This document shows positions 1 to 55,970 of a DNA stretch of 55,970 bases, in pieces. Made by a program: the position numbers and the translations under genes. The first letter of the stretch is position 1. Every line of letters begins with the position of its first letter. Under the pieces are notes generated by a model, which saw only the letters and a list, made by a program, of their open reading frames with translations, was not told the DNA's origin and made no database searches. This stretch comes from Pseudoselenomonas ruminantium (GTDB lineage Bacteria > Bacillota > Negativicutes > Selenomonadales > Selenomonadaceae), in contig CACZIV010000011.1 in the NCBI GenBank assembly GCA_902781305.1, positions 1 through 55,970 of the forward strand. The letters are read 5' to 3'.

Positions 1-36
1 TTTTTCTTCTATTGCTACTTTCTGTTTGTTTGGCAT
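1..36 (-). CDS. Partial ORF start, possible transposase OrfA
   Basis: Only the first 12 codons are present, reading MPNKQKVAIEEK from an ATG at 34-36. A GGGGGA Shine-Dalgarno lies 7 bases upstream, so a genuine start is plausible. The basic, lysine-rich opening resembles the N-termini of helix-turn-helix OrfA proteins of IS3-like elements, but 12 residues are too few to assign a family. The neighbouring inverted repeat is the main reason to suspect a transposase. Confidence 0.35.
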   Translation of the reverse strand, partial: MPNKQKVAIEEK

Positions 37-60
37 AGAAAAATCCCCCTATGATGACAG
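1..60 (-). mobile_element. Putative insertion-sequence end, cut by the window edge
   Basis: On the minus strand the segment starts at about 59 with TGTCATCATAGGGGGA and, about 20 bases further on, enters an open reading frame that runs off the window. A terminal repeat just before a small basic ORF is how many IS3-type elements begin. A near-identical sequence in inverted orientation lies at 74-90. Family and extent cannot be told from 60 bases; a plain stem-loop is the alternative. Confidence 0.4.
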
Positions 61-90
61 TTTTATTTTTTACTGTCTCTCATAGGGGGA
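44..90. repeat. Inverted repeat with 11-bp outer arms
   Basis: TCCCCCTATGA (44-54) pairs with TCATAGGGGGA (80-90), and GACAGT pairs with ACTGTC inside, around an A/T-only loop. It could be a transcription terminator. It could also be the two facing ends of one insertion sequence (right end at 74-90, left end at 44-59) separated by a short AT-rich junction. The stop codon of the Sel1 fragment lies inside it. Confidence 0.6.
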
Positions 91-243
91 GCATATCAAC
101 CATTTGGCAGCCTCTTTAGCATCAGGTTTTACGCCATAACCATTTTCATAGCAGATACCGATGTAGCGGGGAGCTTTCATATGTCCCCTGGCATCGGCAG
201 CGTAAAGGTAGCGGTGCGGGCTATAAATTCGGTGCTTGGATAT
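70..243 (-). pseudogene. Sel1-repeat protein fragment
   Basis: Read on the minus strand this frame gives about one and a half Sel1-like (SLR) repeats: an LYAADARGHMKAPRYIGICY-type helix pair followed by ENGYGVKPDAKEAAKWL. Sel1 repeats are alpha/alpha solenoid units that bind other proteins. The frame opens after a TGA at 244-246, has no good start codon with a ribosome binding site, and its last residues (CSPYERQ) are encoded by the inverted repeat at 70-90. It is therefore a remnant truncated at both ends, probably by an insertion element. It lies past the trailer end of the CRISPR array. Confidence 0.5.
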
Positions 244-409
244 TCAGTGCCGTCGAAGGCTCTTATGGGGTTGACCTGCTTCACCTCAAGTGTCAGGTCG
301 GGGAGCTTTCGATTGGAGCGGCGAGGGGCATCATTGCCTGTTTCGCCGTTGTTCCCTTGCATGGATGGTTTTGAGCCTTGCCCCGGCTGACCCAGGGGCT
401 GACGGTTTT
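244..409. other. CRISPR trailer-side region without a recognisable gene
   Basis: These 166 bases separate the Sel1 fragment from the last repeat. One minus-strand frame stays open through here into the repeat, but its amino end is repeat-encoded and I recognise no family. A GCCCC/GGGGC stem lies near 380-400. No csy gene is present. Confidence 0.4.
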
Positions 410-1877
410 TTTCTAAGCCGCCTATTCGGCGGAACACTTGTTTAGATTATGACAAAGTTATGACGATATTTTCTAAGCCGCCTATTCGGCGGAACACTTT
501 AGTGTCTACACCTTGAGTAGCCTCCCATTTTTCTAAACCGCCTATTCGGCGGAACACTCTGTCTATATCGCCGCCGCAGTCCAATGCAGTTTCTAAGCCG
601 CCTATTCGGCGGAACACATTACATCTGCATTGACTTGTTTGACGAGGAATTTCTAAGCCGCCTATTCGGCGGAACACGCTTTGCAAACCAGATTTTTTTA
701 GCAACGCTATTTCTAAGCCGCCTATTCGGCGGAACACGTCAGTTACACCTATATATTGCGTCACAAATCTTTCTAAGCCGCCTATTCGGCGGAACACTAA
801 CCACGGCGGGGACTTGGAAACGGAACAGTTTTCTAAGCCGCCTATTCGGCGGAACACTGGAATTTGCCGTCTTGCTTTTGCTACATTCTTTTCTAAGCCG
901 CCTATTCGGCGGAACACTGTTATAATTCCTTACTTTCACCAATGTTGCCTTTCTAAGCCGCCTATTCGGCGGAACACGTAGTCACCGACCATGCCGTGAA
1001 TCGACGGCATTTCTAAGCCGCCTATTCGGCGGAACACTGAATGATTTAATAGCGCTAGTGTCAAATCTTTTTCTAAGCCGCCTATTCGGCGGAACACACG
1101 GTAAATGGTATATCGCAACAGGGTTTAAATTTCTAAGCCGCCTATTCGGCGGAACACCTGACAAACAAGAATGATGATGTGTTCACAAATTTCTAAGCCG
1201 CCTATTCGGCGGAACACAAGGGGGCGTAGTCGCGCTTAGAGCCGCCATATTTCTAAGCCGCCTATTCGGCGGAACACACACAAGAGCCGGGGCTACCTCG
1301 TCATTGTCATTTCTAAGCCGCCTATTCGGCGGAACACGGAGTCGATGATAGCAGTACCATTCGCCAGCATTTCTAAGCCGCCTATTCGGCGGAACACGGA
1401 GAACTGACCGAGGAAGTTAAAGCGGCCTTTTTCTAAGCCGCCTATTCGGCGGAACACGCAATAACCAGAAATGGTACAAGCACGTTAGCTTTCTAAGCCG
1501 CCTATTCGGCGGAACACTGGGTACTTTGTTTTTATATGGCTTGGCTCTATTTCTAAGCCGCCTATTCGGCGGAACACATTGAGCGTGTTTGGTAATGTTA
1601 TGATGTTTTTTTCTAAGCCGCCTATTCGGCGGAACACATTGTGACCAAAATCAAGGCACTGTCGATTAATTTCTAAGCCGCCTATTCGGCGGAACACTAA
1701 AGAGAACGACCTGCAGATTACTGGCTACTTTTCTAAGCCGCCTATTCGGCGGAACACATTGCAGGTCCCAGCGTTCCACCGTGGTGAGCTTTCTAAGCCG
1801 CCTATTCGGCGGAACACATTGCTATTCACAGGAAGGACGGGACGAAGTATTTCTAAGCCGCCTATTCGGCGGAACAC
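410..1877 (-). CRISPR. Type I-F CRISPR array, 25 repeats and 24 spacers
   Basis: A 28-bp repeat occurs every 60 bases exactly, leaving 24 spacers of 32 bp. On the minus strand the repeat begins GTGTTCCGCCGAATAGGCGG and ends CTTAGAAA. It contains a CCGCC-GAATA-GGCGG hairpin and closely follows the canonical I-F repeat, whose hairpin is cut by Cas6f/Csy4. All repeats are identical except the third from the left (530-557), which has A for G at 537. The hairpin and tail orientation show transcription on the minus strand, in line with cas1 and cas2-3, with the leader at 1878-2038. The spacing is very regular and the trailer-end repeat is not degenerate. Confidence 0.98.
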
Positions 1878-2038
1878 TGCACAAACTCGTCCGTACATCC
1901 TACAAAATAAAGGCTACTGACGAATTTTACTTGTTTTACCCAAATTTAGCGCTCTTTATTTGTCCCTTATTTTATAAGGCGCTGCAAGACAGCTTAAAAT
2001 TTGGGGTAAAAGCCAATTCCTTTATTTTATATTCTGTG
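1878..2038 (-). promoter_or_regulatory. CRISPR leader with nested inverted repeats
   Basis: This AT-rich 161-bp stretch lies between the cas2-3 stop and the first repeat, where the leader should be. It holds an imperfect inverted repeat, 1934-1947 against 1997-2011 (TTTTACCCAAATTT and AAATTTGGGGTAAAA, one base bulged), enclosing AGCGC (1948-1952) and GCGCT (1979-1983). In studied I-F systems the leader binds IHF during spacer integration. Whether this palindrome plays such a role is inference. Confidence 0.7.
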
Positions 2039-5000
2039 CTATTGGTCAAAATCCTCTTTTTCATCATACATTCCAAACTGGTCTGAATATCGCCATTCTT
2101 TTTCATTATTGCCCCTACCATAATCAGGCAAATGCAATAGCCCAACTTTATTCAGATTCCCCCATTCTTCCCGTGAGTCCTTATAAGCGTTCCAAGCCTG
2201 TTTATAATCCCGTCTTAGCCAAAAGCGTTCATTTTTTTCGTCTTTTTCCTGTGTGATATGATAATAGTCCTCTCGCCTTATCCAAATTCCCGTATGACTA
2301 TCCTTTTCCTCAAAGATAAAGCTGCCATCTTCCTGTTCTCTTAGACATAGTTCTATATCCGGCCTTCCTTCACGGAACTTATTCAATTGCTGCGGCAAAG
2401 CCGTAAGCCACCAATATTCCTCCTGCCAGCCATGCAGAAAGCCTGCACCACAATTGGACAGGTCACGGAAATCGCTTAACACCTTATGTTCCATATGAAC
2501 CAGATTACTATGCGCCTGCAATTTTTCAGGGCGTACCGTGCGCGGCGACGCATCTATAACCGTTGCCAGTTCAGCCATATTGACCAATTCTTTCATATCA
2601 TGCGTACGCAGCTTGTATTTCTTCTTTGTTTCAAAGCCAGGCTTACAAAATACAGGGCCATTATTGTCCTGCAACGCCTTGATATTATATTGCATAATGG
2701 CAATATTCCCCCACTCTGCAACCGCAGGTTCCCCACGATGACGGCGAATACGCCCTGCCAACTGAATAATGGAACGATACGAAGACGGCTCCACGACCGC
2801 CCAATCAAAGTCATGGTCACGACCAAGTTCCTCCACCGGTGTTGCCACCAATATAAAGATGATATCCTGCGCCTCTGTCCCTTCAATATGCTGGCGCAAA
2901 CATAAATCCTGAAAATCGACATCTCCGCCCTGTTGCTCTTTACGTTTTAACACTCTATCCAAATAATGTTCTTCTTTACTGCGCAACAATGCGGTTTGCC
3001 TGCTATGATAGACCAATATCCGCGGAGCTATGCCCTCCGGCCAATCAGATTGCAGCATATATTTCGCTGCCTGAACGCAGGGGGTGATATTTGCTAGCCT
3101 CACCAAACCAAAAGACACGCGCTTGCCCGTCCGCTTGTCCTTAACGGCATACTGATGATGTAAGCGAACTATCGCCTGCTGCATAGCATAAAAATAAGCC
3201 GCATTTCGTTCTTCCTGTGATAGCTGCAGGATTTGTTCGCAATCGACAATCCAGCCACGCCGCTTAATTGGCTGTGCTTTCAGTTTTTCCAAATGACGCT
3301 GAGAAAAAGCCTTATGCCCCTGACGATAGGCAGCCAGCGCATCTTCCTGCTCTGTCATTCCGATTGTTTGAATCTGTGGCTGAAATTCATCGCACCAGAC
3401 ACAGTTGACGGTGGTCTTGTAGCCAAAAAACTGCGCATACTCCTGTCGCCCACGCCAATACGCCGAAAATAATCCTTCTGCTAAATCCGGCGGTATGGTC
3501 GCAGATGACAGCACGATATTTCTTCCCAGTAAGCCAGCCAGATGTACCAGCCGTGCAATTGCCACCAAATCTTTCCCCGCAAAATCATCAATTTCATCAA
3601 TGACTACATCAGCAGCCATAAGGCGCAAAAATGGCAAGATATATTTGCCACCGCGTACAGTTTCTACGCTGGGCATTAAATGGTCAATCGTTGCCACCAG
3701 AACAGGCGCATATAGCAGCTGCCGTCTTTTATCCGTCATTTTTTCTGCCGGGTCAAACAAAACATCCAGCATTTCATCCTCTGCAGAAAATTCAGCATGC
3801 ACCGTTCCCGACAACAGTTCATTCATACAAGCCGTATCGCCCGTATCCTCTGAACACACATCATCCTCATACAAATCCTTAACAACAGCTGAACCGACCA
3901 ACACCGCCATTTCGCTGCTGTCCAGCTTCACGCGTGTACGGTATTCATTCCCCGTTTGCAGCGTCAAGGTACGCAAACCTAACAACAGACTGTATCGCAG
4001 AGATTTACCATCTTTGGACAAGGCTCTCATTATTTTCGCATTGGCAAATGTCTTGCCACAGCCTGTACCGGCCATATTGATGACAAACCATCCATCATGC
4101 ACGATTTCGCTATGTTCCTTGCGGTAATCCTGAATCTTAGCCGTAACCTTGTCCTGCCAGCTAAAAGCCACAGGACTCTTTTTCCTCAAGGCTGGCACAT
4201 CCTCTATTCTTTCCATACCTTCTGCAAAACGTGGCAGGCAATGTGCCACTTTTGCCGCCTGCCGGCCCACGCGCACCAAATGCTCATCCAAACGCTGTTT
4301 CAACTCGTTTTTATCGGTATTGGCATACAGGTCGCACTCCTGCGGCCATGCCGGGTCTGCCTTATCCGCAGATACCATATAATCGCTGAGCATCAGGCTG
4401 ATACGCGTATATAACAGTAAAGAACGCATATTTCCCTGCTGCCATAAATCCAACAAGTCACCATATACTTCCAACAGCCTGCCCGACCATTTTTTCAGCT
4501 GCTTTTTCCACGGAGCGGATTTTAGCAGGCCAGAAACGATTTTAACTTCTTCCGTTCCCTTTTTTTCATATCCCCAATCTGCATGGAAGTTTGCCAGCAA
4601 AGATGAAAAATCCGACATTTCTTCACTGCTATAGCCCTTTCTACGGTTTTCATCCAAAGCCGGCAAACGATGATGGGACAGTATCAGCCAGCACAGCATA
4701 CTAGCAATTGGTGGCATTGCAGCTAATTGCTTATCTGCATTTTCTTTAAGATACTCTGCCAGTTTTTTCTCCGGAATTTTTCCTGTCTGTAAAAGCCCAA
4801 TCCAATCGTTATCATTCTGCGTATCCGTCTGATAGACCAAGCCCTCCAGCAGCTTACAGCTTAGCCATTCGTGACGATATGCTTCGTCACTTGCCTTTTT
4901 CCCGTCCTTGTCCTTTTTCTTCTTCAACAATTTCTGAAAGGCTTTATTGGCCTTGCCCCAATCATGTAACAGCCCTGCCATTGCCGCTAAGGCCTTGATG

Positions 5001-5332
5001 GCAGGCAGATGTGACCAATCGTTTTCCCATTCGCTATGGGCTAAATCTTTCTGTGTACTGTTTACCGGTACAATTCCCTCTGCATTGAAGCGGCTTTTAT
5101 CCCCGACAATCCATAGCAATTGACTGCGGGTACGCGACCTTATCCAGCGGCAGGATACAGACATACTCTTGGTCGCATGACGCCGCAGCAAGGTTTTCAC
5201 CATCTGCAAACCATCTTCAGTAATAATCGTCTGCCAGGTATCCGTCCCAATACGGTTGGCAAAAGCGTCCAAAATCCAGCGCGTGGTTTTTAGGGCGTTT
5301 TTATCACTCTGACTGGTAAATATCACCATCAT
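2039..5332 (-). CDS. cas3: Type I-F Cas2-Cas3 fusion nuclease-helicase
   Basis: The product is 1097 residues, the usual size for the I-F Cas2/3 fusion (Cas3f). An N-terminal Cas2-like part (about 1-95) is followed by an HD nuclease domain with LLHDWGK (HD at 123-124) and SHHR (219-222). The SF2 helicase has Walker A AGTGCGKT (421-428), DEID (579-582), SSAT (609-612) and QLAGRIRRHR (856-865). All key motifs are intact. In I-F systems it works with Cas1 in spacer acquisition and is recruited by the Csy complex to degrade target DNA. The start overlaps the end of cas1 by 29 bases, with AAGGGAG upstream, so the two are co-translated. No Csy genes follow; the leader and array come directly after the stop. 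Confidence 0.96.
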   Translation of the reverse strand: MMVIFTSQSDKNALKTTRWILDAFANRIGTDTWQTIITEDGLQMVKTLLRRHATKSMSVSCRWIRSRTRSQLLWIVGDKSRFNAEGIVPVNSTQKDLAHSEWENDWSHLPAIKALAAMAGLLHDWGKANKAFQKLLKKKKDKDGKKASDEAYRHEWLSCKLLEGLVYQTDTQNDNDWIGLLQTGKIPEKKLAEYLKENADKQLAAMPPIASMLCWLILSHHRLPALDENRRKGYSSEEMSDFSSLLANFHADWGYEKKGTEEVKIVSGLLKSAPWKKQLKKWSGRLLEVYGDLLDLWQQGNMRSLLLYTRISLMLSDYMVSADKADPAWPQECDLYANTDKNELKQRLDEHLVRVGRQAAKVAHCLPRFAEGMERIEDVPALRKKSPVAFSWQDKVTAKIQDYRKEHSEIVHDGWFVINMAGTGCGKTFANAKIMRALSKDGKSLRYSLLLGLRTLTLQTGNEYRTRVKLDSSEMAVLVGSAVVKDLYEDDVCSEDTGDTACMNELLSGTVHAEFSAEDEMLDVLFDPAEKMTDKRRQLLYAPVLVATIDHLMPSVETVRGGKYILPFLRLMAADVVIDEIDDFAGKDLVAIARLVHLAGLLGRNIVLSSATIPPDLAEGLFSAYWRGRQEYAQFFGYKTTVNCVWCDEFQPQIQTIGMTEQEDALAAYRQGHKAFSQRHLEKLKAQPIKRRGWIVDCEQILQLSQEERNAAYFYAMQQAIVRLHHQYAVKDKRTGKRVSFGLVRLANITPCVQAAKYMLQSDWPEGIAPRILVYHSRQTALLRSKEEHYLDRVLKRKEQQGGDVDFQDLCLRQHIEGTEAQDIIFILVATPVEELGRDHDFDWAVVEPSSYRSIIQLAGRIRRHRGEPAVAEWGNIAIMQYNIKALQDNNGPVFCKPGFETKKKYKLRTHDMKELVNMAELATVIDASPRTVRPEKLQAHSNLVHMEHKVLSDFRDLSNCGAGFLHGWQEEYWWLTALPQQLNKFREGRPDIELCLREQEDGSFIFEEKDSHTGIWIRREDYYHITQEKDEKNERFWLRRDYKQAWNAYKDSREEWGNLNKVGLLHLPDYGRGNNEKEWRYSDQFGMYDEKEDFDQ

Positions 5333-6293
5333 CGGAACCGACTCCCTTCTGCCACTGCAAACTTTGTTTTTTCACTGTATCATACATAAAGTCCAGTACC
5401 TTGTGTTCCGTAAATTTTAGCAGGCAATATTCGCGAAACTCCTGTTCTTGATAATCATTCATTGCACAGAAGAAGGCTCCCGGCAGGACAATCGCATCCT
5501 TGATTAAGTCCGCTACATCAAAGACCAGCGCACCGCGCCGCGTTTTGCCATGCATAACGGCAAAACCATGTGGTATTCCCAATACCCACAAAACAGATGC
5601 CGCCATGCCATAGGCCAGATAATTACCGTGGTTCAAAAATATATTTGCTATATCCCCGGCATCTGTATCGCGGGAAAAATCCCCATAATCTGTCCGCTGC
5701 GCGGAATACTTATACAACTGTTTGGCAAAATGCGCCTCTGCAGCCAAAAGTTCGCTCACAGTCCCTACATGCTCAATTCCTTGCCGAAAACCTTGCAATG
5801 CCCGTTCCATTTCTGCATCATCAGCATAAAAACCGGCACTTTGTAAATCCCTATCTTTTCCCCACACCTTTTCCAAGAAATCACAGCGCCGTCTTTGAAA
5901 ATTCTTGGCTGCCTGCAAACGCTTGTCTTCTTCAAACCAAAAGGACACCCAGCCTTGCACATATTGCGTAGGCCGATATTCGCTTTGCGGGCTTAACCAT
6001 TCAATCTCCGTTCCTGAAAACAGTGGTGTTCCCCCACCGCCACAAAAACCTACTAACACACCTGCACTGGCCAGCATGCGCATTGCCGCCTGTGTGATGG
6101 ACGTTCCCGTTCCCAACATAATCACCGTGGTATTTGCTATCGGGATATTCCAATATTGATTAGCCTTCTTCCCTTCCGTCAAATATAGAACCCGCCCATC
6201 CTTTTGCATCACCCGGCATTTTTCCAGATAATAGATATTGGCACGTTTGGAAAACAAGATGGTTTTTAGTTCTGTTGGTGTTAAACTTTCCAT
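5304..6293 (-). CDS. cas1: CRISPR-associated integrase Cas1, type I-F
   Basis: This 329-residue Cas1 is the metal-dependent integrase that inserts new spacers at the leader end of the array. The conserved metal ligands are present: Glu186 in AEAHF, His248 in MHGKTRRG and Asp259/Asp262 in FDVADL. The GTGTS and GGGGTPLFSG segments fit the I-F group. I place the start at 6293 because GGAGGTGGGGG lies just upstream; a longer frame starting at 6311 has no ribosome binding site. It forms an operon with cas2-3. A terminator-like hairpin ends only about 30 bases upstream of the start, leaving little room for a separate promoter. Confidence 0.96.
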   Translation of the reverse strand: MESLTPTELKTILFSKRANIYYLEKCRVMQKDGRVLYLTEGKKANQYWNIPIANTTVIMLGTGTSITQAAMRMLASAGVLVGFCGGGGTPLFSGTEIEWLSPQSEYRPTQYVQGWVSFWFEEDKRLQAAKNFQRRRCDFLEKVWGKDRDLQSAGFYADDAEMERALQGFRQGIEHVGTVSELLAAEAHFAKQLYKYSAQRTDYGDFSRDTDAGDIANIFLNHGNYLAYGMAASVLWVLGIPHGFAVMHGKTRRGALVFDVADLIKDAIVLPGAFFCAMNDYQEQEFREYCLLKFTEHKVLDFMYDTVKKQSLQWQKGVGSDDGDIYQSE

Positions 6294-6323
6294 AATCCCC
6301 CACCTCCCCATTTTTTATTCGAC

Positions 6324-6357
6324 AAAAACCGCACACAACCTGCTGTCGTGTGCGGTT
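6324..6357 (-). terminator. Rho-independent terminator after the P-loop kinase gene
   Basis: AACCGCACAC (6327-6336) pairs perfectly with GTGTGCGGTT (6348-6357). On the minus strand the stem is followed by a short T tract. It closes the cbiC-to-kinase operon just before cas1. Confidence 0.85.
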
Positions 6358-6364
6358 CTTCCTA

Positions 6365-7117
6365 TCAGCACCGTATAAAATCGCCGTCTTCCACCATCTG
6401 CCATTGTTCATCAGCAGGGAACGTATGGTTTAAGATTCGTTCCACATTCAATCGGTCACTTGTTTCATAGAATTTAACGGCATCAGCCTTGGGCAGCCCG
6501 CCCTGAATCTTGCGTTGAATCAGGCGTTCCTGCAAAAGTTCCGGCGTTGCCTTGATGCTCAATGTGTAATCAGCCAGTTCCCGCAGGTCACGCCACTGCG
6601 GTTCGTCCAGCAGCAGCCAGTTGCCCTCGACCAGCAAAATATCGCCATTGACTTCGAGCGCATTAGCAATCGGATTATGAATCTTGCGGTCATAGACCGG
6701 CCAGAGGGATTTTCCCTGTTTTGCCTCCTGCATCTTTGCCCGCAAGCCTGTTACGTTAAAGGTTTCCGGCGCGCCCTTGATGGACCTCAGCGTTATCGTT
6801 TCGCCATCACGTTCTATCGTATGCGAATCCAAATACGCATTGGGATAATGAAAACCGTCCATGCCCAAAGACTGAATTGCCTGCATATCGTCCTGCTCTT
6901 TGGACAATTGCTCCAAAAACTGCAGCAGTGTCGATTTCCCCGTCGCCGGCGGTGCCGCTAGAAAAGCCATGATTTTGCACTGTTTCTGCTGCTGTATTTG
7001 CGTTAATTTCCGCAGCAAAGGTAAAAATAATTGCTTTACGGTATCTTCATTGTATTTTACCCGCTGCGGCAGGCCATTGATGACCATATCGTAAAATTTC
7101 CACGGCTTATTGCTCAT
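6365..7117 (-). CDS. P-loop nucleoside/nucleotide kinase family protein
   Basis: This 250-residue protein belongs to the uridine kinase/pantothenate kinase-like P-loop group (YggC/FrcK-like). It has a Walker A loop APPATGKST, an acidic GMDGFHYPN segment typical of this group, RSIKGAPETFN, YDRKIHNP and LLVEGNWLLL. The expected reaction is ATP-dependent phosphorylation of a small hydroxylated substrate; which one is not visible. The start at 7117 follows AGAGGTG; an upstream in-frame ATG lacks such a site. It lies 25 bases after cobS and ends at a terminator, so it is the last gene of the cobalamin operon. A role in the pathway (for example threonine or ribazole phosphorylation) is only a guess from position. 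Confidence 0.75.
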   Translation of the reverse strand: MSNKPWKFYDMVINGLPQRVKYNEDTVKQLFLPLLRKLTQIQQQKQCKIMAFLAAPPATGKSTLLQFLEQLSKEQDDMQAIQSLGMDGFHYPNAYLDSHTIERDGETITLRSIKGAPETFNVTGLRAKMQEAKQGKSLWPVYDRKIHNPIANALEVNGDILLVEGNWLLLDEPQWRDLRELADYTLSIKATPELLQERLIQRKIQGGLPKADAVKFYETSDRLNVERILNHTFPADEQWQMVEDGDFIRC

Positions 7118-7142
7118 ATCTGCACCTCTCATTTCCACTACG

Positions 7143-7910
7143 TTATCGCCACAAAATATGCAGTCCGCCCGGTATCCAGGAAGTTAGCCAAAATACCAGC
7201 AGTACCACAGTTTCGGTCAACGTTTCGATGGCGCCATAAGTGTCACCGGTCAGACCTCCCAATTTACCGGTCAGCCATTTGGCTGTGCACCAGGCAAAGA
7301 CCAGTCCCGCAACGAGTGCGGCAATCGCCGCCTGCCCCCAGGGGATAACGCCGGCCAAAGTGGTAAATACCGCCAGCAGTACCGTTTTCCTGTCCGCCAT
7401 ATCGGCAAAGATTTTGCCCATGCCCTCCTTGCGGGCATAAGGGAAAAAGGCAATCGCCATAACCATGGCCATGCGGCCGATAATGGGCATGACAAACAGA
7501 GCCGTCATAATCAATACGAGTTTTACATCACGCAGCGCCGTCCAATTAACCAAAAGCAGGCAGGCCAAAGCGATTACCCCAAAGGAGCCCACGCGGCTGT
7601 CTTTCATGATTTCCAGTACCCGCTCACGTTCCCGGCCGGAAAACACACCGTCCACGGTATCCATAAAGCCGTCCAGCATCAAGCCGCCGGTCAGAAGGAT
7701 GGGCAGGATAATCAGCAATGTGGTCACCAAATTTGCCCAGCCGAATACGGCAATCAGGCACCATGCCGCCAGCATATAAATCGTGCCTAGGATAAGCCCA
7801 ACCAAAGGAAAGAACCTCGTACTGCGGCCAAAGTCCTCAGCGGTCAAATCCGTTTGATTTTTTATGTGAATTCTGGTCAAAAACTGCAACGCGGTAATAA
7901 ATGATTTCAT
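7143..7910 (-). CDS. cobS: Adenosylcobinamide-GDP ribazoletransferase (cobalamin synthase)
   Basis: CobS joins adenosylcobinamide-GDP to alpha-ribazole (phosphate), the last assembly step of cobalamin, in the cytoplasmic membrane. The 255-residue protein opens with FITALQFLTRI, typical of the family, and has DGFMDTVDGVFSGRERERVL with the paired aspartates thought to bind magnesium. The rest is mostly hydrophobic membrane helices. A GGGGGAG site lies 4 bases before the start. It follows cbiB by 12 bases in the same operon. CobT and CobC, which usually supply the lower ligand, are not nearby. Confidence 0.95.
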   Translation of the reverse strand: MKSFITALQFLTRIHIKNQTDLTAEDFGRSTRFFPLVGLILGTIYMLAAWCLIAVFGWANLVTTLLIILPILLTGGLMLDGFMDTVDGVFSGRERERVLEIMKDSRVGSFGVIALACLLLVNWTALRDVKLVLIMTALFVMPIIGRMAMVMAIAFFPYARKEGMGKIFADMADRKTVLLAVFTTLAGVIPWGQAAIAALVAGLVFAWCTAKWLTGKLGGLTGDTYGAIETLTETVVLLVFWLTSWIPGGLHILWR

Positions 7911-7922
7911 TTTACTCCCCCA

Positions 7923-8864
7923 TCACAAACCAAACATGGCATAACAGACGATGATGAACAGCACCGTTGCCGTATACATCAGCCGGATTGAGCCCATGAT
8001 ATGCTTGATGCCCAAAGCCTCAATCTGCTCACCCATATAAGCACGGAAATGCTGCTGACCGAAGTAGGAATTGTATCCCCCCAACCGGACATGCAAAGCG
8101 CCCGCCACCGTGGCTTCGGCATAGCCGCCATTGGGGCTGGGATGCTTCTTGGCATCGCGGAGCATCATGCGGTAAGCAAATTTGTAATCATAGCCCAAAA
8201 TCCATGCGGCAAAGATAAAGAGTACCGCCGTTATGCGGGCGGGGATGTAGTTGAGCACATCGTCAAGCCGCGCCGCCGCCCGGCCGAAGTAGAGATACTT
8301 GTCGTTTTTGTAGCCAATCATAGAATCCATGGTATTCGCCGCCCGATAGGCCATAGCCAGCGGCACGCCGCCCAGTACGAAAAAGAACAACGGGGCAATA
8401 ATGCCATCTACGGTATTTTCCGCAATGGTTTCCACCGTGGCGCGGGCAATCTCCGGTTCGTCGAGCTTATCCGTATCTCGTCCCACAATCCAGCCGACCT
8501 TGCGGCGGGCTTCGGTCATATCACCAGCCAACAGCAGCCCATAAAGCTCTTTCCCGGCTTTTGCCAGACTTTTAGGCGAAATAGCAAAGGACAGCATGAC
8601 GGCCCCCACTGCCGTACTGCCAAAGCTCCAGGGAATTTTATAGGACAGCAGCATAATCCCTTCGGCCACGGCATAGGTCAGCCACAGCACGAGCAGCACC
8701 AGGACTGCCCCCCAGGCAAATTTGCGGCTGTCCTTATCGTCCGGATGATAGAACAAACGCTCAAACAGCGAAATCAGATTCCCCATCAACACGACGGGAT
8801 GCCATTTGCTCTTGGGGTCGCCGATAATGCAGTCCACAAAAAAAGCTAAAATTCCCGTCAGCAT
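7923..8864 (-). CDS. cbiB: Adenosylcobinamide-phosphate synthase CbiB
   Basis: CbiB (CobD in the aerobic naming) attaches aminopropanol or its phosphate to adenosylcobyric acid at the membrane. The 313-residue protein has the typical start FFVDCIIGDPKSKWHPVVLMG and the conserved AENTVDGIIAPLFF and HPSPNGGYAEA segments among several membrane helices. Its start overlaps the end of cbiP by 7 bases, which indicates translational coupling. Confidence 0.95.
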   Translation of the reverse strand: MLTGILAFFVDCIIGDPKSKWHPVVLMGNLISLFERLFYHPDDKDSRKFAWGAVLVLLVLWLTYAVAEGIMLLSYKIPWSFGSTAVGAVMLSFAISPKSLAKAGKELYGLLLAGDMTEARRKVGWIVGRDTDKLDEPEIARATVETIAENTVDGIIAPLFFFVLGGVPLAMAYRAANTMDSMIGYKNDKYLYFGRAAARLDDVLNYIPARITAVLFIFAAWILGYDYKFAYRMMLRDAKKHPSPNGGYAEATVAGALHVRLGGYNSYFGQQHFRAYMGEQIEALGIKHIMGSIRLMYTATVLFIIVCYAMFGL

Positions 8865-10405
8865 GAGGTTTCCCCCATAATCTGCGCCAGTTTTTCCATA
8901 TCAAGACTGTCGCGCACCACGCTGGCCAGACGGTTATACGCCCGTTCCTTTTCCTGCCGCACACTGCGCTGAATGGCAAGGTCCTCAAGCCCCTTGCGGC
9001 TGCGCAGGGCATTGAGCACCTGACGGCGGAAATCGTCATGGTCAAAAATGCCGTGGATATAGGTGCCAACCACCTGTCCCTGCGCATTATTCTGACTGGT
9101 CAAGCCTTCGGCAATAGTCACCGCCTGATTGGCGCGTTCCGTTATCTTAAAGGGGTGTTGTAACTCACCCAAAAACTTCGTTTCACCGGTGTGAATTTCA
9201 TAGCCGTATAAGCCATCTGCTTTCAACTGCTGCCCTAAGAAGGCAAACTGCGCGCAATCTGCCTGCACCTGACTGGTCAATTTTTCAGCGGCAAAGGTGG
9301 TTTCCATCGGCAGATAGCCTAAACCTGCCACCTCATCATTAGCCGATTCCGTATGCAGGGGGTCGGCAATTTTTTGTCCCAACATCTGATAGCCGCCGCA
9401 GATGCCCCATAACGGCGTGCCCTTTGCCACCTGCTCGCGAATCGCCGCTTCCAGACCGCATTCGCGCAAATGCAATAAATCTTCGGTGGTATTTTTGGAA
9501 CCGGGCAGGATAATCATATCGGGATTGCCCAAATCCTCCACCTTACGCACATAGTAAAGGGAAACATCCGGCTCAGCCGCCAAACTGTCAAAGTCGGTAA
9601 AATTGGAAATCTTCGGCGTCTGAATGACCGCAATATGCAAATCTGCCTCAGCCTGTTCCGCCGATTCATTGTCCTTTTCATCAAGGGAAACGGAATCTTC
9701 ATCATCAATGCCCAGGGCTTCAATATGCGGCACAATGCCCAATACGGGCTTGCCCGTCTTTTCTTCCAGAAAATCCACTGCAGGAGTAAGCAGCGTTACA
9801 TCACCGCGGAACTTATTGATAACCAGCCCTTTGACCAAAGCACGCTCGTCCTCGTCCAAAAGTTCAAGTGTGCCGACCAAGGACGCCAGCGCGCCGCCCC
9901 GGTCGATATCGGCGATTAACAGCACGGGAGCATTTAAGTGTTTTGCCACCCGCATATTGACGATATCGTTGGCTTTGAGATTGACCTCCGCCGGGCTGCC
10001 CGCCCCTTCGATTACCAGGGTATCAAAATTTTTCTGCAGACGCTCCAGCGCCTCAGTCACAGCGCCAAAGGCTTTTAAGGAATAGCCCTTATGGTATTCC
10101 CGCGCGCTCATATTGCCCACGGCCTTGCCGTTGATTACGACCTGCGAGCAGGAATTGCCCGTGGGCTTCAAGAGCACCGGGTTCATATCGACCATGGGTT
10201 CTAAGCCTGCCGCTTCTGCCTGTGCCACCTGTGCGCGGCCCATTTCCTTGCCGTCTTTGGTCACATAGGAATTAAGCGCCATATTCTGCGCCTTGAAAGG
10301 CACGACCTTGCGCCCTTCCTGATGAAAGATACGGCACAAGGCTGTGGTGATAATACTTTTGCCCACATGGGAGCTTGTGCCCATCAGCATAATGGAGTTT
10401 GCCAT
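8858..10405 (-). CDS. cbiP: Cobyric acid synthase CbiP
   Basis: CbiP amidates four side chains of adenosylcobyrinic acid a,c-diamide using glutamine and ATP. The 515 residues match the family length. The N-terminal dethiobiotin synthetase-like ATPase begins IMLMGTSSHVGKSIIT. The C-terminal class I glutamine amidotransferase has its nucleophile in WGICGGYQMLG and a late YIHGIFDHD histidine segment. It sits 4 bases after cobU in a tightly packed operon. CbiA, which makes its substrate, is not in the window. Confidence 0.96.
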   Translation of the reverse strand: MANSIMLMGTSSHVGKSIITTALCRIFHQEGRKVVPFKAQNMALNSYVTKDGKEMGRAQVAQAEAAGLEPMVDMNPVLLKPTGNSCSQVVINGKAVGNMSAREYHKGYSLKAFGAVTEALERLQKNFDTLVIEGAGSPAEVNLKANDIVNMRVAKHLNAPVLLIADIDRGGALASLVGTLELLDEDERALVKGLVINKFRGDVTLLTPAVDFLEEKTGKPVLGIVPHIEALGIDDEDSVSLDEKDNESAEQAEADLHIAVIQTPKISNFTDFDSLAAEPDVSLYYVRKVEDLGNPDMIILPGSKNTTEDLLHLRECGLEAAIREQVAKGTPLWGICGGYQMLGQKIADPLHTESANDEVAGLGYLPMETTFAAEKLTSQVQADCAQFAFLGQQLKADGLYGYEIHTGETKFLGELQHPFKITERANQAVTIAEGLTSQNNAQGQVVGTYIHGIFDHDDFRRQVLNALRSRKGLEDLAIQRSVRQEKERAYNRLASVVRDSLDMEKLAQIMGETSC

Positions 10406-10409
10406 TTGT

Positions 10410-11000
10410 TTATCCGTCCTTTTCCTGCATTAGGCAGGCATTAAGTTTTTTGATGTTAACGGGAATTCCCGCGATAACGGCGTATACATCATCCGCGGCA
10501 GCAGCAACCCGCTGATTGCTCAGCCCGCTGGCATCCCGATAGAGGCGGGCCAGTTTGTTTTCCGGCACAATCCCGGCACCCACTTCATTGGTGACAAAAA
10601 TCGTGGACGTGCCCTGCTCGGCAGCGGACTGTGCCGCCTGCACCAAGGCGCCCATCTGCGCCTCGACAATCCGATAAGCCACTTCATCGGTCAGTTCATC
10701 ATAGAGTATTCTGCACAGATGGTTGCTGAGATACAGCGTAAGGCAGTCAAAGAGCAATACCTTGTGCGTTTTTGCCGCCTCGGCAATTGCTTTTTCCGCC
10801 TCAAACGGAGCTTCCCAAGTCTGCCATGAGGACGGGCGCCGCTCACGGTGCAACTTGACCCGATAACGCATTTCCTCATCATAAATCTGCGCCGTGGCAA
10901 TATAGCCAATAGAGGTTCCCATATCCGCCGCCAGCTTTTCCGCAAAAGCAGATTTTCCCGAACGCGCGCCGCCCGTGACCAAGATAATCTTTCCCGCCAT
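10410..11000 (-). CDS. cobU: Bifunctional adenosylcobinamide kinase/guanylyltransferase
   Basis: CobU phosphorylates adenosylcobinamide and then transfers GMP to it, giving the activated form used by CobS. The 196-residue protein has an N-terminal P-loop VTGGARSGKSAFAE and the LHRERRP segment carrying the histidine that takes the guanylyl group in the Salmonella enzyme. FVTNEVGAGIVPEN is also typical. The start lies 2 bases after the cbiC stop. Confidence 0.95.
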   Translation of the reverse strand: MAGKIILVTGGARSGKSAFAEKLAADMGTSIGYIATAQIYDEEMRYRVKLHRERRPSSWQTWEAPFEAEKAIAEAAKTHKVLLFDCLTLYLSNHLCRILYDELTDEVAYRIVEAQMGALVQAAQSAAEQGTSTIFVTNEVGAGIVPENKLARLYRDASGLSNQRVAAAADDVYAVIAGIPVNIKKLNACLMQEKDG

Positions 11001-11002
11001 AA

Positions 11003-11638
11003 TCAGCCTCTGTCGTTGTTGATGAGATACATCATGGCATTAACCGCCGCTGCCGCAATCGGACTGCCGCCCTTGGTGCCTTCCACCGTGATATAAGGAA
11101 CCGTCGTCTGCTTGGCCAGTTCAGCCTTGGAATCAGCCGCGCCCACAAAGCCTACAGGAATGCCCACGATGCAGGCGGGACGCAGATTTTCTTCCTCTAC
11201 CTGCCGCAGGACTTCAAACAGCGCCGTGGGCGCATTGCCGATGGCGATAATCGCCCCATTCATCTGCGCACCAAACTTGCGCATAGCCGCCATCGAACGG
11301 GTAATCCCCTGTTCCTTGGCCGTCCTGGCCACTTCTTCATCGGCAATCAGGCAATGTACCTGCCCGCCAAAGGACGCGAGCTTGCGCTTGTTGATGCCCG
11401 TACGCACCATTTCCACATCGGTGTAGATATCGCAGCCGCCTTTCAGCGCCGTCATCGCCTGCGTAATGGCATCCGCAGACATCTTAATGATGGGGGCATA
11501 GTCCACATCCCCTGCCGCGTGAATCAGACGCGAATAAACCTTGACCTGCTCAGGGCTGAGGTTCAGTCCCTCCAGATGGGGTGCAATGATTTCCATACTG
11601 CGATTTTCAATTTCCATAGGCTGCTTGATAAAATCCAT
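11003..11638 (-). CDS. cbiC: Precorrin-8X/cobalt-precorrin-8 methylmutase
   Basis: CbiC (CobH) moves the methyl group from C-11 to C-12 of the corrin ring, giving (cobalt-)hydrogenobyrinic acid. The 211-residue protein contains the catalytic histidine in RLIHAAGDVDY (His40) and the conserved GNAPTALFEVL and GIPVGFVGA segments. GAGGTGACGG lies just before the start. It is the first gene of the operon cbiC-cobU-cbiP-cbiB-cobS-kinase. I see no cobalamin riboswitch in the about 100 bases upstream. Confidence 0.95.
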   Translation of the reverse strand: MDFIKQPMEIENRSMEIIAPHLEGLNLSPEQVKVYSRLIHAAGDVDYAPIIKMSADAITQAMTALKGGCDIYTDVEMVRTGINKRKLASFGGQVHCLIADEEVARTAKEQGITRSMAAMRKFGAQMNGAIIAIGNAPTALFEVLRQVEEENLRPACIVGIPVGFVGAADSKAELAKQTTVPYITVEGTKGGSPIAAAAVNAMMYLINNDRG

Positions 11639-11742
11639 AATCCGTCACCTCGTCTTCACTATCATACATTGTATATATTATCACATTTATCCTGCTTACG
11701 CACCCTGCAGAAAAAAGTTCGCAACACAAGACAGTTACATGT

Positions 11743-12140
11743 GATGGGGTCAAGGAATCCATTGCCTCGGTGCGCATGCCGCAGGATGAGCAGGAAAGAC
11801 ACCGCATGGATATTGATATGTCCATCAAGAGCATTGGCTGGGTGTTTGCACTGACAGTTGCTGGCCTGCTCGCTATCTTCTATGCCTTTGTCAGCCCCGA
11901 GGGCCTGCCATCGATGCAGAATGTACGCTGTTTGCCTCGGGACTTATCGTTGGCGAGTCACTGATTGGCGTTGCTCTCGCCGCAATCATCGTTGTTTCGG
12001 TTACGAGCGGCGGCAGTGACAGCCCGCTGGCGCTCGTCGGCAGTGATTTTGCTGATACGGCTGAATTCTTAGGTCTTGTCGTTTTCCTCATCACGCTCGC
12101 TATCTTTGGCAAGACGGTGCTGGGCAATAAAAACAACTAA
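11743..12140 (+). pseudogene. Remnant of an OPT-family oligopeptide transporter
   Basis: Two plus-strand frames together resemble the C-terminal end of an OPT (oligopeptide transporter) protein. The first (about 11743-11910) reads SIASVRMPQDEQERHRMDID and then a membrane helix with GWVFALTVAGLLAIFYAF. The second (about 11910-12140) reads LFASGLIVGESLIGV, a segment characteristic of OPT transporters, then a final helix and NKNN before the stop. The frames do not join, there is no start codon with a ribosome binding site, and most of a 600-residue-plus transporter is missing. A terminator follows at the right place. It is thus a decayed gene with a 5' loss and an internal deletion or frameshift, lying between the two cobalamin operons. 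Confidence 0.8.
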
Positions 12141-12157
12141 AGAACAGACTCATTCCA

Positions 12158-12189
12158 CTGCTGTGCAGGCTCCCTGCGCAGCAGTTTTC
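12158..12189 (+). terminator. Terminator of the decayed OPT gene
   Basis: CTGCTGTGCAGG (12158-12169) pairs with CCTGCGCAGCAG (12173-12184) across a CTC loop with one mismatch, followed by TTTTCTTG. It keeps its shape although its gene is broken. Confidence 0.85.
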
Positions 12190-12227
12190 TTGTTTGTAAA
12201 TATACAGACAGCCCCCTCCGGTTAAGG

Positions 12228-12263
12228 CAAAAAACAGAGCCCCCCCATAAGGAGAAGCCCTGT
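12228..12263 (-). terminator. Terminator of the chemoreceptor gene
   Basis: On the minus strand ACAGGGC can pair with GCUCUGU (one G-U pair) around a G-rich loop, followed by a run of six T. It lies 38 bases past the chemoreceptor stop. Confidence 0.7.
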
Positions 12264-12300
12264 TGCCGTAGCAGATACCTGCTTTCGTTTGCGCTATTGA

Positions 12301-13980
12301 CTATACCTTAAACTTCTTCACTTCCGCACTAAGTGTCTTGGCCAGTTCTGCCAAGTGGTTATTCGCATCGGATATCTCATGCATGGCCGCCGCCTGCTGT
12401 TCCGTTGCCGCCGATACGCTTTGTGCTTCATCCGTAGCAACGCGGCTCGAATCCATAACCCGTTCCATATTATCGGCCAGTTCATGCGTCGCTGCATTGA
12501 GCGTTTCAATCGCTTCCGTAGATCTTTCCACCGTCCCGTTCAGCAATTCCACCTGTTCCTCAATCAGCCTGAATGCTTCACCGGTTGCCGTTACAATAGC
12601 CGCCCCATCACTGACGCTCTGGCTGCCCTCGCTGATGGATTCCACCGCCATATCGGTGTCCCGCTGAATATCGTTTACGAGCTGTGTGATATTTTGCGCC
12701 GCCAAGGCGGACTGTTCAGCCAGTTTCCGGACTTCATCCGCCACTACGGCAAAGCCCCGGCCGGCCTCACCGGCGCGTGCCGCTTCTATCGCCGCGTTCA
12801 GTGCCAAGAGATTCGTCTGCCCGGCAATATTGGAAATCGTCTCCACGATGGAACCTATTTCAGATGAACGCTTGCCCAATGTACCGACAACATCAGCCGA
12901 AACCTTGACCTGCTCGGCGATATTTTTAATCTGTGCTACAGCCTGCCCCACAGTCTTACGCCCGTCTGCCGCCTTGTCTTTGCTCTGCTGTGCGGTTTCG
13001 GCCATCACCTTCGCACCGGCATGGAGTTCATGCATATGTTCGCGCATACGAACGGTACTATTCTGCAAATCCGTGACAATGCGCACCTGTTGATTCGTTC
13101 CATCTGCCAAGTGCACCGCGCTATCGGCCACCATCTGAATCGAAAGCTGCGTTTGACGCGCCTGCTCCTTCAGCATTTCCGCCGATTCCGTCACACTGTT
13201 GGTCGATTTATTTACGCCCAGCAAAAGATTTCTAAGCTTATCCCGCATCACATTGGCACTAGCTGCCAGTTCCCCGATTTCATCCTCGGTTTCCGGCAGA
13301 GGTTCGCCCCGCATATCACCATTGGCAATTTCCTGTATCGCAGTGATTGTACGCCGCAAAGGCCGCAGCGTTCTGCCAATAATCCACCAGGAGAAAATCC
13401 CCATCAAGGTAGCAATAATCAGCATGGCTATGATGGTCGAGAAAATGAATTTATATTGGATGTCATCTAATTCATGCACCGACAAGCCGACAAAGGCCAT
13501 GCCGATAACCTTGCCGCTGCCGTCTTTAAGCGGGCAATAAGCGCTTTCGTAACTCTGTCCCAAAACTTCGGCACTACCCGTATAATTTTGTCCGTTTTTC
13601 AGCACAACCTCCTGCACCTTTTCCGAGGCCGGCGTTCCTACAGAACGCTTGCCTTCGGTCTGGACAGTGGTTGCCACGCGCGTATTTTCCCGGAAGAAGG
13701 TTACATGACCGCCCAGCATATTGCCAAAGCTGTCGACAATATCCGTTGAACCTTCGATTTGCTGATTTCCCTTGTAGAGTGCATTGTTTTCGATACGCCA
13801 TTCTCCCGGATAGCGGTCGTCCATAAGCTCCAGCAGAGATTTTACATTGGAATCGGCCTTCATCTGCAAGGATTTGGCAAACCCATCGGCCGCACTGCGA
13901 TACCCCAGAACCCCCATACACAAGCAGGCTATGACGATAAACAAATTTACCCCCAGCACTGCCTTGGTCTGCAGCTTCAT
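12301..13980 (-). CDS. Methyl-accepting chemotaxis protein with periplasmic Cache domain
   Basis: This 559-residue transmembrane chemoreceptor has an N-terminal membrane helix (about 7-27), an extracytoplasmic single-Cache-type sensor domain (about 30-175), a second helix ([20 protein letters not shown]), a HAMP linker and a long coiled-coil signalling domain. The hairpin tip carries the conserved [20 protein letters not shown]. Ligand binding would change CheA kinase activity through CheW. I place the start at 13980, nine bases after GGAGG. No che genes adjoin it, but motA and motB are in the same window. It splits the cobalamin genes into two operons and has its own terminator. Confidence 0.95.
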
Positions 13981-14046
13981 AAACAGCAACCTCCTTGTGT
14001 AAAAATCTTTTTAATCTTACATCTTTTCAGCATTCCATATTCGCCA

Positions 14047-14081
14047 CAAAAAAAATAATCCCTGCCTTTGCAGAGATTATT
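14047..14081 (-). terminator. Terminator overlapping the cbiJ stop codon
   Basis: AATAATC (14054-14060) pairs with GATTATT (14075-14081), and CTGC with GCAG inside. A run of eight T follows on the minus strand. The TAA stop of cbiJ (14077-14079) lies within the stem. Confidence 0.85.
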
Positions 14082-14853
14082 TATCATTAGCATGCGACCG
14101 CACAAAGGACAAGATATCCTCGTAATGATGCCCCATACAGGGATACGCCAGCTGCGGACGGTCTATCAGCACAATGGGCAAGCCCAAATCCTTAGCTGCC
14201 GCTAGTTTGGTATCCGTGCCACCGATGCTGCCGCTGTTTTTCGTGATGATAACCTGCGCCGCATACTTGCGGAACAGCTCTTTATTCAATTCACAGGAAA
14301 ACGGCCCCTGCAGGGCTACGATATGCCCGGCATCAATGCCCAGGCCTTCACACAGGGCAATAACTTCAGCCGTGGGCAGGACTCTGGCCGTCAGTTCCGC
14401 ATCTTTTAAGTGCGGGTTATGAACGAACTTTTCCAGATTGCGGCTGCCGGTAGTAAGGAAAATCCTCTGCCCCAGCTTAGACGCAGCTTCTGCCGCTTCC
14501 TCATAGCTGTGCACCACCGTTATCTTATCGTAAGCCAGCTCGGTCAAATCGCGCTCATAGCGAATATAGGGGATGGACAAGGCGCTGCAGGCCGCCATGG
14601 CATTGCGGCTGACATTGGCCGCATAGGGATGGCTGGCATCCACAAGCAAGCTTATCTGCTGTGTTCGCATATAAGCCTGCAGCGCCTGTTCATCCAAAGG
14701 CTTGTCGTTAATCAGGCATTTCCGCCCGCAGGCATGGGCAAGGAGTTCCCCTCCATAACGGCTGACCACAGAAGCTGCCACATCATAGCCATTTTCGAGC
14801 AGCATTTTGGCTATCTCCCGGCCATCCTGTGTCCCCGCCAGCACGAAAATCAT
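14077..14853 (-). CDS. cbiJ: Precorrin-6A/cobalt-precorrin-6A reductase
   Basis: CbiJ (CobK) reduces the (cobalt-)precorrin-6A ring with NAD(P)H. The 258-residue protein opens with a nucleotide-binding FVLAGTQDGREIAKML segment and contains LVDASHPYAANVSRNA, IRYERDLTEL and ITKNSGSIGGTDTKLAAA, all typical of the family. Its ATG overlaps the cbiH stop by 4 bases. It is the last gene of the second cobalamin operon. Confidence 0.95.
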   Translation of the reverse strand: MIFVLAGTQDGREIAKMLLENGYDVAASVVSRYGGELLAHACGRKCLINDKPLDEQALQAYMRTQQISLLVDASHPYAANVSRNAMAACSALSIPYIRYERDLTELAYDKITVVHSYEEAAEAASKLGQRIFLTTGSRNLEKFVHNPHLKDAELTARVLPTAEVIALCEGLGIDAGHIVALQGPFSCELNKELFRKYAAQVIITKNSGSIGGTDTKLAAAKDLGLPIVLIDRPQLAYPCMGHHYEDILSFVRSHANDK

Positions 14854-15605
14854 AAGCCCGGCTCCTTATTGCCATAACCACGCGGGGTAATCATATAGCC
14901 ATCCTTCACATAGGTCATGGAGTTGCCGATGATGACCAGAGAGAACATATTGATTTCCTGTTTGGTGAAATCTTCCAGCGTGGAAATGATTTTGCCCTCG
15001 CCCTCACGGCTGGCCGCTGTAACAATGCCCACAGGTGTATCGGCCTTGCGGTGCTTTAACATGATTTCCCGCACCCGCTCGATATTTTCCACCCGCTTTT
15101 TGCTTTTCGGGTTGTAAAGCGCTGTAACGAAATCTCCCTGTGCGGCCATCTCAATGCGCTTTTCAATGGTCTCCCAAGGCGTCAGCAAATCCGACAGACT
15201 GATTACCGCAAAATCATGCATAAGAGGCGCGCCCAAAACGGAGGCTGCCGCATTGACCGCCGAAACACCGGCAATCACGCCGCCAAATTCCGGACGGCTC
15301 TCCTGCGGCTGCTGCAGGACAAGTTCCAAGACCAAACCGGCCATGCCATAAACACCGGCATCACCGCTGGACACCACGACCGTATTATGGCCCTGTGCCG
15401 CCTCGCTGACCGCCATCTTACAGCGGTCAATCTCCTGCATCATGGCCGTTCCGATAACCTTGCGCTCGCCCAACAGGGATTCAATCAGCTTGATATACGT
15501 GTTATAGCCGGCAATGACCTCTGCCTCTTCAATGGCCTGTCGTGCTCTCGGCGTCATGTCCAAAAGACTTCCCGGGCCAATGCCCACAACTGTTATTTTT
15601 CCCAT
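14850..15605 (-). CDS. cbiH: Precorrin-3B/cobalt-factor III C17-methyltransferase
   Basis: CbiH (CobJ) methylates C-17 and takes part in ring contraction. The 251-residue tetrapyrrole methylase has the SAM-binding opening VVGIGPGSLLDMTPRA, the VVSSGDAGVYGMAGLVLEL loop and the LYNPKSKKR segment of this subgroup. The start overlaps the end of cbiG by 13 bases, so the genes are translationally coupled. Confidence 0.95.
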   Translation of the reverse strand: MGKITVVGIGPGSLLDMTPRARQAIEEAEVIAGYNTYIKLIESLLGERKVIGTAMMQEIDRCKMAVSEAAQGHNTVVVSSGDAGVYGMAGLVLELVLQQPQESRPEFGGVIAGVSAVNAAASVLGAPLMHDFAVISLSDLLTPWETIEKRIEMAAQGDFVTALYNPKSKKRVENIERVREIMLKHRKADTPVGIVTAASREGEGKIISTLEDFTKQEINMFSLVIIGNSMTYVKDGYMITPRGYGNKEPGL

Positions 15606-16705
15606 AGTAAAGCCACCGTCACTTTTTCAAAATTCGTTTTTCTAAGCGCCAGCCGGCCTCCGCGGGCTGCTGCCGAGCAATACGCGGCCGCCTCGCAGAC
15701 GTTGCCTATGCCGATACGCTTTTTGACAAAATCCGATTCATGCAGCTGATGATGTTCAATCATCTGCTGCATTTTGTCGTTTTCATAGAATTTCACGGGA
15801 CGCACCAGACTGTCCCCGGCATAGACTATCCCCGGCTCATGCTTTTTGACAATGGTGCTGGCCAGTTCGTCAATAAAGGAGCGGTCACGGCCAATCATAC
15901 GACAGGCCGCATCCAACGCCGACATCACCAGTGCCGCCGGCGTTCCCTTGCGGCAGCCGACACCAGCGATAAGTCTGCGCGGTGTAAGACAGAGGATATT
16001 GGGCGGCAGCTCAGCCAGTTCCGGCAGCTGTCGTTCTCCCGTAATTACGACTTCCAGTTGTTCCTGCTCCTCAGGCAGCACCACAAAGAGTTGACTGTTC
16101 ACGCACAAATCCGCAATTTGCCCTTCCTGCTCCAGACGCCGCTTGTAAAACACGCTATGCGGCAAAGTCCGGTCAATGCGCCAATGGATTTTTTTCCCCG
16201 CCAACAAACCGGAATTGATGGTCTTTATCCGCACCTTGGGCCAGGGACGCAAGCCCAATCGTCCCGCCAGCACATCCGGTGCCAGCTGTTTAGTTAAATC
16301 CGTTGCCGTGGTAATCACAGCCCCGGCCCCCAATGCCTGACAAATCTGACGGGTCAGCTCATTGGCCCCGCCCACATGACCGGACAAAAGGCTAATGCCA
16401 TGCTTGCCCTGTTCATCAAAGACCACCACAGCCGGGTCAGTCAACTTATCCTGGAGAAACGGCGCAATTGCGCGCACCACAATCCCTGTGGCCATGACGA
16501 AAATCAGACCCTCATAAGCCTTAAAATTGCGCTCTACCGCCTCGCTGAAATCCTTGAAGACATGCACCTGACATTTTCTCTGCGTTTCTTCATCCGGCAC
16601 TAATTTTTCGCTGACGTAAATATCCACATATTCATCCAAACAATGCCGGATATTTTGTGCCAGCTGCATTCCTTGGGCCGTTACAGCCATACAAGCCAAT
16701 CGCAT
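15593..16705 (-). CDS. cbiG: Cobalt-precorrin-5A hydrolase CbiG
   Basis: CbiG opens the ring lactone of cobalt-precorrin-5A, releasing acetaldehyde; it occurs only in the anaerobic route. The 370-residue protein has the N-terminal and central parts with GLIFVMATGIVVRAIAPFL and GISLLSGHVGGANELT, and the C-terminal CbiG/CobE domain with AGVGCRKGTPAALVMSALD. The start codon shares a base with the cbiF stop (TAATG). Confidence 0.95.
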   Translation of the reverse strand: MRLACMAVTAQGMQLAQNIRHCLDEYVDIYVSEKLVPDEETQRKCQVHVFKDFSEAVERNFKAYEGLIFVMATGIVVRAIAPFLQDKLTDPAVVVFDEQGKHGISLLSGHVGGANELTRQICQALGAGAVITTATDLTKQLAPDVLAGRLGLRPWPKVRIKTINSGLLAGKKIHWRIDRTLPHSVFYKRRLEQEGQIADLCVNSQLFVVLPEEQEQLEVVITGERQLPELAELPPNILCLTPRRLIAGVGCRKGTPAALVMSALDAACRMIGRDRSFIDELASTIVKKHEPGIVYAGDSLVRPVKFYENDKMQQMIEHHQLHESDFVKKRIGIGNVCEAAAYCSAAARGGRLALRKTNFEKVTVALLWEK

Positions 16706-17460
16706 TATTTCACAGCCTTTCGGAACATATGGGAAAACTCCGGCGCATACAGGCGGGACAGTTCATAATCGGCGCCCAGGCAGCGGCTGACTACAATCAT
16801 CGCTGTACGGTCAATATTCTTGCCTTCAATATCCTGAACAATCGTCTTTAAGGTGCCACGGACGATTTTCTGCTCCGGCCAGGATGCCCGCTGCACAATG
16901 GCAATAGGCGTATCTTCTGCATAGCCGCCCGCAATGAGTTCCTCGACCACCTTATCGAGCATGGTGATGGACAGGTAAATGCACATCGTGGACTGGTGCT
17001 GGGCAAGGCTGCGCAGTTTTTCCGGTTCCGGCACCGGCGTCCGCCCTTCATTACGCGTAATGATTACCGTCTGGCTGATTCCCGGCAGGGTGTATTCCTG
17101 CTGCAAGGCCGCTGCTGCCGCAAAGCAGGAGCTGACCCCCGGCACGATATCAAAAGCAATGTTCTTCTTGCGGAAGGCATCCATCTGTTCCTGAATCGCC
17201 CCATAAACAGACGGGTCTCCCGTATGCAGGCGCACGGTCATCTTGCCTTCTTTTTCCGCCTGTTCAATGGTATTTACCACATCATCGAGCGTCATCGAAG
17301 CGGAGTTATGAATCTGCGCATCCTCGCGGCAATAATTCAACAGTTCCGGGTTAACCAGTGACCCGGCATAAATAACGACATCCGCTTCTTTTAAGTATTT
17401 AGCACCCTTTACTGTAATCAGTTCCGAATCTCCCGGCCCTGCTCCCACAATATGTACCAT
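16705..17460 (-). CDS. cbiF: Precorrin-4/cobalt-precorrin-4 C11-methyltransferase
   Basis: CbiF (CobM) adds the methyl group at C-11. The 251-residue protein has the SAM-binding VGAGPGDSELITVKG opening, RLHTGDPSVYGAIQEQMD and IVPGVSSCFAAAAAL. The start at 17460 follows GAGGGAACGG. A longer frame to 17496 would begin with a TTG lacking such a site and would overlap cbiT. It follows cbiT by 23 bases. Confidence 0.95.
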   Translation of the reverse strand: MVHIVGAGPGDSELITVKGAKYLKEADVVIYAGSLVNPELLNYCREDAQIHNSASMTLDDVVNTIEQAEKEGKMTVRLHTGDPSVYGAIQEQMDAFRKKNIAFDIVPGVSSCFAAAAALQQEYTLPGISQTVIITRNEGRTPVPEPEKLRSLAQHQSTMCIYLSITMLDKVVEELIAGGYAEDTPIAIVQRASWPEQKIVRGTLKTIVQDIEGKNIDRTAMIVVSRCLGADYELSRLYAPEFSHMFRKAVK

Positions 17461-17483
17461 TACCGTTCCCTCTTTCTCATCGC

Positions 17484-18062
17484 TTATTTTTTCCAACAGG
17501 TCACAATATAGATGGGATTATTGGCCTTAGCCATATCATAGGTTCCCACCTGCTGCAGGCGCGTTACTTGCACCTGAATCGCCTCATAGATGTAAATATC
17601 CGAATGCTGCCGCATAAATTCAATGCACTGCATCAGCGTCTGCACCGTAATGCAATTAAGCACCAACCGTCCCGTCTGTTTGAGCTTTGGCGTAACCGTC
17701 TCCAAAATCTCCGGCAGACGGCTGCCGCTGCCGCCAATCAATATGGCATCAGCCTCCGGCAGGCCCGCCAGCCCGTCAGGCGCTTCTGCCTGAATCACCT
17801 GCATGTTGGTAACGGCAAAATTGGCGGCATTGGCGCGAATGAGATTTATCCCCTCGCTGCTGCGCTCGATGGCATAGACCTCACCTTTAGGTGCCAATCT
17901 GGCCGCTTCAATGGATAGAGACCCTGTCCCTGCACCGATATCATAAACCACCGCATCCGGAGCAATCTGTGCCTTGACCAGGCTCAGAATCCGGATTTCC
18001 TGTTTGGTCATCGGTACATCCTGACGAATAAATTCTTCATCGGCAATTCCGAGAAAATCCAT
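17484..18062 (-). CDS. cbiT: Cobalt-precorrin-6B C15-methyltransferase (decarboxylating)
   Basis: CbiT methylates C-15 and decarboxylates the C-12 acetate chain. At 192 residues it is the stand-alone form; in aerobic organisms the same domain is the C-terminal half of CobL. The Rossmann-type methyltransferase motif VYDIGAGTGSLSIEAA and the IGGSGSRLPEIL segment are clear. AAGGAGG lies before the start. The partner domain CbiE, often adjacent or fused, is absent. It follows a small membrane-protein gene by 13 bases and is probably transcribed with it. Confidence 0.95.
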   Translation of the reverse strand: MDFLGIADEEFIRQDVPMTKQEIRILSLVKAQIAPDAVVYDIGAGTGSLSIEAARLAPKGEVYAIERSSEGINLIRANAANFAVTNMQVIQAEAPDGLAGLPEADAILIGGSGSRLPEILETVTPKLKQTGRLVLNCITVQTLMQCIEFMRQHSDIYIYEAIQVQVTRLQQVGTYDMAKANNPIYIVTCWKK

Positions 18063-18075
18063 GCCTTCTACCTCC

Positions 18076-18396
18076 TTATCTGCCTAAGAACAGACGCAAT
18101 ACGAGCCATACGGCCACGCCTACGCCCACCAATACCAAGATCACGGGCAGGGCCACAAAGAACAAAAAGGCCAGCACAGCTGCGACGCCGGCTATCATCA
18201 GGGCCCGCTGCCACCAGTTTCCACGGCTGGATAAGAGGTCCTGCCAATTCAGCGTATGAATTCGCACACCCCGATAGCCGAAATCAGTCTTGGGTTGTTC
18301 ATCGTCACTGTTGCTGCCCTCTTCAATGGTCACGCCATCATAATCATTGCGTTCCTGGCGGGACATCACCCGTACTTTGCCTTCTTCCTGTTCCAT
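18076..18396 (-). CDS. Small membrane protein of unknown function
   Basis: This 106-residue protein has a charged, acidic first half (about 1-60, with GVTIEEGSNSDDEQP and FGYRGVRIHTLNWQDLL). The second half has two hydrophobic helices (about 67-85 and 87-103), the latter ending in a short basic tail. The likely topology is cytoplasmic N-terminus with a membrane hairpin. I do not recognise a family. It lies 15 bases after the 507-residue unknown gene and 13 before cbiT, so all three are probably one transcript. A link to cobalamin synthesis rests on position only. Confidence 0.75.
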   Translation of the reverse strand: MEQEEGKVRVMSRQERNDYDGVTIEEGSNSDDEQPKTDFGYRGVRIHTLNWQDLLSSRGNWWQRALMIAGVAAVLAFLFFVALPVILVLVGVGVAVWLVLRLFLGR

Positions 18397-18411
18397 GAAC
18401 CCTCACCTCGC

Positions 18412-19935
18412 TCAATAATAGAGACTCTTGATAAATGCTTCTTCCGTCAAATAACGCGGGTCAAAAATATCACAATCCAATGTTTCCTGAATCTTTTTCA
18501 TACAGTCCTGCACACTACCGCTGTCAATGCCAAGCAGTTCATAAATCTCGGTCTGTGCAGACAAATCTACACCATTGATTTGGGCAAATTTCAACAGCAA
18601 AGCCGTCATCATAATATCATCGGTTTTCTCAACAGCAGCCAGCGTCACATAATCCATAAAGAATTTGACCAGCAACGCTGTTTCAAAATTACTGAACCCT
18701 ACATGTCTTGCTACCCGCCGCAGCATATCGATATCCGCCGCAAATAAATCCGCTGTTTCCGGATTATCCGGCAGCGCCTGTATTGCATGACGGCTTTTCA
18801 ATACATTCAGTTGGGCATAGCCGGCTAAAATCTGCAGGGTATGACGTACAACGCCCCCATGCCGGGCAAAAAAATCCGCTATTTCCGCCTGCGGCTTTTG
18901 CACTTTGAACAGCTCAAACTGCCGCAAAATCACGTCCCGCATACGCTTTTGCAGTTTGGGACTCGCCGTAAGGGTAGTGATATAGTTGAGCAGCATAACG
19001 CCATGAGAATGGATATGACCATACAGAATGCAGTGATTGTAATTACCCAGGGCCAATTCCGGCACGGGCAATTCAAAGTTTTCCCCGGTAAAGAAATTGC
19101 GGCAGCTTACAAAATCTTCTCCCACAGCTTCAATACTGAACACCGTAAACCGCGAACGCAATAAATCGCGCAAAATATCCTGTTCCGATGTGGACAATTT
19201 TTCCCGTTCCTGCTCGTAATAATAGCGCAAAGGCGAAGCATCCGAAACAATCAGATGATAATCAAAGAGGAAAAAGTCCCAAAAGCCAAACCAAAATCCG
19301 CGCCGTTCTTCCTCGGACGGAGCTTCCTGACCATCATAGTCCGGGCCGGCATACATCATTATCGCCCTGTCCATATCCCGGCGAAAAGCTGGTTTCTTAT
19401 AGTAATCGTCAATCCGGTGCAACAGTTCATCCAGCATCTTATTCAAACGCTGCATGGTTTCCGGCGGAACTTCCTCCATATGCTCCAACGAACTATAGAA
19501 TTCATCCCCGTCCCGTCTGTCCGGCAGAAAAAAATAGCCGCCTTCGTAAAGAGAATCCTTGGCAGCGGTCAGTCCCTGACGATAATCCTCCGTCTTGCCG
19601 GTACGCTGCAGATATTCATAGAACTTTTCCGCAGCCGAAAAGAATTTGTTGATATCCGCCTCAGCCAACATAAAATCAGCCTGGTCATTGGCATAACGGT
19701 AAATAATCTCCTGATAATCATAGACCGTCAACGACCCCAGAGAATAAAGATCCAACTGATCCACATAAGTAACGAGCAGACGGATTATGCTCCAAATCCG
19801 CTTCAACTCATCATCATCTGCCCCATGCCAGGCATTGCGGCGCAAATAAGCCTCTACGGCATCTTGCGGGACAATCTGGCCGGCGGCGGCGTTTTCTTCA
19901 TAAAATTCTTCAACCAGTGAATATACATTACCCAT
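18412..19935 (-). CDS. Conserved-looking protein of unknown function, 507 residues
   Basis: The product is soluble, acidic and largely helical, with no signal peptide or membrane segment. Visible landmarks are an N-terminal helical part (VEEFYEENAAAGQIVPQDAV), a central aromatic patch GFWFGFWDFFLFDYHL (about 219-234), a mixed region including FFTGENFELPVPELALGNYN, and a C-terminal helical segment with FFARHGGVVRHTLQILAGYA. The aromatic patch recalls segments seen in some SEC-C-associated proteins, but no zinc-binding cysteine tail is present, so I do not assign it. It heads the operon that continues into the small membrane protein and cbiT. The last residues (EEAFIKSLYY) end at a normal stop. 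Confidence 0.75.
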   Translation of the reverse strand: MGNVYSLVEEFYEENAAAGQIVPQDAVEAYLRRNAWHGADDDELKRIWSIIRLLVTYVDQLDLYSLGSLTVYDYQEIIYRYANDQADFMLAEADINKFFSAAEKFYEYLQRTGKTEDYRQGLTAAKDSLYEGGYFFLPDRRDGDEFYSSLEHMEEVPPETMQRLNKMLDELLHRIDDYYKKPAFRRDMDRAIMMYAGPDYDGQEAPSEEERRGFWFGFWDFFLFDYHLIVSDASPLRYYYEQEREKLSTSEQDILRDLLRSRFTVFSIEAVGEDFVSCRNFFTGENFELPVPELALGNYNHCILYGHIHSHGVMLLNYITTLTASPKLQKRMRDVILRQFELFKVQKPQAEIADFFARHGGVVRHTLQILAGYAQLNVLKSRHAIQALPDNPETADLFAADIDMLRRVARHVGFSNFETALLVKFFMDYVTLAAVEKTDDIMMTALLLKFAQINGVDLSAQTEIYELLGIDSGSVQDCMKKIQETLDCDIFDPRYLTEEAFIKSLYY

Positions 19936-20012
19936 ACAACAGGACCCTCTGTATCTTTATAAATTAACAAAAACATTATATCATAATAGCCGCCATTGTT
20001 CAAAAAAGAAGC

Positions 20013-20033
20013 CCGCTAAGCCAAGCTTAGCTT
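20013..20033 (-). terminator. Probable uvrB terminator
   Basis: GCTAAGC (20015-20021) pairs with GCTTAGC (20025-20031) around a three-base loop overlapping the last uvrB codons. On the minus strand a T-rich stretch follows after GGGC. Confidence 0.5.
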
Positions 20034-22072
20034 TTTCCCTTGGCATTAGGCAGAGTACCATCCAATTCCAAAATCATATCTCTAAGCTCTGCCGCCCGCT
20101 CAAATTCCATAGCACGGGAAGCCTGCTGCATTTCACGCAGTAAGGTTTTGACAAGATTTTCCTTGTCTTTCTTGGAGAGTTTTTTCTTCTTTTTGCCATC
20201 GCCTGCGGTATAACTTGCCGCCGATTCTGCGACCAAAGTGGTTTCAATCAACGGTTTAATGGGCTTGATAATCGTCTTGGGCACAATGCCATGTTCCTTA
20301 TTATAGGCCTGCTGAATTTCCCGGCGGCGTTCCGTTTCATCCATGGCCCGTTTCATGGAATCGGTAATTCTATCGGCATACATGATTACCTGACCATGCG
20401 CATTGCGGGCAGCACGGCCAATAATCTGAATCAGCGAGGTATCTGAACGCAGGAAACCTTCCTTATCCGCATCCAATATGGCAATCAAAGACACCTCCGG
20501 CATATCCAGCCCTTCACGCAAAAGGTTAATGCCCACCAGTACATCAAATTCCCCAGCCCGCAAATCGTGAATGATTTCCGCCCGTTCAATGGTCGCAATA
20601 TCGGAATGCAGATAACGTACCTTTACACCTGCCTCCTTCAGAAAATCGGTAAGATTCTCCGCCATCTTCTTGGTCAGGGTCGTGACGAGTACACGCTCAT
20701 TGCGCTCAATGCGCAGACGGATTTCCGTCAAGAGGTCATCAATCTGCCCTTCCAATGGCCGCACCTCGATTTCCGGGTCAATAAGCCCCGTCGGGCGAAT
20801 GACCTGCTGGGCCACCTGCTGGGCCTGCTCCTTTTCGTACTTGCCCGGCGTAGCCGACACATAGATAATCTGATTGATACGCGCCGCAAATTCCTCAAAG
20901 GTCAGGGGGCGGTTATCAAAAGCCGAGGGCAGGCGGAAGCCATTCTCCACCAACGACACCTTGCGGCTCCTGTCGCCGGCATACATAGCATGTATCTGCG
21001 GCAGGGTCACATGGGATTCGTCCACGACAATCAGGAAATCCTCCGGGAAGTAATCCAACAATGTATAGGGAGCGTCCCCCGCCTTGCGATGGGTCAAATG
21101 ACGGGAATAATTTTCTATGCCCGAACAATAGCCCATTTCCTGCATCATTTCCAAATCGTAATTGGTGCGCTGTTCAATGCGCTGCGCTTCGAGTAATTTG
21201 CCATTTTCGCGGAACATTTTGAGCTGCACATCGAGCTCGTCGCGGATGTCCTGCATGGCGATTTTCATATCCTCGTCTTCGGTGACATAGTGGGACGCAG
21301 GAAACACCATCAAATGGGTGCGCTCGCCATAGACTTCACCCGTCACCACATCAAACTCCACCATGCGGTCAATCTCATCACCAAACAGCTCAATGCGCAC
21401 CGCCCGGTTATTATAACCCGCGGGAAATACCTCGATAACATCCCCACGCACCCGGAAACGGCCGCGCTCAAAAGCGATATCATTGCGCTCATAGCGAATC
21501 TGCACCAATTTGTGCAGGATGTCCTCCCGCGGCACCTCCTGTCCTTTATGCAGGGACAGGACCATTTCATGGTAGCTTTCCGGGGAACCCAAACCATAGA
21601 TGCAGGAAACAGACGCCACAATAATCACATCCCGCCGTTCAAACAGTGAACAGGTAGCAGAATGGCGCAGTTCATCAATCTCATCATTAATCGAGGAATC
21701 CTTTTCAATATAGGTATCCGTGGAAGCGATATAGGCTTCCGGCTGGTAGTAATCGTAATAGCTGACAAAATACCCTACATAGTTTTCCGGAAAGAATGCC
21801 TTAAACTCACTGGCCAATTGCGCTGCCAATGTCTTATTATGGGCAATCACCAATGTCGGCTTTTGCACCTTCTCAATGACCTTGGCAATGGTATAGGTCT
21901 TGCCCGTTCCCGTTGCCCCCAAAAGTACCTGCGCCTGTTGACCATTTTCTATCCCCGCCGCCAAATCCTCAATGGCCTTAGGCTGGTCACCCATAGGTTC
22001 AAACGGCGCGACTACCTTGAAGGGTATCTCCTTGTCAAACTGCATCGTATTTAATTTGGGAACCATTGCCAT
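20027..22072 (-). CDS. uvrB: Excinuclease ABC subunit B
   Basis: UvrB is the damage-verifying helicase-like subunit of nucleotide excision repair. It is loaded by UvrA and directs UvrC incision. The 681-residue protein has Walker [13 protein letters not shown], the damage-probing beta-hairpin [35 protein letters not shown] and the C-terminal UVR motif around [14 protein letters not shown] that contacts UvrC. GGGAGG lies 7 bases before the start. uvrA and uvrC are not in the window; it appears to be a single-gene unit. Confidence 0.98.
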
Positions 22073-22125
22073 AGTCCATCCTCCCTTAAATTCATAATTA
22101 AGCTATAGTATAACGCAAAGTTTAA

Positions 22126-22165
22126 AAGGGCTCAATGGAAATTATCATGAAATCTCCATTGAGCC
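22126..22165 (-). terminator. Terminator of the HD-GYP gene
   Basis: GGCTCAATGGA (22129-22139) pairs perfectly with TCCATTGAGCC (22155-22165); CTTTTAAAC follows on the minus strand. It lies just past the HD-GYP stop and before uvrB. Confidence 0.75.
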
Positions 22166-22186
22166 TGAATCTCTATATGCTGTCAA

Positions 22187-23260
22187 TCACACTTCGCTGG
22201 CGGTCAGAATACATTCTACCTTGACCTCGCGATTTTTGTTCAAATCATAAAACTCGCCTTTGTCGGTCTGTACCACAGGCAGGGAACGAATCCGGCTTTC
22301 ATCCAAATAAACAATACGTCCTTTTTCCCCATTGGTCAGGCGTACCCAGTTGCCATTCAAGGCATGGGACAAACGCTTGATAAAGAGCACTCCATATTCC
22401 GTATCCAATTTGCCATCCAAGATATCATCATAAAGAATAGCAAACACATCAAAAGGCGAACGACGTTTGGCAAATACCCGGTCACTGGCCATGGCGTCAT
22501 AGATATCGAGAATAGCCAGTATCTTGCCAAAACGAGATATGTTTTCCTTTTTCAGTTTCAAGGGATAACCAGAACCATCACAGCGTTCATGGTGCTGTAT
22601 AACGCCCATCATAATATCCTGATTGGCATTCAACGTGGTTCTTGCCAACGTATCATGACCATACTGTGCATGCATCTTAACCTGCTCAAATTCCTCTGGC
22701 GTAAGTTTCCCCTGTTTTTCCAACACAGCAGGCGGAATCATCATCTTGCCGATATCCAGGAACAGCCCCGCAATGACCAAATTGTACTGGTCAAGCACCG
22801 ACATCCCCAACCAACGCCCCATTAATCCGGCCAAGATGCCCACATGAAGGCAATGATGAATCAGGTAAGAGCCTTCATGCTTCATATTATGAATCTGCGA
22901 TACCGCTTTCGCCCCATCACAGAGCTCGGTAAAATTCCGTTCATCCATAATATTCTGCAGGTCAGCAGCATTAAATTCCCCGCGTTGTACCAGCCCTTCA
23001 AACATACGTTCCAATTGCTGATAAACCGTGTTATAGCACACGATGTAAGCATCATCGAGCAAATTCTCCTTGCTGGGCATTGCCGGAGGTTCCTGCTCAT
23101 CAATATAAACCGAAAAAATCGGCCTGTCCAACAGACCATAAATCATTTCCTTGGTCAACATCGTTCCCGTACTAATAAGCGCATTACCCTGTTCATCCAC
23201 GATATCTCGTCCAACTGTCATCCCTGCCCGCAGGCTCTCTACTGCATATACCTTTAGCAC
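22187..23260 (-). CDS. HD-GYP domain protein with altered HD motif
   Basis: This 357-residue protein has an N-terminal part like that found before many HD-GYP domains (VESLRAGMTVGRDI) and a C-terminal HD-GYP domain (about 125-320). HD-GYP enzymes hydrolyse cyclic di-GMP using a two- or three-metal site. Here the GYP signature HHERCDGSGYP (223-233) and the later DIYDA are intact. The usual HDIGK reads LDIGK: Leu168 replaces the histidine of the HD doublet, a metal ligand. Reduced activity or a purely binding role is likely but unproven. The start is GTG after GAGGATGAGGG. A promoter lies upstream and a terminator downstream. Confidence 0.9.
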   Translation of the reverse strand: MLKVYAVESLRAGMTVGRDIVDEQGNALISTGTMLTKEMIYGLLDRPIFSVYIDEQEPPAMPSKENLLDDAYIVCYNTVYQQLERMFEGLVQRGEFNAADLQNIMDERNFTELCDGAKAVSQIHNMKHEGSYLIHHCLHVGILAGLMGRWLGMSVLDQYNLVIAGLFLDIGKMMIPPAVLEKQGKLTPEEFEQVKMHAQYGHDTLARTTLNANQDIMMGVIQHHERCDGSGYPLKLKKENISRFGKILAILDIYDAMASDRVFAKRRSPFDVFAILYDDILDGKLDTEYGVLFIKRLSHALNGNWVRLTNGEKGRIVYLDESRIRSLPVVQTDKGEFYDLNKNREVKVECILTASEV

Positions 23261-23312
23261 AAGCCCTCATCCTCTCCAGCCAGATTTCGTTTACGTTTAT
23301 TAATCTCTCTTG

Positions 23313-23318
23313 ATTATA
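23313..23318 (-). promoter_or_regulatory. Probable -10 box of the HD-GYP gene
   Basis: TATAAT on the minus strand about 50 bases before the GTG start; the matching -35 is weak. The box lies just downstream of the composite hairpin element. Confidence 0.5.
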
Positions 23319-23371
23319 GCGCATTCTTATAAGTTTTACCATAAGAATTTAATATATTCGAAGCACAAGGC

Positions 23372-23452
23372 GAAGGGCAGGAGGGGAATAACTTTCGGCT
23401 GCTTAGACAAGCTTGTCAAACGCTGCCGAAAGCCATTCCCCTCCTGCCCTTC
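23372..23452. repeat. Hairpin A1 (copy A, module 1)
   Basis: GAAGGGCAGGAGGGGAAT (23372-23389) pairs without mismatch with 23435-23452, giving an 18-bp stem. Inside, TTTCGGC (23393-23399) pairs with GCCGAAA (23425-23431), and the apex is the perfect palindrome GACAAGCTTGTC (23406-23417). The outer arm is purine-rich and lacks a terminal T run. Confidence 0.95.
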
Positions 23453-23584
23453 TTAGTTTTAGCACATAAACTGCGTTATAATCTATCTTGCTGCTCACCC
23501 TAATATCACAGTGTACCTCCCGCAAATTGGTTTTATTACGTTTGGTCAGCTTATCTTTGCAATACAATCATAAGTACGCAATAA

Positions 23585-23665
23585 GCCCGCCCTGCTGGTG
23601 ATAGCTTTCCGCAGCGTTTGACAAGCCTGTCTAAGCGAAGGAAAGTTATTACCAGCAGGGCGGGC
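23585..23665. repeat. Hairpin A2 (copy A, module 2)
   Basis: GCCCGCCCTGCTGGT (23585-23599) pairs perfectly with 23651-23665. CTTTCC (23605-23610) pairs with GGAAAG (23640-23645). The core GCAGCGTTTGACAAGCCTGT is the reverse complement of the A1 core with few changes. It begins 31 bases past the tkt stop and might also stop transcription. Confidence 0.95.
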
Positions 23666-23695
23666 GTCTTATTTATCTCGATGTAAACCTAACGA

Positions 23696-25699
23696 TTATT
23701 TGTTGTCGCTAACAACCTTGCGCACAACCTCAGCCACATGGTCAACGGTGAAGCCGAACTTCTCGAAGAGCACAGCTGCCGGCGCAGATGCACCAAAGCC
23801 TTCCATGGAAACCGTAGCGCCATCAAGGCCTACATATTTACCCCAACCGAAATCGCTGAGTGCTTCCACAGCTACGCGGGCGCGAACCTTCTTCGGCAGA
23901 ACACTTTCTTTGTATTCAGCACTCTGCTGTTCGAAGAGATCCATGCAAGGCATGGAAACAACGCGGACATCCACGCCTTCACCAGCCAGTTTAGCCTGCG
24001 TATCCACAGCCAGGGAAACTTCCGAACCCGTAGCGATGATGATACCATCCATATTGGCAACATCTTTTGCTTCGGACACAACATAAGCACCCTTGAGAGC
24101 ATCCTTGGAGGAACCAGCCAGCTGCGGCAGGTTCTGACGAGTCAGTACCAAAGCCGTCGGCGTCTTTTCGCTGGTCACAGCCAGATACCAGCCTGCAGCC
24201 GTTTCCGTTGCATCTGCTGGACGGAATACGTTGACATTCGGCTGAGAACGGAGCATAGCCAGCTGTTCAATCGGTTCATGCGTCGGGCCGTCTTCGCCGA
24301 CACCAATGCTGTCATGCGTGAATACATAGGTCACAGGCAGGCCCATCAGCGCAGCCAAACGAACCATCGGTTTCGTGTAGTCGCTGAACACGAAGAACGT
24401 TGCTACATAATTCTTCAGACCGCCATGGAGGGTGATACCATTAGCCATAGCTGCCATAGCCAGTTCACGCACACCGAAGTGCAGGTTGCGGCCGGCATAG
24501 TTATCCTTGGAGAAATCGCCTGCATCCTTCATGTCTGTCTTGTTGGAAGGAGCAAGGTCAGCACTGCCGCCAAACAGGTTCGGCAGGAGATCTTTCAGGC
24601 GGTTAATCATCGTACCGGACAGAGCACGGGTAGCCTGTGCCTTGTCTTCATAAGCCCAGAAATCTTCGTTCTCAAGGAGAGCTTTCGCATCAACAGGAGC
24701 ATGGAACTTATCCCATTTAGCCTTGAGTTCCGGGAATTTAGCGCAGTAGTCAGCAAAGAGCTTATTCCAAGCTTCTTCTGCCTCAGCGCCCTTCTTGGCT
24801 TTTTCTTCATAATGGGCATAAACATCCTGCGGAATGTTGAAGGTCTTTTCCGGTTCCGGCCAGCCCAGATTTTCCTTGAGGGCCTTGACATTGTCAACGC
24901 CGAGCGGTTCGCCATGTGCGCTGGCTTTACCCTGTTTTGCCGGGCAGCCGTAACCAATCTGCGTCTTAACCGTGATGAAGGACGGATGTTCTTTGTCAGC
25001 CTTGGCCGCTTCAATAGCTTTGCCAATAGCTTCCAGATCATTGCCATCTTCTACAGTCAGCGTCTGGAAACCGAAAGCCTGCATACGTTTTTCCACATTT
25101 TCCGTGAAGGCAATATCCGTGCTGCCTTCGATGGAAATCTTATTGGAATCATAAAGCACAATCAGTTTGGAGAGGCCGAGCGTACCAGCCAGCGAGAAGG
25201 CTTCCGAAGAAATGCCTTCCATCATGCAGCCATCGCCGCCCAGAGCAAAGGTATAATGGTCAACCACATCATAGCCCGGCTTGTTGAATTCGGCAGCCAG
25301 ATGAGCTTCTGCCATCGCCATACCTACAGCCATACCCATACCTGCACCCAGCGGGCCGGTCGTGGCTTCAACACCTACCGTGTGACCATATTCCGGATGT
25401 CCCGGAGTCAGCGAACCATCCTGACGAAAGTTCTTCATATCATCCATGGTAAGGCCATAACCGAAGAAATGGAGCAGGGAATAAAGCAGCGTAGAACCAT
25501 GACCACCGGACAGGATGAAACGGTCGCGGTTAGCCCACTGCGGATTCTTCGGGTTGTGGTTCATGTGGTTAGCCCACAGTTCATAAGCCATAGCAGCGCT
25601 GCCAAGGGGCAGGCCGGGATGACCGGAATTTGCCTTCTGTACAGCATCAGCTGCCAGAACGCGGATAGCGTTTACACAAGTGGTATCCATGTTACTCAA
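23696..25699 (-). CDS. tkt: Transketolase
   Basis: Transketolase moves two-carbon ketol units between sugar phosphates in the pentose phosphate pathway using thiamine diphosphate. The protein of about 667 residues has the N-terminal ANSGHPGLPLGSAAMAYELW, the cofactor-binding GGDGCMMEGISSEAF, the pyrimidine-binding region and THDSIGVGEDGPTHEPIEQL. I favour a TTG start at 25699 because AAGGAG lies nine bases before it; ATG at 25690 is the alternative, and an open frame reaching 25792 has no such site. It is a stand-alone gene followed by the twin-hairpin element. Confidence 0.97.
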   Translation of the reverse strand: MSNMDTTCVNAIRVLAADAVQKANSGHPGLPLGSAAMAYELWANHMNHNPKNPQWANRDRFILSGGHGSTLLYSLLHFFGYGLTMDDMKNFRQDGSLTPGHPEYGHTVGVEATTGPLGAGMGMAVGMAMAEAHLAAEFNKPGYDVVDHYTFALGGDGCMMEGISSEAFSLAGTLGLSKLIVLYDSNKISIEGSTDIAFTENVEKRMQAFGFQTLTVEDGNDLEAIGKAIEAAKADKEHPSFITVKTQIGYGCPAKQGKASAHGEPLGVDNVKALKENLGWPEPEKTFNIPQDVYAHYEEKAKKGAEAEEAWNKLFADYCAKFPELKAKWDKFHAPVDAKALLENEDFWAYEDKAQATRALSGTMINRLKDLLPNLFGGSADLAPSNKTDMKDAGDFSKDNYAGRNLHFGVRELAMAAMANGITLHGGLKNYVATFFVFSDYTKPMVRLAALMGLPVTYVFTHDSIGVGEDGPTHEPIEQLAMLRSQPNVNVFRPADATETAAGWYLAVTSEKTPTALVLTRQNLPQLAGSSKDALKGAYVVSEAKDVANMDGIIIATGSEVSLAVDTQAKLAGEGVDVRVVSMPCMDLFEQQSAEYKESVLPKKVRARVAVEALSDFGWGKYVGLDGATVSMEGFGASAPAAVLFEKFGFTVDHVAEVVRKVVSDNK

Positions 25700-25854
25700 T
25701 GTGTATCTCTCCTTACCTAAAATAGTTTCGTTTACAAACATCATTCTACAAAAAAAAATGGAAAATGTACAGACCCTTTGTCCATTTTCCATTAATTTCT
25801 TTTATGTTTTTTTAAGAAACGATTATTGATAATTACGTTTTCAAACAATGAAAC

Positions 25855-26217
25855 TTAGAAGTTTCGCAAATCAGGACGCAGCTCCTGTGCTTTACCCATG
25901 TAAACATGCTGAATATCTGCCTGTTTGATTTCTGTATCGACAAGCAGCAGCACGCGAATACAACGCTCCATGGATTCATCCACCTCAGGCACCCGCGTAT
26001 CAAAAAGGGGAACCTTATCAAAGCCTTCCATCTGACGGGCCCCCGTTGCCGGAAAACCTGCGGTCAGATCACTGGTACAACTGAAGATACAAGCACCGAT
26101 ATCCTCCGGCTTCACCTTGTTGCGCCGCAGAATCTGCGACAGCAGCATTTTGGCTGCCTGCCAGATTTCCTCCTTCTTGTTCTCCCCGACTACAATTGCG
26201 CCGCGAATTCCTCTCAT
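25855..26217 (-). CDS. aroH: Chorismate mutase, AroH type
   Basis: This converts chorismate to prephenate for phenylalanine and tyrosine synthesis. The 120-residue protein matches the trimeric Bacillus AroH fold: RGIRGAIVVGENKKEEI with the active-site arginine, SCTSDLTAGFPATGAR, and the C-terminal VYMGKAQELRPDL carrying another active-site arginine. GGAGG lies before the ATG. No other shikimate genes adjoin it. Confidence 0.94.
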   Translation of the reverse strand: MRGIRGAIVVGENKKEEIWQAAKMLLSQILRRNKVKPEDIGACIFSCTSDLTAGFPATGARQMEGFDKVPLFDTRVPEVDESMERCIRVLLLVDTEIKQADIQHVYMGKAQELRPDLRNF

Positions 26218-26246
26218 AAATCATTCCTCCTCATCTGCCTGTGAAT

Positions 26247-27845
26247 TTAGGGCTCCTTATGAATTTCCCAAATAATCCTCAGGCTAAGTATAAATGCGAT
26301 TAAATATCCCAAAACGCCCAACAGGGGTATTTCCATTATTTTAGGCGTCATCTGCGTTGTACAAATCGTACTTGACCCCAGCAGCAGCGCTGCTACCAGC
26401 ACCGCCAATATCACCTTGTTAATCATGCGGTCAAGATGCCGCAGAGGTTCTTCTGACCCCGTGACATCGAGATTCACCTTGGTCTGACCGCTCATGGTCA
26501 TTTTGAGAATATCCGAAATCTGTTCGGGCAGCTGGGCTGATTTTTTTAGGAGCATTACACCTTCCTGCTTAGCCTTTTCAAGCTCGTCCTTCCAGTCAAA
26601 ATTCCTCTTGTAGTCCACAGCAAGGCTGCGGGCAAAGATTTCCACGAAGCTGACCTTCGGGCAGCAAAGCCGCATAACGCCTTCTACCGTCAGCACGCCA
26701 CGCGCAAACATCGAAAGTCCCTGCGGACAGGCAATATGGTGAACACGCATCAGATTCATAATCTGACGGGTCAGTACCCCCATCTGCAATTCGCTGAAGT
26801 CCAGACTGCTGTACTGCGCCAGCATGGCATCAATGTCCTGATAAAGCGCCGTATGGTTGACTTTCCCCTTAACAATCCCCAGGGAAAGTACCGCCGCCTT
26901 CATTTCAAAGGTATCATGATGTGCCAAGGAGTATATCGCCTTGCGGATAGCCGCCCGGTCACGCCCGGACAGCCTGCCCATCATGCCTAAATCTAGCCAG
27001 ACAATGCGGCCATTGCGAATCCAGATATTGCCGGGGTGAGGGTCTGCATGGAAGAATCCGTCCTCGATAATCTGCCGCACATAATTTTCACCCAAGCGAC
27101 GGCCCAACGTATTGATATCATAGCCCCGCTCCTTGAGCTTGGCAAAATCGTCAATACAGATACCATCCACATACTCCATCACCAAAATATGCTGCATGGA
27201 AAGATTGCGGAAAACCCGCGGGCAGGTTACATAATCCACATCCCGGTTGAGATGCGTAAATTCTTCAATATGGTCAGCTTCCATGAGAAAGTCCATTTCC
27301 TGCTTGGCAATGGTCCACATTTCATCGAGCACCATATTGAAGTCGATAACATCCTGGGAACGGCTCACCACTTTCAGTAGTGTAGCCGCCCGCTTTAACA
27401 GGACGATATCCTTGCTCATTATCTCATATATACCAGGCCGCTGTACCTTCACCACTACTTTTTCTCCGGTGGTGAGCACTGCCCGATGAACCTGCGCAAT
27501 ACTGGCGGAGCCGATGGCTTCCTCATCAATATAAGAGAACACCTGATTCCAACGGCGGTTGTATTCCCGCTCAATAACCTCCACCACAGTGGTAAAGGGC
27601 ATCGGTTTGGCCTCAGACTGCAGTTTCATCAATTCATCGCAGTATTCCGGCGGCAGAAAATCGGGGCGCATACTCATAACCTGGCCTAACTTTACAAAAG
27701 TAGGGCCTAAGTCTTCAAGGATTTGCCGCAGTTTTTCCGGAGTTACGCCCTTGACGATATCCCGCTTTCTAAGCACCGCCACCATTTCCTTCAGGCGGTT
27801 GGCGGTGCCAGCATCTTCACTTTTCTTAAAGAATTGTCCCAGCAT
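26247..27845 (-). CDS. AarF/UbiB (ABC1) family atypical kinase
   Basis: This 532-residue membrane protein belongs to the UbiB/ABC1 group of atypical kinases, linked to quinone or lipid metabolism. Hallmarks are the KxGQ segment FVKLGQVMSMRPDFLPP, the nucleotide-binding VVVKVQRPG, the catalytic FFHADPHPGNIWI and WLDLGMMGR, and two C-terminal membrane helices. The start at 27845 follows AAAGGAG; an upstream ATG lacks one. It lies between aroH and the ABC-F gene, all on the minus strand with short gaps. The exact role in Negativicutes is unknown to me. Confidence 0.93.
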   Translation of the reverse strand: MLGQFFKKSEDAGTANRLKEMVAVLRKRDIVKGVTPEKLRQILEDLGPTFVKLGQVMSMRPDFLPPEYCDELMKLQSEAKPMPFTTVVEVIEREYNRRWNQVFSYIDEEAIGSASIAQVHRAVLTTGEKVVVKVQRPGIYEIMSKDIVLLKRAATLLKVVSRSQDVIDFNMVLDEMWTIAKQEMDFLMEADHIEEFTHLNRDVDYVTCPRVFRNLSMQHILVMEYVDGICIDDFAKLKERGYDINTLGRRLGENYVRQIIEDGFFHADPHPGNIWIRNGRIVWLDLGMMGRLSGRDRAAIRKAIYSLAHHDTFEMKAAVLSLGIVKGKVNHTALYQDIDAMLAQYSSLDFSELQMGVLTRQIMNLMRVHHIACPQGLSMFARGVLTVEGVMRLCCPKVSFVEIFARSLAVDYKRNFDWKDELEKAKQEGVMLLKKSAQLPEQISDILKMTMSGQTKVNLDVTGSEEPLRHLDRMINKVILAVLVAALLLGSSTICTTQMTPKIMEIPLLGVLGYLIAFILSLRIIWEIHKEP

Positions 27846-27891
27846 AGTACTGGCTCCTTTAGTCATAAGTCTGCTTCTATGTTGATGTTAC

Positions 27892-29514
27892 TTATTTCTT
27901 GCCGTATTTCTCTGCTAACTGCTGTTTCACCGTTTCATTGGCCAGAAAGTCATCATACGTCGTCACGCGGTCAACTACCCCATCCGGCGTAATGTCAATG
28001 ATACGGTTGGCAATGGTCTGCACGAACTCATGGTCATGGGACACAAAGAGTGCCGTGCCGCCAAAGGCGATAAGACCGTTATTGAGTGCCGTGATGGATT
28101 CCAAATCCAGATGGTTGGTCGGCTCATCCATCAACAGGACATTGGCACCGGAGAGCATCATCTTGGACAGCATGCAGCGCACACGCTCACCACCGGAGAG
28201 TACAGACGCTTTCTTCAAACTTTCCTCACCGGAGAAGAGCATACGGCCTAAGAAGCCGCGCACAAAGGTTTCATCCGGGTCTTTGGAATACTGACGCAGC
28301 CAATCTACAAGCGACAGGGACACACCGTCAAAGTAAGCGGAGTTATCTGCCGGCAGATAAGCCTGCGTGGTCGTTACGCCCCATTTGAACGTACCTTCAT
28401 CCGGTTCTTCCTCGCCCATGAGAATCTTAAAGAGCATGGTCTTACCGATGCTGTTCGGGCCGACGAAAGCCACCTTGTCGCCGCGCTTCAGCGTGAAGCT
28501 GACATTTTTGAGCACCTGCTCGCCATCAACGGTCTTGGAAATGCCGTCCACCTGCAGGAGCTGGTCACCAGCTTCGCGGTCCGGCGTAAAGGCAATGTAT
28601 GGATAACGACGGGAAGACGGCTTGATGTCCTCCACCTTGATTTTATCGAGGAGTTTTTTACGGCTGGTTGCCTGCTTGGATTTAGCTGCATTAGCAGCAA
28701 AGCGGGCAATAAAGTTCTGCAATTCCTTGATTTTTTCCTCAGCCTTTTTGTTCTGCTCTTTCTGCAGCTGCAGAGCCAGCTGACTGGACTGATACCAGAA
28801 GTCATAGTTGCCCGCGTAGAGCTGAATGGCACCGAAGTCTACATCACAGATATAGGTGCAAACCTGATTGAGGAAATGACGGTCATGAGATACCACGATA
28901 ACGGTATTTTCAAAACCAGCCAGGAAATCTTCCAGCCAGTTGATGCTTTCTACGTCCAAATGGTTGGTCGGCTCGTCCAGGAGAAGGATATCCGGATTGC
29001 CAAAGAGTGCCTGTGCCAGAAGTACACGCACCTTTTCCTTGGCCGTGAGGTCCGCCATCTTCATGGTGTGTTCTTCTTCGGGAATGCCCAGACCATTTAA
29101 GAGGCGGGCAGCTTCAGACTCCGCATCCCAACCGTTGAGTTCGGCAAATTCGGCTTCAAGCTCTGATGCCTTCATGCCATCTTCTTCGGAGAAATCCGGC
29201 TTGGCATACAGGGCATCTTTTTCGTCCATGATTTCGACCAGACGCTTATGCCCCATGATAACCGTACGCAAAACTTCATAATCATCATAAGCATAATGGT
29301 CCTGCTGCAATACAGCCAAACGCTCACCCGGCGTAATTTCGATATTACCGCCAGTCGGTTCAATCTCGCCGGACAGCAATTTCAAAAACGTGGATTTACC
29401 GGCACCATTGGCGCCGATAATACCATAGCAGTTACCCGGCGTAAATTTCAGATTTACATCCTTGTAAAGTACACGCTTGCCAAATTGTAAACTAACATTG
29501 TTGGTCGTAATCAT
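27892..29514 (-). CDS. ABC-F ATPase, YbiT-like
   Basis: ABC-F proteins act on the ribosome rather than in membranes. The 540 residues contain two ABC domains joined by a basic linker (about residues 240-310, FIARFAANAAKSKQATSRKK). Domain one has GIIGANGAGKSTFLK and LLLDEPTNHLDVES, but its signature reads LTAKEKVRVLLAQAL, the degenerate form also seen in E. coli YbiT. Domain two has FVGPNSIGKTMLFK, LSGGERVRC and LLMDEPTNHLDLES. The overall match in order and length is to YbiT rather than EttA or Uup. It is a probable translation factor; antibiotic resistance is not indicated. Confidence 0.93.
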   Translation of the reverse strand: MITTNNVSLQFGKRVLYKDVNLKFTPGNCYGIIGANGAGKSTFLKLLSGEIEPTGGNIEITPGERLAVLQQDHYAYDDYEVLRTVIMGHKRLVEIMDEKDALYAKPDFSEEDGMKASELEAEFAELNGWDAESEAARLLNGLGIPEEEHTMKMADLTAKEKVRVLLAQALFGNPDILLLDEPTNHLDVESINWLEDFLAGFENTVIVVSHDRHFLNQVCTYICDVDFGAIQLYAGNYDFWYQSSQLALQLQKEQNKKAEEKIKELQNFIARFAANAAKSKQATSRKKLLDKIKVEDIKPSSRRYPYIAFTPDREAGDQLLQVDGISKTVDGEQVLKNVSFTLKRGDKVAFVGPNSIGKTMLFKILMGEEEPDEGTFKWGVTTTQAYLPADNSAYFDGVSLSLVDWLRQYSKDPDETFVRGFLGRMLFSGEESLKKASVLSGGERVRCMLSKMMLSGANVLLMDEPTNHLDLESITALNNGLIAFGGTALFVSHDHEFVQTIANRIIDITPDGVVDRVTTYDDFLANETVKQQLAEKYGKK

Positions 29515-29546
29515 AAGTTATTAATATCCTCTCATCTTGTAATTAA

Positions 29547-30329
29547 TTAACGTGACAACATTTCGCGGAACATACTCATAATGCTCTGCCCATAGGTATA
29601 CCCCGGAACTGCCCAACGGCCATTGAGATCCGTCCAGCTGTTCAAGGTCCGTGAACCATACGTGTTACGCACCAGGCCATAGCGGGGATCTACCACCTGT
29701 TCACTCGGCTGGCGGGTAGAAGCATAGGCCAGTAAATGCTGAATCTGTGCCCGCACACCCAGCTGAGCCGAACTGAAATAAGCGCCCTTCACCTCACTGC
29801 TGGTCGTTCCCAAACCGCAGTAGTTGTTCTGGTCAGGTGTTACCGTTCCACCATAGCGGAAGAATCCCGTTTCCTTTAAGGCCTGAGCAAAGGCAACATC
29901 CGGACGAATCCCCTCACGTGCGCCTTCTTCGTAATAGTAGGCCACCAGTTCCTGCGGCGATACCGAGATATCCGGCCGGGGATTTACGCTTAACAGATAC
30001 TTCACACATTGTTCCTGACTGGCAAGCGGCGTTCCCATGATGGAATCATCATAAGCCGATACCGTCTGATGAACCTTAATGGTGTTTTCCACCTTCTCGA
30101 CAGGCGGATTCAGGATGGCATCAATGCGGGATTCCAGGCTGCGCGTTCCGCGTTCCACGGTACGGGTGCTGTTTCCTCCCATATTTAGCTTATGATGGGT
30201 ATCCACCTTGGTTTCCATTTCCGGATTCATCGCCATATGACGGGCTTCGCTGTAATCAGGCACAGCAAAAGCCAAGCTGCCAGCCAACAGGCCAGCCATA
30301 ACCACTCTCGAACAACGGTCAAATATCAC
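29547..30329 (-). CDS. Secreted glucosaminidase-domain protein
   Basis: The 260-residue protein has an N-terminal signal sequence (MIFDRCSRVVMAGLLAGSLA) ending in ARHMA. An unstructured region follows, then a C-terminal GH73-like N-acetylglucosaminidase domain (about 120-260) with YYYEEGAREGIRPDVAFAQA, the catalytic glutamate in LKETGFF, and NYCGLGTT. Such enzymes cleave peptidoglycan. I place the start at a GTG (30329) because AAGGAG lies 10 bases before it and a clean signal peptide begins there. A longer frame would overlap the upstream permease gene. Confidence 0.87.
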   Translation of the reverse strand: MIFDRCSRVVMAGLLAGSLAFAVPDYSEARHMAMNPEMETKVDTHHKLNMGGNSTRTVERGTRSLESRIDAILNPPVEKVENTIKVHQTVSAYDDSIMGTPLASQEQCVKYLLSVNPRPDISVSPQELVAYYYEEGAREGIRPDVAFAQALKETGFFRYGGTVTPDQNNYCGLGTTSSEVKGAYFSSAQLGVRAQIQHLLAYASTRQPSEQVVDPRYGLVRNTYGSRTLNSWTDLNGRWAVPGYTYGQSIMSMFREMLSR

Positions 30330-30351
30330 GAACAGTACACTCCTTAACTTA

Positions 30352-31608
30352 TCAAAACAGACTTCCATAGACATAATAAAGGGCAAAAATGCCGCTTATT
30401 AACCAAACAATTCCTGCCACCTGCCGGAATTTCCCGGCCATGCTCATAAACAACGTATAACCAATTAGTGAAATTCCCAAAGCCGTGGCAAAATTTCCCG
30501 TCAGCGGCAGCAGCAAAACCAACACGCTAATGGCCAACACCTCAGCCCGCCGCTCCAAAGCATTTTCCGAAAGCGGACAGTCCTGCACTGCTGCCAGCAA
30601 CAGTAAAAAGCCGCTGCCCACGAGCACAGGTACTGCCATGGCCGGGAAAGCTGCCATAGCCGCAATAATCGGTTCACAAAACAGTGCCCCGACAAAAAGC
30701 AGGGCCGCAGCCAAAAGCCCCCGTCGGCCATTTCCTTCTGCAGGAACTGCCGATACCGGGGAAATAACCAGCGGCGGTACACCGCACAGCGCCCCTAAGG
30801 TGCCCAACGCAAACAGGAAGCGGACGCCCTCTGCAGGCTTGCCTGCCCGGGACAAAGCTGAAAATGTACTCCAGTGAATTGCACTGAGCATAGCCAGCAG
30901 ACTGAGCACGGTCACAAGATAAAAGGCACTGTTTTGGACATCCGAAACGCCTAAAGACAACTGGCCAAACACTTTTTCCAACCCCTCCGGGAGAAAAAAA
31001 GGCGCTGCAGGAATCACCCAAAAACCTTCGCTAAAAGTAACTGCGCCTGTAACCACCATACCGGAAAACAAGGCACTACGCCAGCCACCAGCCAGCAGGG
31101 CCATGGTCAGCACAATACCGGCCATGCTCCAATACATCAGCGAGTCAGCAGCGTCGCCCAGCATCGTAACCTGCCAGGGCGAGTTAATCACAATACGCCC
31201 CATCTTCAAGCCCAAACAGATTAAAAATACCGCCAGCGCCAGCTTTATCCCCCAGGGAAATATCCGCGGCAGATTCCAGCGTGGAAGATAGGTACTACCC
31301 TGCCAAAGGAGCATGCCCAACAGTGAGGCGGAAAAGCTAATGCCCAGCACGGCCTGCCAGCCTAAACCATGGGAAATGGCCACAATAAAGACCAAATACC
31401 CGGTTGCGGTCAAAGATGGCGTCAAAACAACACCATACCGCTTGTAAGCAGACCACAATGTTCCCGCCAGCGACAACAACACACCTGCTGTATAACTGCC
31501 GGCAAAATCCATTCCCGCCTGCTGCAACATGGAAGCTGCCGCTGTAAATATCGCCAAAGAGGCCATCGCCATGGTCACCCCGGCGAAAATATCCCGGCCA
31601 AAACGCAT
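30352..31608 (-). CDS. NCS2-like (AzgA-type) permease
   Basis: This 418-residue integral membrane protein has about 12-14 predicted helices. The segments GVVLTPSLTATGYLVF, CGVPPLVISPVSAVPAEGNG and ALFCEPIIAAMAAFPAMAVP correspond to conserved parts of the AzgA branch of nucleobase permeases. Substrate is therefore likely a purine, but key binding residues cannot be judged by eye. The start at 31608 follows GGAGG. It precedes the glucosaminidase gene by 22 bases, possibly as one transcript. Confidence 0.75.
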   Translation of the reverse strand: MRFGRDIFAGVTMAMASLAIFTAAASMLQQAGMDFAGSYTAGVLLSLAGTLWSAYKRYGVVLTPSLTATGYLVFIVAISHGLGWQAVLGISFSASLLGMLLWQGSTYLPRWNLPRIFPWGIKLALAVFLICLGLKMGRIVINSPWQVTMLGDAADSLMYWSMAGIVLTMALLAGGWRSALFSGMVVTGAVTFSEGFWVIPAAPFFLPEGLEKVFGQLSLGVSDVQNSAFYLVTVLSLLAMLSAIHWSTFSALSRAGKPAEGVRFLFALGTLGALCGVPPLVISPVSAVPAEGNGRRGLLAAALLFVGALFCEPIIAAMAAFPAMAVPVLVGSGFLLLLAAVQDCPLSENALERRAEVLAISVLVLLLPLTGNFATALGISLIGYTLFMSMAGKFRQVAGIVWLISGIFALYYVYGSLF

Positions 31609-31672
31609 AAACAGCTCATCCTCCATACAGTACACTAATTTTATTTTAACACAGGACAGGCAAAAAAGACAA

Positions 31673-33286
31673 TTACCGCTCAGTTAAAAACATATAAGCT
31701 GCCTTCATCCCATCAACTGCAGCACTCATAATGCCCCCGGCGTAGCCGGCACCTTCTCCCATAGGATAAAGTCCGTTTATGCCCTCTGCCAGCATCGTTT
31801 CCCGGCTGCGGCAGATACGACAGGGCGCAGAAGAACGTGCCTCCACACCGGTCATTACTGCGCCCTTATCGGCAAAACCCTTGATTTTATGGTCAAAATG
31901 CGGCAGCGCACCTTCCAGCGTGCGGGTAAGAAAATCTGGCAGGCACTTATGCAAGTCCACCGCTTTTACCCCCGGCTGATAGGTCGGCGTGGTCAAGAAC
32001 TGCGTAGAACCAAACGTGCCCCCCAGGAAATCCCCTACGGTCTGCACCGGCGCATGATAATTCCGGCCGCCGAGGTCAAAGGCCAGCTTTTCCAGTTTAT
32101 CCTGCAGATTCATGCCCGCGAGCACTTCCTGGCCGAAATCCTCAGGCCCCACCTGCACCAACAGTGCACTGTTGGCAATGCCGGAATCACGCTTGTAATT
32201 GCTCATTCCGTTCGTGCAGACCTGTTCTTTAAGCGACGTTGCTGCAACCACCTGTCCGCCGGGACACATACAGAAGGAATACGCCCCGCGTCCAGTCACA
32301 GGGTCCTTATAGGTCAGCGCATAGTCCGCCACCGGCAGGCGGGGATGACCCGCATCCTCACCGTATTGCGCTCGGTCGATAAATTCCTGCGGATGCTCAA
32401 TGCGCACGCCGATAGCAAAGGGTTTTGCCTCCATTTTCAAGCCTTTTGCCAACAGCATGCGATAAGTATCGCGGGCTGAATGGCCAATTCCCATAAAGAC
32501 CTGCTGACAGACAATGCGTTCTTCATCGTTGACGATGACCGCCTGCACCTGACCCTGCTCGATTTCCATATCCGTAACCTGCGCATTAAAGCGGACTTCA
32601 CCACCCAAGCGGATGATTTCCTTGCGGATGTTTTTGACCACGCCCTGCAATAAATCCGTACCGATATGCGGCTTATGCAAATAGCGTATTTCCTCAGGCG
32701 CCCCGGCCGCGATAAAAGCCTCCAGCACATCCTGAATATGTCCGTCACTAATGCGGGTAGTCAGCTTGCCATCCGAGAATGTACCCGCACCACCTTCACC
32801 AAACTGCACATTGGAACGCTCATCCAATGTCCCCGTCTGCCAGAAGCACTCTATGGCCGCCTTACGGCTGTCCACATCACCGCCGCGTTCCAAGACCAAC
32901 GGATTCCAGCCCGCTTTAGCCAATGTCAATGCCGCAAACATGCCTGCAGGGCCAAAACCGACCACCACAGGACGCAAATCATGATTTGTATGCGCACGGA
33001 AATTTAATGGAGCAGCCTTCTTCGGCACCAAAATTTCCACATTTTTATCCTTGCGCAGTTTTTGCAGCACTTTCTTCTCCGGCATATTCACCGACACATC
33101 CAGCATATAAACAAACTGCACCGGCGCGCCATGATAACGGCGGGCATCTACAGCCTTACGTACAATTACCACCTCAGCAACAGCCTGAGGTGGTAATTGC
33201 AATCGCTTGGCTGCAAGTGTTCTCAACGGGCGCTCATCATCAAAAGCCACCTGTAAGTTTTTTATACGAATCACTTGAACCTTCAC
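31673..33286 (-). CDS. NAD(P)/FAD-dependent oxidoreductase
   Basis: This 537-residue flavoprotein has an N-terminal alpha/beta extension (1-90), a Rossmann FAD-binding motif VVVGFGPAGMFAALTLAKAG, GEGGAGTFSDGKLTTR, and a C-terminal GAGYAGGIMSAAVDG. This arrangement is that of a widespread bacterial family of unknown substrate. The start is a GTG overlapping the cdaR stop by 4 bases; a second GTG four codons later is also possible. The coupling to cdaA-cdaR is notable because glmM usually occupies this place. Confidence 0.88.
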   Translation of the reverse strand: MKVQVIRIKNLQVAFDDERPLRTLAAKRLQLPPQAVAEVVIVRKAVDARRYHGAPVQFVYMLDVSVNMPEKKVLQKLRKDKNVEILVPKKAAPLNFRAHTNHDLRPVVVGFGPAGMFAALTLAKAGWNPLVLERGGDVDSRKAAIECFWQTGTLDERSNVQFGEGGAGTFSDGKLTTRISDGHIQDVLEAFIAAGAPEEIRYLHKPHIGTDLLQGVVKNIRKEIIRLGGEVRFNAQVTDMEIEQGQVQAVIVNDEERIVCQQVFMGIGHSARDTYRMLLAKGLKMEAKPFAIGVRIEHPQEFIDRAQYGEDAGHPRLPVADYALTYKDPVTGRGAYSFCMCPGGQVVAATSLKEQVCTNGMSNYKRDSGIANSALLVQVGPEDFGQEVLAGMNLQDKLEKLAFDLGGRNYHAPVQTVGDFLGGTFGSTQFLTTPTYQPGVKAVDLHKCLPDFLTRTLEGALPHFDHKIKGFADKGAVMTGVEARSSAPCRICRSRETMLAEGINGLYPMGEGAGYAGGIMSAAVDGMKAAYMFLTER

Positions 33287-34236
33287 TCCATACCTTTACT
33301 TGTTTTCTTATTCTTCACCACAATATGCGCCAACACATCATGATTAGTGACCGTTACCCCTGGCGGGAGTTCCAGTTTAACGGTCTTATTGGTATTCTTA
33401 TACACATCCGCCAACGAAATCTTTTCGGTATTCACCGAAGTTAAATTGGCAATGACATTTTCTGCACCGGCAATCTCAATTTGCAGCGGGTCCGGTTTGA
33501 TGGCCACCAGTTCCAGGGCACTGTTCAAATCATCCCCGGGAACAGGCGTTATCGTGACAATTTTCTTGGTCAGGCCTCTGGCCATACGTACAGCCACATA
33601 CATCGTAGACGGCTGAATGGTTACTCCGGACACCTCCCGGCCATCCGCATTGATTGCCGTCAGCGGCACCTGCAGGGAAAAATCTGTCTCATTTTTGCTA
33701 GTAAGCCCTACGTAGCCAATAAGCCTTTCTACTTCATTTACCAGCGAAGATGGTCCTTCCACCGTCACTTCTTCACTGGCTTGTGTAACACTTGCTACCG
33801 TCACGCCACTGGCCGGCGAACCATTGACATTGATATCTGCCCGCACTTTACGCTGTACGATTGGGTCCAACATAACCTCCATGGTTCCCGGATATACATC
33901 CACCAGTTCGAACCCCTGAGGCATATCGACTTTGACCTTATACTCTTTCTTCCCTGCTTCCGCACCATGCAAATCCACATAAGCACGGAAATCCGCATCG
34001 CCATTGTTGACAAAAAGCGACCGCACCCCACGCACAGTAATCTTGACTTTATCCTCATTCTGCGTGACCTTATACCCCTCCGGTACATTAACCAATTGAA
34101 CCGGAATCGTAAAATTTGCTTCCGTAGAAGGGTTTTGATCATTCATCACATAGCCCCAAAGGATTACCGCCACCAATATAGAAGCGATCTTAGCCGCTAA
34201 ATTACGCTGAATCAAACTGCGAAAGCTGGAAATCAT
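33283..34236 (-). CDS. cdaR: CdaA regulatory protein, YbbR-domain
   Basis: CdaR is a membrane-anchored extracytoplasmic protein that modulates CdaA. The 317-residue product has one N-terminal membrane helix (about 15-31, IASILVAVILWGYVMN) followed by about four YbbR-type beta-rich repeats, visible as recurring VPEGYKV, PQGFELVDVYPGTMEV and SASGVTV-like strands. Its start overlaps the cdaA stop by 4 bases, and its own stop overlaps the FAD oxidoreductase start. Confidence 0.92.
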   Translation of the reverse strand: MISSFRSLIQRNLAAKIASILVAVILWGYVMNDQNPSTEANFTIPVQLVNVPEGYKVTQNEDKVKITVRGVRSLFVNNGDADFRAYVDLHGAEAGKKEYKVKVDMPQGFELVDVYPGTMEVMLDPIVQRKVRADINVNGSPASGVTVASVTQASEEVTVEGPSSLVNEVERLIGYVGLTSKNETDFSLQVPLTAINADGREVSGVTIQPSTMYVAVRMARGLTKKIVTITPVPGDDLNSALELVAIKPDPLQIEIAGAENVIANLTSVNTEKISLADVYKNTNKTVKLELPPGVTVTNHDVLAHIVVKNKKTSKGME

Positions 34237-35072
34237 TTCTTCTTCCTCCAGTTCATCACCATATCCTTAATCGTTGTGTTCGGCATCTCAAAGGCAGGCA
34301 TCAATACCTCCTTCAAATATTCCGGACTTAAATGCCGCATGATATGCCCATTTTCGGCTACGGAAATCGTTCCGGTTTCCTCGCTGACCACGACAATCAG
34401 CGCATCGCACTGCTCCGAAAGGCCGATAGCCGCTCGATGGCGGGTTCCCAATTCCGTGGAAAGCGTGCGATTTTCCGTCAGCGGCAAAAGACAGCCCGCA
34501 GCAATCAGACGATTGCCCCGGATAACCGTAGCACCATCATGCAGCGGCGTATTGACAATAAAGACATTTAACAAAAACTCTGCCGAAATAAGTCCATCAA
34601 TCTGAATCCCTGTGGCGCTGACATCATTTAAGCCCATATTGCGCTCAATGACCAATAGCGCCCCCGTTTTCGTAGCCGCCAGCTGCTTAACCGCTTTGGT
34701 GATTTCATCCACCAAATGTCTGGCCTGCTCATCATCGAGTAATGCCGACGAGCCTAAAAAGCGCCCCTGCCCCAAATGCTCCAAGGCGCGCCGCAATTCC
34801 GGCTGAAAGACGATGGGCAATGCCACAAACAGCAGGGTCACGGTTTTTTGCAGCAGCCAGGATATCACATGCAAATCCAGCCAGCTGCACACCATGGTTA
34901 CGGCCAGCAGAACCAATATCCCTTTGACCAGCGTAATGGCCCGTGTATCCTGCAGCATTTCATAGACTTTATACAAGATTGCCGCCACTATCAGGATGTC
35001 CAACACATCAAACCACCCAATGGTGGAAAGAATCCCATGAAATTGTGCTGGCAACGTAAAATCAATCGGCAT
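34233..35072 (-). CDS. cdaA: Diadenylate cyclase CdaA
   Basis: CdaA makes cyclic di-AMP, which controls potassium and osmotic balance, from two ATP. The 279-residue protein has three N-terminal membrane helices (about 20-90) and the DAC domain with both catalytic signatures: DGA in NTPLHDGATVIRG and RHR in GTRHRAAIGLSE. It forms an overlapping operon with cdaR and an FAD oxidoreductase; glmM is absent here. Confidence 0.96.
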   Translation of the reverse strand: MPIDFTLPAQFHGILSTIGWFDVLDILIVAAILYKVYEMLQDTRAITLVKGILVLLAVTMVCSWLDLHVISWLLQKTVTLLFVALPIVFQPELRRALEHLGQGRFLGSSALLDDEQARHLVDEITKAVKQLAATKTGALLVIERNMGLNDVSATGIQIDGLISAEFLLNVFIVNTPLHDGATVIRGNRLIAAGCLLPLTENRTLSTELGTRHRAAIGLSEQCDALIVVVSEETGTISVAENGHIMRHLSPEYLKEVLMPAFEMPNTTIKDMVMNWRKKK

Positions 35073-35206
35073 AAAACAAAACTCCCTAGTATTACATTCC
35101 TGTTATATCTTTACTCACTATTATAAAAAGAATTCGTGTTCTTTGTAAAGAATTCCTTGTCTTTATCGTAAAAAGTTTACGCCTTTTTTCTTAAAATAAC
35201 ATGAAA

Positions 35207-35244
35207 AAAGAGAATTGGCCGATAAAAATCAGCAAATTCTCTTT
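35207..35244 (-). terminator. Terminator of ilvE
   Basis: AAAGAGAATT (35207-35216) pairs with AATTCTCTTT (35235-35244), with GC/GC pairing inside and a T run on the minus strand. Confidence 0.8.
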
Positions 35245-35252
35245 ACCTGCAC

Positions 35253-36275
35253 TTATTTTATTTCGCGAATCCAGCCTTCCGGTGCTTCGACCGTACCGAG
35301 CTGCACACCGCGGAGCGTATTGTACAGTTTGGTGAGTACAGGGCCCATTTCCTGCATACCGCTCGGGAATGTGATTTCCTTGTCTTTGGCGACCACCTTG
35401 CCCACAGGGCAGATAACCGCTGCCGTACCACAAAGACCGGCTTCGGCAAAATCCTCCAGTTCCGTAAACTTCACCGGACGATGTTCGACCTTGTAGCCCA
35501 AGTTCTCAGCCAGCGTTACCAAAGAACGGCGGGTGATGGACGGCAGAATGGAACCGGACTTCGGCGTTACGATAACATTGTCCTTCGTGACGAAGAGGAA
35601 GTTAGCACCGCCTGTTTCTTCCACATAAGTACGGGTAGCAGCATCCAGATACATATTTTCATCAAAGCCGTTCTCATGCGCCAAAATGTACGGATGCAGG
35701 CTCATGGCATAGTTAAGGCCGGCTTTGATATCACCGGTACCATGTGGTGCTGCACGGTCAAAATCGCTGACACAAATCGTAATGGGTTTAATGCCGTTCT
35801 TGAAGTACGAGCCTACCGGCGTACCAAAGAGGCGGAACTGATACTCATCCGATGGCTTAACGCCAATAACCGGCCCCGTAGCGAACAGATACGGACGCAG
35901 ATACAACGCACCACCAGACTCATAAGGCGGAATCCAGTCCTTGTTCGCAGCGACCACCTGATCTACTGCTTCCATGAACATTTCTTCCGGTACGGGCGGC
36001 ATAACCAACCGTTTAGCGGAATCCATCATGCGCTTGGCATTCAAATCCGGGCGGAAAGTAACAATGCGCCCATCTTTGGTACGATAAGCCTTCAACCCTT
36101 CAAAAACTTCCTGGCAATACTGTAAAATACCAGCACACTCATTAAGTACAATGGTCGCATCTTCCGTCAGACCGCCTTTTTCCCAATGACCATCTTTATA
36201 GTTAGCCACATAACGCTTGGTAATCGGCTGATAGGTGAATCCTAACTTTGACCAATCAATATTTACATTTGCCAT
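35253..36275 (-). CDS. ilvE: Branched-chain amino acid aminotransferase
   Basis: This PLP enzyme converts between leucine, isoleucine or valine and their keto acids. At 340 residues it fits the longer bacterial BCAT form (fold type IV). Recognisable segments are CQEVFEGLKAYRTKDG, RPYLFATGPVIGVKPS, the YVEETGGANFLFV loop and EAGLCGTAAVICPVG. The start at 36275 is preceded by AAAAGGGG. No other ilv or leu genes are adjacent; a terminator follows it. Confidence 0.96.
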   Translation of the reverse strand: MANVNIDWSKLGFTYQPITKRYVANYKDGHWEKGGLTEDATIVLNECAGILQYCQEVFEGLKAYRTKDGRIVTFRPDLNAKRMMDSAKRLVMPPVPEEMFMEAVDQVVAANKDWIPPYESGGALYLRPYLFATGPVIGVKPSDEYQFRLFGTPVGSYFKNGIKPITICVSDFDRAAPHGTGDIKAGLNYAMSLHPYILAHENGFDENMYLDAATRTYVEETGGANFLFVTKDNVIVTPKSGSILPSITRRSLVTLAENLGYKVEHRPVKFTELEDFAEAGLCGTAAVICPVGKVVAKDKEITFPSGMQEMGPVLTKLYNTLRGVQLGTVEAPEGWIREIK

Positions 36276-36410
36276 GCTAAAACCCCTTTTCTTTTTCCTC
36301 AAAGTAACTTCATTTTATGCCTGCAATATACAAATGTCAAGATTTTCACCATTATTTTGCTAAAAATCAGCCAAAAGCACAACCACGTACATATGTAGCA
36401 TACAAATGTA

Positions 36411-37976
36411 TCACAGTGCAGTCATCTGTTTCTGACGCAGTTCCTTTAACGCAGCTGACAGATTTTCCCGAATATCACCAGCCAACAGGCCTTCACCTTT
36501 TTCACCATAGGCAATATCCCCCGCCCGACCATGCAGATATACCCCCATCAAAGGTGCCAGACCGCTTTCCGTCTGTTTCATCAGACCGGCAATCGTTCCT
36601 GCCAGCACATCACCGCTGCCTGCCGTAGCCATTCCCGGGTTGCCCAGCGTAGACAAAAAGACCATGCCATCCGGATAAGCAATCAGCGTACACTCACTCT
36701 TTACCACCAATATGCACTGATACTCCGCAGCAGCCTCACGCACAATCGGAAGCAACGACTCACGCAGCTCCGGCACGGAAACACCCAAGAGTCCGGCCAT
36801 CTCCCCTAAATGCGGCGTAAGAACGGGAACCTGCGGCAGCTTGCTCAAATCATCCGGCTGGTGATTAAACGCAAAAATGGCATCCGCATCCATAATCAGC
36901 GGCTTGTTTACCTTAGCCGTGAACATACGGATTAATTCCTGCGTTTCCATGGCGCGGCCCAGGCCCGGGCCAATAAGTACAGCATCATGGCTCTGCGACA
37001 ATTCCAGCAAGCGGTTCAAAGCTTGTTCGCCACTCAATATTCCTGCAACCGTCTCCTCCACCGGCTGAACCATCACTTCCTGCAGCTGCCCGGCCAAAAT
37101 CGGCTGCACAGACGCCGGCACAGCCAGGGTAACCACCCCCGCGCCAGCCCGCAAGGCAGACATTGCCGCCAACGCTGCAGCGCCGGTCATCCCTAAGGAG
37201 CCTGCAATCACGAGTATTCTGCCGCAATCCCCTTTATGCACCGCTTTGCCCCGCAGCGGCAAAAGCGTTTTGGCCAGTTTATCATTCAACAGCGACTGCT
37301 GAATCTTATCGCTTTGCAATAACGACTGCGGAATACCGATATCGTCCACAATCAACTGCCCGGTCATATCCGCACCGGGGCTCAACAAATGCCCCACCTT
37401 GGGCAATCCCAAAGTCAGCGTCATGTCTGCCATCACAGCAACGGTTGAAACCCTTCCCGTATCCGCTTCTACGCCGCTGGGAATATCAATGGCCAGTACC
37501 TTTTTCCCCGCCTCATTGACTTCTTCAATCAAACGCAAAACCTTTTTCTTCAATTCGCCATTAAAGCCCGTGCCTAAAATGCCATCCAAAACAGCATCGG
37601 TAAACTTTAAGGCCAAATGCAGCCGATTCCAGTCCCGGTCTTCCTCCAGTCTATGCACTTCCAGCCCCATTTTGTCCGTCGTCTTTTTCATGCGGGACGC
37701 CGTCGTTTTTAGATGTTCGGGCTCGCAAGTGAGGAAAATCTTGATTTTAGCCCCCATATTACTAAGGTACCTAGCTGCAGCAAAAGCATCGCCGCCATTA
37801 TTGCCGCTGCCTGCCAGTACACAAATCGTCTTGCCTGCCACAGTCCCCAGCAAATGCTCCATCGCCTGTGCCACTCTGTGCCCGGCACTTTCCATCAGTA
37901 GCAATTCCGGCAGCCCATATTCCTCCGCTGCCAGCCGGTCAATATTCCGCATTTCTTCACTTGTTGCAATCTTCAT
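36411..37976 (-). CDS. nnr: Bifunctional NAD(P)H-hydrate epimerase/dehydratase
   Basis: The fused enzyme repairs hydrated NAD(P)H. The N-terminal YjeF_N epimerase domain (about 1-215) contains LLMESAGHRVAQAM and LAGSGNNGGDAFAAARYL. The C-terminal ribokinase-like dehydratase (about 235-510) contains LVIAGSLGMTGAAALAA, VLIGPGLGR, VLTPHLGEMAGLLG and the anion hole TAGSGDVLAGTIAG. Length (521-522) is normal. The start is one of two consecutive ATGs overlapping the acpS stop, after GGAGG, so the two genes are coupled, a common pairing. Confidence 0.96.
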   Translation of the reverse strand: MKIATSEEMRNIDRLAAEEYGLPELLLMESAGHRVAQAMEHLLGTVAGKTICVLAGSGNNGGDAFAAARYLSNMGAKIKIFLTCEPEHLKTTASRMKKTTDKMGLEVHRLEEDRDWNRLHLALKFTDAVLDGILGTGFNGELKKKVLRLIEEVNEAGKKVLAIDIPSGVEADTGRVSTVAVMADMTLTLGLPKVGHLLSPGADMTGQLIVDDIGIPQSLLQSDKIQQSLLNDKLAKTLLPLRGKAVHKGDCGRILVIAGSLGMTGAAALAAMSALRAGAGVVTLAVPASVQPILAGQLQEVMVQPVEETVAGILSGEQALNRLLELSQSHDAVLIGPGLGRAMETQELIRMFTAKVNKPLIMDADAIFAFNHQPDDLSKLPQVPVLTPHLGEMAGLLGVSVPELRESLLPIVREAAAEYQCILVVKSECTLIAYPDGMVFLSTLGNPGMATAGSGDVLAGTIAGLMKQTESGLAPLMGVYLHGRAGDIAYGEKGEGLLAGDIRENLSAALKELRQKQMTAL

Positions 37977-38350
37977 CATTCTGCCTCCATCACACACTGT
38001 GCCGCTGCATATTCTTTCGTATGCGTCAACGATAACCAAATTTTTGCTACGCCTTTGTTCTGCGCAAAATCGGCAAAAAATCCCGTAAGCCCCACCTGCG
38101 GACAGCCCAAATCATCCGGCAGAATTTCAATTTCCGTAAGGCTGCCGCCCCGCAGCCCAGTGCCGAAAGCCTTTAATACAGCCTCCTTGCCGGCGAAGCG
38201 GGCAGCAAAACTCTGGCCTGCCTGCTGTCCCCGACTGCGGCAATAAGCAATCTCTGCCGGAGTAAATACGCGGCTTACAAAACTATCCCGCGCCACGGCC
38301 TTATCCACCCGTGCCACTTCCACAATATCCATACCAATTCCTGTAACCAA
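37976..38350 (-). CDS. acpS: Holo-[acyl-carrier-protein] synthase
   Basis: AcpS attaches the phosphopantetheine arm from CoA to acyl carrier protein. The 124-residue protein has the metal-binding GIGMDIVEVARVDK opening and RFAGKEAVLKAFG, the two conserved signatures, followed by LSLTHTKEYAAAQCVME. It overlaps nnr. Confidence 0.96.
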   Translation of the reverse strand: MVTGIGMDIVEVARVDKAVARDSFVSRVFTPAEIAYCRSRGQQAGQSFAARFAGKEAVLKAFGTGLRGGSLTEIEILPDDLGCPQVGLTGFFADFAQNKGVAKIWLSLTHTKEYAAAQCVMEAE

Positions 38351-38390
38351 GCCATCCTCCTACAGTTTTACCGTTTCTTGACAAAGAATA

Positions 38391-38410
38391 AGCCGGCCTA
38401 CCAGCCGGCT
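38391..38410 (-). terminator. Terminator of the motA-motB pair
   Basis: AGCCGGC (38391-38397) pairs with GCCGGCT (38404-38410); TTATTCTTTG follows on the minus strand. It lies 18 bases past the motB stop. Confidence 0.7.
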
Positions 38411-38427
38411 ATATCTTGCCTTACCTA

Positions 38428-39309
38428 TTACATTGACGTTGTTGCCATATTGCTGCCAGCCGCGCCATTCGTTGATGGCGTAGCAGGACCGCTGTTCGCA
38501 GCCGGAGTATTTGCTGCTCCCGTATCCGTATTTGCTCCCTGCTTACCGCCTGGAGCCTCATTGGGATTAAACCGATAATTCCGCGCAATAAAGATTTCTA
38601 CCCGACGGTTTTGCTGTCTGCCAGCATCCGTCTTGTTGTCAGCAATCGGCCGATACTCACTATAACCAATCGCACTAAACCGCGCCGGATTCAACGATTT
38701 TTCAGCAGCTAACACAGCTTTCATCAAATTCATCGCACGGGAAGCACTCAACTCCCAGTTGGAAGGATACTGCGCCGTACTGATGGGCACGTTATCCGTA
38801 TGCCCGGAAATAACCACCCGTTCCGGCAGAGACGCCAACATGCCGGCCACTACAGGCACAATGGACTGTGCCTGCCCGACAAGCTGAGCAGAGCCAGAGG
38901 GGAACAAAGCTCGTTCCTTAATGCGAATCATCAGACCTTCTTCTGCCATTTCTGTACTCAGCTGGTCTTCCAGATGATTTTCCTCGATGTATTCCTGCAT
39001 CTTTTTCTGAATTTCTTCTAACTGTTTGTTTTCGGCAAAATAAGCAGAATTACCTAAGTCTTCATCCGAAGGAGTCTCCGCCCGGCGGCCGACATTAGGG
39101 CCGGCCTTATCAAAGAAGGACGGGCCGCCCATATTGAAGGCTGCCGTAAAAGCCTGGGCAAGTTCTGACATCTTCTTCTGGTCTGTCTGCGAAATAGCAA
39201 ACAAAGCGATAAAGAGCGCCAAAAGCAAGGTCATCAAGTCAGAATATGGCAGGAGCCAAGGCTCGCCTTCATGTTCTTCATGAGGCGGATGATGTTTTTT
39301 TCTAGCCAT
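38428..39309 (-). CDS. motB: Flagellar motor protein MotB
   Basis: MotB anchors the stator to peptidoglycan and carries the proton- or ion-binding aspartate. The 293-residue protein has one membrane helix with the conserved Asp in PYSDLMTLLLALFIALFAIS, a linker, and a C-terminal OmpA-like domain with VVISGHTDNVPI, NWELSASRAMNLM and NRRVEIFI. The start at 39309 follows GAAGGAG; this site lies within what would be the original end of motA. The C-terminal tail is rich in Ala, Asn, Gly and Pro. Confidence 0.94.
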   Translation of the reverse strand: MARKKHHPPHEEHEGEPWLLPYSDLMTLLLALFIALFAISQTDQKKMSELAQAFTAAFNMGGPSFFDKAGPNVGRRAETPSDEDLGNSAYFAENKQLEEIQKKMQEYIEENHLEDQLSTEMAEEGLMIRIKERALFPSGSAQLVGQAQSIVPVVAGMLASLPERVVISGHTDNVPISTAQYPSNWELSASRAMNLMKAVLAAEKSLNPARFSAIGYSEYRPIADNKTDAGRQQNRRVEIFIARNYRFNPNEAPGGKQGANTDTGAANTPAANSGPATPSTNGAAGSNMATTSM

Positions 39310-39332
39310 CAAATCACTCCTTCTTCAACCCT

Positions 39333-40043
39333 TCACGTTCGGACTGAGGAATGAATACCATCAGTTTTGCTTCCAATAATCATACGCTTTTCGCTGACCT
39401 CTGCCTTGGACAAAAGTTTCAGCTTATTCGCCATGGGCAGATACACAACGTATGCAGTAAAAATACCCAGGATTGTAGCAACGAATGCTGCTGCAATAGC
39501 ATGACCTAACTTGTTAACGTCGTTCAAGTTACCCAAGGCAGCGATAAGACCGATAACGGCGCCCAACACACCAAGGGTCGGAGCATAAAGACCTGCCTGT
39601 TCAAGCATGGAACGCCCTTCAGCATGGCGTTCCTGCATAACAGCAAGCTCTGCATCCAAAACATCACCAACGAATTCCGGGTCCATACCATCAATGACCA
39701 TCCCCAACCCTGTACGGAAGAACGGGTCTTCAATATCCTGCACCTTACTTTCCAAGGCCAGAATACCTTCACGGCGGGCAATTTGGGAAAGTTCGATGAA
39801 CATATTGAGCAAATCCGCTTTTTCATGAAGTGCTGGTTTGAAGAAAACCATTTTAATCAGTTTAGGCAGATTTTTCAACTGGTTCATGTTGAAAGCCGTG
39901 AACAAACAAGAGAACGTACCACAAATAATAATCAGGAATGCTGCCGGGTTGTTCAGCGAGCTAATCGGTGCGCCCTTGATAATCATACCTACGAATACGG
40001 AGATAAGACCACCTACCGCACCAATGAGTGTTGAAATTTCCAA
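39333..40043 (-). CDS. motA: Flagellar motor protein MotA with altered C-terminus
   Basis: MotA is the membrane stator subunit that pairs with MotB. The 236-residue frame has four membrane helices, the cytoplasmic loop with the conserved RREGILALES, and GAVIGLIAALGNL. It runs normally to SEKRMII and then reads GSKTDGIHSSVRT to a stop. In another frame the same DNA reads EAKLMVFIPQSEREGLKKE and ends at 39314, just before motB, which looks like a true MotA ending. The expected EGIL...NPR segment between the two is missing. I infer a frameshifting deletion of roughly 50 bases. Function may be impaired. Confidence 0.9.
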   Translation of the reverse strand: MEISTLIGAVGGLISVFVGMIIKGAPISSLNNPAAFLIIICGTFSCLFTAFNMNQLKNLPKLIKMVFFKPALHEKADLLNMFIELSQIARREGILALESKVQDIEDPFFRTGLGMVIDGMDPEFVGDVLDAELAVMQERHAEGRSMLEQAGLYAPTLGVLGAVIGLIAALGNLNDVNKLGHAIAAAFVATILGIFTAYVVYLPMANKLKLLSKAEVSEKRMIIGSKTDGIHSSVRT

Positions 40044-40224
40044 GATAAAAGCCCCCCTAACCTTCCTTTGCTAACGAAGGAACATCATCTATTTTTTGCA
40101 TATACTTGTACATACTTGTATAATTCCATACCAAAAACAAAAATCCTACTAACTTGGCGGAAAATTTTTTCCTCTTTTTATAATAAATTTTTATTATTAT
40201 ATCATACATTCATCAAAAATATGG

Positions 40225-40230
40225 TATAAT
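40225..40230 (+). promoter_or_regulatory. Probable -10 box of the LysR-type regulator gene
   Basis: TATAAT 44 bases before the ATG in an AT-rich intergenic region; I see no strong -35. The gap from 40044 to 40273 also holds the divergent motA start. Confidence 0.5.
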
Positions 40231-40273
40231 AGATGGGAATAAAACTAGTTTATATAGAGAAAGAAGCGATACG

Positions 40274-41170
40274 ATGGAACTAAGACAACTTGAATATTTC
40301 CAGATGGCCAGCCGTCTGCGAAATATCACCAGAGCTGCGGAGCGTCTCCGTGTATCCCAGCCCAACATCACCGTAGCGATTAAAAAGCTGGAGGCAGAAC
40401 TGGGCATTCAGCTCTTTGACCGCAGCCAGAAACAGCTTTCCCTGACTCCGGAGGGAGCCGTCTTTCTCAATCGCGTAGAGCTGGCGCTGCGCAATATTCA
40501 GGATGCTGTACTGGAAGTCAACGATTACAAACAGCTCCAAAAAGGTACCATCAAAATCGGTATTCCGCCGATGATGGGTGCCTACCTTTTCCCCAAAATC
40601 TTCTCCAGTTTCCAACGCCGTTATTCCCATTTGGAAATCTTCATGCATGAAGAAGGTTCCATGTCCATTCGCGAACAGCTGGAACGCGATGAACTGGACT
40701 TTGGCATCATCATCATCTCCGGTGCCAGCAATCATCTGCAGCTCCTGCCCATGACCCAGGATCAGATTGTCTGCTGCGTTCCCGAAGACAGCCCGCTGGC
40801 AGCCAAGAAAAGCATTTCCCTTCACGATATTGCTGAGGAAAACATCATCATGCTGAAGGAAGGCTCCTTCCTGCGTCAGGCTATACTTTCCCGAATGAAG
40901 GATGAAAACATCACGCCCAACATCGTACTGGAGTCCAATCAGGTCGTTACCTTGAAAGGATTGGTTGCCAGTGGTGTCGGCATTGCCTTTCTGCTTAACA
41001 TGGTAGTCGAAGATACGCCCGGTGTCAAGGCCATTCCGCTATCTGACCCGCTTATTGTCGATGTCGGCCTTGCTTGGAAAAAAGACCGCTATATCTCTAA
41101 AGCAGCCCAATCCTTCATTGATTTCTGCAAAGATTTGCTCAAGGAACGGAATGCCAAAGCAAAAAAATAA
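40274..41170 (+). CDS. LysR-family transcriptional regulator
   Basis: The 298-residue protein has an N-terminal winged helix-turn-helix (about 1-60, with RAAERLRVSQPNITVAIKKL) and a C-terminal periplasmic-binding-like effector domain (about 90-290) with IKIGIPPMMGAYLFPKI. Such regulators usually control a nearby or divergent gene in response to a small ligand. The closest transport gene, dcuB, is convergent; motA is divergent. Target and ligand are unknown. AAAGAAG precedes the start, and a strong two-way terminator follows. Confidence 0.93.
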   Translation: MELRQLEYFQMASRLRNITRAAERLRVSQPNITVAIKKLEAELGIQLFDRSQKQLSLTPEGAVFLNRVELALRNIQDAVLEVNDYKQLQKGTIKIGIPPMMGAYLFPKIFSSFQRRYSHLEIFMHEEGSMSIREQLERDELDFGIIIISGASNHLQLLPMTQDQIVCCVPEDSPLAAKKSISLHDIAEENIIMLKEGSFLRQAILSRMKDENITPNIVLESNQVVTLKGLVASGVGIAFLLNMVVEDTPGVKAIPLSDPLIVDVGLAWKKDRYISKAAQSFIDFCKDLLKERNAKAKK

Positions 41171-41181
41171 ACATAAGACAC

Positions 41182-41213
41182 AAAATCGGCGGTTCATACG
41201 AACCGCCGATTTT
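41182..41213. terminator. Bidirectional terminator between the LysR gene and dcuB
   Basis: AAAATCGGCGGTTC (41182-41195) pairs perfectly with GAACCGCCGATTTT (41200-41213) across ATAC. The A and T flanks serve both the plus-strand regulator gene and minus-strand dcuB. Confidence 0.9.
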
Positions 41214-41230
41214 GTTATGCTAGTTTGCAA

Positions 41231-42613
41231 TTACATCACGATATGTGCCATGACAAAGCCCATGCAGCAACCAGTTGCTACACCGATAAGGCCCGGAATC
41301 ATAAAGCTGTGATTCAGGATGTACTTGCCGATGCGGGTAGTACCGGAACGGTCGAAGCCAATGCAGGCCAGGTCGGAGGGATAAGTCGGCAGGAAGAAGT
41401 AACCATAGCAGGCAGAGATGAAGGACATAATCATCACCGGGTCCATGCCTACAGACAGAGCCAGCGGCACAACGATGGCGATAGCTGCGGCCTGCGAGTT
41501 AACCAGCTTGGACGTCAGGAAGGCGATGATAGCATATGCCCAGGGATAAGCCGTTACGGCAGCACCGAGGCTCTGCTTGAGGAAGGTCATATGTGCACCG
41601 AAGTACGTGCTGGCCATCCAGGCAACACCATATACGGATACGAGCGCTACGATACCAGAACGGAATACCTGGCTGTTGCCCACATCCTTAGCCTTGATGT
41701 TGCAGGTCAGGAGAATCATGGCTGCTACGAAGAGCATAACCATCTGAATGACTACCGTCATGGAGATGGGTTTCATAACGCCCTTGGCATTCGGGAAATG
41801 CGGCAGCAAATCCGGGAAGTTGCCCAGGCAGGCGATAACGAGAATACCCGCGAAGAAGATGTACATTGCACGGTAGTAGGTCGCCGGCAGTTCCTTGTCC
41901 ATCAGGGATTCCGTATCACCATATACATAGTTGCGGTTTTCCGGGTCCTTGATGAATTCCTGGAAGCGTTCATCATCAGCCAGTTCCTTACCACGACGAT
42001 AAGACCAAAGCGCACCACAGAGCACACCAAAGCCCGTTGCCGGAATGGATACGGCCAAAATCTGCAGTACCGTGTAATTAAAGTTATGAGCGGCAAAGAA
42101 ACCAACGATGGATACAACAGCTACCGATACAGGGGAAGCACAGATAGCCATCTGAGAAGCCACCGAAGCTACAGCCATCGGACGCTCCGGACGAATGTTC
42201 TGCTTGATGGCGATATCATAGATAATCGGGAACATGGTGTAAACCACGTGGCCGGTACCGCAGAGTACCGTCAGGAACCAAGTCGTGAGCGGAGCAAAAA
42301 TCGTAACCTGTTTCGGATTGCTGCGCAGGAATTTCTCTGCGTACTTCAGCATAACCGTAAGACCGCCGGAAGTCTGCAAGAAGCCGGCGCAGGTAACTAC
42401 TGCCAAAATCGTAAGCATTACGTCAATCGGCGGAGTACCCGGTTTGTACTGGAATACAAACGTAAAAATGATGAGACCAATGCCACTGATAACTGCCAGA
42501 CCGATACCGCCATGGCGGACACCGAAACTGATAACTGCCAGACCGATACCGCCATGGCGGACACCGAAAATCAAGCAGGCCAGAAGCACTACGAGACCTA
42601 ATAACATTTCCAT
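41231..42613 (-). CDS. dcuB: Anaerobic C4-dicarboxylate transporter, DcuB-like
   Basis: Dcu carriers exchange fumarate or aspartate for succinate in anaerobic respiration. The 460-residue protein follows DcuB closely: GTGHVVYTMFPIIYD, NIRPERPMAVASVASQMAI, ENRNYVYGDTESLMDKELP, KLVNSQAAAIAIVVPLAL and LPTYPSDLACIGFDRSGTT. It is about 14 residues longer than E. coli DcuB. The extra length comes from an exact tandem duplication of FGVRHGGIGLAVIS near the N-terminus, in the first membrane helix. Apart from that no defect is visible. AGGGAG precedes the start, and the gene shares a terminator with the convergent LysR gene. Confidence 0.94.
   Translation of the reverse strand: MEMLLGLVVLLACLIFGVRHGGIGLAVISFGVRHGGIGLAVISGIGLIIFTFVFQYKPGTPPIDVMLTILAVVTCAGFLQTSGGLTVMLKYAEKFLRSNPKQVTIFAPLTTWFLTVLCGTGHVVYTMFPIIYDIAIKQNIRPERPMAVASVASQMAICASPVSVAVVSIVGFFAAHNFNYTVLQILAVSIPATGFGVLCGALWSYRRGKELADDERFQEFIKDPENRNYVYGDTESLMDKELPATYYRAMYIFFAGILVIACLGNFPDLLPHFPNAKGVMKPISMTVVIQMVMLFVAAMILLTCNIKAKDVGNSQVFRSGIVALVSVYGVAWMASTYFGAHMTFLKQSLGAAVTAYPWAYAIIAFLTSKLVNSQAAAIAIVVPLALSVGMDPVMIMSFISACYGYFFLPTYPSDLACIGFDRSGTTRIGKYILNHSFMIPGLIGVATGCCMGFVMAHIVM
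42485..42568. repeat. Perfect 42-bp tandem duplication inside dcuB
   Basis: Positions 42485-42526 and 42527-42568 are identical, each beginning ACTGATAACTGCCAGACC and ending CGGACACCGAA. Because 42 is divisible by three the frame is kept and 14 residues are added. Confidence 0.98.
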
Positions 42614-42894
42614 AATTATTAATCTCCCTTTCCTTAAAAAATCTCGTTAACAGATCATGTCCCCTTGTGGTTTCTATTCGTCAAAGCTAAGAAATCTCCT
42701 GCAAGCGGCAAAAAAATTTCATAACTTTTCTAAATAGTATCAATAAACCCTAAAACCTGCTAACACGTTGCTAATTATACTACAAAATCTATATATTAGT
42801 AAATACTATTTATTATAAAATATTTTAATGATTATTTACGTTTATTGTAAATTAATCATAAACCATCATATACATTCAAAGTGAACACCAATGC
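42614..42894. other. AT-rich intergenic region upstream of dcuB
   Basis: Divergent dcuB and the AGCS symporter share this about 450-base gap with the symporter leader. The part from 42720 to 42890 is strongly AT-rich, with runs such as TATTTATTATAAAATATT. No ORF, tRNA or conserved operator is seen; promoters for dcuB are likely here. Confidence 0.5.
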
Positions 42895-42924
42895 TTGACA
42901 CCAACTAAACAAATTCAGTATAAT
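42895..42924 (+). promoter_or_regulatory. Promoter of the AGCS symporter gene
   Basis: TTGACA (42895-42900) and TATAAT (42919-42924) with 18 bases between, both perfect consensus boxes. Transcription should start near 42931 and run through the structured leader. Confidence 0.85.
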
Positions 42925-42930
42925 AACTAT

Positions 42931-43040
42931 GTCATAAAAACATACTTTAAGGCAACGGCGCCTTTTGCGACTCCCAGTCAATAGTCAGGCAGGATAACTG
43001 TCTCCTTTTGGCTGTGCAGCAGCAAAAGGCGTTTTATTTT
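42931..43040 (+). ncRNA. Structured 5' leader of the AGCS symporter, possible riboswitch or attenuator
   Basis: CGCCTTTTGC (42959-42968) pairs perfectly with GCAAAAGGCG (43022-43031), closing a domain with three small hairpins: GACT/AGTC (42969-42979), GGCAG/CTGTC with a GATAA loop (42988-43002) and GCTG/CAGC (43011-43020). TTTTATTTT follows the closing stem, so the whole fold could stop transcription 26 bases before the symporter start. It does not show the glycine, lysine or glutamine riboswitch core motifs that I know. The structure is visible; ligand control is inference. Confidence 0.6.
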
Positions 43041-43065
43041 ACCAATTAAAGAAAGAAGGTTATTT

Positions 43066-44484
43066 ATGGAATTACTAAATTCTATGGTCGACAGCATCAA
43101 TACCCTGCTATGGTCTTATGTCCTCATTGTTGTTCTCGTAGGCTGCGGCATTTACTTCACCTTTGCCACAAAATTTGTCCAGCTGCGCATGCTGCCGGAA
43201 ATGATTCGTCTGCTCACTGAGGGAATGGGCACCAAGACAGAGGGAAATTCAATCAGTGCCTTTCAGGCATTCTGCGTCAGCACCGCCTCCCGTGTAGGTG
43301 TTGGCAATATCGCCGGTGTAGCGATTGCCATCGTCACCGGCGGCCCCGGTGCAGTATTCTGGATGTGGGTTATCGCCTTTATTGGCTGTGCTACAGGCTT
43401 TGTCGAAAGTACGTTAGCACAGATTTACAAAATTCAGCGTCCGGACGGCTCCTTCCATGGCGGGCCTGCTTATTACATCAAAAATGCCCTGCACCAGCCT
43501 GGCATTGCCAAACTCTTTGCCGTGCTCTTATCCGTAACCTTCGGCCTTATCTACAATTCGGTACAGGCAAATACGATTGCCCTGTCCGCCTCCACTGCCT
43601 TTAATGTGCCCCAGTCGGTAACGGCAGGTGTGCTGGCCTTCTTCACCGGTTTGGTAATCTGCGGCGGTGTACAGCGCATTGCTCAGGTAACCGAATTCCT
43701 CGTGCCCATCATGGCTGGCCTCTACATCCTCGTAGCCATTATCATCACCATCATGAACATTGAGCAGGTTCCCGGCATGTTCGCCTTGATTATCCATGAT
43801 GCGTTCTCCCCGCAGGCTGCGGTTGGCGGCGGTCTTGGTTCCGTTATCCTCACCGGTGTAAAACGCGGCCTGTTCTCCAATGAAGCCGGTGAAGGTTCAG
43901 TACCGAATGCCGCTGCTACCGCCGATGTCAGCCATCCGGTAAAACAGGGCCTTATCCAGTCCTTCGGTGTTTATGTCGATACCTGGCTCGTATGTTCTGC
44001 TACGGCGTTCATCGTTCTGCTGACCGGCCAGTACACTGTAGGCGGCGAGCTTACCGGTATTGCACTGGCACAGGCTTCCCTTGCCAGCATCTTCGGCGCG
44101 TCTGCTCCGGCCGCTGTCGCCTTTATGATTTTGCTGTTCGCCTTCAGCTCCATCGTCGGCAACTACTACTACAGCGAAATCAATATCGCCTTCTTTGAAG
44201 GAAACAGCAAAATGGTTTTGTACCTGTTCCGCGCTTTGGTTATCGGCATGGTCATCTTCGGCAGCATGGCTGAACTCTCTCTGGTTTGGAACCTCGCTGA
44301 CCTCTTCATGGGTCTTCTCTGCCTGACCAACCTCTACGCCATCGCCCGCCTCTACAAATATGTACGGGTAACCTTCAGCAGCTATCTGGAGCAGAAAAAC
44401 CAAGGCAAGGCTGAACCCGTATTCGATCCGGCTATTCTGCCCGACGAACACGGCATCCACGCCTGGGGCGTAGACAAAGACTAA
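43066..44484 (+). CDS. Alanine/glycine:cation symporter (AGCS family)
   Basis: This 472-residue membrane protein with about 11 helices takes up alanine or glycine with sodium or protons. Signature parts are GTKTEGNSISAFQAFCVSTASRVGVGNIAG (long conserved stretch near residues 54-83), the GGPGAVFWMWVIAF segment, GLFSNEAGEGSVPNAAATAD and FAFSSIVGNYYYSEINIAF. AAGAAGG lies before the start. It has its own promoter and structured leader upstream and a terminator downstream. Confidence 0.95.
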   Translation: MELLNSMVDSINTLLWSYVLIVVLVGCGIYFTFATKFVQLRMLPEMIRLLTEGMGTKTEGNSISAFQAFCVSTASRVGVGNIAGVAIAIVTGGPGAVFWMWVIAFIGCATGFVESTLAQIYKIQRPDGSFHGGPAYYIKNALHQPGIAKLFAVLLSVTFGLIYNSVQANTIALSASTAFNVPQSVTAGVLAFFTGLVICGGVQRIAQVTEFLVPIMAGLYILVAIIITIMNIEQVPGMFALIIHDAFSPQAAVGGGLGSVILTGVKRGLFSNEAGEGSVPNAAATADVSHPVKQGLIQSFGVYVDTWLVCSATAFIVLLTGQYTVGGELTGIALAQASLASIFGASAPAAVAFMILLFAFSSIVGNYYYSEINIAFFEGNSKMVLYLFRALVIGMVIFGSMAELSLVWNLADLFMGLLCLTNLYAIARLYKYVRVTFSSYLEQKNQGKAEPVFDPAILPDEHGIHAWGVDKD

Positions 44485-44501
44485 CATCATCAGATTTGAT
44501 A

Positions 44502-44540
44502 AAAATCCCTGACAGATCTCGACCTGTCAGGGATTTTTCT
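44502..44540. terminator. Terminator between the AGCS and RND genes
   Basis: AAAATCCCTGACAG (44502-44515) pairs perfectly with CTGTCAGGGATTTT (44524-44537), followed by T residues; it can serve both converging genes. Confidence 0.9.
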
Positions 44541-44549
44541 GCTATTCGT

Positions 44550-47500
44550 TTAACTGCTGCGAGCCGAATCCTTTTTCTGATAGAAATACAGGAAGATAAT
44601 CGGTATTACCAGCAAAGTAAATACGGTGGAAGTCAACAGCCCTCCAATGATTACCCAGGCCATGGAAACGCGGGTTTCTGCACCGTCTGTCATGGCCAGC
44701 GCCATCGGCAGCATGCCCACCATCATGGTAATCGTCGTCATGCAGATAGGCTTTAAGCGCACGCAGCCGGCTTCCACAATGGCCTCCAAGGCCGTTCTCC
44801 CCCGATCCATCAAGGTCAAGGTGTAATCAATAAGCAACGTGCCATTCTTCGCCACAATACCATCCATAACCAATATACCAATCATGGAGTAAAGATTCAG
44901 CGTATTATGTGTCAGGAACAGCAAGAGCACCGAACCGATAAGCCCCAAAGGCAGAGAAAACATGCGGATAAACGGAGTGAGCACCGACTCGTAGAGCACC
45001 GCGAGCAGCATATAGATCAGCACCAAAGCCAGGAACAAGGCACTAATCAGTTCACCAAAGGTTTCATTCATACGGCTGGCCTGCCCCTTGAACCGATAGG
45101 TTACGCCTTCGCCCAGGTCAGTTTCCTGCAAAATCTGCTTTACATCCCGCACCACATCACCGACAGGCCTTCCCCGCAAGTTAGCGCCCAGCTGTATGGA
45201 ACGCTGCTTATCCACACGGCGGATACTGACAGGGCCACGCCCGTCTTTAATGTCGGCCACGTCGCCTAAATAGGCCAGTTTGCCATTAGCCCAGACAGGA
45301 ACTTTAGCTACATCCGAAGCACGATAGCCATCTGCGCCCTTAAAGCGCACTTTAATTTTGGTATCCTGACCGCCATTTAAGGCATCATTTTTCAGTTCCC
45401 CGGCAGAAAGTCCCGATATTGCCGATGAAAAAGCCGTATCAATATCGGCCAGGCTGGCATCAAAAACCTTGAGTTTATCCCGATTGACCGTCAGCTGCAG
45501 CTCCGGCATGCCCTCCGTATAGGAACTATTGACATCACCTACACCTTTAACCTCGTGCCGCAGGATTTTTTCCACTTTATCGGCCGCAACTGCCAAGTCC
45601 TGCATATTATTCCCCCGCAGTTCAACCTGCAGGGCTCCGCCGCCGCCACGCCCGCCGCTGGGGCCGCCCATATTGGACTGATTTTCCGTCACCCGGATTT
45701 CTGCCCCGGAAATATGGCTGGCATACTCACGGACTTCCTGCGTAATCTCCCAAACAGAGCGACTGCGTTCCCGCCGTCCCCAAAGCTGCACTTTAATACG
45801 GCCCTCATAGGCATTACTCGACCCGCCAGCCTGCGTCATATAGTATTTGACCTCAGGAATCTCAGAGAGCTTTTTTTCCAGCTGCAAGGCCACTTTATTC
45901 GGTTCTTCCGAGGAAGCCCGCACAGGACATTGAATATTGATGGTAAAACCAGACTCATCCGTCTGCGGCATGAACTCTGTCCCTACTGCTCCCAAAGGAA
46001 TCAAAGCCATGACACCTGCAAAAACGGCCAGAATCGTAAGCAAAAGTTTTTTCCGATGTCCCAGACTCCAAAAAAGTGCCTGACGATAAATCCCCACAGC
46101 CCGTTTTTCCATCTTATCCATAAACTGCCACAAAAAGCGGTTATCCACATGATAGCCGTTTTTGAAGAAACGTGAAGCCAGCATCGGTGTCAGCGTAAAG
46201 GACACAAACAGCGAAAACGCCCCGGCAAAAACAATGGTCAGACCAAACTGCCGGAAGAACTGGCCGGTCATGCCTTCCATAAACGCAATCGGCATAAACA
46301 CCGCCGCATCGCAAAGGGTAATGGCAATGGCCGCCATGCCTATTTCCGTACGTCCTTTTTCCGCCGCCTCAGCGGGAGCAACGCCATTTTTCAAATAGCG
46401 GATAATATTTTCCAGCACCACAATGCTGTCATCGACCAAAATCCCCACACATAAAGTCATGCCCATCAAGGACATCATATTGAACGTAAAACCGGCCAGG
46501 TACATGACAAAGAATGTCGAGATAAGCGAAGTGGGTATAGCAATCATAACAGCGGCTGTGGAGCGCCATCCCCGCAAAAAGAGAAACAATACCACCCCTG
46601 TAGTAATCAACCCTTCTACCAAAGTCCCCAAGGTATTATGCAGGGCAGTGTCCACATAGTCCGCATCGTTAGACACCACGATAAACTGATAGTCCGGATA
46701 GTCACGGCGAAGTTTTTCTACCGCTTTCAGGATATTGCCTGCTGTCTCCACCACATTGGCATCGCTGTTCTTGTAAATCAGCACATTGATTGCCGGTTCT
46801 CCATTCAAACGCCCATAGCGCTGCTGACGGGCATCCTGCTCCCGCACTGTGGCCACGGCCGTCAGCGGAATCAATTCTCCCCTGCTGTTTTGTATCCGGA
46901 CTTTTTCAATATCTGCGGCCTTACTGTATTCGGCCACCACCCGCACATCGGATTTTGTCGACTCCGTATATATCGGTCCGGACGGCAGCAGCTGATTTTC
47001 ATTGCGGACAGCGCTGGCGATTTTGGGCAGAGTCAGCTTATAGGCAGCCAGTTTATCCCGATCCACTTCCACGGCTACTTCCTTATCCCGGCCACCATGC
47101 AGCTCGATTTCCGAAACGCCGCCCGCCTGCTGCAAAACATCCTGAAAGACATTTTCCGTCATGGAATAGGTATCGCCCAAGCCATGCTGACTCATGACCG
47201 CCAGTTCCATGATGGGCTTGGCGTTAATATCCCGCTTTACCACCACAGGTGCATCGGCCTCATCGGGTAATTTGTTTTTAATGGCCTCTACTTTTTTGGT
47301 TGCTTCAATAGCCGCCATATCTGCATCCGCATCAAAATTCAATTCCATCATTACGCGGCCCCGCTCATAGCTGGCCACAGAAGTAATGGTCTTCACATTG
47401 GACACGGAAGATACCGCATCTTCCACGGGCTTGATGATTTCCTGCTCCACAGATTCGGCACTGGCTCCGGGATATTTCACGGTAACCGTGACATAAGGCG

Positions 47501-47624
47501 TATTCAGGGCAGGCAGCAGTTCCACACCAATGCGGTAGTAACTATACACCCCCAACACCACAAAGAAGGCGACAATCATCGATATGCCCACTGGCCGGAG
47601 GATTGATAAACGGGTAATATTCAT
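44550..47624 (-). CDS. RND-family efflux pump, inner-membrane subunit (HAE1 type)
   Basis: The 1024-residue transporter is the drug/proton antiporter of a tripartite pump. It opens with NITRLSILRPVGISMIVAFF, contains two large periplasmic loops and 12 membrane helices, and has the conserved paired aspartates in VGILVDDSIVVLENIIRYL. The second half contains IGILVMDGIVAKNGTLLIDY, where the pair is not kept, as is normal for that half. A glycine-rich segment (GGPSGGRGGGGALQVEL) in the second porter loop is unusual. It overlaps the adaptor gene by 4 bases. No outer-membrane TolC-like gene is next to it. Confidence 0.96.
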   Translation of the reverse strand: MNITRLSILRPVGISMIVAFFVVLGVYSYYRIGVELLPALNTPYVTVTVKYPGASAESVEQEIIKPVEDAVSSVSNVKTITSVASYERGRVMMELNFDADADMAAIEATKKVEAIKNKLPDEADAPVVVKRDINAKPIMELAVMSQHGLGDTYSMTENVFQDVLQQAGGVSEIELHGGRDKEVAVEVDRDKLAAYKLTLPKIASAVRNENQLLPSGPIYTESTKSDVRVVAEYSKAADIEKVRIQNSRGELIPLTAVATVREQDARQQRYGRLNGEPAINVLIYKNSDANVVETAGNILKAVEKLRRDYPDYQFIVVSNDADYVDTALHNTLGTLVEGLITTGVVLFLFLRGWRSTAAVMIAIPTSLISTFFVMYLAGFTFNMMSLMGMTLCVGILVDDSIVVLENIIRYLKNGVAPAEAAEKGRTEIGMAAIAITLCDAAVFMPIAFMEGMTGQFFRQFGLTIVFAGAFSLFVSFTLTPMLASRFFKNGYHVDNRFLWQFMDKMEKRAVGIYRQALFWSLGHRKKLLLTILAVFAGVMALIPLGAVGTEFMPQTDESGFTINIQCPVRASSEEPNKVALQLEKKLSEIPEVKYYMTQAGGSSNAYEGRIKVQLWGRRERSRSVWEITQEVREYASHISGAEIRVTENQSNMGGPSGGRGGGGALQVELRGNNMQDLAVAADKVEKILRHEVKGVGDVNSSYTEGMPELQLTVNRDKLKVFDASLADIDTAFSSAISGLSAGELKNDALNGGQDTKIKVRFKGADGYRASDVAKVPVWANGKLAYLGDVADIKDGRGPVSIRRVDKQRSIQLGANLRGRPVGDVVRDVKQILQETDLGEGVTYRFKGQASRMNETFGELISALFLALVLIYMLLAVLYESVLTPFIRMFSLPLGLIGSVLLLFLTHNTLNLYSMIGILVMDGIVAKNGTLLIDYTLTLMDRGRTALEAIVEAGCVRLKPICMTTITMMVGMLPMALAMTDGAETRVSMAWVIIGGLLTSTVFTLLVIPIIFLYFYQKKDSARSS

Positions 47625-48856
47625 TCTGCTGCCACCTTGACTTTCATGCCATCCTGCAGTTTATCCTGATTCGTGAGAACAACCTTCTCACCTTCCGTCA
47701 GGCCCTCTAGAATCTCCTCCGAAACATCATTAAGCAGGCCTATTTTCACCACGCGCCGCTCTACCGTACCATCTTCCCGCAGGACAAAGACATACTGCTC
47801 GCCATTTCGAGTCAGCACTGCCGATTGAGGTACAAATATTGTTTGCGGACGCTGCAGAATATCCACGGCCGTATGGGCAAACAAGCCAGCCTTGACTGTA
47901 TTGTCCGGATTATCCAAAGAAACCCGTACCCTGTAACTCTTGCTGTCTTCGTCCATAGCCGGGCTTACAAAGATAATTTTCCCTAGAAAATCTTTTCCCA
48001 AGGCATCGATGGTAATATTGACCTCCATCCCGGCCTGTAAAATCGCCGCATCGTTTTCGCCAATGGTACAGTCTACATTAATATGGCCATTGTCCACCAA
48101 CGTAAACGCTTTCGTTCCTGCGGCAGCCATTGCCCCGACTTCAGCATTTCGATAAGCGATTATACCGCTGCGCGGCGCCCGTAAAATCATATCTGACCGT
48201 TGTTTCTCCAGTGCCTCTGTAGCATGCTCCTGCTTGGCCGCTATCAGCTCTTTTGACTCTATGGCTGCAGCCATACCACCAGCCTGCTGATTGGCCAGCA
48301 CTTCATACGCCGCTTTGGCAGCACTGTATTCAGCCTCTACACTGTCCAGCTTATCCTGTGAAATCGCTCCAATGGAGAAAAGATACTTTTGACGCTCATA
48401 TTTGGCGCTGGCCAGCTCATAAGCATTTTTCTTACTGCTGAGATTGGCATTATAAGTAGCTGCCGTTTCCCGGACATCTGCCCTTGCCGCACCGGCAGCA
48501 GCCGCATTCTGCGCAATGGAGATGTCCAAATCCTCCAAATCCTGCACCATAAGTACCTGGCCTTCTTCCACCCAATCGCCCAGGTCAGCATAAACCGCTG
48601 TAATCCGGCCATTGTATTTTGGGGCCAGGCTGATACTGGCATCAGCAACCGTCTGCCCAGACAAAACAATATGGCGCCCCATATCCGCCCGCACCACTTC
48701 CTGCACCTCAACAACAGGACGATTGCGGCGAACCTTCTGCATATTATCCTTGCCCATGCCCATATAAAAATAAAGTGCAATGGCCAGCAAAAGGAGTGCT
48801 ATCCCTCCTGCAGCCAATTTTTGTCTTTTTGTCGTAACCGTAAAGTTATGCCGCAT
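47621..48856 (-). CDS. RND efflux pump periplasmic adaptor subunit
   Basis: The adaptor links the RND pump to the outer-membrane channel. The 411-residue protein has an N-terminal membrane anchor (about 15-33, LAAGGIALLLLAIALYFYMG), a biotinyl-lipoyl half-motif (AVYADLGDWVEEGQVL), a coiled-coil hairpin (about 110-215), the second lipoyl half (RAPRSGIIAYRNAEVGAMA), a beta-barrel and a C-terminal membrane-proximal domain. GAGG precedes the start. It is first in the operon with the pump. Confidence 0.94.
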   Translation of the reverse strand: MRHNFTVTTKRQKLAAGGIALLLLAIALYFYMGMGKDNMQKVRRNRPVVEVQEVVRADMGRHIVLSGQTVADASISLAPKYNGRITAVYADLGDWVEEGQVLMVQDLEDLDISIAQNAAAAGAARADVRETAATYNANLSSKKNAYELASAKYERQKYLFSIGAISQDKLDSVEAEYSAAKAAYEVLANQQAGGMAAAIESKELIAAKQEHATEALEKQRSDMILRAPRSGIIAYRNAEVGAMAAAGTKAFTLVDNGHINVDCTIGENDAAILQAGMEVNITIDALGKDFLGKIIFVSPAMDEDSKSYRVRVSLDNPDNTVKAGLFAHTAVDILQRPQTIFVPQSAVLTRNGEQYVFVLREDGTVERRVVKIGLLNDVSEEILEGLTEGEKVVLTNQDKLQDGMKVKVAAE

Positions 48857-48879
48857 TTTTATTCCTCATTTCCGGGGAA

Positions 48880-48916
48880 AAAATCGCTGACGAACACGAG
48901 GTTCATCAGCGATTTT
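48880..48916 (-). terminator. Terminator between a small unknown gene and the RND operon
   Basis: AAAATCGCTGA (48880-48890) pairs perfectly with TCAGCGATTTT (48906-48916), with GAAC/GTTC inside. A T run follows on the minus strand; the stem begins at the stop codon of the upstream gene. Confidence 0.85.
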
Positions 48917-49356
48917 CATTTAATCACCTTAAAGTTTTTCAATAACTTTTTCTTTTCTTCTGCGGTCAGCGCTGAAGATTTGTTCTCACCTCTCACCATT
49001 TGCAGCTGCACCTTTTTTTCTGCAGGCTGCCGCTTAATGGAGGGTACCACCGTCTTTATCCGGGTTTCCTTTTGTAAGAGTTCTGCCATATTGAGTTCAT
49101 CCAATGCTTCCTTCAAATAGCCACGATTACGCGCCTTACGCAGGCGATACGCCATCACGACAGCTGCATCATCCTGCAGTTCAAGGAGACTGCCTTTGGC
49201 GAGTTTTTCTTCATCCATGTATTTGGCCAAACCAACCCGTTCTAAATACTTAGCCAGGTTTCCGCGAAAATACGCCAGCCGCATACGTTCTTCCAATCGC
49301 ATAGCTGCTCGCACTAATATGGCATCCAAGCGCTCATCCAGCCCTGAATGTTTCAT
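48916..49356 (-). CDS. Small basic protein of unknown function
   Basis: The 146-residue product is highly charged and predicted helical, with repeated RLEERMRLAYFRGN, LAKYLERVGLAKYM and YRLRKARNRGYLKEAL segments and a lysine-rich C-terminus (EEKKKLLKNFKVIK). There is no signal peptide or membrane helix. I chose ATG at 49356 because GGGGGG lies six bases before it. I do not recognise a family. It lies between the RND operon and the two-component genes and ends at its own terminator. Confidence 0.7.
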   Translation of the reverse strand: MKHSGLDERLDAILVRAAMRLEERMRLAYFRGNLAKYLERVGLAKYMDEEKLAKGSLLELQDDAAVVMAYRLRKARNRGYLKEALDELNMAELLQKETRIKTVVPSIKRQPAEKKVQLQMVRGENKSSALTAEEKKKLLKNFKVIK

Positions 49357-49428
49357 GCACATCCCCCCGGAACTTTCCTTCATTATGGTTTAGTATTCGT
49401 TGCTTACCGCAAATTTCCTGCCAGCAAA

Positions 49429-50748
49429 TTAAAACATATGCAGATTTTTTCCCCGCGTTTTGCTTTTCAGCGTAACCAAAAAGGTCGTACCTTTGCCCAA
49501 TTCACTTTCAATGGCAATCTTGCCATGATGCAGCTCGACGATTTCCTGCGCAATCGCGAGGCCTAAGCCATTGCCGCCCATTTCCCGGGAACGCGCCTTA
49601 TCCACCCGGTAAAAGCGGTCAAAGATTTTTTCCTGGTCTTCCTTGGCAATGCCAATCCCAGTATCCTGCACCGCCAAGGTTACCTTGCCTTTCTCGGCAG
49701 GCCGGAAATTCACTGTAACCTTGCCCCCGTCCTGCGTGTACTTCACCGCATTGTCCACCAGAATCAACACCAGCTGACGGATTTTCTGCTCGTCTGCATG
49801 GATGATGGTTTTCGGCAGATTATCGGCAGCAATGGTGATGTGCTTCTGCTCAGCCAGCGGCTGCATCAGGCGGGCAGTCTGCGCCGCCACCGCCCCCAAA
49901 TCAAACTTGGACGTCTTAAGCTTCAGCGCCTTGTTGTCGCTGCGGGCCACAACCAGCAGGTCGCTCACGAGCTTGGTCATCTTCTTGACTTCATCGCGGA
50001 CATCTTCCACGACCTGTTTCAAGAAGGGCGATTTTATCTCCGGGTCATTCTGCAGAATTTCCGCTGAGGCCATCACAACTGCCAGCGGCGTGCGCAGTTC
50101 ATGGGACGCATCGGCAGCAAACTGCCGCTGTTTTTCATAGGCAGCTCTCAGCGGCACCATAGCCTTGCCGGAAAGGATGTGCCCGACCATCGTAGCGATT
50201 AAGAGCGCCAACAGCCCCAGTCCCGCCATAATGCTCGTGGCCTTTTCCATACCGCTGTACAATGCGGTAACATCCTTGCCCACATAGACCATCTGCACCT
50301 TGCCATTTGCTTCGGTGATTTTTTGCGTGGTCATCATGATTTCCGACTTATGCCCGTTTTCCTTGGGCTTCGTCACGACGACCACATCCCCTTCGGGAGC
50401 TGACCACTGGGACATCACATCGAGAATAAACGGCTCAATGCGGAAAGACGCCCGCGAAAAGTTCAAGAGTCTGCCATCTTCGTCAAAGACGTAGAAGAAC
50501 AGACGGTCATTGGTATTCTTGTAGGCCAAAGTATCATCAATCACGAGTTCCGGATGCTGATTGAGATACTTCTGCGCCTCCGCCACATTGTCCGCTGTAT
50601 CCCAAAGCTCTCTTGCCTGCTCGGAGCGAATCGACCAATCCATCGACTGATGCATGGCAAAAATCAATATCGCGAGGAAAATAATCATCACCAAGGAATA
50701 GAGCATCGTGAGCCGCTTGCGGCTTTCGCCAAAGAGATTTTCGGTCAC
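49429..50748 (-). CDS. Sensor histidine kinase
   Basis: The 439-residue membrane kinase has an N-terminal helix (about 14-31), an extracytoplasmic sensor (about 40-165) and a second helix (about 172-192). The dimerisation domain has the phosphorylated histidine His216 in DASHELRTPLAVV. The ATPase domain contains N (LVLILVDNAVKYT), G1 (DTGIGI), F (IFDRFYR) and G2 (GLGLAIAQEI) boxes. Its start overlaps the response regulator stop by 4 bases. The layout resembles CiaH-type kinases. The stimulus is unknown. Confidence 0.96.
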   Translation of the reverse strand: MTENLFGESRKRLTMLYSLVMIIFLAILIFAMHQSMDWSIRSEQARELWDTADNVAEAQKYLNQHPELVIDDTLAYKNTNDRLFFYVFDEDGRLLNFSRASFRIEPFILDVMSQWSAPEGDVVVVTKPKENGHKSEIMMTTQKITEANGKVQMVYVGKDVTALYSGMEKATSIMAGLGLLALLIATMVGHILSGKAMVPLRAAYEKQRQFAADASHELRTPLAVVMASAEILQNDPEIKSPFLKQVVEDVRDEVKKMTKLVSDLLVVARSDNKALKLKTSKFDLGAVAAQTARLMQPLAEQKHITIAADNLPKTIIHADEQKIRQLVLILVDNAVKYTQDGGKVTVNFRPAEKGKVTLAVQDTGIGIAKEDQEKIFDRFYRVDKARSREMGGNGLGLAIAQEIVELHHGKIAIESELGKGTTFLVTLKSKTRGKNLHMF

Positions 50749-51425
50749 TGCCCGCCAACCTCCAGCTTATAGCCAATGCCCCGGACGGTCTTAATGGCGG
50801 TTTCTCCGTCTCCTAAATCCAGTTTCTTCCGCAAAATCTTGATATAGGAGTCGATATTATTGGAGCTGACGTCTGCTTCCATGCCCCAGATACGGTCAAG
50901 CAGAATATCACGCGGCACCACAATGCCCAAATTCTGCACCAACAAGTCAAAAATCTGAAACTCTCGCGGAGAAAGCTGAATGACTTCATCCTTTTTCTTC
51001 AGCACCTTCGTCGTGCGGTTCAGCGTAAATTCACCCACTTCCACCTTGTCCTGCTGAATCTGCTGCGTACTGCGGCGCCCCAAAGCCCGCAAACGCGCCA
51101 TGAGTTCAGCAAATTCAAAGGGCTTCACCAAATAATCATCCGCCCCCGCATCAAGCCCCGATACCCGGTCTTCCACCGAGTCACGAGCCGTCAACATCAG
51201 GATAGCCTTGGCATATCCCTCACTGCGCAGCCGCTTGCAGATGTCAATGCCGTTTTCCCCCGGCATCATCCAGTCGAGAATCAGGATATCATAATCGGTG
51301 TACATGGCGTACTCATAAACTTCACTGCCATTGGTCACCCAGTCAGCCTTTATCTTATTCTGCTCCAGCATATATTGCACTAACTTGCCTAAGCGCCGGT
51401 CATCTTCTGCCAATAAAACACGCAT
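50745..51425 (-). CDS. OmpR-family response regulator
   Basis: The 226-residue regulator has an N-terminal receiver with the acidic pocket in LLAEDDRRLG, the phosphoacceptor Asp51 in LILDWMMPGENG, conserved Thr in MLTARDS and Lys in DYLVKPFEF. A C-terminal winged-helix DNA-binding domain follows (about 130-226, with LSPREFQIFDLLVQN and SYIKILRKKLDLG). GGAGG precedes the start. It is first in the operon with the histidine kinase; targets are unknown. Confidence 0.97.
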   Translation of the reverse strand: MRVLLAEDDRRLGKLVQYMLEQNKIKADWVTNGSEVYEYAMYTDYDILILDWMMPGENGIDICKRLRSEGYAKAILMLTARDSVEDRVSGLDAGADDYLVKPFEFAELMARLRALGRRSTQQIQQDKVEVGEFTLNRTTKVLKKKDEVIQLSPREFQIFDLLVQNLGIVVPRDILLDRIWGMEADVSSNNIDSYIKILRKKLDLGDGETAIKTVRGIGYKLEVGGQ

Positions 51426-51489
51426 AACCGCACCTCCAAAAATCTTATTTCCTTATCTATTATAAGCATGTTTTCTTGAAAATCCAATG

Positions 51490-51526
51490 AAAAAATGACC
51501 GGCCACATACATGACCAGTCATTTTT
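51490..51526 (-). terminator. Terminator of htpG
   Basis: AAAATGAC pairs with GTCATTTT around a loop with further GG/CC pairing; a run of six T follows on the minus strand, starting 14 bases past the htpG stop. Confidence 0.85.
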
Positions 51527-51539
51527 AAATGCTATGCAA

Positions 51540-53504
51540 TTATTTTGCCATCAGTTTTGCAACCTTATTGGCAAATTCCACCGGATTTTCCGGCAGGATG
51601 CCTTCGATAAGGAGTGCCTGCGTATAGAGAAGATCGCAGTAATCCTTGAAGTCAGCGCTGTCCTTGCCGCCATCATGGAGGCCCTGCAGACGCGTGAAGA
51701 GTTCATGGTGCGGGTTGATTTCGAGGATACGCTTAGCCTTGAACATCGGATTGTTCATTTCAGCAAAGGTCTGTTCCATAGAAAGGGACGGGCCAGCTTC
51801 GTCAGCAACGAGGCAGACTGCGCTGGATTTCAGGCGGGCAGACACCTTAACGTCAGCTACCTTTTCGCCCAAAGCTTCCTTGATGTCCTTCAAGAGGTCA
51901 TCATTCTTCTTCTGGATGTCTTCGGTTTCCTTCTTGACTTCCTGGCTTTCGGCATCGTCGAGGTCGAGGTCGCCGCGGCTGATGGAATGGAAGCTCTTGC
52001 CCTCGTATTCACGCAGGGTTTCAATGCAGAATTCGTCTACCGGGTCAAGGAGATAAAGCACTTCGAGGCCTTTGTCGCGCAGGGTTTCCATCTGCGGCAG
52101 GTGCTCGATGGTTTCCTTATCCTTCGCCGTTGCGTAATAGATTTTCTTCTGGCTTTCCGGCATACGCTCTACGTATTCCTTCAGCGTAACCAGCTTGCCT
52201 TCTTTGGAACTCATGAACAGCAGCAGGTCTTTGAGTTTATCAATGGTGTCACTGCCCGCATACATGCTGTTGTAAACGCCAATCTTGAGGGATTTGCCGA
52301 ATTCGTTCCAGAACTTCTCATAATCCTCACGCTTGTTCTTGAGCTTGCGGGCCAGGGACTTGAGGATGTTCTTTTCAAGAGCCTTGCCGATAACCTTGAG
52401 TTCGCGGCTCTGCTGCAAAAGTTCACGGGAGATATTGAGGGACAGGTCAGGAGAATCCACAAGGCCCTTCATAAAGCGCAGGTAATCCGGCAGCAGGTCC
52501 TTGCACTTGTCCATGATGAACACATGGCGGGAATAGAGCTGTACGCCCGGTTCGTAATCCGTATGATAGAGATTGAACGGAGCGCGGGAAGGAATGGCAA
52601 GCAGGGCCGTGTATTCCACGGATCCTTCAGCCTTGGTATGGAATACTTCCATGGGCTTTTCCCATTCATGGAACTGATTCTTGAAGAACTCGTCGTATTC
52701 TTCCTCTTTGATATCGGACTTGTTCTTCGTCCAGAGCGGCTGCATGGAGTTCAGCGTGCGGCATTCGATGGTCTTAACCTTCTCAGCGCCTTCGATTTCC
52801 TTGCCTTCATCATCCTTCGGCGTTTCTTCATGCTCGAAGTTCATCTTGATGGGGTAACGCACATAGTCGCTGTACTTCTTGACCAGACGTTCCAACGTGT
52901 AGTTTTCCGTGAAGTCATTTTCGGCGTCATCACCGAAGAATTCCTTGCCCAGCGTAATCGTGATGCTCGTACCGCGCTTGTCACGGCTGCATTCTTCAAT
53001 GCTGTAAGAACCGTCACCTGTGGATTCCCAACGCGTACCTTCCGTTTCGCCTGCCTTACGGGTTTCGATAACCACCTTTTCAGCTACCATGAACGCGGAG
53101 TAGAAACCTACACCGAACTGACCGATAAGTTCCTTATCGGTATTGCCCTCAGCGCCCTCGCTGGCTTCCTTGGCCTTCTTGAGCTGTTCCATGAATGCCT
53201 TGGTGCCGGATTTAGCGATGGTGCCGATGTTTTCGATAACTTCCTGACGGCTCATGCCGATACCATTATCGCGAATGGTCAGCGTATGGTTTTCCTTATC
53301 CGGTTCGAGGAAAATTTCGTAGCTGTCGTCCCCTTCGAGAATATCACGATTCGTCAGGCTGGCAAAATGCACCTTGTCAATCGCATCGGATGCGTTGGAG
53401 ATAAGCTCCCGCAGGAAAATCTCGTGATTCGTGTAGATGGAGTGAATCATGAGGTCTAACAGTTGTTTGGTTTCCGCTTGAAATTCATGGGTTTCTTTAG
53501 CCAT
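51540..53504 (-). CDS. htpG: Chaperone HtpG (Hsp90)
   Basis: HtpG is the bacterial Hsp90, an ATP-driven dimeric chaperone in the cytoplasm. The 654-residue protein has the N-terminal GHKL ATPase with LRELISNASDAIDK, IRDNGIGMSRQEVIENIGTI and GQFGVGFYSAFMVAEKV, a middle domain with PFNLYHTDYEPGVQLY and VDSPDLSLNISRELLQ, and a C-terminal dimerisation part. A consensus promoter and a perfect CIRCE operator lie upstream, so it should be repressed by HrcA. A terminator follows. Confidence 0.98.
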   Translation of the reverse strand: MAKETHEFQAETKQLLDLMIHSIYTNHEIFLRELISNASDAIDKVHFASLTNRDILEGDDSYEIFLEPDKENHTLTIRDNGIGMSRQEVIENIGTIAKSGTKAFMEQLKKAKEASEGAEGNTDKELIGQFGVGFYSAFMVAEKVVIETRKAGETEGTRWESTGDGSYSIEECSRDKRGTSITITLGKEFFGDDAENDFTENYTLERLVKKYSDYVRYPIKMNFEHEETPKDDEGKEIEGAEKVKTIECRTLNSMQPLWTKNKSDIKEEEYDEFFKNQFHEWEKPMEVFHTKAEGSVEYTALLAIPSRAPFNLYHTDYEPGVQLYSRHVFIMDKCKDLLPDYLRFMKGLVDSPDLSLNISRELLQQSRELKVIGKALEKNILKSLARKLKNKREDYEKFWNEFGKSLKIGVYNSMYAGSDTIDKLKDLLLFMSSKEGKLVTLKEYVERMPESQKKIYYATAKDKETIEHLPQMETLRDKGLEVLYLLDPVDEFCIETLREYEGKSFHSISRGDLDLDDAESQEVKKETEDIQKKNDDLLKDIKEALGEKVADVKVSARLKSSAVCLVADEAGPSLSMEQTFAEMNNPMFKAKRILEINPHHELFTRLQGLHDGGKDSADFKDYCDLLYTQALLIEGILPENPVEFANKVAKLMAK

Positions 53505-53549
53505 GTGTTTACGCCTCTCTTTTATGAAAAATATTTATATACCAATGGA

Positions 53550-53576
53550 TTAGCACTCTTTTGTGCTGAGTGCTAA
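53550..53576 (-). promoter_or_regulatory. CIRCE operator (HrcA binding site) of htpG
   Basis: TTAGCACTC (53550-53558), nine spacer bases and GAGTGCTAA (53568-53576) match the CIRCE consensus without mismatch. It lies just downstream of the -10 box and about 45 bases before the htpG ATG, where HrcA would block transcription. Confidence 0.97.
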
Positions 53577-53588
53577 CGTACATTGATT

Positions 53589-53617
53589 AGTATACGGCAT
53601 AAACAGCAAAAAGTCAA
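53589..53617 (-). promoter_or_regulatory. Housekeeping promoter of htpG
   Basis: On the minus strand TTGACT (53612-53617) and TATACT (53589-53594) are separated by 17 bases. The start site would be near 53582, next to the CIRCE element. The composite hairpin element ends only about 5 bases upstream of the -35 box. Confidence 0.88.
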
Positions 53618-53658
53618 ACATGTTTACATCGGTTCGAGCCATAATTCGAGCCCAAGAC

Positions 53659-53741
53659 GGAGGGCGGGGGAGGCAATAACTTTCGTCTGCTTATGCAGGC
53701 TTGCCTAACGCTGCCGAAAGTCATCGCCTCCCCCGCCCTCC
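53659..53741. repeat. Hairpin B1 (copy B, module 1)
   Basis: GGAGGGCGGGGGAGGC (53659-53674) pairs perfectly with GCCTCCCCCGCCCTCC (53726-53741). Inside, TTTCG (53681-53685) pairs with CGAAA (53715-53719). The apex is a variant of the GACAAGCTTGTC palindrome with AGGC/GCCT pairing. Confidence 0.95.
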
Positions 53742-53796
53742 TCACTGCCAACATGACCTGAACCTTCCGATTAATTCCCCCATATATGCACAATAA

Positions 53797-53878
53797 GCCC
53801 GTGGGAACTGGTGATGTTTTCCGCAGCTTTTGACAAGCTTGTCTATGGCGAAGGAAAATATTACCAGTTCCCACGGGC
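53797..53878. repeat. Hairpin B2 (copy B, module 2)
   Basis: GCCCGTGGGAACTGGT (53797-53812) pairs perfectly with ACCAGTTCCCACGGGC (53863-53878). TTTTCC (53817-53822) pairs with GGAAAA (53853-53858). The apex GACAAGCTTGTC (53832-53843) is identical to that of A1. Confidence 0.95.
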
Positions 53879-53913
53879 GCCTTTATACTTCGATGTACTC
53901 GAACGACAACTAT

Positions 53914-54276
53914 TTATTCAAAAGCTCCTCCATTAGCCAGCCAACGCAGAGCCTCCCGTTCGCTGAGGTTAACTCCTTCTATCTGAATGATATTCTGGCT
54001 GGAGCCATTATGCATATCCTTGATGCGGATACGGCCAACTTCCGTCAGATAATCACCATTCAGCGCTTCAATGACATCATGATTTTCCAACTGCGCATCC
54101 ACACGGAACTCAATTACCGAAGCCACCGAATATCCTTCACTGGTATAAATGACGATTTTCTGCCCGTTATCCGTATTAATCAGCCCATAAATACTGCCTC
54201 CAGAAACATGCGCAAAGCACATGCTGGAAAGAGCAATCATCATAGCAGCCACCACAGTCAAAATACGCGTTTTCAT
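53914..54276 (-). CDS. Small secreted protein of unknown function
   Basis: The 120-residue protein begins with a typical signal peptide (MKTRILTVVAAMMIALSSMC, cleavage likely after CFA). The mature part is beta-rich, with YGLINTDNGQKIVIYTSEGY and VGRIRIKDMHNGSSQNIIQI. I recognise no family. ATG at 54276 follows GGAGGAATTGACT. A single-gene unit is likely. Copy B of the twin-hairpin element begins 16 bases past its stop and may end its transcript. Confidence 0.8.
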   Translation of the reverse strand: MKTRILTVVAAMMIALSSMCFAHVSGGSIYGLINTDNGQKIVIYTSEGYSVASVIEFRVDAQLENHDVIEALNGDYLTEVGRIRIKDMHNGSSQNIIQIEGVNLSEREALRWLANGGAFE

Positions 54277-54411
54277 AGTCAATTCCTCCTCATACTTTGT
54301 CTCTATTACACCGCAAGCTATATCTTGCGAGCCCTTACTCCGCAGTTCTTAACTGCTTACACTATAACATACGCATGAGAAGAAAAAGCATTACAGGAAA
54401 TTATAAAATTT

Positions 54412-55020
54412 TTATACACGCACTGATATCATATTGTCCATTAGGCGTTTGACCGGCAGGACCTTCAAAATCAGGCAACAAATAACCAGTTCCGCCGACA
54501 AATAAGAACCATTAAAGACCAGCGAGTACAAAACCGGAGACACGCCCTCCGGTGCATAGCTGCCAAAAAACGCCACACCAGAAATGAAATGACACAGGAA
54601 CCGCCCCGCAAAGGCCGAGCCTGTCCCCCAATATAGATGATTGCGGCAAAGCCCCGCCAGCCCCATAGCCATAAACGGCAGCGGGTAATCAAACAGCACC
54701 TGTACCGGATGCAGGATAAACGGATCTTGCACAATCGATATCATGCCACAGACAAAACCGGCCAACGCTCCCACACCAACGCCGAAGCGATAGGCAATCA
54801 AAATCAGCGGCAGCATACTGCCTGCCGTCACACTCCCTCCCTGAGGCATATGAAAAATGCTAAACTGCTGCAAAACCACCGCCAGTCCCAACAGCAACGC
54901 CGAGGTAACCAGTGTATGCGTATCCAATACCTCGTGACGGACACGCATAAGTCCGATTACCAAAACCAATATCCCTAAAAGTGCCAACAGCACCATGGGT
55001 TGTGCAGCAATCTCCAACAA
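54412..55020 (-). CDS. thiT: Thiamine transporter ThiT (ECF S component)
   Basis: ThiT is the substrate-binding membrane subunit of an energy-coupling factor transporter for thiamine. The 202-residue protein has about six helices and the conserved segments MPQGGSVTAGSMLPLILIAY, HPVQVLFDYPLPFMAMGLAG and CHFISGVAFFGSYAPEG, which shape the thiamine site in characterised ThiT proteins. The ECF ATPases and T subunit are elsewhere. AGGGGATTG precedes the start. I see no TPP riboswitch in the leader. Confidence 0.92.
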   Translation of the reverse strand: MLEIAAQPMVLLALLGILVLVIGLMRVRHEVLDTHTLVTSALLLGLAVVLQQFSIFHMPQGGSVTAGSMLPLILIAYRFGVGVGALAGFVCGMISIVQDPFILHPVQVLFDYPLPFMAMGLAGLCRNHLYWGTGSAFAGRFLCHFISGVAFFGSYAPEGVSPVLYSLVFNGSYLSAELVICCLILKVLPVKRLMDNMISVRV

Positions 55021-55063
55021 TACAATCCCCTGCTTTCTAAATGTCTACCATAATATATTCATG

Positions 55064-55069
55064 ATTATA
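55064..55069 (-). promoter_or_regulatory. Probable -10 box of thiT
   Basis: TATAAT on the minus strand about 45 bases before the thiT ATG; the -35 region is weak. The short leader leaves no room for a TPP riboswitch. Confidence 0.6.
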
Positions 55070-55093
55070 CCCCACACTTAACGTTTTTTCTAC

Positions 55094-55140
55094 TAAAAAT
55101 AAGCTGTGACAAAATGATTTCTCATTCCCACACAGCTTAT
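55094..55140 (-). terminator. Terminator of the flavodoxin gene
   Basis: ATAAGCTGTG (55099-55108) pairs perfectly with CACAGCTTAT (55131-55140), with AATGA/TCATT pairing inside, followed by TTTTTA on the minus strand. Confidence 0.85.
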
Positions 55141-55155
55141 CAAAGGCTTATGCTA

Positions 55156-55701
55156 TTATTTTTTCTGTTTTTTAGCCAAATAGCGTTCCCGCATAACAAG
55201 CTTACGCTCCATCTTAGCAACTATCTGCGCCGCAGCCGCTAAATCCGCTGCATCCGGATGGCTGGCTGCCCTTTTCCAGCGCTCTATGGCCGCAGCCCCG
55301 CCATGCGGGTCATCTGCAGGAGCATTTTTCCGCTTTTCCAGCATAGCGGGATTTATTTTTCCCTGACAGCCAAATGTGCCCAGGATTTCGCAGCCCTTGC
55401 CCAAATGATACCCCGCCCGGGCAAAAGAGGTTATCGCATGCTCACTATTCACCTCTGCCCCATGCGTCTGAAAAAACACGACACGGGCATTTTCCACCTG
55501 CTCAAGGAACGTCAAGGTCACCGGGTCAGGCTGCCCCAGCCGCAGCCAATAACCAATGGCCACGATATCATAAGCCGACAAATCCTTCGGAGCCTCCTGC
55601 ACGCGAAAAACATCTGACTCCTCTGCCGCTCCGGCAATGGCCTCAGCTACCATTTTCGTGTTGCCGGTTACCGAAGAATAAATTACCGCCCATTTGCTCA
55701 A
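55156..55701 (-). CDS. Flavodoxin-family protein
   Basis: This 181-residue protein has the FMN phosphate-binding loop YSSVTGNTKMVAEAIA, then IVAIGYWLRLGQPDP and VVFFQTHGAE, the usual order for flavodoxin-like folds. The C-terminal part adds GTFGCQGKINPAML and a basic helical tail. It probably carries electrons for an unknown partner; BilS-type flavodoxins have a similar CQGK stretch. The start is a TTG after GGGGAGG. The gene ends at its own terminator upstream of thiT. Confidence 0.85.
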   Translation of the reverse strand: MSKWAVIYSSVTGNTKMVAEAIAGAAEESDVFRVQEAPKDLSAYDIVAIGYWLRLGQPDPVTLTFLEQVENARVVFFQTHGAEVNSEHAITSFARAGYHLGKGCEILGTFGCQGKINPAMLEKRKNAPADDPHGGAAAIERWKRAASHPDAADLAAAAQIVAKMERKLVMRERYLAKKQKK

Positions 55702-55793
55702 AACTACCGCCTCCCCAATAGATATGACTTAATTATAATCCAAGAGGCATACTTTTTTCTGTAATTTTTGTTACATGTTGTATCATCATGTTC

Positions 55794-55970
55794 TTATCCA
55801 TCAAATTCCTCAAAATAAGCTATCGTTCGTGCTAACCCTTCATCCAGTGCCACCGAAGGCTGCCATCCCAATTTTTCTAATGCTGCTTCATGGCAAAGCA
55901 TGGAACGATTGATATCCCCGTCTCTAGGCGGAGCAAATTTTGGTTCAACAGACCTGCCTGTTGCCTTTGC
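55794..55970 (-). CDS. NAD-dependent epimerase/dehydratase, C-terminal fragment (cut by window edge)
   Basis: Only the last 58 codons lie in the window. APPRDGDINRSMLCHEAALE and KLGWQPSVALDEGLARTIAY match the C-terminus of short-chain sugar nucleotide epimerases such as UDP-glucose 4-epimerase. The protein ends normally at FEEFDG. Substrate cannot be told from this part. Confidence 0.85.
   Translation of the reverse strand, partial: AKATGRSVEPKFAPPRDGDINRSMLCHEAALEKLGWQPSVALDEGLARTIAYFEEFDG

Follow-up and report, generated by a model that had tools for sequence, protein, structure and literature searches.

Two long hairpins lie side by side in the gap between the transketolase gene tkt (23696..25792, minus strand; Pfam PF00456 and others) and a gene encoding an HD-domain protein (22187..23260, minus strand; Pfam HD_5, PF13487), in the 55,970-nt stretch of Pseudoselenomonas ruminantium DNA analysed here (hereafter the window), and they raise the question of what kind of element they are and what they do where they stand. 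A first-pass annotation of this DNA had described perfect stems of 18 and 15 bp with cores reverse-complementary to one another and a second occurrence of the same architecture about 30 kb away, and all of these features are present. The first stem is an inverted repeat at 23372-23402/23422-23452, with 31-nt arms that are 90% complementary and a longest perfect run of 18 bp, and the second one at 23580-23610/23640-23670, again with 31-nt arms (87% complementary, longest perfect run 15 bp), while the two cores (23384-23436 and 23601-23653) are 85% reverse-complementary to each other.

Both elements are predicted to fold as hairpins, and a covariance model assigns a strand to each. The one facing the 5′ end of the HD-domain gene is an A-type element (23366..23458) whose canonical strand is the minus strand (92.4 bits, vs. 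51.3 on the plus strand), a diverged subtype with polypurine/polypyrimidine arms; its outer flank, which is 3′ on the canonical minus strand and reads TTCGAAGCACAAGGC on the plus strand, occupies 23357..23371, as judged from the sequence by eye against other A copies. The hairpin facing the 3′ end of tkt is a B-type element (23579..23671; 101.7 bits on the canonical plus strand vs. 53.2 on the minus strand; E 4e-22 in the whole genome), for which a fold of -65.7 kcal/mol was predicted with flanks included. Its conserved 3′ flank, of the type GYCTTAgcacatcgATGTAAacc (23666..23689, plus strand), ends 6 nt before the tkt stop codon, and the linker separating it from the A element (23459..23578) resembles the 5′ flank of other copies at its B-side end alone. 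The second occurrence consists of an A-type element at 53653..53747 (minus strand, 86.2 bits) and a B-type element at 53791..53884 (plus strand, 89.7 bits), the latter ending about 30 nt before the stop codon of an ORF (53914-54282, minus strand) with no Pfam match. All four elements exceed chance expectation, with model E-values from 4e-22 to 4e-18 per genome; three of them are part of the 50-copy alignment behind the model, and the one outside it (53653-53747) reaches E 3.7e-18. On the other side of the second pair lies an HSP90 gene (51540-53504, minus strand; PF00183), upstream of which we observed an inverted repeat, TTAGCACTC-N9-GAGTGCTAA, at approximately 53553-53579. This repeat, which resembles the CIRCE operator, occurs in 21 of the 23 loci compared within the genus; the remaining two had matched the query elsewhere along its length.

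The hairpins are far from unique to the window. The 354-base locus gave 125 blastn matches in its own genome (2.79 Mb in 121 contigs), a number that includes the matches of the palindromes to their own opposite strand, and the covariance model, trained on 50 B-oriented copies, matched 149 of its best 150 candidates there; after subtraction of 10 hits to the other strand of the same place, at least about 139 sites remain, partial ones included. Dozens of copies, with covariation in the arms, are what the first-pass annotation had named as support for a new structured family. The exact core was found in at least 96 stretches of GTDB contigs, all from Selenomonas ruminantium among the matches listed. 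We further surveyed 189 genomes of the genus and the family, under stricter filters than in the own-genome search and with the best 22 candidates scored in each: at E 1e-8 the model matched in 12 of 22 genomes of the same genus and in none of the 167 genomes from other genera of the family. The exact core was not found in viral contigs, nor did phages or plasmids give any blastn match to the element, and a phage or plasmid origin was ruled out on this basis. Rfam returned no match at gathering thresholds over the whole window, and between 23300 and 23720, at E up to 1, it returned ten hits, all to microRNA models and all below threshold; a known RNA family was thereby rejected, an Rfam hit being among the outcomes that the first-pass annotation had named as refuting a new one. 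The literature searched, with most subscription papers outside its coverage, held no description of the family in the accessible text (PMC3733652, PMC3049150, PMC2229807, PMC12306157, PMC10969869), nor the combination of long covarying stems around a conserved core, polar arrays and placement at stop codons in antisense orientation. The two hairpins are members of an apparently undescribed family of palindromic interspersed repeats of about 120 bases.

Each unit comprises a hairpin of about 83 nt between a 5′ flank ending in AcgcACTAAG and the 3′ flank given above. The stem counts mostly 25-27 pairs; its base (GCCCG/CGGGC in B), its inner part and the apical hairpin are conserved, whereas the middle of both arms differs between copies in sequence and in length. 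The arms had been described as locus-specific, which holds for their middle but not for the base, the inner stem or about 20 nt of flank, all of which are conserved across copies. Since the base, inner arm and flank of B are shared between loci, an origin in which the element inserted within a host terminator loop, the arms descending from that terminator, was rejected. In the search for an IS with the same ends, an 18-nt pattern drawn from the 3′ flank, with as many as three mismatches allowed, matched 41 places in the genome (none for the reversed-pattern control); by their coordinates, most of these adjoin model hits, and a few (e.g., C95:2206) lie elsewhere. Distant carriers have different apical sequences in which pairing is kept, as in GACGC/GCGTC, and in genome G152 a B element (L331, approximately 6321-6381) lacks the conserved apical core with its arms still paired.

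The twin-hairpin form by which the element had been characterised is real at this locus and proved to be just one form among several. Across 133 loci, 321 copies are organised in 155 arrays of one to six units, among them single units (59), two units in tandem (38) and an inverted unit followed by two others (18). These arrays are polar: neighbours in opposite orientation are divergent at 42 junctions and convergent at one, and of 123 neighbour pairs in the same direction, 107 are spaced 105-136 nt from start to start. The A query is the best match to 16 copies in the own genome, each of which is the inverted unit of its own array, and in a few arrays a B-like unit takes that position; A is a subtype of B that is inverted and has diverged. 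This relation, the polar tandem arrays, the detection in one genus only and the placement at gene 3′ ends go beyond what the first-pass annotation had proposed. Unit number varies at a single orthologous locus in four genomes: L044 has three B units and no inverted one, and an inverted unit accompanies three B units in L106, four in L121 and five in L136. Presence or absence of whole and partial units is directly visible in the alignments. At another locus (L115:6724-7215) a DUF3990 gene (PF13151, weak similarity to PARP) lies between two B elements, which in the orthologous locus L120 are matched by a pair about 100 nt apart.

Differences between the arms of the copies had been reported as matched on the opposite arm, and this extends to the 50-copy alignment, in which 97.4% of the cells are standard pairs vs. 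82.7% in shuffles. Double-changed cells number 166 against 39 in the shuffles (none of 500 as high) and affect 16 of the 24 pairs, one of the three apical pairs among them; slid controls are 37-52% paired. The covariation score of 0.452 likewise exceeds the shuffled value of 0.169 (0/500 as high) and the 0.07-0.12 of slid controls, in a test that favours the structure because the latter was derived from the same alignment. Stems were also parsed in 239 of 240 distinct, nearly full-length copies, and in the 225 with at least 18 pairs the outer 12 pairs are 93.7% Watson-Crick, vs. 48.3% when the 3′ arms are permuted among copies. Close orthologues tell how such pairing evolves: in 81 element pairs with a mean identity of 93.8% (only those with at least 86% identity in hairpin and flank were kept), changes in the outer arms are one-sided in 51 cases and two-sided in 14, about 1.5 of the latter being expected if changes were independent, and 12 of the 14 lead from one Watson-Crick pair to another. 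At the tkt locus, one pair of the A stem is A-T in G000 and G146 and G-C in G155 and G153; in G153 the arms of the B hairpin are quite different and the tkt-side flank is the same. Selection on a folded form and a copying process that regenerates palindromes had both been proposed. The data support a constraint on the folded form with real compensatory changes, and, as one-sided changes outnumber two-sided ones, ordinary compensatory evolution is enough and palindrome-regenerating copying is not required.

The placement of the elements with respect to genes is strongly biased. In the loci of the own genome, the GTDB contigs and G147, 146 stop codons and 17 start codons lie within 60 nt of an element, identical contexts being counted once, genes being taken from a simple ORF caller and orthologues being included, so that counts across loci are not independent. 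The canonical 3′ end is directed toward the stop codon in 120 of the 146 cases and the other end in 26, hence the elements are mostly antisense to the gene whose stop they follow. The 120 stop-facing elements lie at a median of 24 nt from the stop codon (109 of them at 13-36 nt), and classic terminator stems in the same loci begin at a median of 17 nt past the stop (n = 199). A separate count of flanking genes found a converging gene on the right of 94 out of 119 arrays; the other 36 of the 155, with no clear flanking ORF or overlapping a long ORF, were left out, and for the second array of the window the caller picked a gene 529 nt away instead of the ORF at 53914-54282.

At tkt, whose 3′ end was located in all 22 genomes of the genus, the element can be compared with what stands in its place elsewhere. 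A classic intrinsic terminator lies within 110 nt of the stop codon in 13 of 14 element-free genomes and in none of the seven element-bearing genomes scored, the eighth (G154) being cut by a contig end. The fourteenth element-free genome, G149, carries there a long element-like hairpin (L183) with B-like arms and a different loop, possibly a relative or ancestor of the family. At this locus the element thus occupies the place that an ordinary terminator takes in relatives. The detector accepts loops of 3-10 nt and stems of up to 15 pairs, so that the element itself cannot be called a terminator by it. In bulk, a classic terminator was found within 80 nt at 4 of the 151 gene ends that have an element no more than 60 nt away, at 5 of the 39 with an element 60-400 nt away and at 104 of 424 others for which the next gene lies 90 nt or more away, a deficit due in part to the space that the element occupies. 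The comparison between genomes concerns the tkt locus only; the second locus of the window was unusable for it, since the match in most relatives was limited to the part of the query toward HSP90. A tract of at least four T in the 6 nt past the stem was found on the gene strand of 84 of 221 elements and on the canonical strand of 21, that is, the U-tract of the element is weak, and better on the gene strand than on the canonical one.

Our preferred explanation, held with moderate confidence, is that the element is a non-autonomous palindromic interspersed repeat belonging to a single Selenomonas genus, and that the upstream gene has come to use its hairpin as a 3′-end structure. Co-option at gene ends is supported by the position of the elements and by one comparative locus, tkt, from which we infer that they may act in termination. 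A-B composites, with their canonical 3′ ends outward, would have spread by transposition in trans, and B units would have been duplicated in tandem and deleted after insertion. The GC-rich hairpin, with its weak gene-strand U-tract, might end or protect the upstream transcript, and insertions at terminators would for that reason be kept. The middle of the stem would need pairing and no set sequence, which would lead to compensatory drift, perhaps aided by conversion between copies. Against co-option count the wobble asymmetry of the inner stem described below, which favours the strand antisense to the gene and not the terminator strand, the 26 of 146 near-stop elements that face the other way and the weakness of the U-tract.

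Transposition itself is suggested by the dispersal of the family and by one clean empty locus. In 681 flank comparisons, 60 sites were empty, and the only two clean ones belong to the same locus, where two relatives lack the three-element array of L024/L280 with nearly flush borders (L280 against L129 and L269, the latter in G147); a possible repeat of 5-6 bp borders this array. The other empty-site candidates were set aside because of diverged flanks, other inserts or element debris. Over 55 arrays we found no excess of target-site duplication, the longest shared word averaging 5.2 vs. 5.26 after permutation. In the complete genome of G147, three stretches of about 600-700 nt (L241:2356-2991, L259:2256-2960 and L258:8821-9530) contain several nested long inverted repeats and occupy places where relatives carry the element, the one in L241 lying between tRNA genes; apart from these tRNAs they gave no Rfam match at gathering scores.

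The alternative that survives best, which we consider possible but on the whole unlikely, is a purely selfish palindromic repeat that persists past stop codons as the least harmful site, its hairpin doing nothing for the gene. Its detection in a single genus, the patchy occurrence within that genus and the variability of the arrays are in its favour, and in the accessible text of PMC3049150 the pneumococcal repeats BOX, RUP and SPRITE are read by the authors as parasitic. Selfishness alone, however, does not explain the strong covariation of the arms, leaves unaccounted for the tight spacing from the stop codon (109/120 at 13-36 nt) and the orientation bias of 120 to 26, and does not account for the absence of the terminator at tkt.

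Rather doubtful is the idea of a structured RNA in its own right, transcribed from the canonical strand and antisense to the 3′ end of the neighbouring gene. It would fit the inner stem, where mismatches are skewed to G.U on the canonical strand (359 vs. 16 A.C) and two wobble positions stand out with G.U in 41 and 28 of the 50 copies, as well as the one-sided changes among orthologues, where Watson-Crick to G.U transitions exceed those to A.C (22 to 14 in the outer arms, 26 to 10 in the inner stem); the paired alternative apical sequences of distant carriers and the double changes in one of three apical pairs point the same way. The outer variable arms, on the other hand, show no strand asymmetry (54 G.U, 53 A.C), so that they give no support to reading the arms as RNA alone, the 5′ flank has no common promoter by eye, and the wobbles may be inherited sequence.

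A shade weaker in our estimate is a mobile terminator, that is, an element that would transpose through its canonical-strand hairpin, as ssDNA or RNA, specifically into or beside Rho-independent terminators, replace them and renew its paired arms while copying. If it were true, one selfish hairpin family would be progressively taking over the gene ends of a genome.

We regard as improbable a DNA-level element, a cruciform or single-strand hairpin involved in protein binding or chromosome organisation whose arms are kept identical by template switching. The strand-symmetric mismatches of the outer arms would agree with it, as would three adjacent double changes between the orthologues L027 and L052 and the canonical strand, which on the complete chromosome of G147 mostly follows the replichore as defined by GC skew; against it, one-sided changes dominate close orthologues (51 to 14), conserved G.T mismatches of the inner stem stay unrepaired, and the replichore pattern may be explained by gene orientation alone. 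Close to refuted, and rejected here, is a REP/REPIN system with a RAYT, a Y1 transposase, as its mover, to which inverted palindrome pairs at gene 3′ ends and the existence of Y1_Tnp proteins in the genus would be suited, since Y1_Tnp, the sole transposase family searched (own genome and genus), does not track the element, being absent from 4 of 12 carrier genomes (G144, G147, G155, G156) and found, in part as partial hits, in 5 of 10 non-carriers (G143, G145, G160, G161, G163), and the stems, mostly of 25-27 pairs, carry no GTAG tag.

Under the preferred reading as a co-opted repeat, the element is of a kind already known, the small palindromic repeats interspersed in genomes, to which ERIC, REP, BOX and SPRITE belong, as these are described in the accessible portions of the papers cited. 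SPRITE is likewise a small interspersed repeat whose hairpin resembles a terminator and which is found mainly at the 3′ ends of genes, and its authors suggest that it may have been co-opted for termination; its duplex is of 18 bp, with a long U-rich tract and AT-rich composition (PMC3049150), whereas the element described here has a GC-rich stem, a conserved apical core, a weak U-tract, polar arrays and covarying arms. BOX of Streptococcus pneumoniae is also a modular, strain-variable array, with a variable number of tandem boxB modules between distinct end modules (PMC3049150), unlike which each module here is a complete long hairpin; the layout here, an inverted unit, usually A, followed by tandem B units, is partly similar, with no third end module and with A homologous to B. 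The 127-bp ERIC/IRU repeats of enterobacteria share the length class, the long stem-loop and the intergenic site, and an effect on the stability of co-transcribed mRNA is reported for them (PMC2229807); the present element differs in its tandem polar arrays and in having no blastn similarity to E. coli genomes (354-base locus, 20,395 records, E 1e-5).

REP, BIME and REPIN sequences, too, are extragenic palindromes downstream of genes, also in inverted pairs, but their stems measure 5-13 bp in the GTAG type and 8-9 bp in the CGTC type, according to the accessible part of PMC3733652. The long stems, the flanks (TAAG and GYCTT instead of a GTAG tag) and the missing link to a RAYT set the element apart from the former; as for the latter, defined by a stem of 8-9 bp, a loop of 4-5, a CGTC, TGTC or CCTC tag and a CCA-like tail, some copies have CGTC or CGCC just past the stem, and stem length and the rest differ. 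Regarding MITEs, the composite is bounded by the canonical 3′ flanks of its A and B units, which by eye are alike yet diverged, and the 55 arrays show no target-site duplication of the kind expected. Rho-independent terminators share the position past the stop codon, and at tkt the element occupies their place; it differs from them in its 83-nt hairpin, sparse U-tract and interspersed family sequence.

The tkt locus places element-free and element-bearing genomes side by side, with a repeat in the place of the ordinary terminator at one conserved gene, in a genus for which the accessible part of the literature searched holds no such repeats. The long stems of closely related orthologous copies, moreover, differ by both one-sided and compensatory changes, so that it can be tested directly whether paired arms evolve through RNA, through DNA or by templated copying. 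In these genomes the element may explain gene ends with no recognisable terminator, and arrays of up to six hairpins may hamper genome assembly. Along the chromosome of G147, finally, element sites look sparser by eye around the GC-skew terminus (approximately 1.5-2.1 Mb) than near the origin (approximately 0.52 Mb).
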